Shown here: positions 1 to 64,000 of the stretch, piece after piece
Layout: every line of letters begins with the position of its first letter
Position numbering within the stretch: the first letter of the stretch is position 1
Source of the DNA: Symbiobacteriaceae bacterium
GTDB taxonomy: Bacteria; Bacillota; Sulfobacillia; Symbiobacteriales; Symbiobacteriaceae
Assembly (NCBI GenBank): GCA_029239785.1
Contig: JARBUG010000003.1
Coordinates: forward strand, 1-64,000
Direction of reading: 5' to 3'
DNA length: 64,000 nucleotides
Notes under the pieces: model-generated
Told to the model about the DNA's origin: nothing
What the model saw: only the letters and a program-made list of their open reading frames with translations
Database searches by the model: none
Program-made: the position numbers and the translations under genes

Positions 1-1
1 C

Positions 2-181
2 ATCCTGCAGTTTAACAGCAGATACGACCATACATACATGGTGAAGACCACGAAGGAAACCTGGTCAGCCGGACTGGAGTGGGACACGACTCTCAAGGGC
101 AACGTCAGCTACACGGTGGAGGTCGCCACCGAGGAACGGGCGTGGAGCAAGGGCGCCTACCTGTCCGTGCGTTGGCAGTAA
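2..181 (+). CDS. C-terminal fragment of an unidentified protein
   Basis: An open frame enters from the left edge and ends at TAA 179-181, giving the last 59 residues. The tail alternates polar and hydrophobic residues (for example SYTVEVATEERAWS and YLSVRWQ), which suggests a beta-rich, possibly secreted domain. No motif names a family. It is followed 29 bp later by a lipoprotein gene on the same strand, so the two may share a transcript. The true start lies outside the window. Confidence 0.5.
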   Translation: MLQFNSRYDHTYMVKTTKETWSAGLEWDTTLKGNVSYTVEVATEERAWSKGAYLSVRWQ

Positions 182-210
182 GGTGGCAAGGGCAAGTGGA
201 GGGGAGCAGG

Positions 211-696
211 ATGATGGGCAGTTCCAACAGACAAAAGTGGGTTGGCTCGCTGCTGGCGGGTGCTTGGGCAGCGCTTCTGCTGTCGGGGTGTGCCGCGCCG
301 ACGGACGGGCGGTCGGGCCTGCCCGTCGCTCAGGGAATGCACCTGCTGGCTGATGCCGAACTGAACTACCAAGTGACCGGAGCCGGTCGGCTCGAGGTGT
401 CGTATGTGGTGCACCTGGTCAACGGCGGTACCGAGAAGTGCGATAACCTCTTCCAGACGCTGAACTTGCCGCCGGCTTTGGCCGCGCACCAGGAGCGCGG
501 CGGTTGGACAGGCGTGACACAGCCGTTCGCTCCGGGTCACCGTGGCAACATGAGCGGTGAGATGCAGTTCAGGGGGTTCTCGGTCCCATCCCGTGAGGAA
601 CTCGAATCGTGGCTGTCGGAGGCCACCATTACCGTGAACTGCGGCTCGCGCTATGGAAACACTGTCGTTCCCACGGTCGTACCCAGGCCGCAGTAG
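211..696 (+). CDS. Predicted lipoprotein of unknown function
   Basis: 161 residues. The N-terminus has a basic stretch (SSNRQKW), a hydrophobic core and the lipobox LLSGC with cysteine at about residue 27, so it should be a diacylglyceryl-anchored lipoprotein on the outer face of the membrane. The mature part contains two further cysteines (EKCDN and VNCGS) that could form a disulfide. I do not recognise the domain. The start at 211 is chosen because GGAGGGGAG lies just upstream and the signal peptide begins there; an in-frame upstream extension has no ribosome binding site. Confidence 0.7.
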   Translation: MMGSSNRQKWVGSLLAGAWAALLLSGCAAPTDGRSGLPVAQGMHLLADAELNYQVTGAGRLEVSYVVHLVNGGTEKCDNLFQTLNLPPALAAHQERGGWTGVTQPFAPGHRGNMSGEMQFRGFSVPSREELESWLSEATITVNCGSRYGNTVVPTVVPRPQ

Positions 697-881
697 TTAG
701 GAACCGGGATTGAAGAAGATGGCGTGCCTGCGGCCGGGTGCGATGACCAGGGCCAGGTCAGGTCGTCCCTCCGGCCGCTTTTGCACGCCAGGACCCTCAT
801 TGGCCGTGCAGGGACGGTCGGAGACGCCGGGAATGCGGAGCCGCCCCGACTGCACCATGCACCTGGCCAGCCTGGCCGTCG

Positions 882-3320
882 CTACATGGTGCGGCCCCCG
901 CCTACCTGGCCAGCGACCGCCGTTGGCGCTATGGCCACGTTGTAGTCGGCGCCTTCCCAGCGCTCCTCGTTGACCCAGAAGAAGGTGAACTGGAACGGCT
1001 GAACCTGCCCCGGGGCCGACGGCAGGTCGACATAGGCGAACCCCAGCGCCGTCGCGGTCGAGTACGTGTCATGCACGGTCTGCCACCCATCCGCCGTCCA
1101 GCGGAGGCGGAACGGGGCTTCAGCCTGGATGCGCAGGGTAGCGCCCGCGGCCATCTGCCGGGGACGGCGGTCCGGCTTCCAGACTTCCCAGGCGCCCACG
1201 GCGCTGCGGTCGATGCAGTAGCGCTGATGAACCGGGTCGATCAGGTCAAAGACCCGGCCGTCGTAGGTGGAGCGGAGCAGCTTGATGTACTCGGCATGCG
1301 CCCACATGAGCGGCATGGCCGACCCGGTGGGGCGCCCGAGCCAGAGCTTGCGGGCAGGCCGGTCGGCTTCGTCCCAGACCTGCTCGGGCAGCATGCCCGT
1401 CGCCGTGGCAAAGCGCTCCAGGGCTACTACAAACGGCACTACGTCGGCGCCAGCGGCAAGCTCGTAGTGGGCACGCTCGCCGGTCAGCAGCGGCCACGCC
1501 CGCCCCTGGCCCCAGCCCGTGTACGGCCCGCCGTCGGCCTTCTGGCCGTAGCCGTCGTGGTTGTAGCGAAGCCAGGCGGGGCCGGAGGGCGTCTCCACTT
1601 TAAGCACCGCATCGACCACCCGCAGCGAATCGACCACCAGGGGATCATCGGGCCGGCGGATGCCGTAGCGGACGAGCTCCAGGAATCCGGCATCGACAAT
1701 GTCGCGGGCGGGGAAGGCGACCTGCGTGCCCGGCGGCCGGTTCGCGATGTAGAGCAGGCCCTGGTTCGGGTCCTCGTCGGGCGAGGCGTTGGTCACATCG
1801 ACCGGCATGATGCGGATGTAGTGACGGGAGATACCCGGCACCAGCGTGCCCTGCGTGGTGACGGTCCAGGCTTCGAGGTGGCCTTCCAGGAAGTCGGCGT
1901 AGGCTTCGAGGAACGCCGCGGTCGCCTCGTCGTGACGGTCCCGGGCCAGGCAGGCCGCACAGATCAGCGCGGCGATGCTGACCGCCAGCGTGGAGGGCGA
2001 ATAGCCGCTCGCCTCCTCCCAGCGCTCCTGCTGGGTGGCGGGACCGTGGCGAATCAGGTAGGCGGCGGCCCGCATGACCAGTTCGTAGGGGTCGAAGGTG
2101 CCCAGGGCGCCTTCCTGCTTGAGCCGCCAGGCCAGCAGAATCGGGAAGGCGACTTCGTCAAGCTGAATGCCCCGCCAGTGGGGCTCGCCGTTGATCCAGA
2201 AGTTCTGGGGGAAGCCGCCGTCGGCCTGCTGGCTGCCCGCGAGGTAGATCAGCGCCCGGAACGGGGTCTCGGTGTCGCCGCCGGCCAGCAGGCCCATGGC
2301 GGAGTTGACCATGTCGCGGGTCCAGACCAGGTGGTAGCCACCGGCGTTGTCGTCGCCGGAGGCTTCGCCCCAGGGAATGGAGAGCGAAGCGATGAGGGCG
2401 CCGGGGAAGGTTTTGTCCTCATGCGACCGGAGCAGGCTGTGGCTCCGGCGGTAGAGGAAGCCGCTGTCGCCCGCGACCCGGTCGAGCGGCAGCGCCTGCA
2501 GCTGCGCCCGATGCCACTGGTTAAGGAAGACCTCACGCTGATCGTCAAAGGGCGTGCCCAGGGCCTGGAACAGGGCGACGACGGCGCTTTGCAGGCTGTC
2601 GCCAAAGGCGGTGCCAATGACGAAGGTGCGGGTGGCGCGCAGGTCAAGCTCGCCCGTGAGGGCGATGTGCCCCTCCAGGGCCCGGTCGAAGATCCAGTCG
2701 AGACGGAAGTTGTCGGAGAGGTCGGTCCAGCCGTCGCTCTGACCCATGTAACCGCAACTCAAGCGCACGAAGGGAACTGTAGCACCCATGGCCAGCCAGA
2801 CGCCGTTTCGCTCAGCGACGAGCAGGTCGCGCCCCGCCACTTCAACGACGTAGCCGTTGTTGCTCCACCCGCCGCCGCCCAGGCGGGGCGAGGCGAAGGC
2901 GTACATATGCAGCTCGGCCGGGGCGCCCGGCCCGGGCTCCAGGCGCACCCGCTGGAGCACGCACGGCAGCACCGGATCGCTGATGATCTCCTTGGTGATG
3001 CGGTACATGTCATCAGGGGCGGTGTTGATGACCCGATAGCCCAACGCCTGCTCGGAGAGCACCTGCGTTTCACTGCGCAGGTGCTTTTTTTCCGCGTGAC
3101 AGAAGCTCCGCCCGTCGGAGATGAAGAACTGCAGGTCGCGCAGCTGCGCCCGGTCGACGGTGGGGAAGTAAACTTCCGACAGGGCGCCCCGGCTCAGGGT
3201 GAACCAGACCCGGCTGGCCGGGGAATGGGCGGTGCCCACGCCATCTTTATTGCCGTGCGTCCAGCGCGGCTCTGCGCCGGGCCAGCCGAAGGCCGTGCGA
3301 TCTCCCCGGAATTTCGCCAT
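882..3320 (-). CDS. Glucoamylase / glucan 1,4-alpha-glucosidase, GH15
   Basis: 812 residues, the usual size of bacterial two-domain glucoamylases. The N-terminal beta-sandwich domain (about residues 1-260) is followed by the (alpha/alpha)6 GH15 barrel. The general acid is Glu389 in the motif QLDEVAFP and the general base is Glu615 in LLTGERAHYE, both family hallmarks. It should release glucose from the non-reducing ends of alpha-1,4 glucans. No signal peptide is visible, so it is probably cytoplasmic and acts on stored glucan. It is divergent from an alpha-glucan synthesis cluster. The start at 3320 has a GGGGG ribosome binding site about 10 bases upstream; a start 8 codons earlier at 3344 is possible but less well placed. 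Confidence 0.9.
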   Translation of the reverse strand: MAKFRGDRTAFGWPGAEPRWTHGNKDGVGTAHSPASRVWFTLSRGALSEVYFPTVDRAQLRDLQFFISDGRSFCHAEKKHLRSETQVLSEQALGYRVINTAPDDMYRITKEIISDPVLPCVLQRVRLEPGPGAPAELHMYAFASPRLGGGGWSNNGYVVEVAGRDLLVAERNGVWLAMGATVPFVRLSCGYMGQSDGWTDLSDNFRLDWIFDRALEGHIALTGELDLRATRTFVIGTAFGDSLQSAVVALFQALGTPFDDQREVFLNQWHRAQLQALPLDRVAGDSGFLYRRSHSLLRSHEDKTFPGALIASLSIPWGEASGDDNAGGYHLVWTRDMVNSAMGLLAGGDTETPFRALIYLAGSQQADGGFPQNFWINGEPHWRGIQLDEVAFPILLAWRLKQEGALGTFDPYELVMRAAAYLIRHGPATQQERWEEASGYSPSTLAVSIAALICAACLARDRHDEATAAFLEAYADFLEGHLEAWTVTTQGTLVPGISRHYIRIMPVDVTNASPDEDPNQGLLYIANRPPGTQVAFPARDIVDAGFLELVRYGIRRPDDPLVVDSLRVVDAVLKVETPSGPAWLRYNHDGYGQKADGGPYTGWGQGRAWPLLTGERAHYELAAGADVVPFVVALERFATATGMLPEQVWDEADRPARKLWLGRPTGSAMPLMWAHAEYIKLLRSTYDGRVFDLIDPVHQRYCIDRSAVGAWEVWKPDRRPRQMAAGATLRIQAEAPFRLRWTADGWQTVHDTYSTATALGFAYVDLPSAPGQVQPFQFTFFWVNEERWEGADYNVAIAPTAVAGQVGGGRTM

Positions 3321-3344
3321 CTGCCGGATACCCCCATCTCTCAA

Positions 3345-3475
3345 ATATGTCTAACACAATCATAACGTTTATCTGCCTTTTTGAACTAGGATGGTATATC
3401 CTATAATACACTAGAAGTGCTGATTGATAAGCGACAAATATCGATGGATTGACCAATAAGTGGGAGGTGCCCGCT
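3345..3475. promoter_or_regulatory. Divergent promoter region between glucoamylase and nucleotidyltransferase genes
   Basis: This 131-bp, AT-richer gap separates two divergent genes. A perfect TATAAT lies at 3402-3407 on the plus strand; the best -35 (TTGAAC, 3381-3386) is only 15 bp away, so the match is imperfect. On the minus strand TATGAT with an upstream TTCAAA is a candidate -10/-35 for the glucoamylase. Both are inferred from consensus only. Confidence 0.4.
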
Positions 3476-5992
3476 GTGAAAGCTGTCGTGATGGCTGGCG
3501 GAGAGGGGACGCGTCTGCGTCCGTTAACGGTGAACCGTCCCAAGCCCATGGTGCCGGTGGTAGGGCGGCCCGTCATGGAGCACATCATCGGTCTTGTTCG
3601 GCGGCACGGGATTGAGGAGATTGTCGCCACCCTGCACTATTTGCCGGATGTGATTCAAGATTACTTTGGCGACGGCAGCGATTTCGGCGTGAGGTTGAAG
3701 TATGCCGTTGAGGTGACGCCGCTGGGCACTGCCGGCTCCGTACGCCAGGCGGCTGCCGACCTGACCGAAACCTTTATTGTGATATCTGGCGATGCGTTGA
3801 CCGATATGGATCTGACGGAGTTGGTCCGGTTCCATAAGGAGAAGGGCGCCGTGGCGACGCTGGCGCTGACCCGGGTGCCCAATCCGCTGGAGTTTGGCGT
3901 CGTGATTACCGATGGTGCGGGGCAGATTGTGCGGTTTTTGGAGAAGCCTTCGTGGTCGGAGGTCTTCAGCGACACCATCAATACGGGCATTTACGTGCTG
4001 GAGCCGGAGATTTTTGACCTGATGGAAGAGGGCAAGGTCTACGACTTCAGTAAGGACATTTTCCCGCAGCTGCTGGCCGCCGGGCGGCCCATGTATGGCT
4101 ATGTGAGCCGGAACTATTGGTGCGACATCGGATCGTTGGATCAGTGCCTGCAGGCGAATGAAGATTGCCTGGCCGGACGGGTGCAGGTGGATATTCCCGG
4201 TGAAGAGGTCCGGCGCCGCATTTGGGTCGGGCGGAACGTCGATATCGACCCGTCGGCCAAGCTGACGCCGCCGGTGGTGATTTGTGATGGCGCCGTCATC
4301 CGGCGGGATGCCCGGGTGGGCGAGTACTCGGTGATCGGGCCGAACACGGTGGTCGACCGTGACGCCGAGGTGAAGCGGAGCGCGACCATGGGCAGCGTCT
4401 ACCTGGGGCGGGGCGCCGATGTGCGGGCGGCCCAGATCGCCCGGGGCGCCTCGGTGGGGAGCCGGGCGTCGGTGGGGCAGGGCGTCGTCATTGGCGATGA
4501 GACGCAGGTGGGCGAGGGCGCCATCATCAAACCGGGCGTGAAGCTGTGGCCGAACAAGACGGTGGAGGCTGGCGCCCAGGTAAATACCAGCGTGGTGTGG
4601 GGCTCCCGCCATGTGAAGGCGGTCTTCGGGCCGGGCGGCGTGAGCGGGTTGGGCAACATCGAAATTACACCGGAGCTGGTGGTGCGAATCGGTGAGGCGT
4701 TTGGCACGGCGCTGGCCAAGGGCGATGCGGTGTGCGTCAGCCGTGACGGTTCGCCAGCCGCGGTGATGCTGAAGCGTGCGGTGATGGCGGGCCTGGCGTC
4801 ATCGGGCGTGCGGGTGTACAACCTGGAGACTTCGGCCCTGCCGCTGACGCGGCATGCCATTCCGACCCTGGGCGCCAAGGGCGGGGTCTTTGTGATGGCC
4901 CGGCCATCGAGCCCCGGTGGGGTGACGCTGAAGCTGCTGGATGCGCGTGGGATGGACATCGACACGGCCACGGAGCGAAAGATCGAGACGATGATGGTCC
5001 GGGAGGACACCCGGAAGGTGCCGGTGGAGGAGATTGGGCAGGTGAGTTATCCGTCCAAGATCCTGGATTTTTACCGGACGGATTTTTTGGCCCGGGTCGA
5101 TGTGGCGACGATTCGCAAGCGGCAGTTCAAGGTGGTGTTGGATTACGGCCACGGGGCGGCGGGGGTGCTGATGCCGTCGATGCTGGGCGCCCTTGGTTGT
5201 CAGGATATGGCGGTGAATACGGCGCCGGACCCGCTGCGGCTGTCGCGGACGCCCGAGCAGATGCGGGAAGCGACCGAGTACGTGGCCGGCATGGTGCGGG
5301 CGATTAAGGCGGACCTGGGCGTGATTTTCGATGCCACGGGCGAGCGGGTCCGGCTGGTGGATAACCAGGGGCGGGCGTTGACGGGGCAGCAGGTGCTGAC
5401 GCTGTTCGCCGCCCTGGCGACGGAGGGGAAGCCTGCGGCGAAGGTCGCGGTGCCGGTGACGGCAACGTCGGCGGTGGAGGCGGTGGCGGGTGCCGTGGTC
5501 AGGACCAAGACCGGCGCCCGGGCCCTGATGCAGGCCGCGGCCACCTGGCAGTACGCCTTCTGCGGTGACGAGCACGGCGGTTACATTTTCCCGGCATTCT
5601 CGCTGGGGCCGGACGGGCTTTTTGCCACGGTCCATTTGCTGCACATGCTGGCGCTCGCGGCCCGGCCCCTGGATGCCCTGATCGACGCGCTGCCCCCGGC
5701 CGACGTGGCGACCACGGACGTGCCCTGCCCGCTGGAGGCCAAGGGCGCGGTGATGCGGCATCTGATCGAGGCGACGGCCGGCAAGAACCCGATCCTGGTG
5801 GATGGGGTGAAGGTATGCCGCGGCGAGCAGTGGGTCGCCCTGATTCCTGACCCGGTGCAGCCGGTGATGCACATCTATTCCGAGCCGGCGGCCACGGCCG
5901 GTGATTTGGTCGACGAGTACCGGCAGGTGGTGGAGGCGGCCGTTCAGATCGGCGCCGCCGAGCAGGAGGCTGCTGCCGCGAAGGAGGACTGA
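3476..5992 (+). CDS. Mannose-1-phosphate guanylyltransferase-like / phosphohexomutase fusion
   Basis: 838 residues in three parts. Residues 1-235 are a nucleotidyltransferase with the signature GGEGTRLRPLT. Residues about 250-360 are hexapeptide repeats of a left-handed beta helix. The rest is a phosphohexomutase-like domain. The family makes NDP-sugars from sugar 1-phosphates. The mutase half looks degenerate: the phosphoserine loop reads ARPSSPGG (Ser478/Ser479), the metal loop reads DATGER (from Asp619) instead of DGDGDR, and the C-terminal phosphate loop lacks the SGTEP motif. The GTG start at 3476 has GGGAGG 8 bases upstream and begins exactly at MKAVVMAGG; an ATG 9 codons earlier lacks a ribosome binding site. 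The sugar substrate cannot be told; the neighbours suggest glucose. Confidence 0.85.
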   Translation: MKAVVMAGGEGTRLRPLTVNRPKPMVPVVGRPVMEHIIGLVRRHGIEEIVATLHYLPDVIQDYFGDGSDFGVRLKYAVEVTPLGTAGSVRQAAADLTETFIVISGDALTDMDLTELVRFHKEKGAVATLALTRVPNPLEFGVVITDGAGQIVRFLEKPSWSEVFSDTINTGIYVLEPEIFDLMEEGKVYDFSKDIFPQLLAAGRPMYGYVSRNYWCDIGSLDQCLQANEDCLAGRVQVDIPGEEVRRRIWVGRNVDIDPSAKLTPPVVICDGAVIRRDARVGEYSVIGPNTVVDRDAEVKRSATMGSVYLGRGADVRAAQIARGASVGSRASVGQGVVIGDETQVGEGAIIKPGVKLWPNKTVEAGAQVNTSVVWGSRHVKAVFGPGGVSGLGNIEITPELVVRIGEAFGTALAKGDAVCVSRDGSPAAVMLKRAVMAGLASSGVRVYNLETSALPLTRHAIPTLGAKGGVFVMARPSSPGGVTLKLLDARGMDIDTATERKIETMMVREDTRKVPVEEIGQVSYPSKILDFYRTDFLARVDVATIRKRQFKVVLDYGHGAAGVLMPSMLGALGCQDMAVNTAPDPLRLSRTPEQMREATEYVAGMVRAIKADLGVIFDATGERVRLVDNQGRALTGQQVLTLFAALATEGKPAAKVAVPVTATSAVEAVAGAVVRTKTGARALMQAAATWQYAFCGDEHGGYIFPAFSLGPDGLFATVHLLHMLALAARPLDALIDALPPADVATTDVPCPLEAKGAVMRHLIEATAGKNPILVDGVKVCRGEQWVALIPDPVQPVMHIYSEPAATAGDLVDEYRQVVEAAVQIGAAEQEAAAAKED

Positions 5993-5994
5993 CC

Positions 5995-6090
5995 GTGATC
6001 AAGTTTATGCGGGAAGGCGCCGTGTGGACGCTTGTGCGCTGCAGCGGCACCGAACCGGTGGGCCGTGTATATGGTGAGGGGCGGAGGTGA
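5995..6090 (+). CDS. 31-residue stand-alone phosphohexomutase domain IV fragment
   Basis: A very short frame starting GTG 5995, with AAGGAGG seven bases upstream, directly after the stop of the fused nucleotidyltransferase gene. The product contains VWTLVRCSGTEPVGRVYGE, which is the canonical phosphate-binding loop of alpha-D-phosphohexomutase domain IV (R-x-SGTEP-xx-R-x-Y). The preceding fused protein has a degenerate version of the same segment (ALIPDPVQPVMHIYSE). It may be a remnant of an old phosphomutase gene, a duplicated domain end, or a functional peptide. The strong ribosome binding site and intact motif argue that it is translated. Its stop overlaps the ribosome binding site of the next gene. 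Confidence 0.55.
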   Translation: MIKFMREGAVWTLVRCSGTEPVGRVYGEGRR

Positions 6091-6097
6091 ACCGGAC

Positions 6098-6460
6098 ATG
6101 AGCGCATCCACCGCTGTCAGGGAGTGCCGCGACGGGCGCCTGGGCGTCATGGTCCGGACAGCCACCGAGGTGTTTGTCTATTGGCAGGGCGGCCCGGCGG
6201 AGGGGCTGACTCTGCGCGTGACCGATCTGACGGGGCGCCCGCCGTCGGAGTTGCTGGACGGGCGGGGCTGGCGGGAGGTGCCGGGGGCGGCGGCCGTTTA
6301 TCTGGCGGGCCTGGCGCCCGGTCATCTATATTATGTGGAGATGGGGCGGCGCGGGCCTGAGGGGTTCTTTCCCCTGGTGGGGGCCGGCCCCGTGCAGACG
6401 CCCTGGCTGCCCGGCCCGGGGGATTTGGCGGCGTTCCCGGCCCCGTACCATCGGTCGTAG
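6098..6460 (+). CDS. DUF4912 domain protein
   Basis: 120 residues. The pattern VFVYWQGG near the N-terminus, followed by a conserved tryptophan stretch and LYYVEMG, matches the DUF4912 family as I remember it (small beta-sandwich proteins). In other Firmicutes such genes sit beside GH57/DUF1957 branching enzymes, as here, so a role in carbohydrate binding or glucan assembly is an inference. ATG 6098 is preceded by GGAGGTGA (6083-6090). The gap to the following branching-enzyme gene is 14 bp, so they are probably one operon. Confidence 0.65.
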   Translation: MSASTAVRECRDGRLGVMVRTATEVFVYWQGGPAEGLTLRVTDLTGRPPSELLDGRGWREVPGAAAVYLAGLAPGHLYYVEMGRRGPEGFFPLVGAGPVQTPWLPGPGDLAAFPAPYHRS

Positions 6461-6474
6461 GAGGAGGATGGGCC

Positions 6475-9177
6475 ATGGGAGCGGCGTTTGCCTTGATTTT
6501 GCATGCCCACCTGCCTTACATACGGCCGGCGGGGAAGGAGATTTTGGAGGAACGGTGGCTCTACGAGGCGGTGGCGGAGACGTACCTGCCGTTGCTGTGG
6601 GCGCTGGAGCGGCTGCAGGCGGATGGGGTGCCGGCCCGGGTGGCGATTTCGCTGTCGGGGCCGCTGCTGTCGATGTTGGGCGATGCCGGGTTGATGGCGC
6701 GGTGCCGGGGGCACCTTGCCCGGGTCTCCGAGCTGGCGCAACTGTCCGATGATGATGGTGGGCTCGCGAAGGCGGTGGCGTACCACCGGGACCATTTCGC
6801 CCGGCTCGTCGCGGAGATGGACCGGCGCGAGAACAACCTGCTGGCGGGTTTTGCGGCCCTGGAGCAGGCCGGGATTGTCGAGCTTTTCACGGCCGCGGGC
6901 ACGCATGCCTACCTGCCGTTGCTCGCCACCGATGCCGCCCGCACTGCGCATATTGAGGCGGGCGCCGGTGAGTTCGCCCGCCACTTCGGGCGGCGCCCGG
7001 CGGGCATGTGGCTGCCCGAGTGCGCCTACGCCCCGGGCCTCGACCACTTGCTGGCGGCGGCGGGCGTGCGCTGGTTCGTAGCCGAGTCATCGACGGTGGC
7101 GGCGGCCTTTCCGCCCGTGGACGGCCCCGTGGTGCAGACCCCGTGCGGCGTGACCGCCTTCGCCCGGGACCAGGAGGCGTCGCGCCAGGTCTGGGACAGC
7201 AAGGTGGGCTACCCCGGCGACCCGGTCTACCGGGAGTTTTACCGGGACGCCGGCTACGATCTGCCGCTGGATGTGGTCAGCCCCTGGCTGGTGGACGGGG
7301 TGCGCTCCGACACGGGGCTCAAGTATTACCGGGTGACGGGGTCGGGGCCGGTCGCCAAGGCGCCCTGGGACCCGGACGCGGCCTTTGCCCGTGCGGCGGA
7401 GCATGCCCGCCATTACGCGGCGGTGCTGGCGACTCGTGATGGTCTCGTCGTCGCACCATTTGATGCCGAACTGTACGGCCACTGGTGGTTCGAAGGGCCT
7501 TACTTTATTGAGATGTTGTTCCGGGCGTTGGCCACGGCGGGTCGGGTCCGGGCGGTCACGCCCTCCGACTGGCTGCGTGAGCATGGAGACGCCCCAGTCG
7601 CCCGCATACCGGCGGGCTCCTGGGGCGACGGCGGCGACTACCGGGTCTGGCTCAGCGAGGCCAACGACTGGCTCTGGCCCGAACTCCACCAGGCCGAGCG
7701 GCAGATGGCCGACATGGTCGAACTGGGCCGCATGCCGCCGCACACGCTCAACCAGGCGGCCCGGGAACTTCTGCTGGCCCAGGCCTCCGACTGGCCGTTC
7801 ATTCTCTACTTCCAGACCGCCTCCGACTACGCCCGGGCCCGGGTGAAGCGGCACCTGGAGCGGTTCCAGGCCCTGGCGGCGGGGTCGGGAAATCCCACGG
7901 CCTACCGCCCCGAGGACGGGGTCTTCCCCGGGCTGAACGCCCGCTCGCTCTTCCGGCGGCGCCCGCCGGCTCCCACCGACGGCCCGCTCCGCGTGCTGAT
8001 GCTCTCCTGGGAGTTTCCGCCCAACAACGTGGGCGGCCTGGGGCGCCATGTGTACGATCTGGGCGCCGCCCTGGTCGCGGCGGGGCACCAGGTGACGGTG
8101 GTGACCGTGGCTGACGCTGGTGAAGAACCGGCTGTGTCGGAAGCGGCGGGCATGCGGGTGTGTCGGGTCGCCCGGCCGCCCGAGGCGGGTAACTTCCTGG
8201 CCTGGACCTACCGGCTCAACCGGGCGCTGGTTGCCGCCGCCGAGGAGCTGGCCGGCGGGCGCCCCGCCTTTGACGTGGTGCATGCCCACGACTGGCTGGT
8301 GGGCCAGGCGGGCATGGCGCTGAAGGCGCGCTGGGGCACGCCCCTGGTCGCCACGATTCACGCCACCGAGCGGGGGCGGAACAACGGCATCCGGGAGCCG
8401 ATTCAGCAGGCGATTCACGAGGAAGAATGGTTGCTCACAGCCACGGCTGACCGGGTGATTACGGTGAGCCAGGCGATGGCCCGGGAGGTGGCGGAGTCGT
8501 TCCGGGTATCGCCAACGGTCATTTACAACGGCGTGACGATGCCGGCGTGGGCGGCGGCGGTTACGCCCCCGGCGCCCCTCGCCCTGGACGCCCCGTACTT
8601 CTTCTACATTGGGCGCCTGGTGCAGGAGAAGGGCGTGCAGGTCGCCATTCAGGCCCTGGCAGTTATGCGGCACATTGCGCACTTCGTGGTGGCGGGCAAG
8701 GGCCCCATGGAGGCGGAACTGAAGAACGTGGTGCAGGCCTGGGGCCTTGAGAACCGGGTCCATTTCGTTGGCCGGGTCACCGACGAGGAGCGGGACGCGT
8801 GGCTCCGGAACGCCGCTGGCGGCCTGGTTCCCAGCCTGTATGAGCCGTTCGGCATCGTGGCGCTGGAGGTCATGGCGGCGGGGGCGCCCGTAATCGTGGG
8901 CGACACGGGCGGTCTGGCTGAGATCGTGACCCACGGGGCCGACGGGCTGAAGGTGACGCCCGGTGACCGGGTCGCCCTGGCAGCGCAAATGGACCGCCTG
9001 CTGGCCGACCCCGCCGAGGCCCGTCGCTTGGCCGAGGCGGGGAAGGCCACGGCAGCGGGACGGTTTGGCTGGCCCGCGATTGCGGCGGCGACAGCGGCGG
9101 TGTACCGGGGCGCCGCTGGAGCCGGGGGCGGGGCTGGGGTGCGCCACGTGGCAGCCGCCCAACTCCCGCCGGAGTAA
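6475..9177 (+). CDS. GH57 1,4-alpha-glucan branching enzyme fused to GT4/GT5-type glucan synthase
   Basis: 900 residues with two enzymes in one chain. Residues 1 to about 480 are GH57/DUF1957: HAHLPY at the N-terminus, the nucleophile Glu182 in GMWLPECAY, and the acid Asp330 in PFDAELYGHWW. Residues about 505-880 are a GT-B glycosyltransferase: LMLSWEFPPNNVGGLGRHV opens the first Rossmann domain and the E-x7-E motif is Glu790/Glu798 in EPFGIVALE. The first half should make alpha-1,6 branches, the second should elongate alpha-1,4 glucan from an NDP-glucose. A GGAGGAGGA ribosome binding site precedes ATG 6475. Together with the upstream nucleotidyltransferase this forms a compact glycogen-like pathway. 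The sugar donor is inferred, not shown. Confidence 0.88.
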   Translation: MGAAFALILHAHLPYIRPAGKEILEERWLYEAVAETYLPLLWALERLQADGVPARVAISLSGPLLSMLGDAGLMARCRGHLARVSELAQLSDDDGGLAKAVAYHRDHFARLVAEMDRRENNLLAGFAALEQAGIVELFTAAGTHAYLPLLATDAARTAHIEAGAGEFARHFGRRPAGMWLPECAYAPGLDHLLAAAGVRWFVAESSTVAAAFPPVDGPVVQTPCGVTAFARDQEASRQVWDSKVGYPGDPVYREFYRDAGYDLPLDVVSPWLVDGVRSDTGLKYYRVTGSGPVAKAPWDPDAAFARAAEHARHYAAVLATRDGLVVAPFDAELYGHWWFEGPYFIEMLFRALATAGRVRAVTPSDWLREHGDAPVARIPAGSWGDGGDYRVWLSEANDWLWPELHQAERQMADMVELGRMPPHTLNQAARELLLAQASDWPFILYFQTASDYARARVKRHLERFQALAAGSGNPTAYRPEDGVFPGLNARSLFRRRPPAPTDGPLRVLMLSWEFPPNNVGGLGRHVYDLGAALVAAGHQVTVVTVADAGEEPAVSEAAGMRVCRVARPPEAGNFLAWTYRLNRALVAAAEELAGGRPAFDVVHAHDWLVGQAGMALKARWGTPLVATIHATERGRNNGIREPIQQAIHEEEWLLTATADRVITVSQAMAREVAESFRVSPTVIYNGVTMPAWAAAVTPPAPLALDAPYFFYIGRLVQEKGVQVAIQALAVMRHIAHFVVAGKGPMEAELKNVVQAWGLENRVHFVGRVTDEERDAWLRNAAGGLVPSLYEPFGIVALEVMAAGAPVIVGDTGGLAEIVTHGADGLKVTPGDRVALAAQMDRLLADPAEARRLAEAGKATAAGRFGWPAIAAATAAVYRGAAGAGGGAGVRHVAAAQLPPE

Positions 9178-9179
9178 GC

Positions 9180-9193
9180 CCGGTCCGGACCGG
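9180..9193. repeat. 14-bp perfect palindrome between convergent genes
   Basis: CCGGTCCGGACCGG directly follows the stop of the branching-enzyme gene and lies 16 bp before the stop of the convergent membrane-protein gene. It has no loop and no T-run, so it is at best a weak transcription barrier or a protein site. Confidence 0.3.
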
Positions 9194-9208
9194 CACCTGA
9201 CCTGCGCC

Positions 9209-9613
9209 TCACTCCTGCTTCGCCCGGCACGCCTGCTCCAGCAGATGCACATGCAGCGTCGACCAGGCCTTCTGGCGAAAATGAATGTAGATGCCGGCCA
9301 CGAAACCCACCGCCCCCAGCGCCCAGAGCAGAGCCCACGTCCAGGGCGCCAACTGCCGGATCGTCTGCTGCATGAACGGTGCGAAGATCAGACCCAACAA
9401 CGGAATGCCTGAGAGAGCGGCGGGAATCAACCCGATGCCGCTCTCTTCTTTTTTTGCCCAGGCCAGAAGCAAGTTGCGCTCAGCCGGTGTGATGCCGGCG
9501 TAGTACGCAGCGATGGCCCGCACCTGGTCCAACTGTGGAATCGCACCCTGCGGCGGCGTTGGGTGAGCGCGGCGCAGTTCCAGATACAGGCGATGGCTGT
9601 CACCCCGCAACAT
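9209..9613 (-). CDS. Small two-helix membrane protein, unknown function
   Basis: 134 residues. The N-terminal half is soluble and helical (for example PAERNLLLAWAKKEE). Two hydrophobic segments follow, LIPAALSGIPLLGLIFAPF and WALLWALGAVGFVAGIYI, with a short basic C-terminal tail. No family is recognised. ATG 9613 is chosen because GAGGAGGT sits 7 bases upstream; an in-frame extension to 9727 has no ribosome binding site. Confidence 0.65.
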   Translation of the reverse strand: MLRGDSHRLYLELRRAHPTPPQGAIPQLDQVRAIAAYYAGITPAERNLLLAWAKKEESGIGLIPAALSGIPLLGLIFAPFMQQTIRQLAPWTWALLWALGAVGFVAGIYIHFRQKAWSTLHVHLLEQACRAKQE

Positions 9614-9776
9614 GCGCGACACCTCCTCGCCGTTAGTATGCGACACCCGAAGGGCGGGAAACGCTACTCGCATACCTCCGACTTGGAGGAAGGCGGCACC
9701 AAACCCCGCAAACACGACGAGTGCCAACTGTGGAACTTAATTCCTTCACTGTAATCAATCTGAACCGAGGCCAGTA

Positions 9777-9806
9777 TTGACCCGTCCTATGGCGGGCTCG
9801 AATAAA
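9777..9806 (+). promoter_or_regulatory. Candidate sigma-A promoter for the peptide-binding lipoprotein
   Basis: TTGACC (9777-9782) and AATAAA (9801-9806) are separated by 18 bp, about 50 bp upstream of the start codon. The -35 is a 5/6 match, the -10 is weak (4/6). Confidence 0.4.
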
Positions 9807-9854
9807 TCAAGTACCGTAAAGTTCGAGTTACGAAAGATAAGGGGGAACAAGAAA

Positions 9855-11519
9855 ATGATCCGTTCCAAGATCACGGTGGCTGTAGCCACCCTGGCACTGG
9901 CGGCGTCCGTACTGACCGCCTGCGGTCCCAAGGCGCAGCCGAACCAGCCGGCGCCCGGCACCACCGACCCGGCCGCCCAGACTCCGGGCAAGCCCGCCGT
10001 TGGCGGCACGGTGACCGTTCGTCTGGCCAAGGACCCTGACTTTATGAACCCGATTCTCTCCTCCAGCACCTACGGCAGCATGGTTTACAGCATGGTCTAC
10101 GCCAGCCTGTTCGAGTTCAACGAGAAGTTTGAGCCCGAGCCTTACGTGGCTGACACCTGGACCTACACCGATAACAACACCACCCTGACCATCAAGCTGA
10201 AGTCGGGGATTAAGTTCCATGACGGCAGCGACCTGACCGCCGACGACGTGGTCTACACCATCTCCGCCGTCATGGACAAGGACTACACCGGTCCCCGTTC
10301 CTCCAACGTTGCTCCGATCAAGGAGATCACCGCGCCGGACAAGACCACGGTGCTGATCAAGCTGAAGGAGCCGTCTGCTTCGCTGCTGGAGGATATCAAC
10401 TTCGGCATTCTGCAGAAGAGCGCGTTCGCCAACACCCCGATCAAGGAACTGGACAAGCATCCCCAGAACTTTGCCCCGATCGGTGCCGGCCCCTACAAGT
10501 TCGTCGAATACAAGCGCGGCCAGTACGTCACCCTGGAGCGCATCGACAACTGGTTCATGAACAAGAACCCGAAGTACGAGGGCGCCCCCTACATCAAGTC
10601 GCTGGTCATGAAGGTCATTCCTGATGACTCGACCGCTCAGGCTGCGCTTGAGAACGGCGAAATTGATGCCCACACCCCCGACCCCAAGGATGTCACCCGC
10701 CTGGAGAAGGACTTCGCCGGGAAGCTGACCGTTTACAACTACGAGCGGAACGGCTGGGGCTACATGTCCTTGAACAACTCCCGCCCGCACCTGAACGACA
10801 AGCTCGTCCGCCAGGCGCTGACTTATGCGCTGGACCGGAAGGCGATCATCGCCGCCCTGATGGACGGCCGCGCCGTCATTCCTGCCGGCCCGATTCCTTC
10901 CGTCTCCTGGGCGTATGACCCCGGCATCAAGGCCTTCGCCTATGATGTTGCCAAGGCCAAGCAGCTTCTGGAGCAGGCCGGCTATAAGCTGAATGCCCAG
11001 GGCATCGCCGAAAAGAACGGCCAGCCCCTGAAGCTGACCTTCTACGGTTCCTCCGGCTCTTCGCTGATCGAAGGCATCGCCGCCCTCGCCAAGAAGAACT
11101 GGAAGGACATTGGTGTTGATCTCGACGTTCAGCTCATGGACTTCAACGCCATGACCGAGAACTACCTGAAGCCCGGTAAGTTCGACGTGAGCTTCGCTGG
11201 CTTCAGCCTCGGCCTCGACCCCGACCAGACCGCGCTGTTCCACTCCAGCGCCGTCAACGGCTTCAACCGGATGCGCTACAGCAACCCTGAAGTTGACAAG
11301 CTGTTGGAGCAGGGGCTGCGTGAGACCGACCAGGCCAAGCGGAAGGCGATCTACTCGCAGTACCAGAAGCTTCTGGTCGATGATGCTCCGGTCATCTTCG
11401 TGTATGCCAACCTGTACAGCGATGTGGCCAACAAGAAGATCAAGGGCGTTGTCAATTACCCCGGCGCCGGCATCGTCTCTTCGGGCTTCCAGCATCGCTG
11501 GTACCTGAGCGAGAAGTAG
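9855..11519 (+). CDS. ABC transporter substrate-binding lipoprotein, peptide/opine/nickel family 5
   Basis: 554 residues. A lipoprotein signal ends in the lipobox VLTAC (cysteine about residue 23). The mature chain has the SBP family 5 (OppA/DppA-like) signatures: FEPEPYVADTW, LKSGIKFHDGSDLTADDVV and APIGAGPYKFVEY. It should bind oligopeptides or a similar ligand outside the membrane and deliver it to an ABC permease. No permease or ATPase gene is adjacent, so it is an orphan binding protein that probably serves a transporter encoded elsewhere. ATG 9855 follows AAGGGGG; it is where the signal peptide begins. Codon use is less GC-extreme than in neighbouring genes, consistent with high expression. 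A strong hairpin terminator follows. Confidence 0.9.
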   Translation: MIRSKITVAVATLALAASVLTACGPKAQPNQPAPGTTDPAAQTPGKPAVGGTVTVRLAKDPDFMNPILSSSTYGSMVYSMVYASLFEFNEKFEPEPYVADTWTYTDNNTTLTIKLKSGIKFHDGSDLTADDVVYTISAVMDKDYTGPRSSNVAPIKEITAPDKTTVLIKLKEPSASLLEDINFGILQKSAFANTPIKELDKHPQNFAPIGAGPYKFVEYKRGQYVTLERIDNWFMNKNPKYEGAPYIKSLVMKVIPDDSTAQAALENGEIDAHTPDPKDVTRLEKDFAGKLTVYNYERNGWGYMSLNNSRPHLNDKLVRQALTYALDRKAIIAALMDGRAVIPAGPIPSVSWAYDPGIKAFAYDVAKAKQLLEQAGYKLNAQGIAEKNGQPLKLTFYGSSGSSLIEGIAALAKKNWKDIGVDLDVQLMDFNAMTENYLKPGKFDVSFAGFSLGLDPDQTALFHSSAVNGFNRMRYSNPEVDKLLEQGLRETDQAKRKAIYSQYQKLLVDDAPVIFVYANLYSDVANKKIKGVVNYPGAGIVSSGFQHRWYLSEK

Positions 11520-11532
11520 GCCACTGAGGCAC

Positions 11533-11563
11533 AACCCCTGCACGGCGACGTGCAGGGGTTTCC
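11533..11563 (+). terminator. Rho-independent-like terminator of the binding-protein gene
   Basis: A perfect 12-bp stem (AACCCCTGCACG / CGTGCAGGGGTT) with a GCGA tetraloop lies 13 bp after the stop codon. The T-run is short. Confidence 0.75.
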
Positions 11564-11674
11564 CTATGGATGGGACCCATTCAGGTTGCAATTGTACAAA
11601 ATGGGACTTGCGTCCTATTAGCGCTTATGGGACGATGGGACCATCGAGATGCCGACCTGGGGGAGGAACCATTG

Positions 11675-11917
11675 ATGGCAATGGAGATTTGGGCACGCGC
11701 GACAGCGAAGTGGCGGGGGATCGTGGTCTACGTGTTGCTCCAGGCTGCCATGCGCTTTGTCACCGGGTACATTCACATGGAGGCGCCCACGCAGGGCCTC
11801 CGGCTGTACGCCTCGCTCGCCGGCCTCGCGACCAGCATTTACTGCTTCGTCAGCTTGTGGCGGCTGCTGCTGTCCGACCACGAGGGCGATGAGAACTGGC
11901 CGCCGCTCTGGTCGTAA
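11675..11917 (+). CDS. Small membrane protein, unknown function
   Basis: 80 residues with two hydrophobic segments (IVVYVLLQAAMRFVTGYI and LYASLAGLATSIYCFVSLW) and an acidic tail ending in WPPLWS. No family recognised. ATG 11675 has GGGGGAGG 8 bases upstream; the frame is open further upstream but without a ribosome binding site. Confidence 0.6.
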   Translation: MAMEIWARATAKWRGIVVYVLLQAAMRFVTGYIHMEAPTQGLRLYASLAGLATSIYCFVSLWRLLLSDHEGDENWPPLWS

Positions 11918-11929
11918 CATCGCATAACG

Positions 11930-11963
11930 AAAAGCTCACCCTTTCCATGGGGTGAGCTTTTTT
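11930..11963. terminator. Bidirectional terminator between convergent genes
   Basis: A 12-bp stem AAAAGCTCACCC / GGGTGAGCTTTT around a short loop, with A and T runs on the two sides, lies between the small membrane protein gene and the convergent pxpBC gene. Confidence 0.8.
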
Positions 11964-11970
11964 GAGGCAT

Positions 11971-13890
11971 TTATGACTCGACTTCCTCGACGGTGGTATC
12001 GAACTCGATGCCGAGGATGCTGATACGGAAACGCCGCTCGTTACCGGCAGTGGGCGCCGGTACCTGCGCGGAGGCCGGCGGTGCCTCGCCGGCCTCCATC
12101 GGCCCCGGCGCGGGCACCTCCACCCGCACGGTGACCGGCGCTGCCACGGCCGGGCGCCCGCCCCCTGCCTCGGCGCCCTGGGCGACTTCCCGCTCCAGGT
12201 AGCGCCTTACCTGCGCCAGGCGCCGCCGCTCCGCCCAGGCGATGGCGTGGGCTTCGGCGGCATCGACCTCCTGGAAGCGGAGCCGGTCACCGGGCCGCAG
12301 CTGGCTGGCCGCCGCCAGGTCCGGATAGACGGCCACCGCGATTTTCGTATACCCGCCCACGGTCTGGCGATTGCCCAGCAAGAGAATCGGCTGGCCCCCG
12401 GCCGGCACCTGCACGCTGCCCGCCGGAATCGGCTCCGAAACAATGTCGGCCTTGGTGGCGTGGGTCAGCTTAGGTCCTTCCAGCCGAATGCCCTGCCGGT
12501 CGGACTGGGCGCCCACCACGTACTCGCCGCCTCCAAAGAAGGCCGCAAAGGCGTCGGGCGTAAAGGCTTCGGCCTGGGGGCCCCGGGTAGCCCGCACTAC
12601 GGTAAGGCCGCTGTACTGCGGAATGGCGTCGGCGGGAATGGTGCGCCCCGCCAGGTTGGCGGGCGGATGGATCGGGAGCCCCACAGGCAGCCAGTCGCCC
12701 GCCTTGAGGCGGCGGCCCAGGGGACCGAGCTTGCCGAACAGGTCCTCGGACAGGCTGCCCAGCACGGGCGGCAGGTCAATGCCCCCGGCGATGCACAGGT
12801 AGGTCCGGCACCCGGCCGTCGCCGCCCCGATGCGGAGACGGTCGCCCGGGCCGGCGAGCACGGTGGTCCAGCCGGGCACGGCCCGGGGCGACCCGCCCCC
12901 GGCGGGGCTCAACTCGGCCGGGGCGGGAGCCCCCGTCAGGCAGAACGCCACCGGCCCGGTAAACTCCAACTCAGGGCCAAGCAAGGTAATCTCCAGGGCG
13001 CTGGTACGGGCCCGGTTGCCCAGCAGCCAGTTGCCAATCATCAACGCGGCGAAATCGGCGGCGCCTCCGGGCGAAACGCCGTAAGCCTGGTATCCGCGCC
13101 GGCCCAGGTCCTGCACGGTGGTCGCCATGCCGGGCTGGAGCACCCGCAGGCCGGTCGTGCCATGTCCGGCCGCCGCCTCCGGCGCACACCCCCCCGGCGC
13201 GCCCTGTCCTTCGACCGCTTCGAAAGAACCCGAGCCCACCGGCACGAACCGAATATCATCGCCCGGCTCTAACAGCGCGGGAGGCTCGCGGTGCGGGTCG
13301 AAGAGCCGCACCGGCGTCCGCCCAATGAGTTGCCAGCCCCCAGGTGACTCCGCCGGGTAAACCCCGGTCTGCCCCCCGCCGATGGCCACGCTGCCGGCGG
13401 GCACTTTTGTGCGCGGCTGGGCCAGCCGCGGCGTGTGCAGCGACTCCGAAAGACCGCCCAGGTAGGGAAAACCGGGGCTGAAGCCCAGGCAGAAGACCCG
13501 GTAGAGCCCGGCGGCGTGGCGCTGCACGACCTCGTCAGGCGTGAGGCCCGTGTGCGCCGCCACGTTGCCCAGGTCGGGGCCGGCCTCGCCCCCGTACACC
13601 ACGGGAATTTCCACGGTGCGGGCAGGCGCTGCCCCCTCGCCCGCGGCCGCCTCCCGCAGCGCACCGCGTACCAACTCCTCCAGTTGGTCCGGCCGGATGC
13701 GCACGGGGTCGAACTCGACCATCAGGCAATGGTACGATGGGGTTACCTCAACCACAGCCGGGTGCCGCTTTGCTTTCAGCACTCGGGTCAATGCATGGAC
13801 ACGCAGGTTCACATCCCGGTCGATGCCATCTCCCAGGTAGACCAGCAGCGACCGGTCACCGCAGCTAACCAGGCGAACAGGCGGCGTCAC
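11971..13890 (-). CDS. pxpBC: 5-oxoprolinase subunits B and C fused (PxpB-PxpC / KipI-KipA)
   Basis: 639 residues. Residues 1 to about 225 match PxpB/KipI, with the family stretch FCLGFSPGFPYLGGL and KVPAGSVAIGGGQTGVYP. Residues about 245-550 match PxpC/KipA, opening with LQPGMATTVQDLGRRGYQAY and containing ALEITLLGPELEF. With PxpA the complex cleaves 5-oxoproline to glutamate using ATP; no pxpA is in this window. The two subunits are usually separate genes, so the fusion is notable. A C-terminal extension of about 90 residues, rich in Ala and Pro, ends in FRISILGIEFDTTVEEVE and is not part of the standard family. GTG 13890 follows GGAGAT; the gene is convergent with the preceding one. Confidence 0.88.
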   Translation of the reverse strand: MTPPVRLVSCGDRSLLVYLGDGIDRDVNLRVHALTRVLKAKRHPAVVEVTPSYHCLMVEFDPVRIRPDQLEELVRGALREAAAGEGAAPARTVEIPVVYGGEAGPDLGNVAAHTGLTPDEVVQRHAAGLYRVFCLGFSPGFPYLGGLSESLHTPRLAQPRTKVPAGSVAIGGGQTGVYPAESPGGWQLIGRTPVRLFDPHREPPALLEPGDDIRFVPVGSGSFEAVEGQGAPGGCAPEAAAGHGTTGLRVLQPGMATTVQDLGRRGYQAYGVSPGGAADFAALMIGNWLLGNRARTSALEITLLGPELEFTGPVAFCLTGAPAPAELSPAGGGSPRAVPGWTTVLAGPGDRLRIGAATAGCRTYLCIAGGIDLPPVLGSLSEDLFGKLGPLGRRLKAGDWLPVGLPIHPPANLAGRTIPADAIPQYSGLTVVRATRGPQAEAFTPDAFAAFFGGGEYVVGAQSDRQGIRLEGPKLTHATKADIVSEPIPAGSVQVPAGGQPILLLGNRQTVGGYTKIAVAVYPDLAAASQLRPGDRLRFQEVDAAEAHAIAWAERRRLAQVRRYLEREVAQGAEAGGGRPAVAAPVTVRVEVPAPGPMEAGEAPPASAQVPAPTAGNERRFRISILGIEFDTTVEEVES

Positions 13891-14022
13891 CGAACATCAT
13901 CTCCATCTGCAGGAACCGCTTTCGGTGTATATTCGTCATTCTTCCTAGCCTACCCCTGCCTTTGTGAGTAATTCATATGACCAGAAGCTAATTTCGATGA
14001 CGCCCCACGAAGGAGAAACCCT

Positions 14023-15255
14023 GTGTACATCCAATCGCGCAGCACCCGCTATGCATTCTGGGCCATTCTCGCAGCCACCGCCGCCGTCCGCATTGGGTAT
14101 GGGGCGGTCATTCCGGGCATGCCGCTCTATGTGCAGGAGCACGGCATGGGCACCAGCATGGTCGCCCTGATGACCAACGCCTACATGATCGCAAACGCCC
14201 TGTTTCAAGGCTATGCCGGCCACCTGGGCGACCGTTTCGGGCGCCGGACCCTGATGATCGCCGGCACGTGGCTGTATACCGTTGCCGCGGCGCTCTTCAT
14301 GATCGATGGCGGCCCGTGGTTTTACGTCATATTACGGGGCCTTGAGGGGCTGGGCGCGGCCGCCTTCGGCCCCGCTTCCCGGGCCTATGTGGCCGACGTC
14401 GTGCCTGAGAGCGACCGCGGCAAGGCGTACGGCCAGCTTATGTCCTTTGACATGGCGGGCGTGCTGCTCGGGCCCGTGGCCGCCGGGCTGGTATCGAACT
14501 TTGGCGGACTGCGGGCAACCTTTGCTCTTTGCGCCATTCTTGGCGTAGTCGCCTCGGCCATGCTCCTGTTCCTGACCCGGGGCCGGCAGGCGGCCCCCGC
14601 CCCGAACGCCGCCGCCACCGCCACCACGGGCGACACCGCTGCCGCCATTCCCACGCCCCGGCTGCTCAGGTCCCCGGCGTTCTGGGCCGTGGCGCTGCCC
14701 GGCATCGGGTTTGCCTACCTGACCGGCCTGTACAGCGTGGTGTGGAGCCTGTACATGCAGGCCCACGGCGCCACGGTCTGGCAGATCAACCTGAGCTGGA
14801 CCCTGTTTGCCCTGCCCATGGTGCTTTTCATGGTCCCCTTTGGCACCCTTGCCGACCGGGTGGGACGGCCGCTGCTCATCGCCGTGGGTGGGCTGGCCGC
14901 CGCGCTCGTCACCCTGGGGTACGCCGTATTTCCGGCGCCCTGGGCCCTGCTTGCCCTCTGCATGCTCGATGGTGTGGCCTCGTCGATGTTCACCCCGGCC
15001 AGCCAGGCCTACCTCGCTGAGGTGGCACCAGGCGTCATACGCGGCAAGTTCATGGGCCTGGTCGGCTCCGCCTCGACCATCGCCACCATCGTCGTCGTGC
15101 CCCTGGTGGGTTACCTGTACGACCACGCCTCGCCCATGTGGCTCTTCTCGCTTGGGAGCCTCTCGCTGGTGCTGGGCTGCGGCAGCGCGGTCATCATCAT
15201 GCTGCGGCATCCGGCGGCGGAGCTGCGCCAGCGGCTGGAGCGACTGGCCGACTAA
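14023..15255 (+). CDS. Major facilitator superfamily transporter
   Basis: 410 residues with about 12 hydrophobic segments. The loop between helices 2 and 3 reads GHLGDRFGRRTLMIAG, the MFS signature, and its repeat in the second half reads GTLADRVGRPLLIAVG. The best guess is a drug or metabolite efflux carrier of the DHA1 type, but the substrate cannot be inferred. GTG 14023 has AAGGAG 7 bases upstream. It is divergent from pxpBC and ends at a strong terminator. Confidence 0.85.
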   Translation: MYIQSRSTRYAFWAILAATAAVRIGYGAVIPGMPLYVQEHGMGTSMVALMTNAYMIANALFQGYAGHLGDRFGRRTLMIAGTWLYTVAAALFMIDGGPWFYVILRGLEGLGAAAFGPASRAYVADVVPESDRGKAYGQLMSFDMAGVLLGPVAAGLVSNFGGLRATFALCAILGVVASAMLLFLTRGRQAAPAPNAAATATTGDTAAAIPTPRLLRSPAFWAVALPGIGFAYLTGLYSVVWSLYMQAHGATVWQINLSWTLFALPMVLFMVPFGTLADRVGRPLLIAVGGLAAALVTLGYAVFPAPWALLALCMLDGVASSMFTPASQAYLAEVAPGVIRGKFMGLVGSASTIATIVVVPLVGYLYDHASPMWLFSLGSLSLVLGCGSAVIIMLRHPAAELRQRLERLAD

Positions 15256-15260
15256 ACAGA

Positions 15261-15303
15261 GACCCCCGAGAACCGCTTGCCTCTGCGGTCTCGGGGGTTT
15301 TTC
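15261..15303 (+). terminator. Terminator of the MFS gene
   Basis: A stem of CCCCCGAGA-ACCGC paired with GCGGT-CTCGGGGG (one bulged base) is followed by TTTTT, 6 bp after the stop codon. Confidence 0.85.
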
Positions 15304-15312
15304 GGTCTCCTA

Positions 15313-16221
15313 TCACCACATGGCGCCGTTCAGCACGGCCCTCACGGTCACTTCAGACAGCGGGAGTTTGTGCTCGATTGCCACCGCAAGTGCCCGCTCG
15401 CCGAAGTGCAAAAACCCGGTTTCGTTGCCTTCGGCCCTGGCGATACGGGCAGCAACCAGGTCGCAGTCAATCTGTTCGAGCGGGGAAAGGCGGAACTGAC
15501 CAGCGGCTGCCCGATTCTTTCCCTCCTGCAAATGCTCGATCGCAACCCGATACCGCCCTTCGGCATACGCAACCTCCGCCTGAGCCAAGGAGAGAAAGAG
15601 GGGGTTCATGTGTTTTCTCACCTTTTCCGCGTCGATATGGCTCGCTCGTGCTACACTGGCAAGCCCCTCATCCTTGCGGCCGATACGAATCGCTGCCCGC
15701 GCATGCCAGGAGTACAGCGGAATTGCCCATCCGCCGTTGCTTCGGAGCTCCTCCGGCTTGACTTTGATAAGGTTAAGAAAGAGGTGCAATGCCCGGGTAT
15801 AAGCATGGTAGGACTGGTAGAACCGACGGCGGTGACGCTGTATATAGCCCACAGCGCGCCAGAAACGCCAGTCGCCCCACATCTGTTTGCGAACCGCATG
15901 GCGCATCTGATGCCTTAGGTTGGTGAGATGAGCCAGACGCTGTTCACTGCACGCTCGGTCCAGCGCGTCGAACACGATGCTGGTGACGTCATCAGGATTA
16001 GCCCGCGCTGCTTCAGCAAGGTCAGCTTCAATGCTGGATTGGTAATCCGGCTGGCGAAACCCCCTCTTGGCAGCGGCGCGGTATCGAAGCCAGTACGCCT
16101 TATCGGCCCCCTCAGTGGACTCGACCTGCTCTGTGAGGAGTCTCATCAAGGCTACCTCATCTTTCGCACGGATGGCTTCAAGAACACGATTGTGAATGTC
16201 GCTATTGGTTTGCGGTTCCAT
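15313..16221 (-). CDS. Helical repeat (TPR-like) protein, paralogue A
   Basis: 302 residues, almost entirely helical, with repeat-like pieces such as LFLSLAQAEVAYAEGRYRVA and LVAARIARAEGNETGF that resemble tetratricopeptide repeats. It has no signal peptide, membrane segment or DNA-binding motif, so it is probably a cytoplasmic scaffold or sensor. It is the same length as the next gene upstream and shares its C-terminal pattern (EGN-x-GF-x-HF-x-E-x-A), so the two are tandem duplicates that have diverged. ATG 16221 follows GGAGG. No enzymatic function can be assigned. Confidence 0.6.
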   Translation of the reverse strand: MEPQTNSDIHNRVLEAIRAKDEVALMRLLTEQVESTEGADKAYWLRYRAAAKRGFRQPDYQSSIEADLAEAARANPDDVTSIVFDALDRACSEQRLAHLTNLRHQMRHAVRKQMWGDWRFWRAVGYIQRHRRRFYQSYHAYTRALHLFLNLIKVKPEELRSNGGWAIPLYSWHARAAIRIGRKDEGLASVARASHIDAEKVRKHMNPLFLSLAQAEVAYAEGRYRVAIEHLQEGKNRAAAGQFRLSPLEQIDCDLVAARIARAEGNETGFLHFGERALAVAIEHKLPLSEVTVRAVLNGAMW

Positions 16222-16271
16222 GTCGATGGCCTCCGAACCTGATCCATCTTTGATGTAGTGTCCGCCTCGAT

Positions 16272-17180
16272 CTAGGAGGCATGCACGCTGCTCTGCGCTG
16301 CGCGAATCTTCGCCTCGGTCATTTGGAGCCGATGCTGGCGGCAGATGCTGACTGCTTTTTCGCTGAAGTGGTCAAAGCCGACCACGTTTCCTTCCGACAG
16401 GGAGATGCGGGCTGCCAGAAACTCGGTTTCGGCCTGCTCTGCCGGCGTGGGGCGCGGCCGCTTATGCAGGGAGTGGTTCATCAAGCCCTGCTGCAGTGCG
16501 GTGCGCGCCTCCTTCGGAAGTCCGCCCGCCAGCGCCACCTCAGCCCGGGCGTGGGCCAGCGCCAGGTGGTTGATATTTTGGGGCGGCAGTTCGGCCGACA
16601 GGGCCAGGGCCCGCTCGATATCTTGCTGCGCCTGGTCGATGCACCCGAGTTGTGCGAGGCTGATCGCCCGCCATGCGTGGAAATGTGGCGGTCGGCATTC
16701 GTGGAGTCTGCGCTCGTACTCATCGAGATGCTCATAAACGGCGATGGCCCGATCAAACGCCTGCACAGCCTTGCGCCAGCGCCCCCGCTTCATGTTCAAC
16801 TGCCCCATGTCCTGCCAGAAGAACGGAATGGGCGCGCGGCCATAGACCCGGCGGAGCGGCATGAGCGCCTCAACTGCGCGGTGGGCAATCTCCCCGTGCA
16901 CCGCGATGCGAAACGCCGCCGAAATGGCCATCGCACTGGCGGAAAGGTCTTCAGCGGAGCGGCGGGCCTCCTCAAGATCGGCAAAGGCAATGTCGAGCAG
17001 GGCGGGGAAAACGGCATCATGGGCCCGCTGACCGGCCCGAATGCTGAGCCAGAAGGCCCGCTCCGAGCCGTCTACCTTTGCCAGCCGCTCTTCAATGATG
17101 CGATTGAGGACGTCGCGATTATTGGTCCGGCAGGCCTGCATTACCTGCTGGTACTGGATGCTTTCAACCCAGGTGCTCAT
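16272..17180 (-). CDS. Helical repeat (TPR-like) protein, paralogue B
   Basis: 302 residues, helical, with TPR-like segments (WRKAVQAFDRAIAVYEHL, AWRAISLAQLGCIDQAQQ) and a C-terminal stretch EGNVVGFDHFSEKAVSICRQ that aligns with paralogue A. It lies 50 bp upstream of paralogue A on the same strand, so the pair are likely co-transcribed. ATG 17180 is preceded by AAGGTGGGG. Function unknown; other members may act in protein-protein signalling, but nothing in the sequence shows this. Confidence 0.6.
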   Translation of the reverse strand: MSTWVESIQYQQVMQACRTNNRDVLNRIIEERLAKVDGSERAFWLSIRAGQRAHDAVFPALLDIAFADLEEARRSAEDLSASAMAISAAFRIAVHGEIAHRAVEALMPLRRVYGRAPIPFFWQDMGQLNMKRGRWRKAVQAFDRAIAVYEHLDEYERRLHECRPPHFHAWRAISLAQLGCIDQAQQDIERALALSAELPPQNINHLALAHARAEVALAGGLPKEARTALQQGLMNHSLHKRPRPTPAEQAETEFLAARISLSEGNVVGFDHFSEKAVSICRQHRLQMTEAKIRAAQSSVHAS

Positions 17181-17253
17181 CTGGTAGTCCCCACCTTCTC
17201 ATAGCCAAATCGTACGTGCATAATATATTCGAGATACTACCAGTGATCCCCTG

Positions 17254-18162
17254 TTAAGTCCGGGGCTGATTGCTGAGATAGCGGAGTCCTTCCGCCAGCG
17301 GGCGAAGGCGCACGCCAAAGTCCCGCAGGACGGCACTGTTGTCAACGGGCTCCTCCATGAGCACAAAGTCGACCGCCGCCGGCGACAGCGGCGGTGCAGG
17401 CAGCAGCGTGAGCGGGGCGGTGACCAGTTTCATCAACCAGCCGGGCTGGTGGAGGAGGGGGCGCCGCTTGCCCATGGTCTGGAGCATCGTGTGGATGATT
17501 TCGTCCATGGTGAGGTTCTGCGGGCCGCCCAGTTCGTAAGTCTGGCCGATGGCCCGGGGCAGTTCGACACTGGCCGCCACCACTTCGGCCAGGTCGTCCA
17601 CGTGAATGGGCTGCACTTTGGTCTTCCCACTGCCGATGACGGGAACCAAGGGCAGCAGGCGTGCAAAAGTGACGAACTTGTTGAGGCTGCGGTCTTCCGG
17701 GCCGTAGACCCATGAGGGCTGGAAGATGGTGAAGGGCAGCCCGCTCTCCCGAATGGCTGTTTCTGCCTTCAGTTTGGCTTTGAACCACGGCGCCGTCTGC
17801 CCGGGCCGGGTGCCGGCGCCGCTCAGGTAGATGAACCTTTTCACGCCCGCGGCACGTGCAGCCTCCACCAGCCGCTCCGTCCCCTCTCCGTCGATGGCCA
17901 TGTAAGTGTGGCCCCGCCGGGGGTTCTCCACCGGGTGGTTGGGAAACTGGACGGCGGAAATGACCGCATCGACACCGACGACAGCCGAGCGCAGGGACTC
18001 TGCCGACCGCACATCGCCCCGCCGTGCCTCGACGCCGGCGGGGAGCGGCGCCCGGGCCGGGTCGCGGGTCAGCACGGCCACCCGGTGCCCCAACTCCCGC
18101 AGTTTCTGTACGATGTGCGACCCGATGAACCCCGTTCCCCCCGCAACCAGGACGAATGCCAT
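17254..18162 (-). CDS. NAD(P)-binding SDR, complex I NDUFA9-like
   Basis: 302 residues. The extended short-chain dehydrogenase fold starts with VLVAGGTGFIGSHIVQKL (the GxxGxxG dinucleotide site) and continues with GVDAVISAVQFP and RFIYLSGAGT. This family (NAD-dependent epimerase-like, atypical SDR subgroup 5) often binds NADPH without known substrate; some members relate to the 39-kDa subunit of complex I or to quinone-linked reductases. The start at 18162 is chosen for its GGAGGGAT ribosome binding site and because the Rossmann motif begins at residue 4; the open frame runs 55 codons further without support. Divergent from the rhodanese gene. Confidence 0.82.
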   Translation of the reverse strand: MAFVLVAGGTGFIGSHIVQKLRELGHRVAVLTRDPARAPLPAGVEARRGDVRSAESLRSAVVGVDAVISAVQFPNHPVENPRRGHTYMAIDGEGTERLVEAARAAGVKRFIYLSGAGTRPGQTAPWFKAKLKAETAIRESGLPFTIFQPSWVYGPEDRSLNKFVTFARLLPLVPVIGSGKTKVQPIHVDDLAEVVAASVELPRAIGQTYELGGPQNLTMDEIIHTMLQTMGKRRPLLHQPGWLMKLVTAPLTLLPAPPLSPAAVDFVLMEEPVDNSAVLRDFGVRLRPLAEGLRYLSNQPRT

Positions 18163-18289
18163 GAGAATCCCTCCGCTTTGCTTTCTGCCTTCATCGTACC
18201 CGCCAGGGGTTGACAGCAACAGGTGAGCATGTGACATTGTCCGAAATCGGACAGCGATTGACCGATCAACGCACGGAGGTGCTGGCCCT

Positions 18290-18667
18290 GTGAACTGGCC
18301 GTTCTGGATTCTGCTGGCCTGCGTCATTGTCTATGTAGGATATCAGCAGTGGTGGCTCCGACGAGGCGTGGCCCACGTTTCGGTCCACGATATCAAGGCG
18401 CTTTTGGATACGCGTAAGAAGTTCTTTCTGGTGGACGTTCGGGAGCCGAAGGAGTACGACGCCGGACATATTCCGGGGGCGGTGAATCTGCCCTTGAGCC
18501 GTCTGCCGGAAGAGTCGGCGGGCTGGAGTCGCGACAGGGAGATCTACGTGGTCTGCGGCGGCGGACAGCGCAGTGTGCTGGCCGCCCGCCGGCTGATGGC
18601 GATGGGTTTTGCCAAGGTGGCCAACGTCGATGGCGGGATGCGCCGCTGGCCCTGGGCAACGGAGTAG
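18290..18667 (+). CDS. Membrane-anchored rhodanese domain protein
   Basis: 125 residues. An N-terminal transmembrane helix (WILLACVIVYVGYQQWW) is followed by a single rhodanese domain with DVREPKEYDAGHIPGAVNLP. The active-site loop is CGGGQRS, with catalytic Cys89. Rhodanese domains carry sulfane sulfur as a persulfide on this cysteine; the acceptor here is unknown. The orientation of the domain relative to the membrane is not certain. GTG 18290 has GGAGGT 9 bases upstream. The next gene starts 23 bp later and is probably in the same operon. Confidence 0.85.
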   Translation: MNWPFWILLACVIVYVGYQQWWLRRGVAHVSVHDIKALLDTRKKFFLVDVREPKEYDAGHIPGAVNLPLSRLPEESAGWSRDREIYVVCGGGQRSVLAARRLMAMGFAKVANVDGGMRRWPWATE

Positions 18668-18690
18668 CGCAAAGGGGGCTGCGTGGAGCG

Positions 18691-19062
18691 ATGTGGTTTC
18701 AGGTAAAGCAAACGGCGGCGCTGCTGCTGGCCGCCGTGAACGGATGCCTGTTGGTGTGGGCGATTCTCACCTACCGCCGCCGGGGGGCGATGCCGGACAG
18801 TTACTATCGCCTGCTGATGGTCTCGCCGGCCGCGGCGGCCGTGTTGGTCGCCATGGGTCTGGCGTTCCTGGCCCAGGGGTACATCGCGCCCGGCATGCAC
18901 ATCTTCTACGGGTCGGTGGTGGGCGCCGGCGGCCTTGCCCAGCTGGCGCTGGGGCGCCGCCGCTCCGCCCTGGGGCATAAGTACCGGGCCCGGCCCCTGG
19001 TCCACCTGGTGCTGGCCCTGTTTGTCGGGCTGCTCGGCGCCCGTGCCTGGATGGCTGCCTAG
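18691..19062 (+). CDS. Four-helix membrane protein, unknown function
   Basis: 123 residues with four hydrophobic segments, including ALLLAAVNGCLLVWAIL, AAAAVLVAMGLAFLAQGYI and LVHLVLALFVGLLGARAW. No recognisable family. It follows the rhodanese gene closely. Its stop TAG shares the sequence CTAG with the stop of the convergent TPR gene, so the two genes overlap by 4 bp. Confidence 0.55.
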   Translation: MWFQVKQTAALLLAAVNGCLLVWAILTYRRRGAMPDSYYRLLMVSPAAAAVLVAMGLAFLAQGYIAPGMHIFYGSVVGAGGLAQLALGRRRSALGHKYRARPLVHLVLALFVGLLGARAWMAA

Positions 19063-19985
19063 CGGGGCCAGCCCCGGCCGAAGGTGAACCGGGCGGCCCG
19101 CCCAAGCACCAGGCCGCCCAGCAGCCACACCAGGGTCGCTACCAACAGCACCTGGCCCACGGGCAGCGCCACCGGCCACATCTTCCAAATGAACTCCAGC
19201 AGCCGGAAGAGCAGGTAGTATAGGAAAGCAATCATACCCCAGCCGACTACCGTAACCCGGCCCAGGTTGAGGGCATGGACCAGTGCGGCGGCTACCGGAC
19301 CACCAGAGCCCGCCAGCGACCGGGCCAGCAGGTTCTCGGCCTCCGCCCAGCCCGGGCGCCGGGCCAGGGCCCCGTGCAGGGCAGCCCGCGCCTCGGCCCT
19401 GGCCCCCGCCGCCAGGTGCAGCGCCCCCTCGTGCAGGAAGCCCTCGGGGGCGCCTCCACCTACCTGCTGCGCCATGCGAAACTGCTCCAGCGCCCCACTC
19501 CGGTCGCCGGCCGCCGCCAGGGCCAGGCCCAGTTCACAAAGGGCGCCGGCGTGGCTTCCGTCCGGCAGCAGGGCTTGGCGGGCGGTGCGAACCGCCGCCT
19601 CCACCTGCCCGGCGAGGCGCAGGTACCGGGCCAAACTCGCCCCATACCCGGGGTGACCCGGCATGAGCTGCACCGCCCGGCGCGCCGCCTCCACAGCGCC
19701 TTCCAGCCGCCCCTGGCCCGCTTCGGCGGCGGCCAGGGCATGGTGGAGCCAGGCCTGCCCCGGGGCCGCCTTCAGTGCCTCCCGGGCGGCACTGGCGGCG
19801 TCGGCGTACCGCTCCGACTCAAGCATAGACAGCGCGGCCATGCCCAACACATCAGCCGGCAGGGCGCCGCCCTTGGACAGCATCTCCACCTCGTTCAGCA
19901 GGTGGAGGTGCTGTCCCTTTTCATATAGTTGAAGCAAATTCTGCGCCGCTTCGCCCAGTTGCCGCCGCTCACGCTCAGCAATCAC
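19059..19985 (-). CDS. TPR protein with C-terminal membrane segments
   Basis: 308 residues. Residues about 45-225 hold at least four tetratricopeptide repeats (for example YADAASAAREALKAAPGQAW and LEGAVEAARRAVQLMPGHPG). Two hydrophobic segments follow (VVGWGMIAFLYYLLFRLLEF and ALPVGQVLLVATLVWLLGGL), so it is a membrane-anchored scaffold with the repeats probably facing the cytoplasm. It has no catalytic motif. GTG 19983-19985 is preceded by GAGGGATG. The C-terminus overlaps the convergent neighbour by 4 bp. Confidence 0.7.
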   Translation of the reverse strand: MIAERERRQLGEAAQNLLQLYEKGQHLHLLNEVEMLSKGGALPADVLGMAALSMLESERYADAASAAREALKAAPGQAWLHHALAAAEAGQGRLEGAVEAARRAVQLMPGHPGYGASLARYLRLAGQVEAAVRTARQALLPDGSHAGALCELGLALAAAGDRSGALEQFRMAQQVGGGAPEGFLHEGALHLAAGARAEARAALHGALARRPGWAEAENLLARSLAGSGGPVAAALVHALNLGRVTVVGWGMIAFLYYLLFRLLEFIWKMWPVALPVGQVLLVATLVWLLGGLVLGRAARFTFGRGWPR

Positions 19986-20313
19986 AAATCATCCCTCGTT
20001 TCTGCTACCGAACCTTCCAAGTTATATCCTACCGAATGGCACACCATTTCGGAAAGCCGCATTGCGAAGAAGAACTAGACCTTTGCGCGACCTTTGGGTC
20101 ATTTTGGTGCCCATATGGTCTACCCATCCCGAAAACTGCACCTGAATTGAAGGGGATCAGACCTTACAGTCTCTAAGATCGCGGCTCCATTGGACCAATG
20201 GCTACATGACCCTGAAAAAGCGCCCGGAGGAGCCTGAGGGAGTCAAGACGAGCTTGAGGAAGATAAACGGCTCCAACCACGCTCTTCCTCAGTTTCTGCC
20301 CAGATTTGCCAAG
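19986..20313. other. Gap upstream of the nonaheme cytochrome promoter
   Basis: No gene is convincing here. A 72-codon open frame on the minus strand (20173-20391) runs through the shared promoter element and has no ribosome binding site. The stretch is richer in A and T than the flanking genes. The regulatory element starts at 20314. Confidence 0.4.
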
Positions 20314-20373
20314 TTGGAAACCTGAGAAACCTGAGAGTATGATAAGGTCACGCTGAGAGTTAGAAACCTGTAA
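20314..20373 (+). promoter_or_regulatory. Shared cytochrome promoter element, copy 1
   Basis: TTGGAA (20314-20319) and TATGAT (20338-20343) with an 18-bp spacer form a plausible sigma-A promoter. The spacer holds a direct repeat, AAACCTGAG twice in tandem. From 20322 onward 41 of 52 positions match, without a gap, a segment upstream of the pentaheme cytochrome gene (22289-22340). The match extends past the -10 into the likely transcript start, which suggests a common regulator or leader. Confidence 0.6.
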
Positions 20374-20475
20374 CATACCAGGGCATAACAATCAGACTTC
20401 TAACCAAGCCCTAGACCGGGGTTTACGGAACCTCGGTTAGGATATCAACGGTAAGGGAAAGGAGGTGCTACGAAA

Positions 20476-21969
20476 ATGACCCGGAAGACTCTCAAGTATG
20501 TCCTTAGCATCGTCGCTATTCTTCTGGTGGCTCTGACCGCCGGCGTCGTTGTCGCTAGCACGAAGACCAAGACCGAGCTCCCTGAGTATCTCGGCTCCAC
20601 GTCCTGCCTGGGCTGCCATGCGGACAAGTTCGAGAACTGGAGCGGCTCCCTGCATGCGACCTTCACGCAGGAAGTCAAGAGCCTGGCCGAGCTGCCCGGC
20701 GACATCTCCACGCTCACGCCCGAGCTGCGGGCCGAGCTGGAAAAGGTCGACGTGATCTTCCACGGCGGCCGCCTCATGTCTCAGGACCTCGTGACCGGCG
20801 AGTACAAGTACCTCGGCGTCCAGTACGACGAGGCCACCCAGACCTACAAGGCTTTCGACCGCAAGGGTGTCAGCATGGACGCCACCTGCGGCGGCTGCCA
20901 CGCCGGCCAGCGTGACCCTGTCACCGGCCTGCATGTCGAAGCCGGCATCGGCTGCGAATCCTGCCACGGCCCCGGCAAGGAGCATATCCTCGGCCGCGGC
21001 GCTGTCGACAAGATTTGGAACAGCGTCGACCCGACCAAGAGCTGCGCTTCCTGCCACAGCGGCTACAACCAGGCTCCGGGCGCCAGCCGGTTCCCGATTG
21101 GCTACCGCCCCGGCATGACGCTTGAAGAAGTCGGCTTTGTCGCCAACACCTTCAAGGCTGACGGCGCTCCGGTCGCCATGCACCACAAGGGTGCTGTGCC
21201 CCAGTGGCAGGCTTCGGCCCACGCCTCTGCCGCTCTCACCCTGAACGCCAACGACCACGCCAGCGACCGTTGCTACGAGTGCCACTCCACCGAGTACGTG
21301 CTCGCCGAAGAAGCCGGCCAGCCCTTCAGCGTGAAGGATCACCCGGTCAACGACGGCGTCACCTGCGTCACTTGCCATGACCCGCACGGCAGCAACGTCC
21401 CTGGCCAGCTGCGCAAGCCGGCTGAGGAACTGTGCGCTTCCTGCCACACTGGCGAGCTCGGCGACAAGGAGACCTTCACCGCTGGTTCCACCCTGCACCA
21501 CCCGCAGGCTGAGATGCTCGCCGGCAAGGGCGCCATTGGCGTCACCGCCACCGTGGGCGCTCACACCGAGATCACCTGCATCGAGTGCCACATGACCGGC
21601 ATGAACCACCAGATGAAGGTCCTGAAGCCGGCCGACGTGATCGGCACGACCACCAAGGACACCTGCACCACCTGCCACAGCAACTCCAGCCCTGAGTCCC
21701 GCGACGTCTACCTGTCCATGTGGCAGGATAGCACCGTGGGCAAGCTGGCCGCCCTGAAGGCCGACATCGACGTCGTCGATGCTGCCCTGAAGGCCAACGC
21801 CAACGCCCTCACCGCTGAAGTCAAGGCCAAGTACGCTGCGGCCAAGACCAACTACACGATGGTCGACGCCGACGCCTCCAAGGGCGCCCACAACTTCGAG
21901 TACGCGACCAAGATCCTGGCCGCGGCCAAGAAGGACATCAGCGCTGCCAAGGCTGCTCTCGGCAAGTAA
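20476..21969 (+). CDS. Nonaheme cytochrome c, membrane-anchored
   Basis: 497 residues. An N-terminal signal anchor (VLSIVAILLVALTAGVVV) precedes nine CXXCH heme c motifs, in order CLGCH (from Cys44), CGGCH, CESCH, CASCH, CYECH, CVTCH, CASCH, CIECH, CTTCH. The last ~100 residues are a heme-free, Ala- and Lys-rich helical domain with HNFEYATKILAAAK, a pattern also seen at the end of cytochrome c554/c552-like oxidoreductases. It should be an outer-face electron carrier or reductase; the substrate is not evident. AAAGGAGGTG precedes ATG 20476. It stands alone between its own promoter and a strong terminator, and shares its promoter element with the next cytochrome operon. Confidence 0.88.
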   Translation: MTRKTLKYVLSIVAILLVALTAGVVVASTKTKTELPEYLGSTSCLGCHADKFENWSGSLHATFTQEVKSLAELPGDISTLTPELRAELEKVDVIFHGGRLMSQDLVTGEYKYLGVQYDEATQTYKAFDRKGVSMDATCGGCHAGQRDPVTGLHVEAGIGCESCHGPGKEHILGRGAVDKIWNSVDPTKSCASCHSGYNQAPGASRFPIGYRPGMTLEEVGFVANTFKADGAPVAMHHKGAVPQWQASAHASAALTLNANDHASDRCYECHSTEYVLAEEAGQPFSVKDHPVNDGVTCVTCHDPHGSNVPGQLRKPAEELCASCHTGELGDKETFTAGSTLHHPQAEMLAGKGAIGVTATVGAHTEITCIECHMTGMNHQMKVLKPADVIGTTTKDTCTTCHSNSSPESRDVYLSMWQDSTVGKLAALKADIDVVDAALKANANALTAEVKAKYAAAKTNYTMVDADASKGAHNFEYATKILAAAKKDISAAKAALGK

Positions 21970-21985
21970 GCTGAACTGATTCACC

Positions 21986-22024
21986 GAGCGGTCCGGGGCT
22001 AGCCCCCGGACCGCTCATTTGTTT
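21986..22024 (+). terminator. Terminator of the nonaheme cytochrome gene
   Basis: A perfect 13-bp stem (GAGCGGTCCGGGG / CCCCGGACCGCTC) with a CTAGC loop is followed by ATTTGTTTG. Confidence 0.9.
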
Positions 22025-22145
22025 GCCGTGAAACCGGGTGGTAGCTGGTAGCGTTGTTATCATTTCGATAGTCCATTGGTGCTAATTTCATTCGACTTTA
22101 CCAAACTGCCCCTGCGACCCGAGGCCCAGAGCCCACACAGCGCAA

Positions 22146-22175
22146 GGGTTTTAATCTAAAACCCCTGGGGGGTAT
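22146..22175. promoter_or_regulatory. Inverted repeat and CsoR/CstR-like G-tract site
   Basis: GGGTTTTA-ATC-TAAAACCC (22146-22164) is a perfect 8-bp inverted repeat. It overlaps ACCCCTGGGGGGTAT (22161-22175), which resembles operators of the CsoR/CstR/RcnR family (A/T-flanked C-tract then G-tract). No CsoR-type gene is in the window, so the assignment is only by resemblance. It lies about 105 bp upstream of the shared promoter element. Confidence 0.35.
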
Positions 22176-22280
22176 ACCGCCTTGCCGGACATACCCCTGC
22201 CAGAACGAGCATGAAAGAGATAATCGGACCAAACAGGAAGCAACAACGGAATTCGCCGGAAATCGAGGGAATCCGATTCC

Positions 22281-22340
22281 TTGGTTTCTGAGAAACCTGA
22301 GAGTAAGATTAGCGTACGATGAATGTTAGATCCTTGTAAG
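22281..22340 (+). promoter_or_regulatory. Shared cytochrome promoter element, copy 2
   Basis: TTGGTT (22281-22286) and TAAGAT (22304-22309) with a 17-bp spacer. The 52 bases from 22289 align without gaps to 20322-20373 (41 identical), including CTGAGAAACCTGAGAGTA. It should drive the pentaheme c / cytochrome b / 20-heme c operon that starts at 22409. Confidence 0.6.
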
Positions 22341-22408
22341 ATCCCCACGATACAGATCTGCAGTATTACAAGTTTCACCTGGAACCGGGACAGAGGAGGG
22401 CGACCACA

Positions 22409-23161
22409 ATGAACCTGGCACGGTGGATTCGGGCCGCCGCACTTCCCATCCTCGGCGGGCTTCTCCTGGCGGGAGGCCTTATGCTGACGAGCCCGGGAAC
22501 GGCCAGCGCCGCTTCCAACGCATCGCAGCTGGCGGTCCCGTCTGAGCCCGATGGGAATAAGGCATGCCTGGAATGCCACAGCAAGAACGAGACCATGAAC
22601 CGCGACGGCAAGGAGATCTCCATCCATGTAAATGGTGCGGAGTACGCCGAGTCCGTCCACGGCATCATCAGCTGCGTTCGGTGCCACGCCGAAGCCGGCC
22701 CTGAGCATGCCGCCGACCCCAACAAGCCGCTCAACCTGCCCACCGGCCGTGAGTTGGCCGTACTGAAGTCGCAGGGCTGCGTGAAGTGCCACGCTGGTCC
22801 CTACGAAGAGAGCTACAACCTGAGCTTCCATGGCGTCGCCGTCGCCAACGGCGATAACCGGGCCGCCACCTGCGTGGACTGCCACGGCGTGCATAACATC
22901 CTGCCTTCCCGCAACACCGCCTCGGCGGTGTCGCCGGAGAACCTGGCCGGCACCTGCGGCACCGCCGAGTGCCACCAGGGCGCCCCAGAGAACTTTGCCA
23001 AGGGCAAGGAACACGTCATCGCATCGGAAAAGTCGGCACCCGCCAGCCTGCACCTCGTGTACAAGTTCTTCATGATCTTGATTCTGTTCGACACCATGAA
23101 GGACGGCCCGATCGTCATGTTCGAGCTGCTGCGGCGGCTCCAGGCGGGGAGGGGGCATTAA
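22409..23161 (+). CDS. Pentaheme cytochrome c, membrane-attached
   Basis: 250 residues. A signal segment (LPILGGLLLAGGLMLTSPG) is followed by heme sites CLECH, CVRCH, CVKCH and CVDCH, plus the unusual CX4CH site CGTAECH. A hydrophobic C-terminal segment (HLVYKFFMILILFDTM) should anchor it in the membrane. Paired with the cytochrome b gene that starts 3 bp after its stop, it looks like the c-type subunit of a quinol-oxidising complex that passes electrons outward. GAGGAGGG lies 8 bases before ATG 22409. If the CX4CH site is not used, it binds four hemes. Confidence 0.85.
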   Translation: MNLARWIRAAALPILGGLLLAGGLMLTSPGTASAASNASQLAVPSEPDGNKACLECHSKNETMNRDGKEISIHVNGAEYAESVHGIISCVRCHAEAGPEHAADPNKPLNLPTGRELAVLKSQGCVKCHAGPYEESYNLSFHGVAVANGDNRAATCVDCHGVHNILPSRNTASAVSPENLAGTCGTAECHQGAPENFAKGKEHVIASEKSAPASLHLVYKFFMILILFDTMKDGPIVMFELLRRLQAGRGH

Positions 23162-23164
23162 GCG

Positions 23165-23995
23165 ATGAAGAAACATAAGCAAACCTTCGTGCAGCGCTGG
23201 AACCTACAGCACCGCCTCCAGCACGGTGCGCTGGCGCTCTCCATGATCGGCCTGATCGTCTCCGGCCTGGCAATCAAGTATCACCAGGCGGGGTGGGCTC
23301 AGGGCTGGTTCAAAATGGTCGGGTTCCACAACAACCTGATCCTGCACAAGTGCTCAGCCTCGCTGCTCGTCTTCGTCTCGGTCTGGCACGTCGCTTACCT
23401 GCTGGTCTCCTGGATGAAGGAGCGCAGCCATCCGCTCTCCTGGGCGATGATGCCGAACCTGGACGACGTGAAGCACGCGGGCCAGCACATGGCCTACCTG
23501 CTGAACCTGCGCAAAGAGCCCCCCAATTATGGCCGGTACACCTACCTCGAAAAGTTCGAGTACCTCTCGATCATCTGGGGCATGGTGGTCATGGGCATGA
23601 CGGGCTTCTCGCTCTGGCTGCCCGAGACGATGGGCAACTTCTTCACTCGTGAAATCCTGGACATGTTCCGGATCATTCACGGCAACGAAGCGGTTGTCGC
23701 CTGCATCGCCCTGCTGTACGGCCACTTCTTCTCGGTTCACTTTAACCCGGCGGTCTTCCCGTCCAGCCCGGTCTGGTACAACGGCAAGATTCCGCTTGAG
23801 CACTTCATGGAAGAGCACCCGGCCGAGTATCAGCGCATGGTCGAAGCGGGCCAACTCGATGCGACGGCCATGGCCGGCGCCCAGCCCCACGGCCTCTCGC
23901 CCGCCCGTAAGGTGCTGGCCTTCGTGGAGTTGATCATCTACTCCGCAATCTTTTACTGGTTGCTGATATCCTACTTGCCAAAGGCTCTGGCGTAA
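23165..23995 (+). CDS. Cytochrome b subunit (cytochrome b561 / formate dehydrogenase gamma type)
   Basis: 276 residues with about five transmembrane helices. Histidines inside or at the ends of helices (for example RLQHGALALSMIGLIVSG, HKCSASLLVFVSVWHVAYLL and IIHGNEAVVACIALLYGHFF) fit two heme b groups. It should oxidise menaquinol in the membrane and pass electrons to the adjacent c-type cytochromes. GGGAGGGGG lies before ATG 23165, and the gene starts 3 bp after the pentaheme gene and ends 13 bp before the 20-heme gene, so the three are one operon. The direction of electron flow is inferred. Confidence 0.85.
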   Translation: MKKHKQTFVQRWNLQHRLQHGALALSMIGLIVSGLAIKYHQAGWAQGWFKMVGFHNNLILHKCSASLLVFVSVWHVAYLLVSWMKERSHPLSWAMMPNLDDVKHAGQHMAYLLNLRKEPPNYGRYTYLEKFEYLSIIWGMVVMGMTGFSLWLPETMGNFFTREILDMFRIIHGNEAVVACIALLYGHFFSVHFNPAVFPSSPVWYNGKIPLEHFMEEHPAEYQRMVEAGQLDATAMAGAQPHGLSPARKVLAFVELIIYSAIFYWLLISYLPKALA

Positions 23996-24008
23996 GGGGT
24001 GAGGCCAC

Positions 24009-25811
24009 GTGAAACGCTTTAAGATCAACTGGGCGATTCCAGGCCTCTTTGCGATGATTCTCATCATCGCAGCGGTCGCCTGGATGCAGACGCAGGCGGC
24101 CTTTACGCCGGATCCGGCGAAGTTGGCCAACCAGTGCTCCGCCTGCCATACCATGGATACCCACGTTGCCGAGTGGCAGGAGTCGTCCCACAAAAGTGTT
24201 GCCTGTACCGAGTGCCACGCCGATCCCGGCGTAATGGGCTGGGTCCAGATGCAGATCGGCCTGGTTCGGATGAACTTCCGCCACGACGAGGCCGATCTGT
24301 CGAAGATTGCTACCGAGGTGCCCAACGGGCGCTGCCTGGACTGCCACGCCCGGGAGATGCCCTGGGTGATGCAGGACCTGGAGCCCGCCGAACTGGACGC
24401 CAACGGCGAGCCGATCCGGCCGGCCAAGAATGAACTGAAATTCCTGTCGGCCACGGCGGGCCACGATGTTCACCTGACCATGGAGAACCCGCTGAGCTGC
24501 ACCGAGTGCCACACCAACGTCAGCCACGGCCCCGGGCCTGAGAAGGCCGAAGAGCATGTGGCGGATATGCACCAGGTCTGCCTCGACTGCCACGCCGAGA
24601 AGAAGGTCCAGGTTGAGGTGCGCAACACCATCTCCTGCTCCGCCTGCCACCTCGAGCTGGACAAGATCGCCCCGGCCGACCACCTGAACGGCAACTTCCG
24701 CACGGTGCACGGTGATTCTGCCAAGACCAACGGCGCCACCTGCACGCAGTGCCACCTGAACCCCGGCATCTCCAGCCAGGCCGCAGCGGCGCCCCATGGC
24801 ATGGTTCCGGCCATTCCGGCGGGCACGTTGAAGGTGACCGAGAAGCTTGATGACAGCTGCGCAGCCTGCCACGGCACCACCATGCCGCACCCGCAGGACT
24901 GGCTCCAGTCGCACGCCAAGGGCTACAACGACAAGCCGGAACTCTGCGCCTCCTGCCATGGCGACCGGCAGCAGGGCTTCGACATGACCGTGACTGGCAA
25001 CCCCCGCACGCTGTCGACCACCGACCCGACCTGCACGACCTGCCATGCGCAGCCCATGCCGCACCCCGCGGAATGGCTGAACGGCGGCCACCAGACCGCC
25101 GGTAAGAACGAGCCCAAGACCTGCGAGCAGTGCCACTCCCCGAGCAACCCGGCCAACCCGAACGCCGAGCATGCGACGGCCCAGTACTGCCAGGACTGCC
25201 ACCTGGGCAAGTTCGCTCACCCGAGCGGCTACGTGTTCAAGCATGACGACGTGATGGCCCAGTACGGTAACAACTACGCCGCTGCCGGATGCGTCCAGTG
25301 CCATAGCCAGGCCCCGGGCGGCGCCAACTCCTGCGCTTCCTGCCATACGGGCGGCATCACGGGCACGCAGTGGCATCCGAGTAAATTCGGTGCCAGCCAC
25401 TCGGCCACGATGGCCCAGTACAAGAACAACCCCACGGCGGCCGGCTGCACGGAGTGCCACACCACCTATCAGGGTGGCGAGAATTCCTGCGCCACCTGCC
25501 ACGGTGACAGCCTGACCGGCACCCAGTGGCACGCCAAGGACTACGTGGCGACCCACAAGAACACGCTGGCGCAGTACGGCAACAATCAGGTTGAAGCTGG
25601 CTGCACCGACTGCCACGGCGAGACCCCGGCCCAAAACGCCTGCGCCGAGTGCCACACCAACGGCCTGACCAACGGCAAGGCGACCACGTGGCATCCGAAG
25701 AACTGGTGGATTCTGCACGCTCAGTCCACCAAGCCGGCCGACAAGGAAAGCTGCAACAAGTGCCACAGCTATGTTGAGCCTTCTTGCGCCGAGTGCCACA
25801 ACAAATTCTAA
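24009..25811 (+). CDS. 20-heme cytochrome c with NapC/NirT-like N-terminus
   Basis: 600 residues. An N-terminal anchor (PGLFAMILIIAAVAWM) is followed by 20 CXXCH motifs, a heme every 30 residues on average. The first ~120 residues resemble NapC/NirT-type quinol-linked cytochromes. The C-terminal part contains a tandem repeat of about 52 residues starting at His412, His464 and His516, with a truncated fourth unit from His570. Each unit has AQY-x-NN, two CXXCH sites about 10 residues apart, and WHP or WHA. Such arrays can act as heme wires. In this operon the protein should accept electrons from the cytochrome b/pentaheme pair and carry them through the cell wall. GTG 24009 follows a GGGGTGAGG stretch. 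Confidence 0.88.
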   Translation: MKRFKINWAIPGLFAMILIIAAVAWMQTQAAFTPDPAKLANQCSACHTMDTHVAEWQESSHKSVACTECHADPGVMGWVQMQIGLVRMNFRHDEADLSKIATEVPNGRCLDCHAREMPWVMQDLEPAELDANGEPIRPAKNELKFLSATAGHDVHLTMENPLSCTECHTNVSHGPGPEKAEEHVADMHQVCLDCHAEKKVQVEVRNTISCSACHLELDKIAPADHLNGNFRTVHGDSAKTNGATCTQCHLNPGISSQAAAAPHGMVPAIPAGTLKVTEKLDDSCAACHGTTMPHPQDWLQSHAKGYNDKPELCASCHGDRQQGFDMTVTGNPRTLSTTDPTCTTCHAQPMPHPAEWLNGGHQTAGKNEPKTCEQCHSPSNPANPNAEHATAQYCQDCHLGKFAHPSGYVFKHDDVMAQYGNNYAAAGCVQCHSQAPGGANSCASCHTGGITGTQWHPSKFGASHSATMAQYKNNPTAAGCTECHTTYQGGENSCATCHGDSLTGTQWHAKDYVATHKNTLAQYGNNQVEAGCTDCHGETPAQNACAECHTNGLTNGKATTWHPKNWWILHAQSTKPADKESCNKCHSYVEPSCAECHNKF

Positions 25812-25825
25812 CCGTCCACATGCGA

Positions 25826-25857
25826 AACCGGGGCGTCCGCAAGGCGCCCCGGTTCTT
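25826..25857 (+). terminator. Terminator of the cytochrome operon
   Basis: A 10-bp stem AACCGGGGCG / CGCCCCGGTT lies 14 bp after the stop of the 20-heme gene and is followed by CTTTGC. It sits between that gene and the convergent gerQ. Confidence 0.75.
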
Positions 25858-25869
25858 TGCTTGCAACGC

Positions 25870-26310
25870 TTACGGCTGCTGGTAAAAACCAGGTTGATAC
25901 TGGAGTTCCTCATCAAATGTGATGTAGTCGATATTGACCATGAAAATGATGTACCGCTTGCCGGTCTGGGGGTCGCTGAGGACCACGTGGTCCCGGGCGG
26001 CGTTTTCGACGCGGCCCGTGAAGACCCTGGCAGCCCACTCCGGGTTGTTCTCATTGGTGGTGTAGACAGTGGCAGTCTTGCCCCGGTTCATGCGGAGGAT
26101 GTTCTCCACGTAGGTCTGCTCTTCCTGACGGCCCGCCAGGGGCACAGCGCCCATCAGGTACATGTTCTGCGGTGGCATCATCTGGGGCTGGGGCATCACG
26201 GTCTGACCAGACTGGAGGGGGGGCATCATCTGTCCGCCGGCCTGCGGGCGCCATTGCGGGGCGGCCTGCGGCATCATCTGGCCCTGCTGCTGATTGGGCG
26301 TTCCGAACAC
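25870..26310 (-). CDS. gerQ: Spore coat protein GerQ
   Basis: 146 residues. A Gln-, Met- and Pro-rich N-terminal half precedes a conserved domain with YVENILRMNRGKTATVY, ARDHVVLSDPQTGKRY and MVNIDYITFDEE, typical of GerQ (YwdL). GerQ is cross-linked into the spore coat by transglutaminase and is needed to place the cortex hydrolase CwlJ; the cwlJ gene is directly upstream, as in many Bacillus-like genomes. The GTG start at 26310 is chosen because GGAGGAG lies 8 bases upstream; an ATG at 26334 lacks a ribosome binding site and lies inside cwlJ. Confidence 0.9.
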   Translation of the reverse strand: MFGTPNQQQGQMMPQAAPQWRPQAGGQMMPPLQSGQTVMPQPQMMPPQNMYLMGAVPLAGRQEEQTYVENILRMNRGKTATVYTTNENNPEWAARVFTGRVENAARDHVVLSDPQTGKRYIIFMVNIDYITFDEELQYQPGFYQQP

Positions 26311-26326
26311 GGTGGAATCTCCTCCA

Positions 26327-26776
26327 TTAGCCAAAGACTAGGGGGCAGACCTGGGCATCAGCCAGGTAGAAACAGTGGGCCTGAAACTGGCCGGCCAGAG
26401 GCCGCCCCCACCAGGTCTGCGGGCAGGGGCCGTCGGGCTTGAAAAACCAGAGGGCGTGGGTGGCGGGGTGGGTCCGCTCTCCCTTGGCGGCACGGCGGGC
26501 CAGCCGCACCTCCTTCTCGCGGGCGCCCTGCCAGAAGTAGGGCTTGCAGACCGCCTCGAACCCGGTGCGGCACTCGTTGGAAAGGTCCCGGTTGATGATG
26601 TCCTGGACCGAACGCAGGTTCTCGAACTCACCGCAGTTGGCAAGGACACGGTTGACGATGACATTGCCGACCATGAGCATCCCAAGGTCGCCTTCACTCT
26701 CGGCCTCCGCCCGCATGAGCCGAGCAAGCGTCTCCATTTCTTCTCTTGGCGTTTTTATGCGGCTCACAGTTCGCAC
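26327..26776 (-). CDS. cwlJ: Spore cortex-lytic cell wall hydrolase CwlJ
   Basis: 149 residues, a Hydrolase_2 (SleB/CwlJ) domain throughout. Family signatures are LARLMRAEAESEGDLGMLMVG, VIVNRVLANC, and THPATHALWFFKP. CwlJ is made in the mother cell, sits at the spore coat/cortex boundary and degrades spore cortex peptidoglycan on germination. It has no signal peptide, as expected. It is followed 16 bp later by gerQ, whose product it needs. The start is uncertain between GTG 26776 and an internal ATG at codon 14; the longer form retains the usual N-terminal length. Confidence 0.88.
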   Translation of the reverse strand: MRTVSRIKTPREEMETLARLMRAEAESEGDLGMLMVGNVIVNRVLANCGEFENLRSVQDIINRDLSNECRTGFEAVCKPYFWQGAREKEVRLARRAAKGERTHPATHALWFFKPDGPCPQTWWGRPLAGQFQAHCFYLADAQVCPLVFG

Positions 26777-26854
26777 TCCTGCCCTCAGAGGTTACGGATT
26801 TACCTTATGACAACCAGTGCACAGGGGTGCCTGGGCAGGTGTCTGACAAACGGA

Positions 26855-26892
26855 GACCCCCGGAATCGCCAGTTACGGCGCCCCCGGGGGTC
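26855..26892 (-). terminator. Hairpin downstream of lgt
   Basis: GACCCCCGG / CCGGGGGTC with an inner CGCC/GGCG pairing lies 13 bp after the lgt stop on the minus strand. There is no strong T-run, so it may be only a transcript-end stabiliser. Confidence 0.5.
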
Positions 26893-26904
26893 TTCCAATG
26901 CGAT

Positions 26905-27720
26905 TTACGCCTTCAGTTCAAGCTGGCTCTCGTGCTTGCCCCGCCGCAGGTGGTAGACCAGGAAGAAGAGGCCGGCGGCAATCTGGGCCAGAGCCATGAT
27001 CTGCGCCATCGGCATGCCGGCTACGATGGTCGCATCCTGTCGGATCGACTCGATGATGTAACGCCCGACATTATAGCCGATCAGGTAGAAGCTGAAGACC
27101 ACACCGATGGCCGGCTTTCGCTTCTGCACCAGGAAAAGCAGGCCGAAAATCAGGAAGTTCCAGACGCTCTCGTACAGGAACGTGGGCTGCATGACCGTGC
27201 CTTCAATCGTCATGCCGTCCCGCAGCCAGCCCGGCATGGCGTTAATCAGCCACTCTGGCGCCGCACTGCCGTAGGCCTCCTGGTTGAAGAAGTTTCCCCA
27301 GCGCCCCACGCCCTGAGCCAAAATGAGCCCCGGCCCGATGGCGTCGGCCCACCGCCAGAACGACTGCTTCTTTCGCCATAGGTAGATGCCGCCGATCAGC
27401 AGGGCGCCGAGAACGCCGCCGTGAATGGCCAGACCACCTTCCCAGGTGGCAAGGATCTTGAGCGGGTTGGCCATGTAGTAGTCGATATTGGCCCACTGCA
27501 GCACGAAGACCTCGTACAGGCGGGCGCCCAGAATGCCACTGACGACGCACACCACCGAAATATCAGGTACGAGCTCCTGGTCCAGCGAGCGCATTTTGGC
27601 ACACACGGTGGTCATCCAATACGCCGAGAGGATGGCCAGCACGAAGACCATGCCGTACCAGTGTACGGTGATGGGACCTAGCTTAAATGCAACGGGGTCG
27701 ATAAACGCAAGTAGTGACAT
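26905..27720 (-). CDS. lgt: Prolipoprotein diacylglyceryl transferase
   Basis: 271 residues with seven hydrophobic segments. The Lgt signature GVGRWGNFFNQEAYG is present, as are HWYGMVF near the N-terminus and GGLAIHGGVLGA. The enzyme moves diacylglycerol from phosphatidylglycerol to the lipobox cysteine of prolipoproteins, on the outer face of the membrane; the window contains at least two lipoproteins for it to act on. The start at 27720 has AAGGAGG 7 bases upstream; the frame is open 21 codons further without support. It is divergent from the molybdoenzyme operon. Confidence 0.93.
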   Translation of the reverse strand: MSLLAFIDPVAFKLGPITVHWYGMVFVLAILSAYWMTTVCAKMRSLDQELVPDISVVCVVSGILGARLYEVFVLQWANIDYYMANPLKILATWEGGLAIHGGVLGALLIGGIYLWRKKQSFWRWADAIGPGLILAQGVGRWGNFFNQEAYGSAAPEWLINAMPGWLRDGMTIEGTVMQPTFLYESVWNFLIFGLLFLVQKRKPAIGVVFSFYLIGYNVGRYIIESIRQDATIVAGMPMAQIMALAQIAAGLFFLVYHLRRGKHESQLELKA

Positions 27721-27817
27721 GTACAGCCTCCTTAGAAGAAGCAGCTTGGCAATCTTCTTTCCCATTATCGCTTTCTTACACACGAAAGGCTAGCCCGTAT
27801 CGTCAAGCCTGCCCGTC

Positions 27818-27833
27818 TGTGACGAACGTCACC
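27818..27833 (+). promoter_or_regulatory. CRP/FNR-type operator, site 1
   Basis: TGTGACGAACGTCACC fits the TGTGA-N6-TCACA dyad of CRP/FNR-family regulators in 9 of 10 defined positions. It lies about 150 bp upstream of the NapA-like gene and about 100 bp upstream of lgt, so either gene could be the target. Confidence 0.55.
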
Positions 27834-27903
27834 GAACTTCATCCGGTCAGAACCTGAACTTTGCTTTGGTCTTTTCTTGCCCGGGCGTCGGATATCCGTT
27901 TTG

Positions 27904-27938
27904 TGTGATCTCCGTTACACTTCGAGTTATGATATGAT
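27904..27938 (+). promoter_or_regulatory. CRP/FNR-type site 2 and -10 elements of the NapA-like operon
   Basis: TGTGATCTCCGTTACA (27904-27919) is a second TGTGA-N6-T(C/T)ACA dyad. It is followed by two overlapping TATGAT hexamers (27928-27933 and 27933-27938) with no well-placed -35 hexamer, as expected for an activator-dependent promoter. The start codon is at 27971. Confidence 0.5.
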
Positions 27939-27970
27939 ACCACGAAAATGTGAGCAAGGAGTGAAGGGAG

Positions 27971-30181
27971 ATGTCTGCAGGCATGGACCGTCGGTCTTTT
28001 TTGAAGCTGTCGCTGGCAGCGACGGCGACCGTGGGGATGGCCGGTGAAGTCTTCGCCACTACGAGCGGCCAGAGCTACGTGAGCGGCGGCCCGGCGCCGG
28101 CGCACGTTGAACCCGAGCAGTGGGTCTACTCTACCTGCGGGTTCTGCGGCACCGGCTGCGGCATTGAGATTGGCGTCAAGGAGGGCAAGCCCGTCGCCGT
28201 ACGGGGCACCAAGGGCTACCCCGTTAACGACGGCCTGCTGTGTGCCAAGGGCATCTATCAGTGGCAGTCGATTCTCGCCTCCGACCGGGGCCGGCACCCG
28301 CTCGTTCGCAAGGACGGCAAAATGGTCCAGGCCACCTGGGACGAAGCGCTGAACACCATGACCGGCAAGTTCAAGGATCTGATCGCCAAGTACGGCCCCG
28401 ACTCCATCGCCTGCTACAACACGGGGCAGCTCGCCATGGAGGAGTTCTACGTTCTCGGCAAGCTGATGCGTGCGGGTATCGGCACGGCTAACCTGGACGG
28501 CAACACCCGCATGTGCATGGCGTCGGCCGTTGTGGGCCACAACCGCTCCTTCGGCACCGACGGCCCTGTAGGCGCCTATGCCGACATCGAAGAAGCCGAT
28601 GTGATTATGATCTCCGGCTCCAATATGGCCGAGTGCCACCCGATTCTCTTCGGCCGGGTGGTCAAGGCCCGGGCAGCCAAGGGTACGAAGGTGATCTGCA
28701 TCGACCCGCGCATGACGCAGGTCTCCCGCATCGCCGACATTTACCTGCCCATCAAGCCCGGCAGCGACGTGGTGCTGCTGAACGCCATGGCGCACGTGGT
28801 GATCGCTCAGGGGTTGGTCGACCGGACCTATGTTGATGCGCACACCAGCGGCTACGATGCCTTGGTGAAGCATCTGGAAAAATATACGCCTGAATACGCT
28901 GCCGACATTTGCGGCGTGCCCGCCGCCACCATTGTTGAGGCGGCGCTCATGTACGCCAAGGCCGAAAGGTCGCTGTCCATGTGGGTCATGGGCATCAACC
29001 AGTCCATTAACGGCACGCAGGCCAACAACGCCTTCCACAACCTGAACCTGCTCCAGGGGAAGATCGGTAAGCCGGGTTGCGGCTCCTTCTCCATTACCGG
29101 TCAGCCCGCCGCCATGGCCGCCCGTGAAGTGGGCGGATCTTCCACCTACCCGGGCTATCGGGCCATCGCCAACGCACAGCATCGGGAGCAGGTGGCTGCA
29201 CTGTGGGGTGTTGACCCCAAGAAGCTGCCCGACAAGAGCCCGGCCATCACGGAAATCCTCGACGCCGCCATCGAAGGGAAGATCAAGGCGCTCTGGGTCA
29301 TCTGCACCAACCCGCTCATGTCGCTGCCCGACCAGAACCGGGTGCGCAAGGCCCTGGAGAAGCTGGAGCTGCTGGTGGTGCAGGACGCCTACGAAACCGC
29401 CGATACGGCGCAGATGGCGCACATTTACCTGCCCGCCACCATGTGGGCGGAGAAGAGCGGCATTATGGTCAACTCCGAGCGGCGCATGAACCTGCTCAAG
29501 CCGGCGGTCAAGCCGCCCGGTGAAACCCGCTCCGACTTCGACATCATCGTTGATGTGGCCCGCCGCATGGGCTATGGCGAACTCTTCCCCTTCAAGAACA
29601 CCGCCGAGGCGTTCGAAGAGATCAAAAAGATGACCAAGGGACGCCCCAACGACTACACCGGCGTAACTTACGAGCGGATCGAAGCCAACAAGGGCCTCCA
29701 GTGGCCGGTCAAGGATGCTGCGTCCACCGGTACGCCCCGCCTTTACACCGACGGCCAGTTCAACACGCCCGACAAGAAGGCCGTACTCTGGGCGATGGAC
29801 CCCGTGCCCCTGCCCGAGGTGCCCAGCGAAAAGCACCCGTTCATGCTGAACACTGGCCGGGTGCAGGAGCACTACCACACCGGCACCAAGACCCGCAAGG
29901 TGCCGCAGCTCAACAAACTCGTGCCCACCGCCTACGTGGAGCTGAATCCCCGCGACGCCGAGCGCCTGGGCATTGAATACGGCGACCAGGTCCGGCTGAC
30001 CAACGACCGCGGCAGCATTACAGTCAAGGCCGTCATTACGGCGATGATCGCCCCGGGCTCCTGCTTCGTGCCCATGCATTTCAGCGAAGGCCCCGTCAAC
30101 GCTTTGACCGTGTGGGCCGTTGATAAGTTCTCCAAGGAGCCGAACTTCAAACAGCAGGCTGTGCAGATTAGCAAGGCCTAG
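27971..30181 (+). CDS. NapA-type molybdopterin oxidoreductase, probable nitrate reductase catalytic subunit
   Basis: 736 residues. A Tat signal (DRRSFLKLSLAATATVGMAG) is followed by a [4Fe-4S] site, STCGFCGTGCGIE with a fourth cysteine in GLLCAKG. The molybdenum-ligand region RMCMASAV and GSNMAECHPILF match periplasmic nitrate reductase (NapA) and differ from formate dehydrogenases, which have a Cys/Sec-His pair there. TGRVQEHYHTGTKTRKVP near the C-terminus is the usual MGD-binding segment. It should reduce nitrate, or possibly another oxyanion, outside the membrane. Unlike classical Nap, it is followed by DmsB- and DmsC-like partners rather than NapB/NapC. AAGGGAG precedes ATG 27971; the stop codon is supplied by a 72-bp repeat. 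Confidence 0.85.
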   Translation: MSAGMDRRSFLKLSLAATATVGMAGEVFATTSGQSYVSGGPAPAHVEPEQWVYSTCGFCGTGCGIEIGVKEGKPVAVRGTKGYPVNDGLLCAKGIYQWQSILASDRGRHPLVRKDGKMVQATWDEALNTMTGKFKDLIAKYGPDSIACYNTGQLAMEEFYVLGKLMRAGIGTANLDGNTRMCMASAVVGHNRSFGTDGPVGAYADIEEADVIMISGSNMAECHPILFGRVVKARAAKGTKVICIDPRMTQVSRIADIYLPIKPGSDVVLLNAMAHVVIAQGLVDRTYVDAHTSGYDALVKHLEKYTPEYAADICGVPAATIVEAALMYAKAERSLSMWVMGINQSINGTQANNAFHNLNLLQGKIGKPGCGSFSITGQPAAMAAREVGGSSTYPGYRAIANAQHREQVAALWGVDPKKLPDKSPAITEILDAAIEGKIKALWVICTNPLMSLPDQNRVRKALEKLELLVVQDAYETADTAQMAHIYLPATMWAEKSGIMVNSERRMNLLKPAVKPPGETRSDFDIIVDVARRMGYGELFPFKNTAEAFEEIKKMTKGRPNDYTGVTYERIEANKGLQWPVKDAASTGTPRLYTDGQFNTPDKKAVLWAMDPVPLPEVPSEKHPFMLNTGRVQEHYHTGTKTRKVPQLNKLVPTAYVELNPRDAERLGIEYGDQVRLTNDRGSITVKAVITAMIAPGSCFVPMHFSEGPVNALTVWAVDKFSKEPNFKQQAVQISKA

Positions 30182-30250
30182 ACCCTCTCGGCATGGGCCG
30201 GTAGAGATAGGGCCCACGCCTGACGGGTTACGGCACCCATTGAGGGTGCC
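30179..30250. repeat. 72-bp structured repeat, copy 1
   Basis: Begins TAGACCCTC and ends GAGGGTGCC. Hairpin A pairs GGCATGGGCC (30190-30199) with GGCCCACGCC (30211-30220); hairpin B pairs GGCACCC (30232-30238) with GGGTGCC (30244-30250). The 5' ACCCTC can instead pair with the 3' GAGGGT. It directly abuts copy 2, and its first TAG is the stop codon of the NapA-like gene. Confidence 0.8.
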
Positions 30251-30322
30251 TAGACCCTCTCGGCATGGGCCGGTCGAGATAAGGCCCACGCCCGACGGGT
30301 TCCAACACCCATTGAGGGTGCC
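30251..30322. repeat. 72-bp structured repeat, copy 2
   Basis: Exact tandem neighbour of copy 1 with the same length and 66 of 72 bases identical. Hairpin A is intact. The base of hairpin B is shortened to CACCC/GGGTG. It ends 22 bp before the start of the iron-sulfur subunit gene. Confidence 0.8.
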
Positions 30323-30344
30323 TAGAAAAGGCAGGGGGATGACG

Positions 30345-30971
30345 ATGAGCGAGCAAAAGGGCTTCCATGCCGATATGGAAAAGTGCATTGGCTGCAAGTG
30401 CTGCGAGGCAGCCTGCCAGGACTTCTACCGCATGCCGCCGGAAATTCGCTGGCGCAAGGTGCGTTCGTTTGAAATGGGTGAGTTCCCCACGGCGCTCCGG
30501 GTCCACCTGTCGCTGGCCTGCAACCACTGCGAGGACCCGGCCTGCATGAAGGGCTGCCCCGTGGAGGCCTACACCAAGCGGGGCAAGGACGGCCTGGTGA
30601 TTCATGATCCCACGGCCTGCATTGGCTGCCAGTACTGCACCTGGACCTGCCCCTACGGCGTGCCCCAGTTTGACCCCGTCCAGGGCGTGGTCTCCAAGTG
30701 CAACGGTTGCTACCAGCGGGTGGATGAGGGGCTGATGCCCCGGTGCGTCGAGTCCTGCCTGACGGGCGCCCTCTCCTTCGGGAACGTCGACCTGCATGCC
30801 GCCGAGCAGCGGCAGGTGGTGACCGAGGCCCCGGGCTTCCCTGACCCGAGCATTACCCGGCCCAGCACCCGCTTCGCCTGGCCGCTCAAGGGCCCGCAGC
30901 CCGACCACCAGGTGAGCATCGCCCCGCCGGCAGCGGACCCGCACGCCCCTGCGCAGAAGGAGGGGAAGTAA
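30345..30971 (+). CDS. DmsB/NrfC-like four-cluster ferredoxin subunit
   Basis: 208 residues with four cysteine groups typical of the electron-transfer subunit of molybdopterin oxidoreductases: CIGCKCCEAAC, CNHCEDPACMKGCP, CIGCQYCTWTCP, and CNGC with a later CVESC. It should carry four [4Fe-4S] clusters and link the NapA-like subunit to the membrane anchor. No Tat signal is present, so it would be exported as a complex with the catalytic subunit. The start at 30345 is chosen because GGGGG lies 6 bases upstream; an ATG two codons earlier overlaps it. The C-terminal 30 residues are Pro-rich. Confidence 0.88.
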   Translation: MSEQKGFHADMEKCIGCKCCEAACQDFYRMPPEIRWRKVRSFEMGEFPTALRVHLSLACNHCEDPACMKGCPVEAYTKRGKDGLVIHDPTACIGCQYCTWTCPYGVPQFDPVQGVVSKCNGCYQRVDEGLMPRCVESCLTGALSFGNVDLHAAEQRQVVTEAPGFPDPSITRPSTRFAWPLKGPQPDHQVSIAPPAADPHAPAQKEGK

Positions 30972-30973
30972 CC

Positions 30974-31939
30974 ATGATGAACTGGCTGCATGACGCCCAG
31001 TACAGCCTGGTCCTGTTCACCCTCTTTACCCAGGCCAGCGTGGGCGCCTTCTGGGTGCTGCTGGTCAGCGATTTCCTCAAGCGCAAGGCGCCGGACGCCA
31101 TTCAGGACGCCTTCACCCGCATCGGCACGTACATTCTCGTGCCGCTCACCGCTGTAGGCCTGATTTTCTCCACCACCCACCTGGGCCGGCCGATTTACGC
31201 CTGGCGGGCGTTGCGCCACATCGACTCCTCGTGGCTTTCCCGGGAAATCTGGGGCTTCGGCCTCTTCTTCGGCCTCGTGGCCCTTTACACGTTCCTCTGG
31301 TGGAAGCGCATCAACGATGCGGAACTGCGCCGCCACATCGGCGTGGTGACGGGCATTGTGGGGGTCCTGGCCATCGTATCGCAGATCATGGTTTACCAGA
31401 TTCCCGGGCGCCCCACCTGGAACCACCTGTCTACCTTCCCGCTCTTTGGGGCCTCGGGCCTGATTCTCGGGCCGCTGGCCGTGGCAGTTGTCTACAGCAT
31501 CGTCTGGGGCCGGTTTATCGACCTGAAGCAGGGTGAGGCGACTGTGCGGCTCTCGCACCGCCGCCTGGGCATCACGCTCCTGTCTGGCGCCGTAATCTAC
31601 GCTGTCGGCCTGTTGTGGCGGCTGCACTTCCTGGCTTCCAGCGCCTATCAGCCCTCCGCCGCCGTGGCCGGCAAGGCCGCCGTGGGCGCTGAGACCGTCA
31701 AGACGGCGCTGGTGATTGGTCATCAGATTGTGGAAGCGAACCGGCTCATGTTGGGCCTGCAGGCGGCGCTGGGCATCGGGGTGCCGGCCCTGCTGGCCGT
31801 GGCGCTCTGGTACCTGCACAAGAAGGGCGCCAGCCTCAAGCTCTGCAACGCCCTGATCGCCGCCGGGCTTCCGCTTGTGGCCCTGGGCGAACTGGCCGGC
31901 CGGGCGCTCTACTACCTGACGGGTCGCCCCTGGTTCTAA
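30974..31939 (+). CDS. DmsC-like membrane anchor subunit
   Basis: 321 residues with eight hydrophobic segments. THLGRPIYAWRALRHI and SSWLSREIWGFG are typical of the DmsC (DMSO reductase anchor) family, and RPTWNHLSTFPLFG occurs in the expected loop. It should bind menaquinol in the membrane and pass electrons to the four-cluster subunit. It starts 3 bp after that gene, with AAGGAGGGG upstream. The combination with a NapA-like catalytic subunit differs from both classical Nap and classical Dms systems. Confidence 0.85.
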   Translation: MMNWLHDAQYSLVLFTLFTQASVGAFWVLLVSDFLKRKAPDAIQDAFTRIGTYILVPLTAVGLIFSTTHLGRPIYAWRALRHIDSSWLSREIWGFGLFFGLVALYTFLWWKRINDAELRRHIGVVTGIVGVLAIVSQIMVYQIPGRPTWNHLSTFPLFGASGLILGPLAVAVVYSIVWGRFIDLKQGEATVRLSHRRLGITLLSGAVIYAVGLLWRLHFLASSAYQPSAAVAGKAAVGAETVKTALVIGHQIVEANRLMLGLQAALGIGVPALLAVALWYLHKKGASLKLCNALIAAGLPLVALGELAGRALYYLTGRPWF

Positions 31940-31959
31940 GCGAAAGGAGCGGTCAAAGC

Positions 31960-32142
31960 ATGAACAAGGATCGCCGGACGACGCTGAAGGCCCTGGTGCT
32001 TGGCACCCTGGGCGGACTGGCCGTAATCGCCGCCCGCCGGGGCTTCAAGGGTGCGGGCAAGTTGGCTGCCCAGGTGGGCAAGCCCCTGGCGCCCAAGGTC
32101 GAAACAAAGACCTACGGTTACAAGGAGATCAACCTCTCTTAA
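31960..32142 (+). CDS. 60-residue Tat-signal-like small protein
   Basis: 60 residues with a twin-arginine-like opening (KDRRTTLKALVLGTLGGLAV) and a single hydrophobic segment, then a basic tail. It is the last gene of the molybdoenzyme operon, 21 bp after the anchor gene, with AAAGGAG upstream. Small Tat-type peptides are known next to formate dehydrogenase operons, where their role is unclear; a part in assembly or anchoring is an inference. A hairpin terminator follows. Confidence 0.6.
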   Translation: MNKDRRTTLKALVLGTLGGLAVIAARRGFKGAGKLAAQVGKPLAPKVETKTYGYKEINLS

Positions 32143-32149
32143 TGGGTGT

Positions 32150-32190
32150 AAGGGGCGGCCTGCCGATTGCGGCATGTCGCCCCTTTCCTT
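32150..32190 (+). terminator. Terminator of the molybdoenzyme operon
   Basis: AAGGGGCG / CGCCCCTT outer stem with an inner TGCCG/CGGCA stem, followed by TCCTTTT, 8 bp after the stop of the small protein. Confidence 0.8.
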
Positions 32191-32272
32191 TTGACCGTTT
32201 AGCAGGTTCCGGCGCCCCGTTGAAGAAGAGTTACGCACACATGCTTAGTTAATCGAAATGGAGACAGTGCGT

Positions 32273-33058
32273 ATGATCACTTACCTTGAGCAATTCCCCC
32301 CGCTACTCCTCGGCCTGATCGCCAGCCTCGCAGCAGGCTTGGCTACCAGCCTGGGCGCCCTCCCCGTCTTCATTACCCGCAAGATTCACCCCAAGGCCCA
32401 GGACGGCATGCTCGGGTTCGCCGCCGGCGTCATGCTGGCCGCCACCGTCTTCAGCCTCATCATCCCCGCCATTGAGAAGGGCGGCGGCGGCATCAAGGGC
32501 GTGATGGCGGCCTCCATCGGCATCATCGCCGGTGGCATCTTCCTGGACTTAATCGACAAGGTCTCGCCGCACCAGCACTTCATCAAGGGCCCGGAGGGCG
32601 ACGTTGCTTCGTCGTCACTGGCAAAGATCTGGCTCTTTGTCATCGCCATTACCATTCACAATTTCCCGGAAGGGCTGGCGGTGGGCGTTGGCGTGGGCAG
32701 CGGCGACCTGGGCAACGGTATCAGCCTGGCCGTCGGTATCGCCCTGCAGAACATTCCTGAGGGCCTCGCCGTGGCGCTAGCGCTGCTCGGCGAGAAGTAC
32801 AAGCCTGGCTATGTCTTCTGGATTACCCTGCTGACAGGCCTTGTAGAGCCCGTAGGCGCCATTTTCGGCCTGGTCGGGGCCGTGTATGCCCATGCGTTCC
32901 TGCCTTATGCCCTGGCCTTCGCTGGCGGCGCCATGCTCTTCGTCATCAGCGACGAAATCATTCCCGAAACGCATGAGCGCGGCAACGAACGGATTGCTAC
33001 CTATCTGATCCTGATCGGTTTTATTGTGATGATGGCGTTGGACACGACGCTTGGGTAG
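32273..33058 (+). CDS. ZIP family metal transporter (ZupT-like)
   Basis: 261 residues with eight hydrophobic segments. Helices 4 and 5 carry the metal-binding motifs HNFPEGLAVG and QNIPEGLAVA, the ZIP hallmarks, and a His-containing loop (SPHQHFIKG) lies between helices 3 and 4. It should import zinc or another divalent metal such as iron or manganese. The start at 32273 has GGAG 9 bases upstream; an ATG five codons earlier is possible. It ends 11 bp before the next gene. Confidence 0.88.
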   Translation: MITYLEQFPPLLLGLIASLAAGLATSLGALPVFITRKIHPKAQDGMLGFAAGVMLAATVFSLIIPAIEKGGGGIKGVMAASIGIIAGGIFLDLIDKVSPHQHFIKGPEGDVASSSLAKIWLFVIAITIHNFPEGLAVGVGVGSGDLGNGISLAVGIALQNIPEGLAVALALLGEKYKPGYVFWITLLTGLVEPVGAIFGLVGAVYAHAFLPYALAFAGGAMLFVISDEIIPETHERGNERIATYLILIGFIVMMALDTTLG

Positions 33059-33069
33059 GAGGGAGACCC

Positions 33070-34341
33070 ATGCCTGACACTAAGCAATCGCTGGAACTGT
33101 ACGCCCTGGCCCTCGCCCTCGTGCCTGACGAGACCGAAGCCGGCGATATCTTCATGGCGGCACGGGACGAGGAGCACCTGTGCCATCTCGCCGCGCAGTG
33201 GCGGGAGCGGCGCGGGCTGCCGTACCTGGCGAATCCGCCGACGCTCCCGAAGCTTACCGAGGAGCAGGCTTCGTACGGAATGCACGTGGCCCGCCGAAAG
33301 GAACGGCGCCGGCGTTCTTTCCGGCTCATGCTGGTGGCTGGCATGCTGGTGGTGCTGGCAGCAGGAGCGGCCGCTTTCGGCCGCCTGCCTGTCCCGGGCG
33401 TATCCCTCGACCCGACCCGGCTCGACAAGTCTGGGCCCGCGCAGGCGGCCCAGTCCTCCGCCGTCCCGCTGATTGTCGAGGTGACCAGGGCAGAGGCCAC
33501 GCCGGGCGCCATCACGGTGTGGTGGAACTACACGGGCGCCCAGGGCGACCCGCCGGTCCTCGTCCTGGGCGATTCGACAATCGGCGCGGACTCTGTCGAA
33601 TCTCGTCGAGAAGGCAGCGGCGGCCGGATCGAGGGCTCCAGTACATACACGGTGATCACGGCCGGCAGGAAGAACGCTCGCCTTGAAATCCGGCAGCGCG
33701 ACACAAATGAGCTCTTAACCGCCTCGGCGCCGTTCGACCTGACCCGAGTGAGCGACCCCGACGCACGCGTCGTCTGGGGGGAGACCGTCATCTTCGACCA
33801 CGCACGCATACCGCTGGGCACGGTGGATCAGATCATGCTGGGCGCCAACTACACGCTCCTCCGGTACAGGCCTGCCGGCATCATCGCCCACGCCGACACG
33901 CTTGATGTCAAGGCAGACGGAAAGACGCTGGACGCCTATGGCGAACTGGCACCAATGCGTTATCTCACCGACGGTCAGGAGTTGGTGTTTGGTCCCGTTC
34001 CGCCAGGCGCTGAGGAAATCGAGGTAACAGGACGAGGCAGCGGGGCGGGTGCCTACGTAAGCATGGGTCTAAACAGTACCACCGATGTGCAGCGATACGG
34101 CCTTGATACCATCGTCATCGTGGATTTGATGGTGGACAAGGATGCACCGTTTCAGGAGGCAACCCTTCTCACCCCCGGAGAAGCATACCGAGCCGAGGTC
34201 AGGGAAGTGGAGCGCCGCAATAACCTGGTTCGATACGAACTGCGTGCTAACGGGATACCGCCTGGAGCGGAGGTCATTGGCGTTCAGTTGTATGCTGAAC
34301 GGCAGTTCCCCGGACGGCCAGTTACCATCGACCTGTCATAG
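33070..34341 (+). CDS. Predicted membrane-anchored protein, anti-sigma-like layout, unknown function
   Basis: 423 residues. A cytoplasmic-looking N-terminal part (about 80 residues) ends in a very basic stretch (ARRKERRRRSFR), then one transmembrane helix (MLVAGMLVVLAAGAAAFG), then about 320 residues predicted to lie outside the cell and to be beta-rich. The layout resembles membrane-bound anti-sigma factors, but no zinc-binding motif is seen, and no sigma gene is adjacent. GTAGGAGGGAG precedes ATG 33070. It may be co-transcribed with the ZIP gene. Confidence 0.5.
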   Translation: MPDTKQSLELYALALALVPDETEAGDIFMAARDEEHLCHLAAQWRERRGLPYLANPPTLPKLTEEQASYGMHVARRKERRRRSFRLMLVAGMLVVLAAGAAAFGRLPVPGVSLDPTRLDKSGPAQAAQSSAVPLIVEVTRAEATPGAITVWWNYTGAQGDPPVLVLGDSTIGADSVESRREGSGGRIEGSSTYTVITAGRKNARLEIRQRDTNELLTASAPFDLTRVSDPDARVVWGETVIFDHARIPLGTVDQIMLGANYTLLRYRPAGIIAHADTLDVKADGKTLDAYGELAPMRYLTDGQELVFGPVPPGAEEIEVTGRGSGAGAYVSMGLNSTTDVQRYGLDTIVIVDLMVDKDAPFQEATLLTPGEAYRAEVREVERRNNLVRYELRANGIPPGAEVIGVQLYAERQFPGRPVTIDLS

Positions 34342-34349
34342 AAACGCAG

Positions 34350-34381
34350 AAAGGCCGGGAGGCGTACCTCCCGGCCTTTTC
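34350..34381. terminator. Bidirectional terminator
   Basis: A perfect 13-bp stem AAAGGCCGGGAGG / CCTCCCGGCCTTT with loop CGTA, T-run on the plus side, A-run at its start. It serves the upstream gene and the convergent arsR gene. Confidence 0.9.
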
Positions 34382-34392
34382 CATGAAACCGT

Positions 34393-34734
34393 TTAGCGCT
34401 TATCGATTGCCGTTACATGGTCCAGCAGAACGGACTGACGGGCCAGTTGCTCGGCCAGGACCCGGCGCACCGAATCGCACACAGCCAGAATGTGCTCCGA
34501 CGAGAGCCGGTAGTACATGTTCAGGCCTTCCTTGCGCGATTCGACAAGACCGTGTTGCTTCATCAGGGACAGATGCTGGGACAGATTGGGCATCGTCACG
34601 TCGACAGCCTTCGCAAGATCCCCCGCCGTCAGCTCAGTCTCTTTGAGCGTGTACAGGATCTCCAGCCGCTTCGGGCTGGCCAGCACCTGACACAGGCGCG
34701 CCTGAAACTCAAAAATCCGCTTGTCCTGCTCCAT
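34393..34734 (-). CDS. ArsR/SmtB family transcriptional regulator
   Basis: 113 residues of winged-helix fold. The recognition helix region reads MPNLSQHLSLMKQHGLV, followed by the wing ESRKEGLNMYYRL. Cysteines are at VLCDSV-like position (VCDSV, C-terminal helix) and near the N-terminus (RLCQVLASPKR), so a thiol- or metal-responsive switch is possible. The start at 34734 has AGGAGG about 11 bases upstream; the longer open frame starts inside the promoter region. It is divergent from the pyruvate dehydrogenase operon. Its effector is not known. Confidence 0.85.
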   Translation of the reverse strand: MEQDKRIFEFQARLCQVLASPKRLEILYTLKETELTAGDLAKAVDVTMPNLSQHLSLMKQHGLVESRKEGLNMYYRLSSEHILAVCDSVRRVLAEQLARQSVLLDHVTAIDKR

Positions 34735-34769
34735 CGTTTTAAACGCCTCCTGTGCATAAGGAAACCTTC

Positions 34770-34808
34770 TAATATAGCAATTATTAACCGGACAGCCGAA
34801 TTTGTCAA
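34770..34808 (-). promoter_or_regulatory. arsR promoter with overlapping operator-like dyad
   Basis: On the minus strand TTGACA (34803-34808) and AATAAT (34780-34785) are separated by exactly 17 bp. An imperfect dyad, TAATATAGCAATTATTA (34770-34786), overlaps the -10, a typical place for ArsR autorepression. Confidence 0.65.
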
Positions 34809-34887
34809 TTGGGGTCGAACGCTGTCGAAACAAAATCTGAAACAAAATTACTGCGCTGGTCGGTATCGCTCTCTGAGAGAAAAAGCA

Positions 34888-34898
34888 CATATTATATG
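34888..34898. promoter_or_regulatory. Perfect 11-bp palindrome in the arsR-pdh gap
   Basis: CATATTATATG, extended by further matching bases with one mismatch (GC-A-...-A-GC), lies about 55 bp upstream of the pdh -35. It is a candidate ArsR-type or other dimer operator. Confidence 0.3.
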
Positions 34899-34953
34899 AG
34901 CGTGTTCTCCGCTCGTCAACAGAGATCCGGTGAAATGCTGAAAATGATCCTTA

Positions 34954-34982
34954 TTGACCATAAAGCGCCGATGAGCTACAAT
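34954..34982 (+). promoter_or_regulatory. Sigma-A promoter of the pdh operon
   Basis: TTGACC (34954-34959) and TACAAT (34977-34982) with a 17-bp spacer, both 5/6 matches. Transcription would start near 34989, leaving an 86-nt leader before pdhA. Confidence 0.75.
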
Positions 34983-35074
34983 TAGTTTCAGTACAAAGGT
35001 GATGAGAAAGTGTTGTCATCACCCCGAATCGCCCTATCAAGAGCTTCGCATGAAACAAAAGGGGGTTTCTCTCC

Positions 35075-36178
35075 ATGCAAACAGCACCCAATCCGGCCAC
35101 CGAAACCAAGCTGGATATGGAGCAGCTTTTCGAGGTCCGGCGGGTTCTTAATCCCGACGGTACCCTGGTCGGCCCCGAGCCCGACCTTACGCCCGAACAG
35201 CTGAAGGAAGTCTATCGCCTCATGGTCTACCTGCGGGTCTTCGACCAGCGCTGCCTCAACCTGCAGCGGCAGGGGCGCATGGGTACCTTCGCTCCGTTCA
35301 GCGGCCAGGAAGCCTGCCAGGTCGGCTCGGCCTACCTGCTGCAGAAGGGTAAGGACTGGATTTTCCCCACTTATCGCGACCACGGCGCCATGCATACGCT
35401 GGGCGTCCCCTCCGTCAATACCTTGCGCTATTACATGGGCGATGAAATGGGTTCCCGGGCGCCCGAAGGCGTTAACGCCTTCCCCATCTCCATTCCCATC
35501 GCGACCCAGCTGGTCCACGCCGTGGGCGCCGCCTGGGCCGCCAAAATCAAGGGTGAAGACACGGTCACCGTCGGCTACGTGGGCGACGGCGGCACCTCCC
35601 CTGGCGACTTCCACGAAGCCATGAACTTCGCGGCGGTCTACAACACCGCCACCATCCTGTTTGTGCAGAACAACAAGTACGCCATTTCGACACCGAACGC
35701 CAAGCAGTTCAAGACCAAGACGCTCGCCCAGCGGGCGCTGGCCTATGACATTCCTGGTGTCCGGGTGGACGGGCAGGACATTTTCGCCGTCCTCACCGTG
35801 TTCAAGGAAGCCATCGACCGGGCCCGGGCCGGCGGCGGCCCCACACTCATCGAGGCGCTCACCTTCCGCTACGGCCCGCACACCACGTCCGACGATCCCA
35901 AGCGGTACCGTACGCAGGAAGAGGTCGAAGCCTGGCAGGCGAAGGATCCCATCGAGCGTATGCGCAAGTACCTGGTGACCAAGGGTCTCTGGACCGACAC
36001 CGACGACGAGTCGCTCTGGAACTGGGCCAAGGACCAGGTCAACGCCGCCGTCACCGAAGCCGAATCCATCGGCAAGCCCAGTGTGGACGAGCTATTCGAC
36101 TACCTGTATGCTGAGCCCACTCCGGAACTCCTGCGGCAGAAGGAGTACCTGAAGAAGTACCTCAGCAAGCAGGGTTAA
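35075..36178 (+). CDS. pdhA: Pyruvate dehydrogenase E1 component, alpha subunit
   Basis: 367 residues. The thiamine diphosphate motif is GDGGTSPGDFHEAMNFAAVY ending in QNN, with the preceding TYRDHGAMHTLGV loop, as in E1-alpha subunits of pyruvate or branched-chain 2-oxoacid dehydrogenases. With E1-beta it decarboxylates the 2-oxoacid and passes the acyl group to lipoyl-E2. AAAGGGGG precedes ATG 35075. It is the first gene of a four-gene operon (18 bp to the next). The substrate is taken as pyruvate because a full set of complex genes is present, but a branched-chain or acetoin substrate cannot be excluded from sequence. Confidence 0.9.
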   Translation: MQTAPNPATETKLDMEQLFEVRRVLNPDGTLVGPEPDLTPEQLKEVYRLMVYLRVFDQRCLNLQRQGRMGTFAPFSGQEACQVGSAYLLQKGKDWIFPTYRDHGAMHTLGVPSVNTLRYYMGDEMGSRAPEGVNAFPISIPIATQLVHAVGAAWAAKIKGEDTVTVGYVGDGGTSPGDFHEAMNFAAVYNTATILFVQNNKYAISTPNAKQFKTKTLAQRALAYDIPGVRVDGQDIFAVLTVFKEAIDRARAGGGPTLIEALTFRYGPHTTSDDPKRYRTQEEVEAWQAKDPIERMRKYLVTKGLWTDTDDESLWNWAKDQVNAAVTEAESIGKPSVDELFDYLYAEPTPELLRQKEYLKKYLSKQG

Positions 36179-36195
36179 GGGGGAGGCCAAGCATT

Positions 36196-37176
36196 ATGGC
36201 TAAAATGACACTGATTCAGGCAATTAACGATGCACTCAAGGTTGCCATGCGCCGCGACCCCAGCGTTCTGGTCATGGGTGAAGACGTAGGCGTCAACGGC
36301 GGCGTCTTCCGTGCCACCGACGGCATTCACGCCGAGTTCGGCGAAGCCCGGGCCATTGACACCCCGCTGGCCGAATCCGGCTTTGTGGGCGCCGCCACCG
36401 GCATGGCCGTCAACGGCCTCAAGCCCGTGGTCGAAATCCAGTTCGACGGCTTCCTGGCCCCGGCCCAGGAGCATGTGGTTAACCACATCGCCCGCATTCG
36501 GCACCGCAGCCGCGGCCGTTTCACCTGCCCCCTGGTGCTCCGTATTCCGTCCTGGGGCGGCATCAAGGCGCTGGAGCATCACTCCGAATCCATCGAAAAC
36601 TGGTACGTAAACAACCCCGGCCTGAAAATCGTCGTGCCGTCCAATCCGTACGATGCCAAGGGCCTGCTGCTGGCCGCCATTGACGATCCTGACCCCGTTA
36701 TGTTCTTTGAACCCAAGCGGCTCTACCGGGCATTCCGCGGCGAAGTGCCTGAGGATTACTACACCGTGCCCATCGGTAAGGCGGCCATCGCCCGCGAAGG
36801 CAAGGATATGACCATTCTCACCTACGGTGTCCACGTTCACACCGCCCTGGAGGCTGCCGAAAAGGCCGCCGCCCAGTACAACTGGCAGGCCGAGGTCGTC
36901 GACCTCCGCAGCCTGAACCCGCTCGACCTGGACACCATTATCGCCTCCGTCAAGAAGACGGGCCGGGTCGTCATCGTCACCGAAGCGCCCAAGTCTGGCG
37001 GCTTCCACAGCGAACTGGTCGCCCTGATCAACGACCATGCCCTGGAGTACCTCGAGGCGCCTGTCGCCCGGGTCACCGGCTTCGACGTGCCCATGCCGTA
37101 CCTGCTCTCCGAAGACCTGTATCTGCCGGATGCCGGCCGGGTCGTCGAAGCGATGCAGAGCGTGAAGACGTACTAA
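36196..37176 (+). CDS. pdhB: Pyruvate dehydrogenase E1 component, beta subunit
   Basis: 326 residues. The N-terminal pyrimidine-binding domain shows MGEDVGVNGGVFRAT and DTPLAESGFVGAATGMA; the C-terminal transketolase-like domain shows VVDLRSLNPLDLDTI and RVVIVTEAPKSGGF. It forms the heterotetramer with E1-alpha and helps bind thiamine diphosphate. It starts 18 bp after pdhA with GGGGGAGG upstream. No unusual features. Confidence 0.92.
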   Translation: MAKMTLIQAINDALKVAMRRDPSVLVMGEDVGVNGGVFRATDGIHAEFGEARAIDTPLAESGFVGAATGMAVNGLKPVVEIQFDGFLAPAQEHVVNHIARIRHRSRGRFTCPLVLRIPSWGGIKALEHHSESIENWYVNNPGLKIVVPSNPYDAKGLLLAAIDDPDPVMFFEPKRLYRAFRGEVPEDYYTVPIGKAAIAREGKDMTILTYGVHVHTALEAAEKAAAQYNWQAEVVDLRSLNPLDLDTIIASVKKTGRVVIVTEAPKSGGFHSELVALINDHALEYLEAPVARVTGFDVPMPYLLSEDLYLPDAGRVVEAMQSVKTY

Positions 37177-37254
37177 CTGGCAATACTATGAGCCATGGTG
37201 TGCGGCCTTCCGCCCCATGGCTCTATGCCTGCACTTCTTGACAGGAGGACCACC

Positions 37255-38628
37255 ATGGCCATTGAATTTAAGCTCCCCGACGTGGGCGAAGGCCTGCACG
37301 AAGCCGAATTGCTGAAGTGGATGGTCAACGAGGGCGACTACGTCCGCGAAGACCAGCCCATTATGGAAGTCCAGACCGATAAGGCCGCCGTCGAAATTAC
37401 CTCGCCCGTCACTGCCAAGGTTGCGAAGTTGATCGGCAAGGTCGGCGACATTCTGCATGTACACAGCGTCGTCGTCGTTTTTGACGACGGCAAGGCGGCG
37501 GGCTTGCCCGCCCAGGATAAAGCTGAGGCGGCTGTGGCCGCGGCGGCGCCGGCGGGCGCCGAGCCCAAGGCCCAGGCTGACGTGGTCGCCGCTGCGGCTG
37601 CTGCGGCGCCGCTCACGGTCATCGCCGGGGGCGGGGCCGGGGTTGGCGGCAAGGCGCTGGCCTCGCCCGCGACCCGCAAACTGGCCCGTGAACTGGGCGT
37701 TGACATTAACCAGGTGCCCGGGTCCGGCCCTGCCGGCCGCGTCACCTCTGGCGACGTGCGCAACTTTAAGGCTGGCAAGACCGCCGTACCGACTCCTGCT
37801 GCGGCCGTAGGTGCGCCGGCTCCCACTGCCCCGGCCACCGAGGCAGGCCCCGCTGCCCCCGCCGCCGCCACCACCCAGGTGGCCGCCGCCGCCCGGGGCG
37901 TTGCCAACGCTGTCGCCCCCATCGCCGGCGACGAGCGCCTCCCGCTCAAGGGCATCCGCAAGGTCATCTCCGAGCGCATGGCCAAGTCCGTCTACACTGC
38001 CCCCCACGTCACCGTGGTGGACGAAGTCGACATGTCTGCCCTGTCCGAGTTCCGCGGCAAGGCCAAGGAACTGGCTGCCAAGAAGGGCATCAAGCTTTCC
38101 TTCATGCCCTTCATCTTCAAGGCGCTTACTACCGCCCTGAAGGAGCACCCCTACCTGAACGCCCAGATCGACGACGAAAAGCAGGAGATCGTGCTGCGCA
38201 AGCAGTACCACATGGGCTTTGCGCTGGACACCGAGGCCGGTCTGCTCGTCCCCGTCGTCAAGGATGTGGACAAGAAGTCCGTCTTCCAGATCGCGGCCGA
38301 AATGCAGGACCTGATTGAGCGGGGCAAGGCTGGCAAGTTGGCGCCCGATGAGCTGAAGGGCAGCACCTTCACCATCTCCAACCAGGGCTCGGTAGGCGGC
38401 CTCTTCTTCACCCCGGTCATCAACTATCCCGAGGTCGCCATCCTCGGCGTTGGCAGCACCGTCGACCGTCCCGTCGTGAGGGATGGGCAGGTGACGGTGG
38501 CGCCCATGATGTACCTTGCGCTCTCCTTCGACCACCGGCTGATTGACGGCGCCCCGGCCTCCCGGTTCCTGAACCGGGTCATCGAATTGCTCACCAACCC
38601 GACGCTCCTGATGATGGAGGCGATGTAG
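37255..38628 (+). CDS. pdhC: Dihydrolipoyl acetyltransferase (E2)
   Basis: 457 residues in three domains joined by Ala/Pro-rich linkers. One lipoyl domain (residues 1-80) has the lysine in VQTDKAAVEI. A peripheral-subunit-binding domain lies near residue 140 (ASPATRKLARELGV and GPAGRVTSGDV). The catalytic domain ends in SFDHRLIDGAPASRF, with the HxxxDG active site. It accepts acetyl from E1 and transfers it to CoA. The start at 37255 is chosen for AGGAGG just upstream and MAIEFKLPDVGEG, the usual beginning; an earlier ATG lies in the intergenic space. Confidence 0.92.
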   Translation: MAIEFKLPDVGEGLHEAELLKWMVNEGDYVREDQPIMEVQTDKAAVEITSPVTAKVAKLIGKVGDILHVHSVVVVFDDGKAAGLPAQDKAEAAVAAAAPAGAEPKAQADVVAAAAAAAPLTVIAGGGAGVGGKALASPATRKLARELGVDINQVPGSGPAGRVTSGDVRNFKAGKTAVPTPAAAVGAPAPTAPATEAGPAAPAAATTQVAAAARGVANAVAPIAGDERLPLKGIRKVISERMAKSVYTAPHVTVVDEVDMSALSEFRGKAKELAAKKGIKLSFMPFIFKALTTALKEHPYLNAQIDDEKQEIVLRKQYHMGFALDTEAGLLVPVVKDVDKKSVFQIAAEMQDLIERGKAGKLAPDELKGSTFTISNQGSVGGLFFTPVINYPEVAILGVGSTVDRPVVRDGQVTVAPMMYLALSFDHRLIDGAPASRFLNRVIELLTNPTLLMMEAM

Positions 38629-38630
38629 CC

Positions 38631-40052
38631 ATGGTCATGGGTTCCATCAAAATTGGCACAGAAGTCCTGGTCATCGGCGGCGGCCCTGGCGGGTATATAG
38701 CGGCGGAACGCGCCGCCCAGCTCGGCAAGGACGTCGTGTTAGTGGAATCGGAAGAGCTCGGTGGAACCTGTCTGAACCACGGCTGCATTCCTTCCAAGGC
38801 GCTTATTTCGGTGGGCGACCTGGTCAATAAGGTGAAGGACGCAGAGGAGCGGGGCGTCAGGCTCAACGGCACCATCGAAATCGACTTTACCAAGACCCAG
38901 GACTGGAAGCAGAACAAGGTGATCAAGCGGCTTACATCCGGCGTCGCCGCCATGATGAAGGCCGGGCAGGTCGAGGTCGTGAGGGGCAAGGCGAAGTTTG
39001 TCGACCCGCACACGGTCGAAATCGCCCTGAACGAGGGCGGCAACGCCGTTTATACCTTCAAGCACTGCATCATTGCGACGGGCTCGAAGGCAGTCAATCC
39101 GAAGTTCTTCCCCATCGACCATGAGAACGTGGTGAGCGCCCGGGGCGCCCTGGCGTTTGCCGAAATCCCGAAGAACTTTGTGGTTGTGGGCGGCGGCTAT
39201 ATCGGTGTGGAACTTGGTATCGCTTATGCGAAGCTGGGCGCCAACGTCACCATTGTTGAAGCGGCGGGACAACTGCTGCCGAGCACCGACCCCGACATGG
39301 TGCAGGTGCTCATGCGCAAGCTGCGGCGGCTGAACATCAACGTCATGTTGAATAGCAAGGCCGGCGGCGGGCTGCAGAACGGTAAGGTGAAGGTGGAGGA
39401 GTCCGACGGCAAGATCGTGGAGATCGACGCCGATAAGGTACTGGTCGCCATCGGGCGCCGGCCGTACACCGAAGGGCTTGAGCTGGAGCATGCCGGCCTT
39501 TCGATCGATGAGATGGGCTTCATTCACGTCGACGATCAGATGCGTACCAAGGTGCCGCACATTTTCGCCATCGGCGACGTGGTGAGCCCGGTCATGCTGG
39601 CGCACAAGGCGAGCATGCAGGGCAGGGTGGCCGCCGAGGCGATTGCCGGAGAGCCCAGTCATGCGGACTGGAAGACCGTGCCGGCCGTCATCTTCACCGA
39701 TCCTGAAATTGCGACGGTTGGCCTGACTGAGAAGCAGGCCCAGGAGCAGGGCATCGATGTGGTGGTGGCCAAGCATCCCTTTACCGCCATCGGTCGGGCC
39801 TTGACCATGGCCGAGACGGACGGCCTGGTCAAGCTGGTGGCCGACCGGCAGAGCGGCGTCCTGCTGGGTGCGCAGATGGCCGGTCCCGAGGTGTCGGAGC
39901 TGATCGGTGAGATCACCCACGCCATCGAAATGGGCGCCCTGGTGGCCGACGTGGCCCTCACGCCGCATTACCATCCGACGCTGTCGGAGGGCATCCTGGA
40001 AGCAGCGCAGAAGTTGCTCCACACCATCGAGGCGGGCGGTAAGAAGAAGTAG
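38631..40052 (+). CDS. lpdA: Dihydrolipoyl dehydrogenase (E3)
   Basis: 473 residues. FAD binding VLVIGGGPGGYIAAERAA, redox-active disulfide GGTCLNHGCIPSK, NAD binding VVVGGGYIGVELG, and the C-terminal HYHPTLSEGI with the active-site histidine. It reoxidises the dihydrolipoyl group of E2 and makes NADH. It starts 2 bp after the E2 stop, with GGAGG upstream, and is the last gene of the operon. Confidence 0.94.
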   Translation: MVMGSIKIGTEVLVIGGGPGGYIAAERAAQLGKDVVLVESEELGGTCLNHGCIPSKALISVGDLVNKVKDAEERGVRLNGTIEIDFTKTQDWKQNKVIKRLTSGVAAMMKAGQVEVVRGKAKFVDPHTVEIALNEGGNAVYTFKHCIIATGSKAVNPKFFPIDHENVVSARGALAFAEIPKNFVVVGGGYIGVELGIAYAKLGANVTIVEAAGQLLPSTDPDMVQVLMRKLRRLNINVMLNSKAGGGLQNGKVKVEESDGKIVEIDADKVLVAIGRRPYTEGLELEHAGLSIDEMGFIHVDDQMRTKVPHIFAIGDVVSPVMLAHKASMQGRVAAEAIAGEPSHADWKTVPAVIFTDPEIATVGLTEKQAQEQGIDVVVAKHPFTAIGRALTMAETDGLVKLVADRQSGVLLGAQMAGPEVSELIGEITHAIEMGALVADVALTPHYHPTLSEGILEAAQKLLHTIEAGGKKK

Positions 40053-40105
40053 GTTGTGTGCTTGGGGGCGGCTGCGGCCGCTCCCTTGCTTTTTGGGATA
40101 CTTTG
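40053..40105. other. Short gap after lpdA
   Basis: The gap holds a G+C-rich hairpin-like stretch (GGGGGCGGCTGCGGCCGCTC) followed by CTTTTT, possibly the operon terminator. The 122-bp inverted-repeat element follows. Confidence 0.35.
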
Positions 40106-40227
40106 TTTACCACAGAGGACACAGAGGACACAGATGTTGCTGGGTGAACCCTTCCAGGCAATATCAAGTGATAAAGACCCGGAACGACTTACCTGGTATC
40201 AGTGTCCTCTGTGTCCTCTGTGGTAAA
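40106..40227. repeat. 122-bp inverted-repeat element (MITE-like)
   Basis: Two perfect 26-bp arms, 40106-40131 and 40202-40227, each contain CACAGAGGA in tandem and start with TTTACCACAG. They enclose a 70-bp centre that has a CCAGG/CCTGG inner pairing. No coding sequence lies inside. It may be a non-autonomous mobile element or an RNA hairpin. Similar CACAGAG-rich arms occur between genes in unrelated bacteria, to my recollection. Confidence 0.65.
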
Positions 40228-40320
40228 TTCCAGTTCCTGCCCGATGACCGTTGCGAAACCACGTCCAGAATCGTCCAAAGTACGGATACAGACATAATGA
40301 GCTCAGGGGGGCGTGGCGGA

Positions 40321-40644
40321 ATGCCGAAGGTGGAAGTAGAGGGGCGCGGTACATACGAGGTGCCGGAGGGCACCAAACTGGTCCTCGCCATGGAAGATAA
40401 CGGGGTCGATGTTCTGCACCGCTGCGGCGGGAACGCCCGGTGCACCTCGTGCCGGGTCGAAATTCTCGAAGGCGATGTGCCGCCGGTCAGTGAGGCCGAG
40501 CAGGCCGCGCTCGACAAGAAGGGCTACACGCCCGGGCAGTTCCGGCTCTCCTGCCAGATTCGTGTGACCGGCGACCTGAAGGTCCGCCCGGCCATGACCG
40601 TCTCGGCCAGCGGTCTCGACGCCGGCCCCCGGCCGGAAGCCTAA
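40321..40644 (+). CDS. [2Fe-2S] ferredoxin-like protein
   Basis: 107 residues with the cysteine spacing C-x5-C-x2-C in RCGGNARCTSCRVEILEG and a fourth cysteine in RLSCQIRV, typical of plant-type [2Fe-2S] ferredoxins. It should carry one cluster and act as a small electron carrier. ATG 40321 follows GGGGGG about 9 bases upstream; an ATG 24 bp earlier is also open. A weak terminator with a stem GCGCCCCGGG follows it. Confidence 0.82.
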   Translation: MPKVEVEGRGTYEVPEGTKLVLAMEDNGVDVLHRCGGNARCTSCRVEILEGDVPPVSEAEQAALDKKGYTPGQFRLSCQIRVTGDLKVRPAMTVSASGLDAGPRPEA

Positions 40645-40656
40645 GCACACAGAGAA

Positions 40657-40686
40657 GCGCCCCGGGAGCCCAAAGCCCCGGGGCGC
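40657..40686. terminator. Hairpin between convergent genes
   Basis: GCGCCCCGGG / CCCGGGGCGC with a 10-base loop, no T-run, between the ferredoxin gene and a convergent unknown gene. Confidence 0.55.
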
Positions 40687-40692
40687 CAATAT

Positions 40693-41049
40693 TTACGCGA
40701 CCCTCACCAGTTCCTGCGGCGCCGGCGTCGGTGTAGCTGCGATGTTGAGCCTGCCCGTCCAAACCTGGCCCAGCAGGGTCCAGGACAGCTTGCGGACCAC
40801 CCGGTCAAAAGCCATGGGGCAGAGCGGCTCGTCGGCCAGATCTTCGTTGATGCGGGCAACCAGGCAGTCGCCTTCCCGGTTCAGGGAGAGCAGGTCAATG
40901 CCGGTGCCTTCGAACTGCTTCATGAGGGCCCGGGCCATGGTGCCAAGCGCAGAATCGGTCAAGTCGTAGGCGACACCGGGCATAACCGCAAAACTGGCAC
41001 CGTTCTCCACCGCCATCACCCGAGAAACCGCAGTCAGCGCATCCTTCAT
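40693..41049 (-). CDS. Conserved-looking protein of unknown function
   Basis: 118 residues, no membrane segment or cofactor motif recognised. It contains two cysteines (GDCLVAR and EPLCPMAF) and an amphipathic middle section. ATG 41049 has AAGGAGGG 9 bases upstream. It stands alone; its downstream end faces the ferredoxin gene. Function unknown. Confidence 0.55.
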   Translation of the reverse strand: MKDALTAVSRVMAVENGASFAVMPGVAYDLTDSALGTMARALMKQFEGTGIDLLSLNREGDCLVARINEDLADEPLCPMAFDRVVRKLSWTLLGQVWTGRLNIAATPTPAPQELVRVA

Positions 41050-41095
41050 GTTTCAGGCCCTCCTTCGTAATCCGTCTGTCTGGTAAACAAGTCGA

Positions 41096-41126
41096 ACGCC
41101 CCCGCGAGTTCTCCTCGCGGGGGCGT
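41096..41126 (-). terminator. Terminator of the sigma/HTH/peptidase operon
   Basis: A perfect 13-bp stem ACGCCCCCGCGAG / CTCGCGGGGGCGT with a 5-base loop lies 25 bp beyond the stop of the peptidase gene on the minus strand. The T-run is on the plus-strand side, so its strength for this operon is uncertain. Confidence 0.65.
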
Positions 41127-41151
41127 CAACTTTTTTCAACAAAGTTGTCTG

Positions 41152-41739
41152 TTAGCGGAGACTCGCCGCAAAGGGCAGCCCCAGCCGTTCCAGCCGGATC
41201 TCCATGGCCCGGGACGACACGTTGAAATGGCGGGCCAGCTTAACCACCTGTCCGCCAGTTACCTTATACATGGCCCTTACCGAGGGCTCCGGCATGAGCA
41301 GTTCCCCGGCGAACTGGTTCGCTTCCACTTCCTGCCGGCAGTGGCGGAGCCGGGCGGCGGACCCGGTGCCGGCGGGCACAGCGTTGGTCTCCATGTCCTG
41401 ACTGGTGCACGCGAAGACACCCCCGGGCGCCGTGCGGGGAAGGTAGTGGAGCACAAAGTGCCCCACTTCGTGCGCAATGGAGAAGCGGCGCCGGTGCTCG
41501 TGGTGGGTTGCTTCCACCACGACCAACTTGGCGTCGCCATCCAAAAAACCGGCGTACTCACGCTCACCCACCCGCAGCTCGGGCACCTGCTGAACGCCCA
41601 GATCAAACAGAATCGCGGCCAGCAGTTCTACATCGACCGTATAGGTGTCAAAGGGCTCGCCGAGGGCGCCGAACTCGGCCCGGGCCTGCTGGAGCACTTC
41701 GAGCGCCTTTATTTCCGGAAGGCTGCGCAGCGGCGGCAT
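41152..41739 (-). CDS. ImmA/IrrE family metallopeptidase
   Basis: 195 residues. The zinc-binding motif HEVGH is at His90-Glu91-His94 in RRRFSIAHEVGHFVLHY, followed by a helical segment with VEANQFAGELLMP, both hallmarks of the ImmA/IrrE family. Members cleave repressors or regulators (ImmR, DdrO). The gene starts 1 bp after the stop of an HTH-bearing protein gene, so that protein is the likely substrate. The start at 41739 is chosen for the GGAGGGAAAG ribosome binding site; a much longer open frame upstream overlaps the neighbour. Confidence 0.85.
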   Translation of the reverse strand: MPPLRSLPEIKALEVLQQARAEFGALGEPFDTYTVDVELLAAILFDLGVQQVPELRVGEREYAGFLDGDAKLVVVEATHHEHRRRFSIAHEVGHFVLHYLPRTAPGGVFACTSQDMETNAVPAGTGSAARLRHCRQEVEANQFAGELLMPEPSVRAMYKVTGGQVVKLARHFNVSSRAMEIRLERLGLPFAASLR

Positions 41740-41740
41740 G

Positions 41741-42334
41741 TTACTTTCCCTCCGGCGGCTTGCGGGTGGCCCTGCGCACCTGCTCCCGCAGGGCTTTTTG
41801 CTCCTCCGAGGTGCTGGTTTCCTTGTCGCGGGTAAAGACCATGCCGCCCTCCAGGCTGGAAAGCGACCAGAGCGACTTGACCCGCCGGAACTCCTTGGCC
41901 AGGGCAGCGAACGGCGCCGCAACCCGCTCGGCCAGCTTCTTGATGCCCGCGTTGTCCAGGGCGGAAATGGGTGTACTGTCCTGGAGGATGGCTTCGAGGG
42001 CCTTTACGGGCAGACCGGTGCGGCGGGCCTGCTCCTCCAGGGAGATGCCCGATTCCTCGAGCTCCTGGCTGAAGAGGACGCCGACAGAATCGGGGGTTTC
42101 CACTTGGGCCGGGGCGGTGAGCTGTGCAAAGAGACCCACGGCGAAGCCCCGGCTGGTAGACTCGGCCTCCTGCCAGCGCTTTTCCTGGTGCAGGGTGAGT
42201 ATGACCGGCAGCAGTTCCTGCAACTCGGCGGCGTGCTCCGGGTAGGCAGAGCAGTATGCGGCCACGTCAAGCCGACCGGTGGTTGCCAGGCGCTGCTGGG
42301 CTTCCGCCACCACTGCCTCGATGGGCCTGGTCAT
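41741..42334 (-). CDS. HTH-containing putative anti-sigma or regulator
   Basis: 197 residues. Residues about 85-135 look like a helix-turn-helix of the XRE type (GISLEEQARRTGLPVKALEA). The N-terminal part (AAYCSAYPEHAAELQELLPV) resembles a motif found next to kinase or sigma genes. It has no membrane segment. Its ATG overlaps the stop of the sigma gene by four bases (ATGA), and the IrrE-type peptidase follows 1 bp later. It may be a cytoplasmic anti-sigma factor or repressor destroyed by the peptidase; this is inference from gene order. Confidence 0.55.
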   Translation of the reverse strand: MTRPIEAVVAEAQQRLATTGRLDVAAYCSAYPEHAAELQELLPVILTLHQEKRWQEAESTSRGFAVGLFAQLTAPAQVETPDSVGVLFSQELEESGISLEEQARRTGLPVKALEAILQDSTPISALDNAGIKKLAERVAAPFAALAKEFRRVKSLWSLSSLEGGMVFTRDKETSTSEEQKALREQVRRATRKPPEGK

Positions 42335-42972
42335 GCCGGGCCACCTCCTCCGTAGAAGCCCAGGGCTTCAAGCTGGCGTTTCAGCTCTTTCAGGCCCCGG
42401 TAATAGTAATTTTCGACCCGCTTTTCAATGTTGCCATCATCGGTAAGGAGGCCTTGGTCCACCAGCAGGCGGGCGGCCTCCTTATTGGAGCGACCGTCGA
42501 ACTGCCGGGCGACAATGACCAGCTTGTAGTGGTCGGGCAACTGGTCCAGCGCCCGCTGCACCAACTGCTGCTCCTCTGTGCGAATGGTGGCCTCCTGTGG
42601 GTCTGGTTCCGAACTGGCCTGCCGCTCCCGCAGGGAACTGCTCTCTGACTCGTCGCCCGGGTAGGGGGCGTCCAGCGTGGCGGCCTCTTTGGTGCGCCCC
42701 TTGCGGCGCAGTTCGTCGATGAGGCGGCGCTTAAGCAGTGTCCAGAACATGGCGGCGAACTGGTCGGGCATTTGACGCCGTACGGCGCCGACCAGGGCGA
42801 TCCACAGGTTTTGCATGATGTCCTGGGCCAGGTGCGGGTCGTCGATTTGGCGGCGGACGTAGCGCAGGCCCATGGGGTGATACCGGTCTACCAGAGTGCT
42901 CCAGGCGGCTTCAGAACCGCCAAGTGCCGACTCCAGCAGGGCCTGGTCCGTCCAGGTAGCGAGCTGCCCCAA
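42331..42972 (-). CDS. Sigma-70 family (ECF-like) RNA polymerase sigma factor
   Basis: 213 residues. Region 2 is RYVRRQIDDPHLAQDIMQNL and region 4 is LDQLPDHYKLVIVARQFDG followed by a longer-than-usual helix-turn-helix (NKEAARLLVDQG). It should direct RNA polymerase to a small stress regulon. The start is TTG 42972, with AAGGAGG about 9 bases upstream. It is the first gene of the three-gene operon; no promoter is obvious upstream. Confidence 0.85.
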   Translation of the reverse strand: MGQLATWTDQALLESALGGSEAAWSTLVDRYHPMGLRYVRRQIDDPHLAQDIMQNLWIALVGAVRRQMPDQFAAMFWTLLKRRLIDELRRKGRTKEAATLDAPYPGDESESSSLRERQASSEPDPQEATIRTEEQQLVQRALDQLPDHYKLVIVARQFDGRSNKEAARLLVDQGLLTDDGNIEKRVENYYYRGLKELKRQLEALGFYGGGGPA

Positions 42973-43145
42973 TCAAGCCGACCTCCTTGCCTACCCCATA
43001 CGTCGCTTTGGGGGTAAGGTTCTCCTCACTGGCCTGATGAATTCTTTTCAAACCCACGCGAGTCCTTTCGCGGCGGCGAGGAGGGGAAACTGCTTCCGCG
43101 GGTGAACTGTTTCGATGTAGTAATGCTGTCGGAGGGATCATCCAG

Positions 43146-43703
43146 ATGTTTACGCGCGACGGAGTCACGCTGCGGCCGCTGGAGCCTTCGGATGTCGCCA
43201 CCATGTACGCCTGGCACCTCGATTTTGAGCTGGATATTCTGAGTTCCTGGGGCAGCCGCCGCTCCTGGGCGCAGTACGAGAAGCGCTGGGAGGCCAAAAT
43301 GTTTGAGCCCGATGAGGACATGCTCTACTTTGGCATTCTCTACGGGGACAAGCTGGTGGGCCGGGCCCAACTGGCGCTGATCGACCGGGAGCAGCGGCGG
43401 GCCTCCGTGGGTATCGTCATCGGCGACCGGCGGGTGTGGGGAAAAGGCGTCGGCCGGCGGGCGCTGCAAATGCTCTACGACTACGCCTTTACCGTGGAGA
43501 ACCTGGAACGGCTCTACGCCGAGGTGTACGGCTTTAACACCCGTTCCCTGCGCATGATGCCGCGGACGGGCATGCAGCCGGAGGGCATTTTGCGGGGACA
43601 TGAGCTGCACAACGGCGCCCGACAGGATGTCCATGTGTTCGGCCTGCTCCGCGACGAGTTCTATCGCGACTACGAAACCATGTTCAAACTGCCGGAGCGT
43701 TAG
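43146..43703 (+). CDS. GNAT family N-acetyltransferase (RimJ/RimL-like)
   Basis: 185 residues. The acetyl-CoA region reads VGIVIGDRRVWGKGVGRRAL, followed by the family pattern AEVYGFNTRSLRMMPRTGM and GFQPEG-like GMQPEGILR. It should acetylate a protein N-terminus or a small amine; the substrate is unknown. GGAGGGATCATCCAG precedes ATG 43146. It stands before the two-component gene pair but has its own spacing. Confidence 0.85.
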   Translation: MFTRDGVTLRPLEPSDVATMYAWHLDFELDILSSWGSRRSWAQYEKRWEAKMFEPDEDMLYFGILYGDKLVGRAQLALIDREQRRASVGIVIGDRRVWGKGVGRRALQMLYDYAFTVENLERLYAEVYGFNTRSLRMMPRTGMQPEGILRGHELHNGARQDVHVFGLLRDEFYRDYETMFKLPER

Positions 43704-43772
43704 CGGCCCGCGATGCCGCCGGACGCCGATTCGGGTATACTCGTAACAGACCCCGCGAAGGGAGGCGCTGCC

Positions 43773-44465
43773 TTGCCACAGCGCATTTTGGTTGTTGATG
43801 ATGACGCTAAGATCACCTCGTTCCTGCGCCGGGCGCTGGTTCTGGAGGGCTACGAGGTGTTGGTGTCCAACGGCGGGCAGGAAGCCCTGCGCACGCTGGC
43901 CGAATCTCCGCCCGACCTGATGATCCTCGATCTGATGATGCCCGAAATCGATGGGCTCGAAGTTTGCCGCCGCGTGCGCGCCGCCGGCGACGAGCTGCCG
44001 ATCGTTATGCTGACTGCCCGTGACACGGTCGCCGACCGGGTTCACGGGCTCGATATCGGTGCCGATGACTATATTGTCAAGCCGTTTGCGCTTGAAGAGC
44101 TGTTGGCCCGCCTGCGGGCACTGCTGCGGCGCCAGAAGGCGCCCAAGGCGGACGAGGAGGCCCGTCCCGGCCTGCTCCGCTATGCCGACCTGCAGCTCGA
44201 CACCGCCAGCCGAGAGGCCCGGCGCGGCGATCGCAACATCGATCTGACCGCCAAGGAGTTTGAGCTTCTGAACCTGTTCATGAGCCATCCGCGGCAGGTG
44301 CTGACCCGCGACAACCTCATGGAAAAGGTTTGGGGTTACGACTATACCGGCGAGAGCAACGTGCTCGAAGTTTACGTGGGCTATCTGCGGCAGAAGCTGG
44401 AGAGCGGCGGCGAGCCGCGCCTCATCCAGACGGTCCGAGGGGTCGGCTACGTGCTGAAGGAGTGA
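43773..44465 (+). CDS. OmpR/PhoB-family response regulator
   Basis: 230 residues. The receiver domain has ILVVDDD, the phospho-acceptor Asp in LMILDLMMP, and K in YIVKPF. The winged-helix domain begins near residue 135 ([20 protein letters not shown]) with [10 protein letters not shown] and TVRGVGYVL. It should bind direct repeats upstream of target promoters. A TTG start at 43773 has GGAGGCG 8 bases upstream; an ATG 20 codons earlier lacks one. It is followed 5 bp later by its kinase gene. Confidence 0.9.
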
Positions 44466-44470
44466 GCCTT

Positions 44471-45835
44471 GTGTCGATTCGGCTGCGGCTCACCGGGCTT
44501 TACACGGGCTTGATGGCCGTTGCGCTGGTGCTGTTTTCGTTCTTACTATACAACGTACAACAGTGGACTTTCACACAAGCCGTTGATTCAGGCCTCCAGA
44601 ACGTGGCCGAAAAGGTGGCCATCCATTTTCGCTCCTACAACCGGCTGCCCGACATGAACAGCCTGGGCGACAAATCGACCTTCGTGCTGGTGCGCACCGC
44701 GAACAGCGTGATCGACAAATCATCCAACGTGCTGGGCATGTTCCCGCTGCCCGATGCGGCCCGGAACGGCACGGAGACCTATACCACCGAACGGGACCTG
44801 AGCGGCGAGACCTACAGACTCTATACAATGCCGATGTACACCGTCGGCTTTGCGCCTGTTTATGTCCAGGTGGCCGACAACCTGAACACGCTGGATATTG
44901 CGGCTGACCGGGTCCGGCTGCCCTTGGGCATTGGCACGACCGTTTTCGTGGCGCTCGCTGCCATCGCCGTCTGGTTTGTCAGCGGACGGGCCATTGAGCC
45001 GATCGAGAAAGTGGCCACCGCCGCCGAGATGATCGGCGAGTCGGCCGACCTGAGCCTGCGGGTGCCCTACCAGGGCCCAGAGGATGAAGTGGGGCGTCTG
45101 GTGGCGACGTTCAATGACATGCTCGACCAACTGCAGGGCATGTATGGACGGTTGGCGGCTTCCATCGATACGCAGCAGCGATTCGTGGCCGATGCGTCCC
45201 ACGAACTGCGCACACCGCTCACGATCATTCGGGGCAACATCGACTACTTGCAGCGGGCGAAGGTACTGGACCCCGAGGCCCTGGCGGACATGGCGTCTGA
45301 GTCGGAGCGGCTCAGCCGGATGGTGGACGAACTGCTGACGATGGCCCGGGCCGATGCCGGCCAGGAGATGCAGCTCCAGCCCCTGATGCTGGGTCCGCTG
45401 GTAGGCGAAGCGTGCCGCAAGGCGCAGGCGATGCCCCACACGGTGGCGTTCCAGACGGAACTGCCCGAAGCGCTTGACCTGATCGCTGTAAAGGGCAACG
45501 GTGAGTGGCTGACCCGGATGCTGCTGATTCTGATTGATAATGCCTTCAAGTATACGCCGTCCGGCAGCGTGACCGTGCGGGCCGGTCGCCAGGGCGATGG
45601 TGTCGTGGTCCAGGTGCAGGACACGGGCATGGGGATTTCCAGGGAGGACTTGCCCCACGTGTTTGAGCGGTTCTACCGGGCCGACCGGGCCCGGGCCCGG
45701 GGCGGCGCCGGCCTGGGGCTGGCCATCGCCCAGTGGGCAGCCACGACCCACCACGGGCGCCTGACCGTCGAAAGCGAGTTGGGGAAGGGTTCCACATTTA
45801 CGCTCTGGCTGCCGATCTTTCGCGGAGAAGCCTAA
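44471..45835 (+). CDS. Sensor histidine kinase
   Basis: 454 residues. Two transmembrane helices (near residues 10-30 and 150-172) flank an external sensor domain. A HAMP linker, HisKA domain with the phospho-His in FVADASHELRTPLTII, and a catalytic domain with ILIDNAFKYTP (N box), DTGMGIS (G1) and GGAGLGLAIA (G2) follow. It should phosphorylate the preceding response regulator. The GTG start at 44471 follows AAGGAG 9 bases upstream. A terminator follows its stop, so the pair is one transcription unit. The signal is unknown; the downstream htrA gene suggests envelope stress. Confidence 0.9.
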   Translation: MSIRLRLTGLYTGLMAVALVLFSFLLYNVQQWTFTQAVDSGLQNVAEKVAIHFRSYNRLPDMNSLGDKSTFVLVRTANSVIDKSSNVLGMFPLPDAARNGTETYTTERDLSGETYRLYTMPMYTVGFAPVYVQVADNLNTLDIAADRVRLPLGIGTTVFVALAAIAVWFVSGRAIEPIEKVATAAEMIGESADLSLRVPYQGPEDEVGRLVATFNDMLDQLQGMYGRLAASIDTQQRFVADASHELRTPLTIIRGNIDYLQRAKVLDPEALADMASESERLSRMVDELLTMARADAGQEMQLQPLMLGPLVGEACRKAQAMPHTVAFQTELPEALDLIAVKGNGEWLTRMLLILIDNAFKYTPSGSVTVRAGRQGDGVVVQVQDTGMGISREDLPHVFERFYRADRARARGGAGLGLAIAQWAATTHHGRLTVESELGKGSTFTLWLPIFRGEA

Positions 45836-45841
45836 GTTTAT

Positions 45842-45875
45842 GGCCGCCCTCATGGCTGTGAGGGCGGCCTGCTTT
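45842..45875 (+). terminator. Terminator of the two-component operon
   Basis: Stem GGCCGCCCTCA / TGAGGGCGGCC (11 bp) with loop TGGCTG, then TGCTTTT, right after the kinase stop. Confidence 0.85.
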
Positions 45876-45952
45876 TGCGCCGGGCTGGGCAAAAGTGGTA
45901 TGATCTCCATATCGGAGCAACTACGTGCAGAAATGTACATCAAAATCTAAGG

Positions 45953-45993
45953 GCGTCCTAAGACATCTTTCAGGCACCTTTCAGCGTCCTAAG
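45953..45993 (+). promoter_or_regulatory. Direct-repeat regulatory region upstream of htrA
   Basis: GCGTCCTAAG occurs at 45953-45962 and again at 45984-45993, 31 bp apart. Between them CTTTCAG occurs at 45967-45973 and 45978-45984, 11 bp apart, the spacing preferred by OmpR-family regulators. The start codon of htrA is at 46047. I see no clear -35/-10 pair, which fits an activated promoter. Confidence 0.55.
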
Positions 45994-46046
45994 CGAAGAT
46001 AGGACCTGTCGATACCACATTTACTTTGTTGGAGGGAGTAGAAGTT

Positions 46047-47486
46047 ATGCTGCACGACGATAAGGACAACATCTATGAGAACGGGGCGCATAACGAGCGC
46101 TCGGCTACGGAGCAGAGCCCTGTAGCCGATACGCAGCCCATCAATCAGGCGCCGGTTTCTGGCGAAGAGCCTACCGCGAATTACAGCGAGGTTGCCGGCG
46201 AGGCAGCGGCGGTTTCCGAGCCCGTCACGCAGGCCGACCCTATCATGCAGTTGCCTGAAATTCCGGCCGTGGCCGCTCCGGTGGCACCGCCTTTCTACCC
46301 GGAAATGCCCCAGGCTCCGGCCCCGAAGAAGTCCACTTCCGGCTGGAAGCTCTTCGCCGCTGCACTTGCGCTCGTCGGCGTGGGCGCCGCAGCGGGCGGT
46401 GCTACCTCCTGGGCCGTGGCGAAGCAATATATGGAAACCCATTCGCCGATTGGCGTATCGGTCAAAACGTCCGGCGGCCTGAAGGCCATCGCCCAGACGA
46501 ATGCCGAACTGGCGGCCAGCGTGATTCCGGCCATTTGGCAGAATGTCAGCCCATCGGTGGTCAAGCTCGAAGTTGAGTCGCGGCAAGGCACCCTGCGGGG
46601 CTCGGGCACCGGCTCCGGCTTCGTGGTCGACTCCGCCGGCTATATTATGACCAACCACCACGTGATTGCCGGTGCCACGTCCATTAAGGTGAAGTTCGTG
46701 GACGGCACCGTGCTGGACGGCAAGGTGACGGGCTCCGACCCGTACAAGGACGTCGCGATCGTCAAGGTCGATCCCGGCACCCGGCCCCTGGTCGCCGCCG
46801 CCCTGGGCGATTCCAGCCAGGTCCAGGTAGGTGAACTGGCCGTTGCCATCGGCAACCCGTTCGGTCAGGAGTTTACGGTGACCGCAGGCATCGTGTCGGC
46901 CATCAACCGGACGCTGAACGAAACCAGCGTCAGCAACCCGATTTTCGAAATTCCCGGTGGCATTCAGACCGACGCCGCCATTAACCCCGGCAACTCCGGC
47001 GGTCCGCTGCTGAACGCCAGGGGCGAGGTTGTCGGTATCAACACCCTGATCGATACCGGCGACACCATGGTTGAAGGCAACCTGGGCATCGGGTTTGCCG
47101 TGCCCATCAACCTGGCCAAGGAGCTGCTCCCGACCCTGAAGGAAGGTAAGTCGCTGGGCTACGCGTTCCTGGGTGTCGAACCCAGGGCCCTGACGAAGGA
47201 GATCGCTGACCAACTCGGCATCAAAGCTGAATACGGGATCGTCGTCAACTCGGTCACGGAAGAGAGCGCCGCCGCCAAGGCCGGCCTCCAGGAGCCCATG
47301 CGCCTCGGCCGCATCCCCACGGCTGATGTCATCATCGCGATCGACGGGAAGCCCATGAAGAACGAGAACGACCTGTACAACTTTATGGCTGGCAAAAAGC
47401 CTGGCGATGTCGTGAAGATCACCGTGCTGCGGGGCAAGGAGCAGCTGGAACTGAGCGCCACCCTCGGCGAGCGGCCGGTCGAGTAG
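46047..47486 (+). CDS. HtrA/DegP-type serine protease with PDZ domain
   Basis: 479 residues. An acidic, low-complexity N-terminal region of about 100 residues is followed by a transmembrane helix (LFAAALALVGVGAAAGG), then the trypsin-like domain with the catalytic triad His (TNHHVI), Asp (DVAIVKV), Ser (GNSGGPLL), and one PDZ domain. It should degrade or refold misfolded proteins at the outer face. The start at 46047 follows GGAGGG. The gene lies downstream of the two-component system, which probably controls it. Confidence 0.92.
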   Translation: MLHDDKDNIYENGAHNERSATEQSPVADTQPINQAPVSGEEPTANYSEVAGEAAAVSEPVTQADPIMQLPEIPAVAAPVAPPFYPEMPQAPAPKKSTSGWKLFAAALALVGVGAAAGGATSWAVAKQYMETHSPIGVSVKTSGGLKAIAQTNAELAASVIPAIWQNVSPSVVKLEVESRQGTLRGSGTGSGFVVDSAGYIMTNHHVIAGATSIKVKFVDGTVLDGKVTGSDPYKDVAIVKVDPGTRPLVAAALGDSSQVQVGELAVAIGNPFGQEFTVTAGIVSAINRTLNETSVSNPIFEIPGGIQTDAAINPGNSGGPLLNARGEVVGINTLIDTGDTMVEGNLGIGFAVPINLAKELLPTLKEGKSLGYAFLGVEPRALTKEIADQLGIKAEYGIVVNSVTEESAAAKAGLQEPMRLGRIPTADVIIAIDGKPMKNENDLYNFMAGKKPGDVVKITVLRGKEQLELSATLGERPVE

Positions 47487-47537
47487 CGGCGAATATGGGC
47501 ATGCTATGGCTACATCGCCAAAAGGGGAGGCAGCCGC

Positions 47538-47702
47538 ATGTCCGACAAGACCCAGCAAAACATGCCCAAAACCAACGGCAGGCAGGTAGATAAGCAGACT
47601 CCGCCCTACCTTGATCATGGTGTTGCGTCATCGGTGGCCATGGATAATCCTGATGACTCGCAACTCGGGGCCGACCGGACCCAGAGCAAGGATGGCCAAT
47701 AA
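47538..47702 (+). CDS. Small hydrophilic protein, unknown function
   Basis: 54 residues, highly polar, with GRQVDKQTPPYLDHGV and DNPDDSQLGADRTQSKDGQ; no hydrophobic segment. GGGGAGG lies 7 bases upstream of ATG 47538. It is followed by another short gene whose ATG overlaps its stop (TAATG), so the two are translationally coupled. No family recognised. Confidence 0.6.
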   Translation: MSDKTQQNMPKTNGRQVDKQTPPYLDHGVASSVAMDNPDDSQLGADRTQSKDGQ

Positions 47703-47872
47703 TGGATCAACATCACGACATTACCGGCATGGCCGATATGGTGGAAGCGCTGGAGCAAGAGATTGTCGCCCTGACCCGCCTGGACCCCTACGATCCCCAA
47801 ATCTACCTGCTGCATGAGCGGCTCCACGCGGCCATGCACAACATGTACGTGGAGATGCCCCGCGGCGTCTAG
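47702..47872 (+). CDS. Small helical protein, unknown function
   Basis: 56 residues. The sequence is amphipathic and helical (MVEALEQEIVALTRLDPYD, YLLHERLHAAMHNMYV) with several histidines. Its ATG shares bases with the TAA of the preceding gene (TAATG). The frame is uninterrupted to TAG 47870-47872. No family recognised. Confidence 0.6.
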   Translation: MDQHHDITGMADMVEALEQEIVALTRLDPYDPQIYLLHERLHAAMHNMYVEMPRGV

Positions 47873-47892
47873 GTACCCTCAACGGGAATCTT

Positions 47893-47934
47893 GTCCCCCC
47901 TCACTCATACCATAATGAGTGAGGGGGGACTTTT
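47893..47934 (+). terminator. 16-bp terminator hairpin overlapping the next ribosome binding site
   Basis: GTCCCCCCTCACTCAT pairs perfectly with ATGAGTGAGGGGGGAC around an ACCATA loop (16 bp), followed by TTTT. The right arm contains AGGGGGGA, the ribosome binding site of the gene starting at 47937, so the hairpin would both end transcription and hide that site on any read-through transcript. Confidence 0.85.
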
Positions 47935-47936
47935 GC

Positions 47937-49076
47937 ATGCGTTACAACTGGTGGATGGCGCCGCTGGCGGTGCTGTTGGTGCTGGCCGGCGTTGCCGGGG
48001 GATTGCTGCTCTCCCGGCCCCGGGCGACCTTGGCCCAGGTGCCGGGCAAGGTGAATGCGCCGCCGGTGACGAAGCCCGGGGCGGGGGCGCCGGGGCCGTC
48101 AAAGCCGTCGCAGCCCACCCCGACAGAGCCGGCGCAACCACCGCAATCAGAGCCGGCCCAGCCGACGGAGCCCGCCGAGCCTGAGCCCCAGCGCCCCGCC
48201 GACAGCGAAGCGCTGGCGTTCATCAGGACGTTCATGAAGGCCCGCATGGCCGGCGATGCCGGCAAGGTGTCGGGCATGGTACTGCCCCAGGCGGTGGGCC
48301 GGGGCAGCATTCGCCTGAGCGGGCCGGGCGCCCGGATTACCGGCTACACGGCCGACCTGCTGGGCTCGGGGGATATGGACCGGTTTGTTTTCCGGGTCAG
48401 CGTGGGCTTTGGTACCGGGCAGCCCGGCGGCGAGGTGGCCGCCGAGGAGATTGCGCTGACCTGGAAAGGCGGCCTGAAGGTAGCGGCCTTCGCAGAACGA
48501 GCGCAGGATTCGCTGGCCATGGGTGTCGGGCAGGACGGCACGCTCTATCTGCACAAGGGCCAGAGTGCGACCCTGGCGGGCGACCTGGCGATGCTCCCCG
48601 ACCAGGCGAAGCCCCGGGGCGCCGAGCCGGGCATCGAGTTCGGCGTGGGCAAAGAAGGCTGGTCGGTAGCGGCGGTGAACATGGCCGGTACGCATGTGCT
48701 CTGGGTGACCAAAGGCCTGCACCCGTTGATGGGCATCAGCCAGATCACGTGGGGCAGCAACCCGGTCATGACGCCCATCGACCTGCTGTTTGAGGCCGGT
48801 GGCGTCGACGCGGCCTGGGCGCCCGGCTCCAGCCGCTACGTGGCGGTTGCTATCGCCGAGCCTTCGGGCGCGACCACGCTCGCCGTGATCGATGCGATGG
48901 GCCCGGGGAAGGTCGTGCCCGACCTGGCGGCCAAGCTCGGCGGCGCACCGGACTACACGGTGCGGAACCTGCGGTGGCTGTCAGGGACCGTGGTCGCCTT
49001 CGAGGTGGAACGGGGTGGCAAGACAACGGGCCCATATACATACGATGTCGGCACAAACGCACTGACCACGCCATAA
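47937..49076 (+). CDS. Secreted or anchored protein with Pro-rich linker, unknown function
   Basis: 379 residues. An N-terminal hydrophobic segment (MAPLAVLLVLAGVAGGLLL) is followed by a Pro/Glu/Gln-rich stretch of about 45 residues and then a soluble domain of about 300 residues. The middle part (SEALAFIRTFMKARMAGDAG) is helical and the last half is beta-rich. No known family. The start at 47937 uses AGGGGGGA in the 3' arm of the preceding hairpin. An open frame 6 codons longer begins inside the hairpin and is unlikely. Confidence 0.6.
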   Translation: MRYNWWMAPLAVLLVLAGVAGGLLLSRPRATLAQVPGKVNAPPVTKPGAGAPGPSKPSQPTPTEPAQPPQSEPAQPTEPAEPEPQRPADSEALAFIRTFMKARMAGDAGKVSGMVLPQAVGRGSIRLSGPGARITGYTADLLGSGDMDRFVFRVSVGFGTGQPGGEVAAEEIALTWKGGLKVAAFAERAQDSLAMGVGQDGTLYLHKGQSATLAGDLAMLPDQAKPRGAEPGIEFGVGKEGWSVAAVNMAGTHVLWVTKGLHPLMGISQITWGSNPVMTPIDLLFEAGGVDAAWAPGSSRYVAVAIAEPSGATTLAVIDAMGPGKVVPDLAAKLGGAPDYTVRNLRWLSGTVVAFEVERGGKTTGPYTYDVGTNALTTP

Positions 49077-49089
49077 CTGAGACAACGGG

Positions 49090-49125
49090 CGCCCCCTGAC
49101 GGTCAGTTTCGACCGTCAAGGGGCG
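49090..49125 (+). terminator. Hairpin downstream of the Pro-rich protein gene
   Basis: CGCCCCCTGACGGTC pairs with GACCGTCAAGGGGCG with one mismatch, loop AGTTTC. It lies 14 bp after the stop and has no T-run. Confidence 0.5.
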
Positions 49126-49186
49126 TCCCGCAGGAGTCGGCCGCTCCTCGGCGAAATCTTCCGTCCGAAGGAGGCGAGGGGCACAA

Positions 49187-49528
49187 ATGGATCACCCTGG
49201 CAGGTCGCTGCCCGAGTTCCAGAAGTTCCACGAATGGCTCGACAAGGAGAAGGGGTTTGGGCCGGACCTATACATGAACACAGTTTGCCTTCAAAGCGAA
49301 GTGGGGGAGCTTTGCAAAGAGATTTTACACTACCGGTGGAACATTGAAACCTACGGCCCCGATCACCCGAGCGTCGAGGAAGCCAGGCAGCGCCTTGGCA
49401 CAGAAATGGCCGACGTTCTCGCCTACCTCCTGAAGATATCTAACTACACCGGCCACGATTTGCAATCCGTTTATACGGACAAGATGATTCAGAACATCCA
49501 TCGTACGTGGGAGCAGAAGCGTAGATGA
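49187..49528 (+). CDS. MazG-like nucleotide pyrophosphohydrolase
   Basis: 113 residues. The metal-binding helices are SEVGELCKEI (E-x2-E) and EMADVLAYLL (E-x2-D), typical of all-alpha NTP-pyrophosphatases. It should hydrolyse a nucleoside triphosphate to the monophosphate and pyrophosphate; the specific nucleotide is unknown. GGAGGCGAGG precedes ATG 49187. Its stop overlaps the start of the next gene. Confidence 0.8.
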   Translation: MDHPGRSLPEFQKFHEWLDKEKGFGPDLYMNTVCLQSEVGELCKEILHYRWNIETYGPDHPSVEEARQRLGTEMADVLAYLLKISNYTGHDLQSVYTDKMIQNIHRTWEQKRR

Positions 49529-50472
49529 GCACAGCCCCGATTCTGACCGTTTCCCTGAACGCCGCCGTCGATGTCGTTTATACGATCGACCGGTTCGCCC
49601 CTGACACGATCAACACGGCGACCGATGTGCAGCGCATGGCCGGCGGCAAGGCCAATAACGTCGCCCGGGTGCTGGCTTCGCTCGGCCAGCGTGTTATTGC
49701 AACGGGCTTCACCGGCGGCGCGGCGGGCCGTTTCATTGTAGATGACCTTACCCGCCGGCGCATTGTAGCCGACTTCGAAGAGAGTGGCGGTGAAAACCGC
49801 ACCTGCACAACGATCATCGACCCAACCAGCAAAACCGTCACCGAGTTGCGGGAGCGTGGGCCCGTGCTCACCCCAGCCGATGCGGAGCGGTTTTTGGCGC
49901 GCTTTCGGCGGTTGGTGGGCGGAGCCGGCCTGGTGATTATCTCCGGGTCGCTGCCGCCGGGCATAGCGGCGGACTTTTACCGCGAACTCGTCAGCGAGGC
50001 CTGGCGTGCGGGGCAGGTCCGAACCTTGCTCGATGCCTGCGGCGAACCGCTGGCCGCGGCCCTGTCCGCCCAGCCCTACTTCGTCAAACCCAATTTGGAT
50101 GAACTGCAAGAATGGGCCGGCGCCGCCCTGCCGACCGACCACCACATCCTGCTGGCCGCCCGCAAACTGCTGAAGGCCGGGCCGCTCCTGGTGGGCGTGT
50201 CGCTCGGCGCCCGGGGCCTGCTGCTTGTGAGCGAGTCCGCCGACTGGTGGGCGACGCCGCCCGCAGTAGAGCCCCTCAACACCGTGGGCTCCGGCGACTC
50301 ACTGGTGGCCGGGTTTGCCACCGGGCTCCTGACCGGGCTCGATGCCGACGGGATCCTCCGGCTTGCTGTGGCCTGCGGCACGGCCAACGCCCTGACCCGT
50401 GCCGTCGCCGAAGTGCGCCCTGAGGACGTGGAGCAGCTCCGGGGGCGGGTTCAGGTGCGGAAAGTCCGGTGA
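49525..50472 (+). CDS. 1-phosphofructokinase-like sugar kinase (PfkB family)
   Basis: 315 residues. The N-terminal PfkB motif is RMAGGKANNVARVLASLG and the active-site motif is NTVGSGDSLVAGFATG (anion hole and catalytic Asp). The pattern KPNLDELQEW is typical of fructose-1-phosphate or tagatose-6-phosphate kinases. No fructose PTS gene is adjacent. Its ATG overlaps the TGA of the MazG-like gene (ATGA), so the two are translated together; whether they share a function is unknown. Confidence 0.85.
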   Translation: MSTAPILTVSLNAAVDVVYTIDRFAPDTINTATDVQRMAGGKANNVARVLASLGQRVIATGFTGGAAGRFIVDDLTRRRIVADFEESGGENRTCTTIIDPTSKTVTELRERGPVLTPADAERFLARFRRLVGGAGLVIISGSLPPGIAADFYRELVSEAWRAGQVRTLLDACGEPLAAALSAQPYFVKPNLDELQEWAGAALPTDHHILLAARKLLKAGPLLVGVSLGARGLLLVSESADWWATPPAVEPLNTVGSGDSLVAGFATGLLTGLDADGILRLAVACGTANALTRAVAEVRPEDVEQLRGRVQVRKVR

Positions 50473-50522
50473 TTTTCCCCTTGGGCTGAGCCGCCATCGG
50501 CCTAACGTACGACCCTGTCTTC

Positions 50523-50558
50523 AGCCGCCGGTACCTTCGGGACCGGCGGCTCTTTCTG
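50523..50558 (+). terminator. Terminator of the PfkB gene
   Basis: AGCCGCCGGT / ACCGGCGGCT, 10 bp, followed by CTTTCTGTT. Confidence 0.8.
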
Positions 50559-50600
50559 TTACGCTATGGCCATAGAGAGGCGCCCGGCCAAGGGCGACCG

Positions 50601-51866
50601 ATGAAAGGATTGAGCACCAACATGGCAGTACTGGCAGAAGCCGCACCGAAGGCGGCCCCGGCAAGCCTCTGGCGAAATCGTACCTTCATGTCTATTTGGC
50701 TCGGGCACACCATTTCGGTCATCGGCGACGGGTTCCACAGTGTGGCCCTGGGGCTATGGGTGTTGCAGACCACCGGCTCCAGCACCGCGATGGCCTCCAT
50801 CATGGCGGTGCGCGCCATTATCGGCGTCACCATGGGCGCCGTCGCCGGCACCGTCGTCGACCGCTCCGACCGCCGCCGCATTATGATTAACATGGATATC
50901 GTCCGGTTCTCACTCGTACTGCTTGTTGCCTGGCTCTTCGCCCGGGGCGGTACCTCCTTCTTCGTGGTGATGGCGCTCTCCGGGCTCATTTCCCTCAGCA
51001 GCCAGTTCTTCAGTCCTGCGCTCAGCTCCAGCATGGTCAACATTGTGGGCAAGGAGTCGCTGCAGCAGGCATCGGCCTTCCAGCAGATGACGAGCACGCT
51101 GGCCCAGGTGATTGGGCCGTTCCTGGCGGGTATGGTGGTCGGCCTCTGGGGCGGCTGGGTCGCCCTGTTGATTGACGCCGGAACATTCCTGGTGTCACTG
51201 ATCTTCATAATGGCGGGCGGCCAGTTCGCCAGCCCCAAGGTTGACAAGGAGCGCCGTTCGTTCTGGGGTGATTTCAAGGAAGGCATTGCCTTCATTCGGA
51301 AGCACCCGCTCGCCCGTGGCATTGTTGCCTTCGCTCCGCTGACCAACTTCTTCGGTAACGCCCTGGGCGGCGTGCTGCTCCCCGTCATTCTGGTCAAGGT
51401 CTGGCATGCATCGGCCTTCCAGTTCGGTATGGCCGAAGCCGCCTTCCCGCTCGGGTTTGCCATGGGCGCCGGCCTGTTCATGGCCTTCGCCGCCAAGCTG
51501 AAGCGCCGCGGCCTCTGGATGTTTGGCACCATGTTTGCAGCTTCGGCCCTCATGACAGTTATCCCCCTGCTGCCTTCGGCCACACCGGCCATTCCGGTCT
51601 ATGTAGTAAGCGGTCTCTTCCTGGCCTTCCCCAATGTCTTCTTCTCCGTCACCATGCAGCAGGAAGTGCCGACCGAGGTGCAGGGCCGTGTTTTCGGCAC
51701 CATGATGAGCCTGCTCAGCATCGCAGCGCCGCTGGCCTTTATTGTGGCCGGCCCCCTGGCCGATATCTTCTCCCCGGTCGCTGTGGCTGTTGTGTTCGGG
51801 TTCGGTCTGATCGCCACCTGCGGCGTGGGGCTTTTCGTGGCGCCGGCCCTGCGGAACTACAACTAA
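50601..51866 (+). CDS. MFS transporter, macrolide-efflux/EntS-like
   Basis: 421 residues with about 12 hydrophobic segments. The first-half loop VVDRSDRRRIMINMDIVR and WLGHTISVIGDGFHSVALGLW fit the MFS_3 subgroup (macrolide or siderophore exporters). It should export a drug or siderophore. The start at 50601 is not fixed: a weak AAGGGCG lies upstream; ATG 50622 is an alternative. A convergent terminator follows. Confidence 0.83.
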   Translation: MKGLSTNMAVLAEAAPKAAPASLWRNRTFMSIWLGHTISVIGDGFHSVALGLWVLQTTGSSTAMASIMAVRAIIGVTMGAVAGTVVDRSDRRRIMINMDIVRFSLVLLVAWLFARGGTSFFVVMALSGLISLSSQFFSPALSSSMVNIVGKESLQQASAFQQMTSTLAQVIGPFLAGMVVGLWGGWVALLIDAGTFLVSLIFIMAGGQFASPKVDKERRSFWGDFKEGIAFIRKHPLARGIVAFAPLTNFFGNALGGVLLPVILVKVWHASAFQFGMAEAAFPLGFAMGAGLFMAFAAKLKRRGLWMFGTMFAASALMTVIPLLPSATPAIPVYVVSGLFLAFPNVFFSVTMQQEVPTEVQGRVFGTMMSLLSIAAPLAFIVAGPLADIFSPVAVAVVFGFGLIATCGVGLFVAPALRNYN

Positions 51867-51877
51867 CGGACCCGAGC

Positions 51878-51906
51878 GAGGGCCGTGCCTGCCTGGCACG
51901 GCCCTC
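51878..51906. terminator. Bidirectional terminator
   Basis: GAGGGCCGTGCC / GGCACGGCCCTC, 12 bp, loop TGCCT, between the MFS gene and the convergent DUF1259 gene. Confidence 0.75.
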
Positions 51907-51912
51907 TGTTCG

Positions 51913-52350
51913 TCACTCAGCCGGCAACGGGCGGGTCCTGACACCGGCCGCCCGCAGTGCGGCCCGGGAGGCCCGCAGGAACGCTACGGGGTCGGATACG
52001 GCCTCCCAGTGCATATACATCAAACGGGGCTCCTCAAACAGCCAGTGATTGTGCACCGCGGTCACGATGATATCGTTCTCCCGTAGAACGCTCATGACGG
52101 TGTTGACCTCTTCCTGGAGCAGCACCGCTTCGCCCAGGTTCAGGGTGCGGCCGCGGCTGTCCGGCGACTCAACGGAAAAGAAGACGGGCAGCACGAGCGG
52201 CGACCGGGTCCGGCGGCCCAGAATCGTGGGCCGGAGATCAGCACGAAGCAGTTGAATCAGGCACACGTCGTTGACGCAGGCAGGAGTTCCGTTCACGATC
52301 CGTGCCAGCCTCTGGCAACGGTTGCAGATCGAACGGTTTCTATTTCTCAT
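51913..52350 (-). CDS. DUF1259 family protein, about half the usual length
   Basis: 145 residues. LGEAVLLQEEVNTVMSVLREND, split around residues 75-95 and followed by VTAVHNHWLFEEPRLMYMHWEA, is the DUF1259 core. Family members usually have two such units; here there is one. The N-terminal part has RSICNRCQRLARIV and TPACVNDVCL, with four cysteines that may bind a metal. No catalytic function is known. The start at 52350 has GGAGGGTG upstream; two ATGs further up lack a ribosome binding site. Confidence 0.7.
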   Translation of the reverse strand: MRNRNRSICNRCQRLARIVNGTPACVNDVCLIQLLRADLRPTILGRRTRSPLVLPVFFSVESPDSRGRTLNLGEAVLLQEEVNTVMSVLRENDIIVTAVHNHWLFEEPRLMYMHWEAVSDPVAFLRASRAALRAAGVRTRPLPAE

Positions 52351-52458
52351 TGTCTCGGGCACCCTCCGCATCGTGCATAGCGTTAAACAGGCGGTTCCCC
52401 ACCTTGTCCACCATACGCGCTGCTTGCCAGAAAGGTGACGCGAATTGTATGATTGTTT

Positions 52459-52530
52459 CAGACCCTCCCGGCATGGGCCGGTCGAGATTTGGCCCACGCC
52501 TGACGGGTTACGGCACCCATTGAGGGTGCC
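52459..52530. repeat. 72-bp structured repeat, copy 3
   Basis: The same 72-bp unit as at 30179 and 30251, starting CAGACCCTCC and ending GAGGGTGCC. Hairpins A and B are both intact. It lies between the DUF1259 gene and the methyltransferase gene, with no adjacent copy. Confidence 0.8.
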
Positions 52531-52596
52531 TAGAAAGGGGCGTGAAGCCCATGACTCGCGATCCCTGCTGATGATTAAGTTCTAATAGGGACCACC

Positions 52597-52704
52597 ATGA
52601 TGCCGTGGAGCCAGGGGCTCGACGGCTATTTGCGTTTGTCTGGCCCCGTGCTCCTCCTTGCCGCCTTGTGTTGTCAGCCAGTTCCCATCAACACGAGCGA
52701 ATAA
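52597..52704 (+). CDS. Possible 35-residue leader peptide
   Basis: A short frame (MMPWSQGLDGYLRLSGPVLL and onward to QPVPINTSE) ends 14 bp before the methyltransferase start, its TAA directly followed by that gene's ribosome binding site (TAAGGAG). It has a short hydrophobic stretch. The upstream ribosome binding site is weak (AGGGACC), so translation is doubtful. Confidence 0.25.
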   Translation: MMPWSQGLDGYLRLSGPVLLLAALCCQPVPINTSE

Positions 52705-52718
52705 GGAGACTGCACACC

Positions 52719-53684
52719 ATGGCTCTGCCGCAAACCGCAGGGGTCCGCATTTTCGAGAACCGTGACCTGGATGCCTCCGACCGGATCGCCCGGCATATCG
52801 GCCGTGGCGGCCTGGCCGTGCTCGACGCCCCGTGGGCGCAAATCGTTCGGCTGCGCAAGACCCTGGCTGCCAAGGGCGCCGGCCGTGACGCTCTTCGTGG
52901 CCTGATGGTGAAAGCCGACGCCGTTACACCACAGCCGATGCCCGGACTGCAGGCGCTTCAGCAGGGCGGGCTGGTTGCCCTGGACGACGTGCTCTTTGCG
53001 CTCGACGCTGTGAACAACCCACAGCCCGTCGAGGCGCTGGGCGGGTCGGTCATCACCATTCATCCTGATGTGCTGGTGCCGCGGTCGCAGCCGCTCATTC
53101 ATTTGCTGCGGCGTGCACTGGAACAGGTCGGGCCCGTTGTGCCGCAGGCACCGGCCATTCTGGATATGGGCTGCGGCTCCGGCGTCTGTTCGCTGCTGGC
53201 GGCGCAGGTTTTCCCTACGGCGACCGTTGCGGCAGCCGACCATCTGCCGGAGGCGGTGGCATCAACCGCGGTAAACGCCGCCCGGTTCGAAGCGGAAGGG
53301 CGGATTCGCCCGGGTGCCGTCGTGACAGCCGAGCCTGGCGACCTGTATGACACGCTTGGAGAACGGCGTTACGACCTGATCATTTTCAATGCGCCCTGGG
53401 TGGCGGCGCCCGCCCGCAACCGCATGGAAACGGCCTTAAATGATGGCGGCCAGCAGACAATCAGACGCTTCCTGGCCGGTGCTCCGGCCCGACTGAACCC
53501 TGGTGGTCGGGTGATCGTCGGCTACGCCGACCACTCCGGCCCAAAGGCGATTGAAAATCTGGAGCGGTTCATTTGCGATGCCGGCCTGCGCATCGAGAGC
53601 CGCCAGGCGGACCGGATCAAAACGCACCGGTCCAGACGGGCGTGGGAGTCGATTTACGCTTACGAACTTAGCCGGGTCCAATGA
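52719..53684 (+). CDS. SAM-dependent methyltransferase (MTS/HemK-like fold)
   Basis: 321 residues. The SAM site is ILDMGCGSGVCSLLAAQ and the acceptor loop is LIIFNAPWVAAPARNRME, where the usual NPPY is replaced by NAPW. An N-terminal helical domain of about 140 residues precedes it. It should methylate a nucleic acid, protein or small molecule; the altered NPPY motif makes rRNA or release-factor methylation uncertain. AAGGAG lies 10 bases before ATG 52719. Confidence 0.8.
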   Translation: MALPQTAGVRIFENRDLDASDRIARHIGRGGLAVLDAPWAQIVRLRKTLAAKGAGRDALRGLMVKADAVTPQPMPGLQALQQGGLVALDDVLFALDAVNNPQPVEALGGSVITIHPDVLVPRSQPLIHLLRRALEQVGPVVPQAPAILDMGCGSGVCSLLAAQVFPTATVAAADHLPEAVASTAVNAARFEAEGRIRPGAVVTAEPGDLYDTLGERRYDLIIFNAPWVAAPARNRMETALNDGGQQTIRRFLAGAPARLNPGGRVIVGYADHSGPKAIENLERFICDAGLRIESRQADRIKTHRSRRAWESIYAYELSRVQ

Positions 53685-53759
53685 ATCGGGTTCCGTCAAC
53701 TGCGCACACTATAGTCTGTCCCGGTTATGGGCCTCACAACTGAGTCGGAGGTGGTCAGC

Positions 53760-54029
53760 GTGGCCAGGCGCATAGCAGTGCAGGACGGCCTGACACCCGT
53801 TGAGCAGGAACTGCGGTCACGGGGCTTTCAGGTGACCAAGTTCACCAACGGCACCATGTCGAATGTGGACGGCGCCGTTGTGACCGGTATGTCCAACAAC
53901 GTGATGGGCATAGCAGACACCAACGGCAACAAGTTCCCGATCGTGGAAGCGAACGGCCTGACAGCCATCGAAATCTGCGATTCGCTCGAGGCACGCTTCT
54001 CGCAGTTCAGCGACGAAAGCGACACATAG
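53760..54029 (+). CDS. UPF0180 family (YkuS-like) small protein
   Basis: 89 residues. RRIAVQDGLTPVEQELRSRGF and AVVTGMSNNVMGIADT match the UPF0180 family of Bacillus YkuS. Function is unknown. GTG 53760 has GGAGGTGG about 6 bases upstream; an ATG 11 codons earlier lacks one. It sits between a methyltransferase and a UPF0045 gene on the same strand. Confidence 0.8.
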   Translation: MARRIAVQDGLTPVEQELRSRGFQVTKFTNGTMSNVDGAVVTGMSNNVMGIADTNGNKFPIVEANGLTAIEICDSLEARFSQFSDESDT

Positions 54030-54059
54030 CCTGACCTACGCAAGGGGGTGACCGGGAGT

Positions 54060-54356
54060 ATGGCGCTCCTGGAAATCAGCGTCGTGCCCGTGGGTACGGA
54101 GTCTCCCAGCATATCCAGCTTCATTTCCGAGGCGTGCCGGGAAGCCAAACGTAACGGGATTAAGTTCGACGTGACACCTACCGCGACGGTTATGGAGGGC
54201 GACCTGCCAGCATTGCTGGACGTGGCGCAGAAGATGCACCAGGCCGGTTTTCACGGTGGGGTGCAGCGGGTTGTGACCAACATCGCCATCGATGAACGCC
54301 GGGACAAGGACCTGGTGATGGAGCAGACTGTTTCAGCGGTTGAGAGTTCCATGTAA
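54060..54356 (+). CDS. UPF0045 / MTH1187 family thiamine-binding-like protein
   Basis: 98 residues. LLEISVVPVGTESPSISSF and FHGGVQRVVTNIAIDERRD match the MTH1187/YkoF-type family, small ferredoxin-fold proteins, some of which bind thiamine precursors. The ligand here is unknown. AAGGGGGTGA precedes ATG 54060. It closes the three-gene strand run. Confidence 0.8.
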   Translation: MALLEISVVPVGTESPSISSFISEACREAKRNGIKFDVTPTATVMEGDLPALLDVAQKMHQAGFHGGVQRVVTNIAIDERRDKDLVMEQTVSAVESSM

Positions 54357-54359
54357 GTA

Positions 54360-54441
54360 CGAGGGGGGCTGTCGCCCCCCTCGCACCACTCCCCTGTCTG
54401 AAGGATCGGGTGCATGGGAGCGCTCTCGCTACTCCCATGCA
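54360..54441 (+). other. Two hairpins after the UPF0045 gene
   Basis: CGAGGGGGGC / GCCCCCCTCG (54360-54383) and TGCATGGGAG / CTCCCATGCA (54411-54441). Neither has a T-run. Confidence 0.4.
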
Positions 54442-54450
54442 GGAGCCACC

Positions 54451-54478
54451 AGGAGCACTCGGCTTGCCGGGTGCTCCT
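54451..54478 (-). terminator. Hairpin downstream of the SASP gene
   Basis: AGGAGCAC / GTGCTCCT with an inner CGGC/GCCG, directly after the SASP stop on the minus strand. Confidence 0.6.
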
Positions 54479-54481
54479 CGC

Positions 54482-54667
54482 TTATTGCTGAGCGCCTTCG
54501 GCCAGCGTCTGTTCCGCCACGGTCAGCGCGTACTTCACAAAGTTGCCCGCTTCCTTGGACGTGAGGCCGCCGTAGTCGCCGGGGGAGACCCGGTCGCCGG
54601 CGCCCTGGGCCCGGGCCAGTTCGAGTTTGGTGGCATCGGAGAGCAGTGAGGGGCGATTGCGAGCCAC
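54482..54667 (-). CDS. Alpha/beta-type small acid-soluble spore protein
   Basis: 61 residues. KLELARAQGAGDRVSP and DYGGLTSKEAGNFVKYAL followed by AEQTL match the two conserved segments of alpha/beta-type SASPs, including the GPR cleavage neighbourhood near the first helix. It should coat spore DNA and protect it from UV damage, and be degraded by the GPR protease on germination. GTG 54667 is preceded by AAAGGAGGG. Confidence 0.85.
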   Translation of the reverse strand: MARNRPSLLSDATKLELARAQGAGDRVSPGDYGGLTSKEAGNFVKYALTVAEQTLAEGAQQ

Positions 54668-54686
54668 GGTGGGGTCCCTCCTTTGG

Positions 54687-54712
54687 AAAAGGACGCCCCC
54701 GCAGGGGCGCCC
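54687..54712 (-). terminator. Terminator of the DUF1540 gene
   Basis: GGGCGCCCC / GGGGGCGTCC on the minus strand, followed by TTTTCC, just upstream of the SASP ribosome binding site. Confidence 0.7.
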
Positions 54713-54723
54713 TGTAGCTGCTG

Positions 54724-54954
54724 TCAGTCCATGCGGCTGATGCCGGGCTTGGGACCCTGCGCCTTCGGTATGAAGGTCTGGCACAGGGTTTGGTTCGAGG
54801 TAGCCGCCTCGCCTCCGATGGAGCCGATCTCCATGCGGGTGTTTCCCAGGGTGTCCGGGTTGTTCTTCACCATAATCTTCTCGGCCTTGCACTTGTCGCC
54901 GCTGCCGTAGTAGTAGCAGCTGTTGACGGTGCAGTAAATCTGCTGGTCGGCCAA
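54724..54954 (-). CDS. DUF1540 domain protein
   Basis: 76 residues. The cysteine pattern YCTVNSCYYYGSGDKCKAE, followed by a further Cys (QTLCQTF), matches DUF1540, small proteins thought to bind metal. It is upstream of the SASP gene on the same strand. TTG 54954 is chosen because GGGAGGTG lies 5 bases upstream; GTG 54963 is possible. Confidence 0.75.
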   Translation of the reverse strand: MADQQIYCTVNSCYYYGSGDKCKAEKIMVKNNPDTLGNTRMEIGSIGGEAATSNQTLCQTFIPKAQGPKPGISRMD

Positions 54955-55132
54955 ACTGATCACCTCCCGGCATTAGTCTCCTCGGACGGAGGCGCATTCA
55001 TCCTCGATTATGGTCCGTGAAAAGCGGTGGACAAACGTGTTACGCGAGCCTTAGTGCGGCAAGGATTTCAGCCATTTTCAGGAAGGTATGCAAAGCTGGA
55101 TAAAAACGCGACAAAATGTTGCCCAAGACCCT
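54955..55132. other. Gap between DUF1540 and speH promoters
   Basis: No gene or motif is convincing here. It holds the divergent start of the DUF1540 gene and the approach to the speH promoters. Confidence 0.3.
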
Positions 55133-55161
55133 TGAAGAAAGGGCGGCAATTCGCTATGATG
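55133..55161 (+). promoter_or_regulatory. Upstream promoter P1 of speH
   Basis: TTGAAG (55133-55138) and TATGAT (55156-55161) with a 17-bp spacer. A transcript from near 55168 would begin with the hairpin GTTGCC / GGCAAC. Confidence 0.6.
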
Positions 55162-55233
55162 TGCTAGGTTGCCCAACCAAGGATGGCAACGGAACCGCTT
55201 TGCAGGAAATCAACGCCTACCATCTTTCAGGCA

Positions 55234-55262
55234 TTGACATTACCCTTCGTACATCGTAAAAT
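55234..55262 (+). promoter_or_regulatory. Main promoter P2 of speH
   Basis: TTGACA (55234-55239, perfect) and TAAAAT (55257-55262, 5/6) with an exact 17-bp spacer, a very good sigma-A promoter. The transcript would start near 55269. Confidence 0.75.
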
Positions 55263-55268
55263 CCAGCA

Positions 55269-55471
55269 TATGTCGCGAGCAACGCGTGTCCGGTCTGCCT
55301 AACTACGGAGGTTTGAGACGGCTCAACACGGGATTCCAACTTAACAGGAACCTAGTACGCCTTAAAGGGTTGGGGCTTCCGACGAGGTGCCCGACTTTTC
55401 CCCCGTTGGCGTGACGATGGTCCCGTCTAGCTTGAGAGGGCTAGAAATTCACGCTGTAGGGGGAGTTACAC
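55269..55471 (+). ncRNA. Structured 5' leader of speH
   Basis: A leader of about 203 nt precedes the speH start codon. It holds several stems: TTGAG/CTCAA, TTCC/GGAA, GGGC/GCCC, GACG/CGTC and a perfect TCTAGC/GCTAGA just upstream of the Shine-Dalgarno. The Shine-Dalgarno GGGGGAG (55459-55465) can pair with TTCCCCC (55398-55404), which in turn can pair with GTTGGGG nearby (55369-55375), a switch-like arrangement. No known riboswitch family fits by eye. Confidence 0.5.
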
Positions 55472-55867
55472 ATGGCATTTTCTACGTATGGTCGTCATGT
55501 CACCATGGATCTGCGGGACGTTGATTTTGACAAGCTCAACGATGTCGCTTTCTTGAAGAGCGTCATGGTGGAGGCGGTTAACCGCTGCGGAGCCACGATC
55601 GTCGGGGAAAACTTCATTAAGTTCCATCCGCAAGGTGTGACGGGGGTTTTGGTCCTGTCTGAATCCCACCTGTCCATTCACACCTATCCGGAAGAAGGCT
55701 TTGCAGCCATTGACTGCTACACCTGCGGCACGACCGTTGACCCTGAGCTGGCCACCGACCACATGGCAGAAGCCCTGGGCGGCCGGGTTGCCGGGTACAA
55801 GGCGCTGCAGCGTGGCACCGGCGAAATCGTAGATCTGCCCAAGTACCGTCTGGCGGCCGTTCGGTAA
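55472..55867 (+). CDS. speH: S-adenosylmethionine decarboxylase proenzyme (SpeH/SpeD, prokaryotic class 1B)
   Basis: 131 residues. The self-cleavage site is ESHLSIHTYPEEG, between Glu64 and Ser65; Ser65 becomes the pyruvoyl cofactor, with His70 and Cys85 as the other catalytic residues. The enzyme decarboxylates S-adenosylmethionine to supply aminopropyl groups for spermidine synthesis. AGGGGGAG precedes ATG 55472. No spermidine synthase gene is adjacent. A terminator follows. Confidence 0.92.
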   Translation: MAFSTYGRHVTMDLRDVDFDKLNDVAFLKSVMVEAVNRCGATIVGENFIKFHPQGVTGVLVLSESHLSIHTYPEEGFAAIDCYTCGTTVDPELATDHMAEALGGRVAGYKALQRGTGEIVDLPKYRLAAVR

Positions 55868-55894
55868 GGCGGCGCCCATATAACAGAAGGTAAC

Positions 55895-55924
55895 GAGGCT
55901 TCCGCTTTGCGGGGGCCTCTTTTG
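55895..55924 (+). terminator. Terminator of speH
   Basis: GAGGC-TT-CCGC / GCGG-G-GGCCTC with loop TTT, followed by TTTTG. Confidence 0.85.
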
Positions 55925-56042
55925 TTTTCCTGTCAGCAGGAAAAAGGTGGATGAGTGGAGAAATTTTACGTGAGACACTTTAATGTGACAGCCTTATCGC
56001 TATGTGGGGGACTGGTACACGAAAATCAGGAGGGAGTGCCCG

Positions 56043-57872
56043 GTGTCCGTCAAACAAGGCCACGGCTCGAACACCCCCGACTACCAGGTGGCTATGCGAG
56101 TACGCTCCATGATTCCGCTGGCGTTGGCCGGGCTGGTCCTGAGTTTTGAACTGGTCTGGAAGGACCGGTTCATTGCCCCGGGTACCACTGCCGACCGGGT
56201 CGTCAATGCGCTGCTTTTTCTGCTCGTAGGTCCGCTCATGGCCTGGTGGGGGCAGTCCATGGCACGGAGCCTGTTGCAGCGGCTGGTCCGCTCTGAGGCG
56301 GCCAGCGAGGAAAAAAGCCGGTATCTGGAGGTGCGCAATCGCCAATTGCAGACCGTGCTTCAGGCGTCGCGGGCTATGACAGCCGTGCTCGACCTGAAGC
56401 AGGTAGCCGCGTTAGTGGTGGACCAGATCGTCGCCTATACCCGGTTTTCCAAGGCCTGCCTGGTGTTGGGGCCCGATGAAATGGAGCGGTACCGCATCGC
56501 CGCGTCGGCCGGCCTGCCAGATGAGTTTGGGAGCGATTTTGCCCAGGCCCTGACAGGGCCGGGCAAGGCGTCATCACCGGTGGAATGGTGCCGGGTGACC
56601 CGTCAGCCCGTGGTGGTGGAGAGTCCGGGGAAGGACTTCCGTACCTCCGGGCTGCGCCAGATCTTCGCGATGGGCCGGATCGAAGGGATGATCGCCATCC
56701 CGCTGCTGTACAACGACCAGTTTCGCGGCACGCTTATGGTGTTTCAGGAGAAAGGCGGCCCGATTTCGACCTCGGAAGTATCGCTGGTTTCGGCGCTGAC
56801 CGCCCAGGCGGCCCTGGCGTTGGAGAATGCCCGCCTCTACACCCTCACGGCCCAGCATAGGTCGCGCCTGCACTCGACCCTTGACTTTTTCCGCGATGTG
56901 GCCTCGGCGCTGGCCCGGGCCCGTTCGGGCGTGTCGCCGGTGCTCCACCTGGTGGCGCAGGTGACTGCCCGCCTGCTGGCGCCCGCCCGTGTGCATCTGA
57001 TGATTACCAAGTCGGCCCGGCAGTCGCCGGTGTCGGTGACGGAGTCGGTCGGCATGGAGGAAGGGGCCGAGACGTATCGGGCCCTGACGCTCCCCGTAGC
57101 CCTGGATGCGGACCAGTTCGGCCAGATCGACATCTATCTGCCGGACAAGCGCCCGCTGGATGCCGAGGAGATGCTGATTCTGCAGTCGTTCCTCAACCTG
57201 ACCGCCTCGGCGCTGGGCAGTGCAACGGTGGCGGCGGAGATGCGCCAGGCCGTAATCGATGTGGAACGGGCCTACATGGGCACGCTGGAGGCGTTGATCA
57301 AGGCGCTGGAGATGCGGGACCACGAAACGGAGGGACACTCCCGCCGGGTTGTGCAGTACTCGCTTTCGCTGGCGCAGAAGCTGGGCGTGCCTGAGGAAGA
57401 GTTGGTGCCGATCATGCGGGGCGCTTTGCTGCACGACATCGGGAAGATCGGCATTCCGGATTCGATCCTGCGCAAGCAGGGGCCGCTGAACGACGAGGAA
57501 TGGATTGTGATGAAGCAGCACCCGCGCATCGGGTACGAGATGCTGAAGGGGATCGAGTTCCTACATGCGGCGGTGCCGGTCATTTTGCACCACCACGAGC
57601 GGTGGGACGGGACCGGGTATCCGTCGGGGCTGGTAGGGGAAGTGATTCCCCTGGGCGCCCGGATTTTCTCGGTGGCGGATGCGTATGATGCGATCACGTC
57701 GGACCGACCGTACCGGAAGGGACGGAGCCACGAGACCGCGGTGAAGGAGATTTCCGCCGGCGCCGGGCGGCAGTTCGACCCCAGGGTGGTGGAGGCACTG
57801 AAGGCCCTGCCCGATGAAGAACTGGCCCGCATCAGGGGGCGGGGGCTTGACCCGGTCCGGTACCAGGTGTAG
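56043..57872 (+). CDS. GAF and HD-GYP domain protein, membrane-anchored, probable c-di-GMP phosphodiesterase
   Basis: 609 residues. Two transmembrane helices near the N-terminus (MIPLALAGLVLSFELVW and VVNALLFLLVGPLMAWW) are followed by one or two GAF domains (about residues 100-390) and an HD-GYP domain with HDIGKIGIPD and HHERWDGTGYPSG. HD-GYP enzymes hydrolyse cyclic di-GMP. The GAF region should sense a small ligand. GTG 56043 has AGGAGGG 8 bases upstream; an upstream GTG is possible. A strong terminator follows. Confidence 0.88.
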   Translation: MSVKQGHGSNTPDYQVAMRVRSMIPLALAGLVLSFELVWKDRFIAPGTTADRVVNALLFLLVGPLMAWWGQSMARSLLQRLVRSEAASEEKSRYLEVRNRQLQTVLQASRAMTAVLDLKQVAALVVDQIVAYTRFSKACLVLGPDEMERYRIAASAGLPDEFGSDFAQALTGPGKASSPVEWCRVTRQPVVVESPGKDFRTSGLRQIFAMGRIEGMIAIPLLYNDQFRGTLMVFQEKGGPISTSEVSLVSALTAQAALALENARLYTLTAQHRSRLHSTLDFFRDVASALARARSGVSPVLHLVAQVTARLLAPARVHLMITKSARQSPVSVTESVGMEEGAETYRALTLPVALDADQFGQIDIYLPDKRPLDAEEMLILQSFLNLTASALGSATVAAEMRQAVIDVERAYMGTLEALIKALEMRDHETEGHSRRVVQYSLSLAQKLGVPEEELVPIMRGALLHDIGKIGIPDSILRKQGPLNDEEWIVMKQHPRIGYEMLKGIEFLHAAVPVILHHHERWDGTGYPSGLVGEVIPLGARIFSVADAYDAITSDRPYRKGRSHETAVKEISAGAGRQFDPRVVEALKALPDEELARIRGRGLDPVRYQV

Positions 57873-57878
57873 CGCGAA

Positions 57879-57921
57879 AAAAGCCGCTGTAGGCCCTTGT
57901 GGGGGCCTGCAGCGGCTTTTG
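57879..57921. terminator. Bidirectional terminator
   Basis: AAAAGCCGCTG-TAGGCCC / GGGCCTG-CAGCGGCTTTT, perfect except for one mismatch, with T-run on both sides. Confidence 0.9.
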
Positions 57922-57947
57922 TTGCTGTCGTTGGGGGGACGCCTTGT

Positions 57948-58979
57948 CTACAGGGCGGCGACCTCTTCAGCGCCACCGTGTGCACCGATGGCCAGCAGTT
58001 CTTCGCCGACCGCGGGTGTGACGAGCTGCCGGAAGACCTCGGCAACGGGGAGCACTTCGTGAATCTCGCCAACGCGCCCGCCGCAGAAGACCAGGCCCCG
58101 CTCAACGTTGCCCCGCTGGGCATTGGTGAGCGCATTATAGATGCAGTGGGACTTCTTTTCGTCGCGATGCAGGCAGTACTTGAGGCAGTCGGTGCAGTGC
58201 ACGCCGGGCTCGCCCACCAGGGGGAGCATGTCCTCGATGTGCGGGACGATGGCCCGGCTCGCCATGCCGGTGGGGCTCCAGTATTCGACCTGCGAGCCCG
58301 TGGCCGCGACCCAGGCGGCCTTCATGGCGTCGGAGGCGGCGCATTCTTCGGTGACGGCGAAGCGGGTGCCAATTTGGACACCGTCGGCGCCCATAGCGAG
58401 GGCGCGGAGCACATCCTGCCGGGTGAGAATGCCCCCGGCGGCGATGATCGGGCCTTTGAAGCCATATTCGCGCAGGGCGGTCCGCACGGGCGGGAAGAGG
58501 TCCCACGTGGAGATTTCGGGATCTTCGGGACCGAGGTGGCCGCCGGCCTGGCCGCTTTCGACGACAATGCCCACCACGCCTTCGGTGCGGGAAGCAATGC
58601 GGGCCGCCTTGACCGACGAGATGATGCAGAAGCCAGGAATGCCCGCTTCGGCCAGCCGCTTGAACGGGCCGCGGGCAAAGCCGGCGCCAATGGCGACGTA
58701 GTCGACCCGTTCTTCGATGCAAACGTCGAGGAGGCGGTCGAACAGGTAGCCGGCGTACATAAGGTTAACGCCGACCACGCCATCAGTAAGGGCGCGGGCG
58801 GCTTGAATTTCGCGACGAAGTTCGGCGGGCGGAATGCCCATGCCGCCGATGGTGCCTACGCCGCCTTCACGGGCGACCGCAGCGGCCAGCTTGTGCAGCG
58901 AGATGCGGACCGACATACCGCCCTGGATGATGCAGAACCGGGCCGTTTTGTCGCCCACGCGCAGGCTGGGTAAGGACAT
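57948..58979 (-). CDS. NAD(P)H-dependent flavin oxidoreductase / nitronate monooxygenase-like
   Basis: 343 residues. FMN barrel pattern with IIQGGMSVRISLHKLA, GPIIAAGGILTRQDV and GADGVQIGTRFAVTEE. Members include nitronate monooxygenase and enoyl-ACP reductase FabK; this one is not specific to either. The C-terminal part carries a cysteine group CTDCLKYCLHRDEKKSHC that may bind a cluster. ATG 58979 follows GGAGGGG. No neighbour suggests the substrate. Confidence 0.83.
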   Translation of the reverse strand: MSLPSLRVGDKTARFCIIQGGMSVRISLHKLAAAVAREGGVGTIGGMGIPPAELRREIQAARALTDGVVGVNLMYAGYLFDRLLDVCIEERVDYVAIGAGFARGPFKRLAEAGIPGFCIISSVKAARIASRTEGVVGIVVESGQAGGHLGPEDPEISTWDLFPPVRTALREYGFKGPIIAAGGILTRQDVLRALAMGADGVQIGTRFAVTEECAASDAMKAAWVAATGSQVEYWSPTGMASRAIVPHIEDMLPLVGEPGVHCTDCLKYCLHRDEKKSHCIYNALTNAQRGNVERGLVFCGGRVGEIHEVLPVAEVFRQLVTPAVGEELLAIGAHGGAEEVAAL

Positions 58980-59195
58980 GTGGCACCCCTCCGGAGTTGT
59001 TGGTTATCTACATTCTGCATGATTCGTGCCGATTTGACGCTACTTACATAGCACATTGGTCTAAAGATGGGGCTGAGGACCTACGGGGGCGTCAGGCTTG
59101 TCTGCCCGGGGGCAGAGATGCGGCTGATCGCAGGTGTGCCCATGGTTATAGACCGCGGTCGGGGTTGGTGCATGGCTTGGCATACGCACCCCGGG

Positions 59196-59220
59196 CCCGT
59201 CCATATGAATGGACGGGGGG
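59196..59220 (+). promoter_or_regulatory. Hairpin overlapping the spoIVFA ribosome binding site
   Basis: CCCGTCCAT pairs perfectly with ATGGACGGG around ATGA (59196-59217). The right arm runs into the G-rich ribosome binding site GGGGGGAG at 59215-59222. Confidence 0.45.
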
Positions 59221-59228
59221 AGATGTGC

Positions 59229-60014
59229 ATGTCGGGTATATTGCCACCGGAAGAGGAGCCATATGAGCCGGACTGCGAGGAGCGGCCGCCGGGCCGGCCC
59301 CTGGCGCGGGTCGTGTTGGTAGCCGGGCTTGTAGCTGTGGTGGGCTATGTCTCCGCAGTGCAAACCGGGGGGCCTCGGGAGCTGTTGGCGCAGGTTCGCT
59401 GGGGTGAGTATGGCGTTGCCGGGCGCTGGGCGGAGGCCCGGGCGTGGGCCGCGGAAATGGGCGTTGCCCTGCGGGACAAGGCTGCGGGGCTGATGGCGGA
59501 GGCAACGGGGTTGGTGGAGCGGCTGCCGGCGCTGCCCGGGGCGGGCGAGGGTCCGGCGCCGGGCGCTGGGGAACCGCCGGCGCCGGCCGCTCCAGCCCCC
59601 GAGGTAATCCTGCCGGTCCGGGGCAAGCTGCTCTACGACTACGGCTGGCTGCCCCAGGGCCAGGAGCCGCACGGCGGCCTCGACTTCGCCGCAGCCGTAG
59701 GCGACCCGGTCCTGGCCATCGCCGACGGCACCGTTCTGCGGGTCGCCGAAGACCCGGCCCTCGGCGGGTTGGTGGAAGTAGACCATGGCTTCATCATCGC
59801 CCTGTACGGGCAGGTGGCGGGCAGCAAGGTCAAGGCCGGCGAGCCGGTGGCGCGGGGCCAGGCCCTGGCTGCCATTGCTGAACCAACAGGCAAGGAGGGC
59901 GACCGGGAAGCACATCTGCACCTCGAAGTGCGCATCACCCCGGGAGCCAAGCCGGTCGACCCGGCTCCGTTCCTGCCCCGCAGCGCCGCACCGCAGGGAG
60001 GGGACGCCGACTGA
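59229..60014 (+). CDS. spoIVFA: SpoIVFA-like membrane protein with LytM (M23) domain
   Basis: 261 residues. A transmembrane helix (ARVVLVAGLVAVVGYVSAV) precedes a linker rich in Pro and Gly and a LytM domain with HGGLD (His148, Asp152) and HLHLE (His229, His231), the metal ligands of active LytM proteins. In Bacillus SpoIVFA anchors and inhibits SpoIVFB, and as I remember lacks a functional LytM site; here the ligands appear intact. The next gene is spoIVFB, overlapping its stop. The start at 59229 uses GGGGGGAG; an ATG 2 codons earlier overlaps the ribosome binding site. Confidence 0.75.
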   Translation: MSGILPPEEEPYEPDCEERPPGRPLARVVLVAGLVAVVGYVSAVQTGGPRELLAQVRWGEYGVAGRWAEARAWAAEMGVALRDKAAGLMAEATGLVERLPALPGAGEGPAPGAGEPPAPAAPAPEVILPVRGKLLYDYGWLPQGQEPHGGLDFAAAVGDPVLAIADGTVLRVAEDPALGGLVEVDHGFIIALYGQVAGSKVKAGEPVARGQALAAIAEPTGKEGDREAHLHLEVRITPGAKPVDPAPFLPRSAAPQGGDAD

Positions 60015-60895
60015 AGCTGGGCACCATCGCCGGCATGCGCGTCGGCGTACATTGGCTCTTCGTTCTGCTCCTGGCCGTGGCAGTTGGCGCCGGGTACGTG
60101 GCCGAGGCCCTGATTCTGGTGGGCTCGCTGGCCGTCCATGAAATCGCGCACCTGGCCGTGGCCTGGGTGCTGGGGCTGCGGGTCGAGGAAGTAACCATTA
60201 CCCCGTTCGGGGGCATGGCCAAGCTGGACACGCACCTGGAGGCAGACCCGCAGGCGGAGACGTCGGTCGCCCTGGCGGGGCCCTTCCAGTCATTCTTCCT
60301 GGCCGGACTGATGTTATTTTTATCGGGCGACCAGCTTTTTGATCAGCGGCTGGTCAGGTTCTGCTTTGAAGTGAACGCCAACCTCGCCTTTTTCAACCTG
60401 ATTCCCGCCCTCCCCCTGGATGGCGGCCGGGCCCTGCGCGGGCTCATGGCCCAGCGCTTCGGCTACCGCCGGGTGACGGCATGGATGGCCCTGCTGGGCC
60501 GTTTCTGCGGCATTGCCATGTCTGGCGCGGCCTTGCTGGTTTGGGCCCGCACCGAGACCCATACGCTCTTTCTCACGCCCCTGGTCGGGGGCCTGTTTGT
60601 CGCCTTTGGCGCCGGAGAGGAGGCGGTGACTGCGACCTACCGTTCTTATCGTCAGTTTTTGCGCAAACGAGAGCAGTTAAAGGAGAGCCGAGTGCTGGCG
60701 GCCCGGCAGTTGGTCGCCGTGGAGGGGACCCGGCTTGGGGAGCTGATGGAGCACCTCGTGTCGCGGCGGTACCACGTGGTGCTGGTGATCGACCGGGACC
60801 TCCAGCCCCTCGGCACCCTATATGAAGCCGAGCTGATGGAGGCATTCCAGGCCCTGGGGCCCGAAGCGACGGTCGAGCAGGTGCTCGAGTCATGA
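60011..60895 (+). CDS. spoIVFB: Sporulation intramembrane protease SpoIVFB (M50, site-2 protease)
   Basis: 294 residues. The metal motif is HEIAH (His43, Glu44, His47) in a transmembrane helix and the third ligand is Asp137 in NLIPALPLDGG. A CBS-like domain lies at the C-terminus. In Bacillus SpoIVFB cleaves pro-sigma-K in the forespore outer membrane. A CTG start at 60011 (KLGTIAGMRVGVHW) is preferred: GGAGG is 9 bases upstream, and CTGA overlaps the spoIVFA stop; ATG 60035 has no ribosome binding site and would cut off the usual N-terminus. Confidence 0.85.
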   Translation: MKLGTIAGMRVGVHWLFVLLLAVAVGAGYVAEALILVGSLAVHEIAHLAVAWVLGLRVEEVTITPFGGMAKLDTHLEADPQAETSVALAGPFQSFFLAGLMLFLSGDQLFDQRLVRFCFEVNANLAFFNLIPALPLDGGRALRGLMAQRFGYRRVTAWMALLGRFCGIAMSGAALLVWARTETHTLFLTPLVGGLFVAFGAGEEAVTATYRSYRQFLRKREQLKESRVLAARQLVAVEGTRLGELMEHLVSRRYHVVLVIDRDLQPLGTLYEAELMEAFQALGPEATVEQVLES

Positions 60896-60989
60896 GCCCC
60901 GGTTTTTCCCCCGATGCGCCCCCCGCCGTCCCGTGGTATCCTTTTGAATGCGATATGCTATGTGCACGACAAAGGAGACGGTGGACGCG

Positions 60990-62867
60990 GTGAATGATCT
61001 GGTCGCCAAAATACAGGCGGTCCTTCCCCAGGTCGCCAAACCGGCACGGTACACGGGCGGCGAGTGGAATGCCATCGTCAAGGATCACACCCAGGTCGAC
61101 CTCACAGTCGCCTGGACCTTTCCGGACAGCTACGAAGTGGGCATGTCCCACCTGGGTTCGCTCATCATGTATCACCAAATAAACCGCCGGGCCGACGCCT
61201 GCTGCGAGCGGGCCTACGCCCCCTGGCCTGATATGGAAGCGAAAATGCGGGAGCACAACATTCCGCTCTTTACCATGGAGACCTGGACGCCCGTCGGCGG
61301 GTTCGACATCATCGCGTTTCCACTGCTGTATGAACTGACCTATACTAATCTGTTCACCTGCCTGGACCTTGCAGGCGTGCCCCTGCGCAGCGCCGACCGG
61401 ACCGAGGCCCACCCGCTGGTCATCGCCGGCGGGCCGTGCGTCTTTAACTGCGAGCCGCTGGCGCCGTTCCTGGATGTGGCTGTTCTCGGCGACGGCGAGT
61501 TCGTCATCCATGAAATTCTGGATGCGTACAAGCAGTGGAAGGAGGCGGGGCGCGCAAGCCGGCGTGAACTGCTCCGCCGTCTGGCGGGAATTACCGGGTG
61601 CTATGTGCCGGCCTTCTATGAGCCGTCATACCGGCCCGACGGCACCATCGAGAAGTACATCGTGACCGACAGCGCCGCCCCTGCCGTCGTCCATCGTGCG
61701 ACGGTGGATGATTTGGACGCGATCGACTTTCCCACGGCGCCGGTGGTGCCTAACATCGACATCGTCTTTGACCGGGCGCAGGTGGAGGTTTTTCGGGGCT
61801 GTACCCGGGGCTGCCGTTTCTGTCACGCCGGCATGGTGACCCGCCCGGTGCGGGAGCGCTCGCCCGAGAAGGTGCAGCAGCTCGCCCGCGAGGTCGTACG
61901 GAACACCGGGTACAGCGAGTTGTCGCTCGTATCCCTATCAACCGCTGACTATACCGACGTCGCCAATACCGTCCGCAAACTTTCCGCGGAGATGACCTGC
62001 GCCGGTGTGAACGTGACGCTGCCATCTACCCGTGTTGATGCCTTTTCTGTCCAGATCGCCGATGCGGTGCAGCAGGTGAACCGCAGTTCGGTGACGCTGG
62101 CGCCCGAGGGCGGGTCGGCCCGCATTCGCCGGGTCATCAACAAGACTGTTTCCGACCGCGATATTCGCGATGCGTTTAAGGCGGCGTTTACCGCCGGTTA
62201 CAAGGCGATCAAGCTCTACTTCATGATTGGCCTGCCCACCGAAACGGACGATGACCTCCGGGCCATCGCCGAGAAGGGCCACTGGGCGCTGGAGATCGCC
62301 GAGGAGATTCTCGGGCGCCAGGAAGCACGAAACGTCCGCATTACCATCAGCGTGTCTACCTTTACGCCGAAGGCGCACACGCCGTTCCAGTTCGAGCCGC
62401 AGGTCGGTATTGAGGAGACGCAGCGCCGCCAGTGGGTGGTGAAGCGGGCCTGCAAGGACCGGCGCATCGAGTTCAAGGGGCACCACAGCGAGTCGAGCCT
62501 GATCGAAGTGCTGCACTCCGTCGGCGACCGGCGGGTATCGGCGGCACTGCTGCGGGCCTGGGAGCTGGGCGCCCGGTTCGACGGTTGGACCGATCAGTTC
62601 CGCTACGAGCGCTGGGTGCAGGCCTGTGTCGATGTGGGCGTCGATATCAAGTATTACGCCGCCCGCCGCAAGGGCTACGGTGAGGTTTTTGCCTGGGATC
62701 ATCTTTTCGCCGGCGTAACCAAGGAGTGGTTGATTGACGACCACATGCGGGCGATGGCCGAGACCGAAGTGGCCGACTGCCGCTGGGAGAACTGCGACGT
62801 GTGCGGCGCCTGCATGGCGTTCGGCGTCCAGCCCGTGCTGAAGCCGGCAAAGGAGGGGAGCCTGTGA
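60990..62867 (+). CDS. B12-binding-domain radical SAM protein (TIGR03960 type)
   Basis: 625 residues. An N-terminal B12-binding-like domain precedes the radical SAM core with C-TRG-C-RF-C (Cys271, Cys275, Cys278) in RGCTRGCRFCHAG. A C-terminal Cys-rich stretch reads NCDVCGACM. It is always followed by a small partner, as here. The reaction is unknown. The start is uncertain: GTG 60990 (AAAGGAG 12 bases upstream) was chosen over earlier in-frame starts (GTG 60981, ATG 60948). Confidence 0.85.
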   Translation: MNDLVAKIQAVLPQVAKPARYTGGEWNAIVKDHTQVDLTVAWTFPDSYEVGMSHLGSLIMYHQINRRADACCERAYAPWPDMEAKMREHNIPLFTMETWTPVGGFDIIAFPLLYELTYTNLFTCLDLAGVPLRSADRTEAHPLVIAGGPCVFNCEPLAPFLDVAVLGDGEFVIHEILDAYKQWKEAGRASRRELLRRLAGITGCYVPAFYEPSYRPDGTIEKYIVTDSAAPAVVHRATVDDLDAIDFPTAPVVPNIDIVFDRAQVEVFRGCTRGCRFCHAGMVTRPVRERSPEKVQQLAREVVRNTGYSELSLVSLSTADYTDVANTVRKLSAEMTCAGVNVTLPSTRVDAFSVQIADAVQQVNRSSVTLAPEGGSARIRRVINKTVSDRDIRDAFKAAFTAGYKAIKLYFMIGLPTETDDDLRAIAEKGHWALEIAEEILGRQEARNVRITISVSTFTPKAHTPFQFEPQVGIEETQRRQWVVKRACKDRRIEFKGHHSESSLIEVLHSVGDRRVSAALLRAWELGARFDGWTDQFRYERWVQACVDVGVDIKYYAARRKGYGEVFAWDHLFAGVTKEWLIDDHMRAMAETEVADCRWENCDVCGACMAFGVQPVLKPAKEGSL

Positions 62868-63574
62868 AGCTGAGAATTCGCCTGGCCAAGCAGCACACGG
62901 CCCGCTTCTTTTCGCACCTGGACATTCAGCGGACGCTGGAGCGGACGCTGCGCCGGGCGGCACTGCCCCTGGCCTATTCGCAGGGGTTCAACCCGCATCC
63001 GCGCATGAGTTTCGCCTCCGCACTAGCGACGGGCGCCAGCAGCGAAGGCGAGTTTATCGATGTGGATTTGACCGATGACGTGGCGCCCGCTGAGTTCGTG
63101 GCGCGGGCCAACCGGTGCACGCCGCCAGGCCTGACCTTTGTGGATGCCCGGGAGGTACCAGCCAAGGGCGATTCGCTCTTTTCGCTGGTGGATACGGCTG
63201 CCTACCGGCTGACGCTGAGCGCCGCCTCGGTGGCGGTGGTGGCCGATGCGGTGGCGGCGTTCCTGGCGCAGGATGTGATCGAGGTGGCGAAGGAAGGGAA
63301 GCGCGGAACTCGCCTGGTCAACATTCGGGAGCAGGTCTACGACCTGGCGGTGGAGGGCAGCCTGCCCGAGCCGGGGGGCGCCCGGGTGGTGGTGAATCTG
63401 CGGGCCGTGCTGCAGTCGGGGTCGCAGGGGAGCCTGAAGCCGGAGACGTTGGCCGAAGGCCTGGCGCAGGTTTCGCCGGCGTTCGCCGATACCGTGTTGG
63501 TGGGGACGCACCGCCTGATGATTTACCGCCGGGAGCCCCGGACGGGGGCGCTCCAGGAACCCTGGGATTTGTAA
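62864..63574 (+). CDS. Radical SAM partner, DUF2344 (TIGR03936)
   Basis: 236 residues. LRIRLAKQHTARFFSHLDIQ, RTLRRAALPLAYSQGFNPHP and MSFASALATGASSEGE match DUF2344, which is linked to the preceding radical SAM protein in many Firmicutes. The GTG start overlaps the TGA of the radical SAM gene (GTGA), with AAAGGAGGGG upstream. The function is unknown. A strong terminator follows. Confidence 0.88.
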   Translation: MKLRIRLAKQHTARFFSHLDIQRTLERTLRRAALPLAYSQGFNPHPRMSFASALATGASSEGEFIDVDLTDDVAPAEFVARANRCTPPGLTFVDAREVPAKGDSLFSLVDTAAYRLTLSAASVAVVADAVAAFLAQDVIEVAKEGKRGTRLVNIREQVYDLAVEGSLPEPGGARVVVNLRAVLQSGSQGSLKPETLAEGLAQVSPAFADTVLVGTHRLMIYRREPRTGALQEPWDL

Positions 63575-63585
63575 CAAGTTTCCTG

Positions 63586-63618
63586 AAGACCGGGGAAGTT
63601 CTGCTTCCCCGGTCTTTG
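63586..63618 (+). terminator. Terminator of the radical SAM operon
   Basis: AAGACCGGGGAAG / CTTCCCCGGTCTT, perfect 13-bp stem, followed by TGTG. Confidence 0.8.
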
Positions 63619-63674
63619 TGTGCAGGGGCCGGAGGTTGTGGGGGCGAAACGGGCATGTGAAAGGGTGAACATTC

Positions 63675-64000
63675 ATGATCGAAGGACCCATGAACGCCCC
63701 CGCTCCCGGGGCGGCGTCTCGCTCCAACTTGCGACAACGCCTGGTTGCCGGTCTGGCTGCCTTGCTGCTGCTCGGCGCCCTGACCGCCGTGGCCTTGCTC
63801 CATCTCACACCGCCGTCGCCCCGGGGCGCCGCTGCGCCTGCTGCCGAGTTTTCCGCTGCCCGGGCGCTGGCGCACGTGGAAGCGATCGCCCGGGAACCCC
63901 ACCTGCCCGGGTCAGCGGCCCATACCGCTGTGCGTGCTTACATAGTGGCCCAGCTGGAGGCCGCCGGCCTGGCGCCGCAAATTCAGGAAGCCGTTGTGCC
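63675..64000 (+). CDS. N-terminus of an M28-like aminopeptidase (cut by the window edge)
   Basis: The frame stays open to the right edge. A transmembrane segment (VAGLAALLLLGALTAVALL) is followed by ALAHVEAIAREPHLPGSAAH and AYIVAQLEAAGLAP, typical of the start of M28 metallopeptidases. AAGGGTGA lies 7 bases upstream of ATG 63675. The catalytic residues are beyond the window. Confidence 0.6.
   Translation, partial: MIEGPMNAPAPGAASRSNLRQRLVAGLAALLLLGALTAVALLHLTPPSPRGAAAPAAEFSAARALAHVEAIAREPHLPGSAAHTAVRAYIVAQLEAAGLAPQIQEAVV

Follow-up and report, generated by a model that had tools for sequence, protein, structure and literature searches.

A putative cis-acting RNA conserved before S-adenosylmethionine decarboxylase genes of Bacillota, a candidate translational switch

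Described RNAs of polyamine genes and the speH locus

The polyamines are universal, and S-adenosylmethionine decarboxylase (AdoMetDC) is the enzyme committing SAM to spermidine. Among the riboswitches, SAM-II, SAM-V and preQ1-I/II are H-type pseudoknots masking the Shine-Dalgarno sequence (SD). Only one spermidine riboswitch is accepted in bacteria, a rare variant of SAM-I with a four-stem fold and 13 representatives that acts by transcription termination (Salvail et al. 2023, PMC10853860). It sets a precedent for the spermidine feedback on the spermidine pathway, and its authors expect further polyamine classes (PMC10853860).

A B. subtilis Hfq co-precipitation study lists in its Table 2 an 'unknown or speD leader region' of 79 nt between speD and gapB (PMC3574147). 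This leader is counted there among the uncharacterised leaders, and the study remarks that peaks of this kind fall on aptamer domains (PMC3574147). Neither speD nor spermidine is mentioned in two recent large-scale surveys of noncoding RNAs from bacteria. In the open-licence literature, we found no description of a riboswitch in the speD/speH leader, for dcSAM or in Symbiobacterium; an earlier account elsewhere is possible.

Here, we analysed a stretch of 64,000 nt (the window) from a Symbiobacteriaceae bacterium, contig JARBUG010000003.1. Its speH gene is framed by the following features.

55132–55160, + strand: upstream promoter P1, TTGAAG-17-TATGAT, 9/12 in the consensus scan, with a similar site at the corresponding position of three related loci (L005, L008 and L010)
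55234–55262, + strand: main promoter P2, TTGACA-17-TAAAAT, 11/12 in the consensus scan
55312–55326, + strand: lineage-specific hairpin UUUGAGacggCUCAA, outside the conserved core, found in same-family relatives only and absent elsewhere
55472–55867, + strand: speH/speD, AdoMetDC of 131 aa (PF02675, 2.6e-35; TIGR03330, the 'Bsu form', 4e-41)
55895–55928, + strand: intrinsic terminator 3′ of speH, from the terminator scan

The two promoters of the original prediction are both where it placed them, and both have counterparts in the three related loci, where TTGAC-17-TACAAT is the positional counterpart of the main promoter. The scan gave four promoter-like sites against 0.4 ± 0.6 in shuffles. The main promoter has a predicted start near 55269, leaving a leader of about 203 nt. 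The terminator follows speH, so the gene ends its own transcript; it is the sole terminator-like site, and the scan found none inside the leader.

Two observations concern the flanks. Upstream of speH and transcribed in the opposite direction is a gene for a DUF1540 protein (54724–54963, − strand; PF07561, 6.6e-12). The lineage-specific hairpin lies between promoter and core and reads GUUGAGAUCGUCUCAAC in relatives.

No Rfam 15 family matches the window above its gathering threshold, and none comes near threshold in 19 relatives or in focused scans, in agreement with the earlier view that no known riboswitch consensus fits. SAM-I in particular went unmatched in the leader of the window at E-values up to 10, and in the 19 relatives at E-values up to 1. 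None of the testable defining features of the SAM-I variant spermidine riboswitch is in the speH leader.

Architecture and covariation of the leader RNA

Folded as a single sequence, the window leader is within the shuffle range (z −1.18), and its minimum free energy, no better than that of shuffles, was dropped as structural evidence. With this unremarkable folding and no Rfam match, the structure question was settled by comparison. Among the nearest orthologues, whose proteins are 73–82% identical, about 95 nt of the leader hardly varies, in contrast to the diverged flanks. The RNA is roughly 100 nt long and contains a 56-nt core (55356–55413), with these elements.

55347–55352, + strand: P1a 5′ strand GGA(a)CC, with an A-U to G-C double change in 5/22 sequences
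55356–55361, + strand: P1b 5′ strand UACGCC, proposed pseudoknot stem 1, with 24 forms over 63 loci and 98.7% of cells paired
55362–55370, + strand: conserved UUA and invariant AAGGGU, a possible CCCCC competitor, AAGGGU being unchanged in 63/63 core copies
55367–55397, + strand: hairpin P2, GGGUUGGG...CCCGACUU, 92.8% of cells paired and double changes in two pairs
55400–55404, + strand: CCCCC, proposed anti-SD strand (stem 2, 5′), exactly five C in 63/63
55405–55407, + strand: joint between CCCCC and the P1b 3′ strand, GUU here, 3 nt in every copy, the consensus being GUG
55408–55413, + strand: P1b 3′ strand GGCGUG, covarying with 55356–55361
55419–55423, + strand: P1a 3′ strand GGUCC, the partner of 55347–55352 in the same pair counts
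55426–55445, + strand: hairpin P3, UCUAGC...GCUAGA, 98.1% of cells paired and double changes in four pairs, absent in the compact form
55459–55465, + strand: SD GGGGGAG (proposed stem 2, 3′), with GGGGG ahead of the start in 63/63 speD leaders and 14/425 other ORFs

P1a, P1b, P2 and P3 were all recovered by RNAalifold from an unguided MAFFT alignment. In the four-helix alignment 95.8% of cells are paired, and the double-change cells number 51 against 15 ± 3 when shuffled and at most 8 with the helices slid. In the core (63 copies, 50 of them distinct, 13 pairs) they number 116 against 34 ± 5 and at most 18, respectively, these being counts over copies related by phylogeny and not independent events. 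The core alignment was fitted to model R3, and a plain MAFFT alignment (A7) gave the same result. The relatives thus do have conserved stems, whose absence would have refuted the original claim of a new regulatory RNA.

P1b, the outer stem of the core, occurs with 24 different sequences, nearly all fully complementary, such as UUUCGC/GCGAAA, AUUCAC/GUGAAU, UACACC/GGUGUA, UACGCC/GGCGUG and GACUGC/GUAGUC. P1a may be complementary across all lineages, but here the cross-pair control carries the same motif. The tip of P2 varies freely in length and sequence, and the joint before the P1b 3′ strand is GUG in 52/59.

Two earlier pairings were given up. The first register of P1a set A4 against C; once RNAalifold gave the A-U to G-C changes, GGA(a)CC/GGUCC took its place. 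The minimum free energy hairpin of the window, in which GGCGUGA/UCACGCU extends the CCCCC:SD pairing, was rejected as the general fold because its extra pairs are not conserved among relatives.

Two local variants were also seen. Loci L052–L059 (family f38 and G116–G119) have a P2 subtype, GGGUGAGGGC...GCCCUAGCUC instead of the common GGGUUGGGGC...GCCCGACUU, and another pyrimidine linker. A short conserved word, TATACTnnnn(T)TCGTG(A/C), stands upstream of the core near the expected transcription start in Bacilli and family f165 (L063–L066, L071–L076 and L104–L106). It may belong to the 5′ end of the RNA or act as an operator.

Distribution and linkage to AdoMetDC

The covariance model R1 finds the RNA in 25/154 genomes of the window's own class, one copy per genome, and each copy with a listed AdoMetDC position is just upstream of AdoMetDC. 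A second class has the RNA in 4/46 genomes; a weak match there (E 0.04) is immediately 5′ of an AdoMetDC start, and four members of its family f165 have the compact form without P1a and P3. The core model R3 (56 positions) finds further copies 5′ of Bacillus-type speD genes. It matches 181/400 genomes of a third class (that of G289), one copy per genome, at E ≤ 0.01; from its SpeD sequences we take this class to be Bacilli.

The models were built iteratively and extended from earlier matches, and their E-values are rough; the stringent test is the position adjoining speD in genomes outside training. An AdoMetDC reading frame is directly downstream in 63/63 fetched copies. When 121 Bacilli genomes were searched independently for the protein, 53/53 RNA matches with listed coordinates lay 40–88 nt upstream of AdoMetDC on the same strand. 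In this subsample the RNA is found in 59/91 genomes with speD versus 0/30 without, and about a third of the sampled speD genomes are without a match.

Chance or alignment artefact would fit the unremarkable folding energy and the iteration of the models from earlier matches. Neither the shuffle nor the slid-helix control reproduces the pairing, and the matches adjoin speD in all 53 loci outside training, so we regard an artefact as negligibly probable. These comparisons strongly support a conserved cis-acting RNA in the leader.

The absences are as follows. AdoMetDC genes outside the RNA-bearing clades are without the RNA, and those lacking a match to the first model (L002, L006 and L023–L035) have no upstream core even with filters off. 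The viral contigs searched hold no copy. Weak R3 matches at L078–L085 were set aside as noise, since none precedes speD.

Additional AdoMetDC genes were also noted. The genome of the window has a second, divergent homologue of 39% identity without the RNA (L002, G000:C255:35161–35430). G005, a genome from another family of the order, has a second speD that carries the RNA and resembles those of the window's family (C97, L042; C32), by either horizontal transfer of the RNA–gene unit or contamination.

The RNA was seen only before AdoMetDC and never before speE, speB or metK, which makes autogenous control a serious rival to a metabolite switch. AdoMetDC or another RNA-binding protein would then repress translation at the leader, and the RNA would sense no metabolite. 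One copy per genome, always with AdoMetDC as the target, suits such control, as protein-binding leaders are often tied to one gene. Yet the long invariant internal-loop residues AAGGGU, CCCCC and GUG resemble an aptamer, and in two families of Bacilli whose genomes each have two AdoMetDC genes, the RNA is at only one of the two genes. Besides, we know of no report of AdoMetDC as an RNA-binding protein. A speD leader fragment does co-precipitate with B. subtilis Hfq, but that study favours a non-specific association with stable aptamers (PMC3574147). On balance, protein control seems unlikely.

A constitutive fold, serving mRNA stability, a fixed translation rate or thermosensing without specific ligand, is another alternative. 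Some of the hosts are presumably thermophiles, which would suit a thermosensor. The same core, however, is shared by GC-rich genomes and by AT-rich Bacilli that are probably mesophiles, its single-stranded residues are conserved, and conservation across three classes exceeds the need of a stability hairpin. We hold such a fold to be improbable, more so than protein control.

Proposed Shine-Dalgarno pairing and switch

The original prediction paired the SD GGGGGAG (55459–55465) with UUCCCCC (55398–55404), which is possible as it proposed, and let GUUGGGG compete for the latter. By covariation, GUUGGG pairs with CCCGAC in P2. Hence, AAGGG, which immediately precedes CCCCC and does not vary, is a better local competitor for it than GUUGGGG.

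GGGGG stands upstream of the speD start in all 63 leaders, whereas only 3% of the other ORFs of the same loci have it. The duplex of the C-run with the SD averages −13.3 kcal/mol versus −5.2 kcal/mol with the upstream regions of other genes. The SD is 38–54 nt from the core in most copies, 20–23 nt in the compact form and 25 nt in one Bacilli copy (L071). Both CCCCC and the SD are invariant, so covariation cannot prove their pairing, which the conservation supports.

In nested folding, the CCCCC:SD pairing and P1b are mutually exclusive. As both are conserved, they should form either an H-type pseudoknot or two switch states. The dimensions are fixed, with a 6-bp P1b stem, a 3-nt joint and a 5-bp C:G stem, and this constancy favours, from sequence, the H-type pseudoknot masking the SD. 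The leader has no terminator and has the SD as a conserved partner, so translational control is most likely.

In the mechanism we propose, the 6-bp P1b would close a loop with AAGGGU, the P2 hairpin and CCCCC. CCCCC would pair with the SD GGGGG in the OFF state, making an H-type pseudoknot of P1b (stem 1) and CCCCC:SD (stem 2) and keeping ribosomes off. The ON state would have CCCCC released, perhaps to pair with AAGGG beside it, and the SD exposed. A product of the pathway would stabilise the core and the OFF state, so that AdoMetDC synthesis stops. The pseudoknot OFF state, the translational control with its direction and the ligand identity are all inferred.

The opposite direction is conceivable, as nested folding also lets P1b form together with AAGGG:CCC while the SD stays free, and the folded aptamer would then be the ON state. 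Here a substrate, SAM or putrescine, would stabilise P1b and AAGGG:CCC, free the SD and induce speD. The RNAalifold consensus pairs GGG with CCC, and nested ensembles with P1b tend to pair CCCCC with AAGGG and to leave the SD more accessible. The exact C5, the constant joint of 3 nt and the loose SD distances nevertheless suit a ligand-stabilised pseudoknot, and known pseudoknot riboswitches that mask the SD mostly act as OFF switches. The ON switch thus appears doubtful, to about the same degree as protein control.

We therefore prefer the OFF switch and put somewhat better than even trust in its full form, that is, a conserved cis-acting RNA turning off AdoMetDC translation via the CCCCC:SD pseudoknot with a metabolite of the spermidine pathway as the signal. 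As riboswitches do, the RNA has a covarying 5′-leader structure and a steady association with the gene of one pathway (63/63 and 53/53). Sensing of SAM, dcSAM or polyamines, as first predicted, is suggested by the gene context. We rank spermidine first, both as the end product and as a ligand for which Bacillota already have a riboswitch (PMC10853860); dcSAM or SAM would come next, and MTA and putrescine are further candidates.

The prediction of a new regulatory RNA is borne out by the conserved covarying structure, the exclusive AdoMetDC linkage, the conserved SD complementarity and the lack of an Rfam match. The RNA is most likely a translational switch and probably a new riboswitch class for spermidine or dcSAM feedback. 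Whether it is, in all these respects together, a common Bacillota class that senses spermidine or dcSAM, masks the SD by a pseudoknot and regulates spermidine production through AdoMetDC, hitherto unnoticed despite its presence in Bacillus-type relatives, we judge to be evenly balanced. To our knowledge, no dcSAM sensor was previously known, and it would be the first if dcSAM is the ligand.

The RNA, structurally unrelated to the accepted spermidine riboswitch, is present in about two thirds of the sampled speD-bearing Bacilli genomes and in two further classes. Its carriers probably include Bacillus subtilis or close kin, which would make the setting of the spermidine level in Bacillus-type bacteria testable in a standard laboratory organism.

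The odc1 and potE motifs are likewise candidate RNAs near polyamine genes, but by description they differ in their genes, odc1 has a uORF and potE is about 200 nt from its gene (PMC8632094). The B. subtilis speD leader RNA shares the speD–gapB boundary and is stable, a likeness by position, and its entry is a listing without motif, structure or distribution (PMC3574147). The spermidine riboswitch also precedes polyamine-synthesis genes including speD, and a feedback role is plausible for both, whereas the speH RNA has no SAM-family Rfam match, other conserved residues, no terminator and a putatively masked SD (PMC10853860). Compared with SAM-II, SAM-V and preQ1-I/II, the speH RNA matches no Rfam family and adds the internal hairpin P2 and often the accessory P1a and P3, but its proposed topology is alike, with a stem, a C-rich strand pairing with the SD and translational control.
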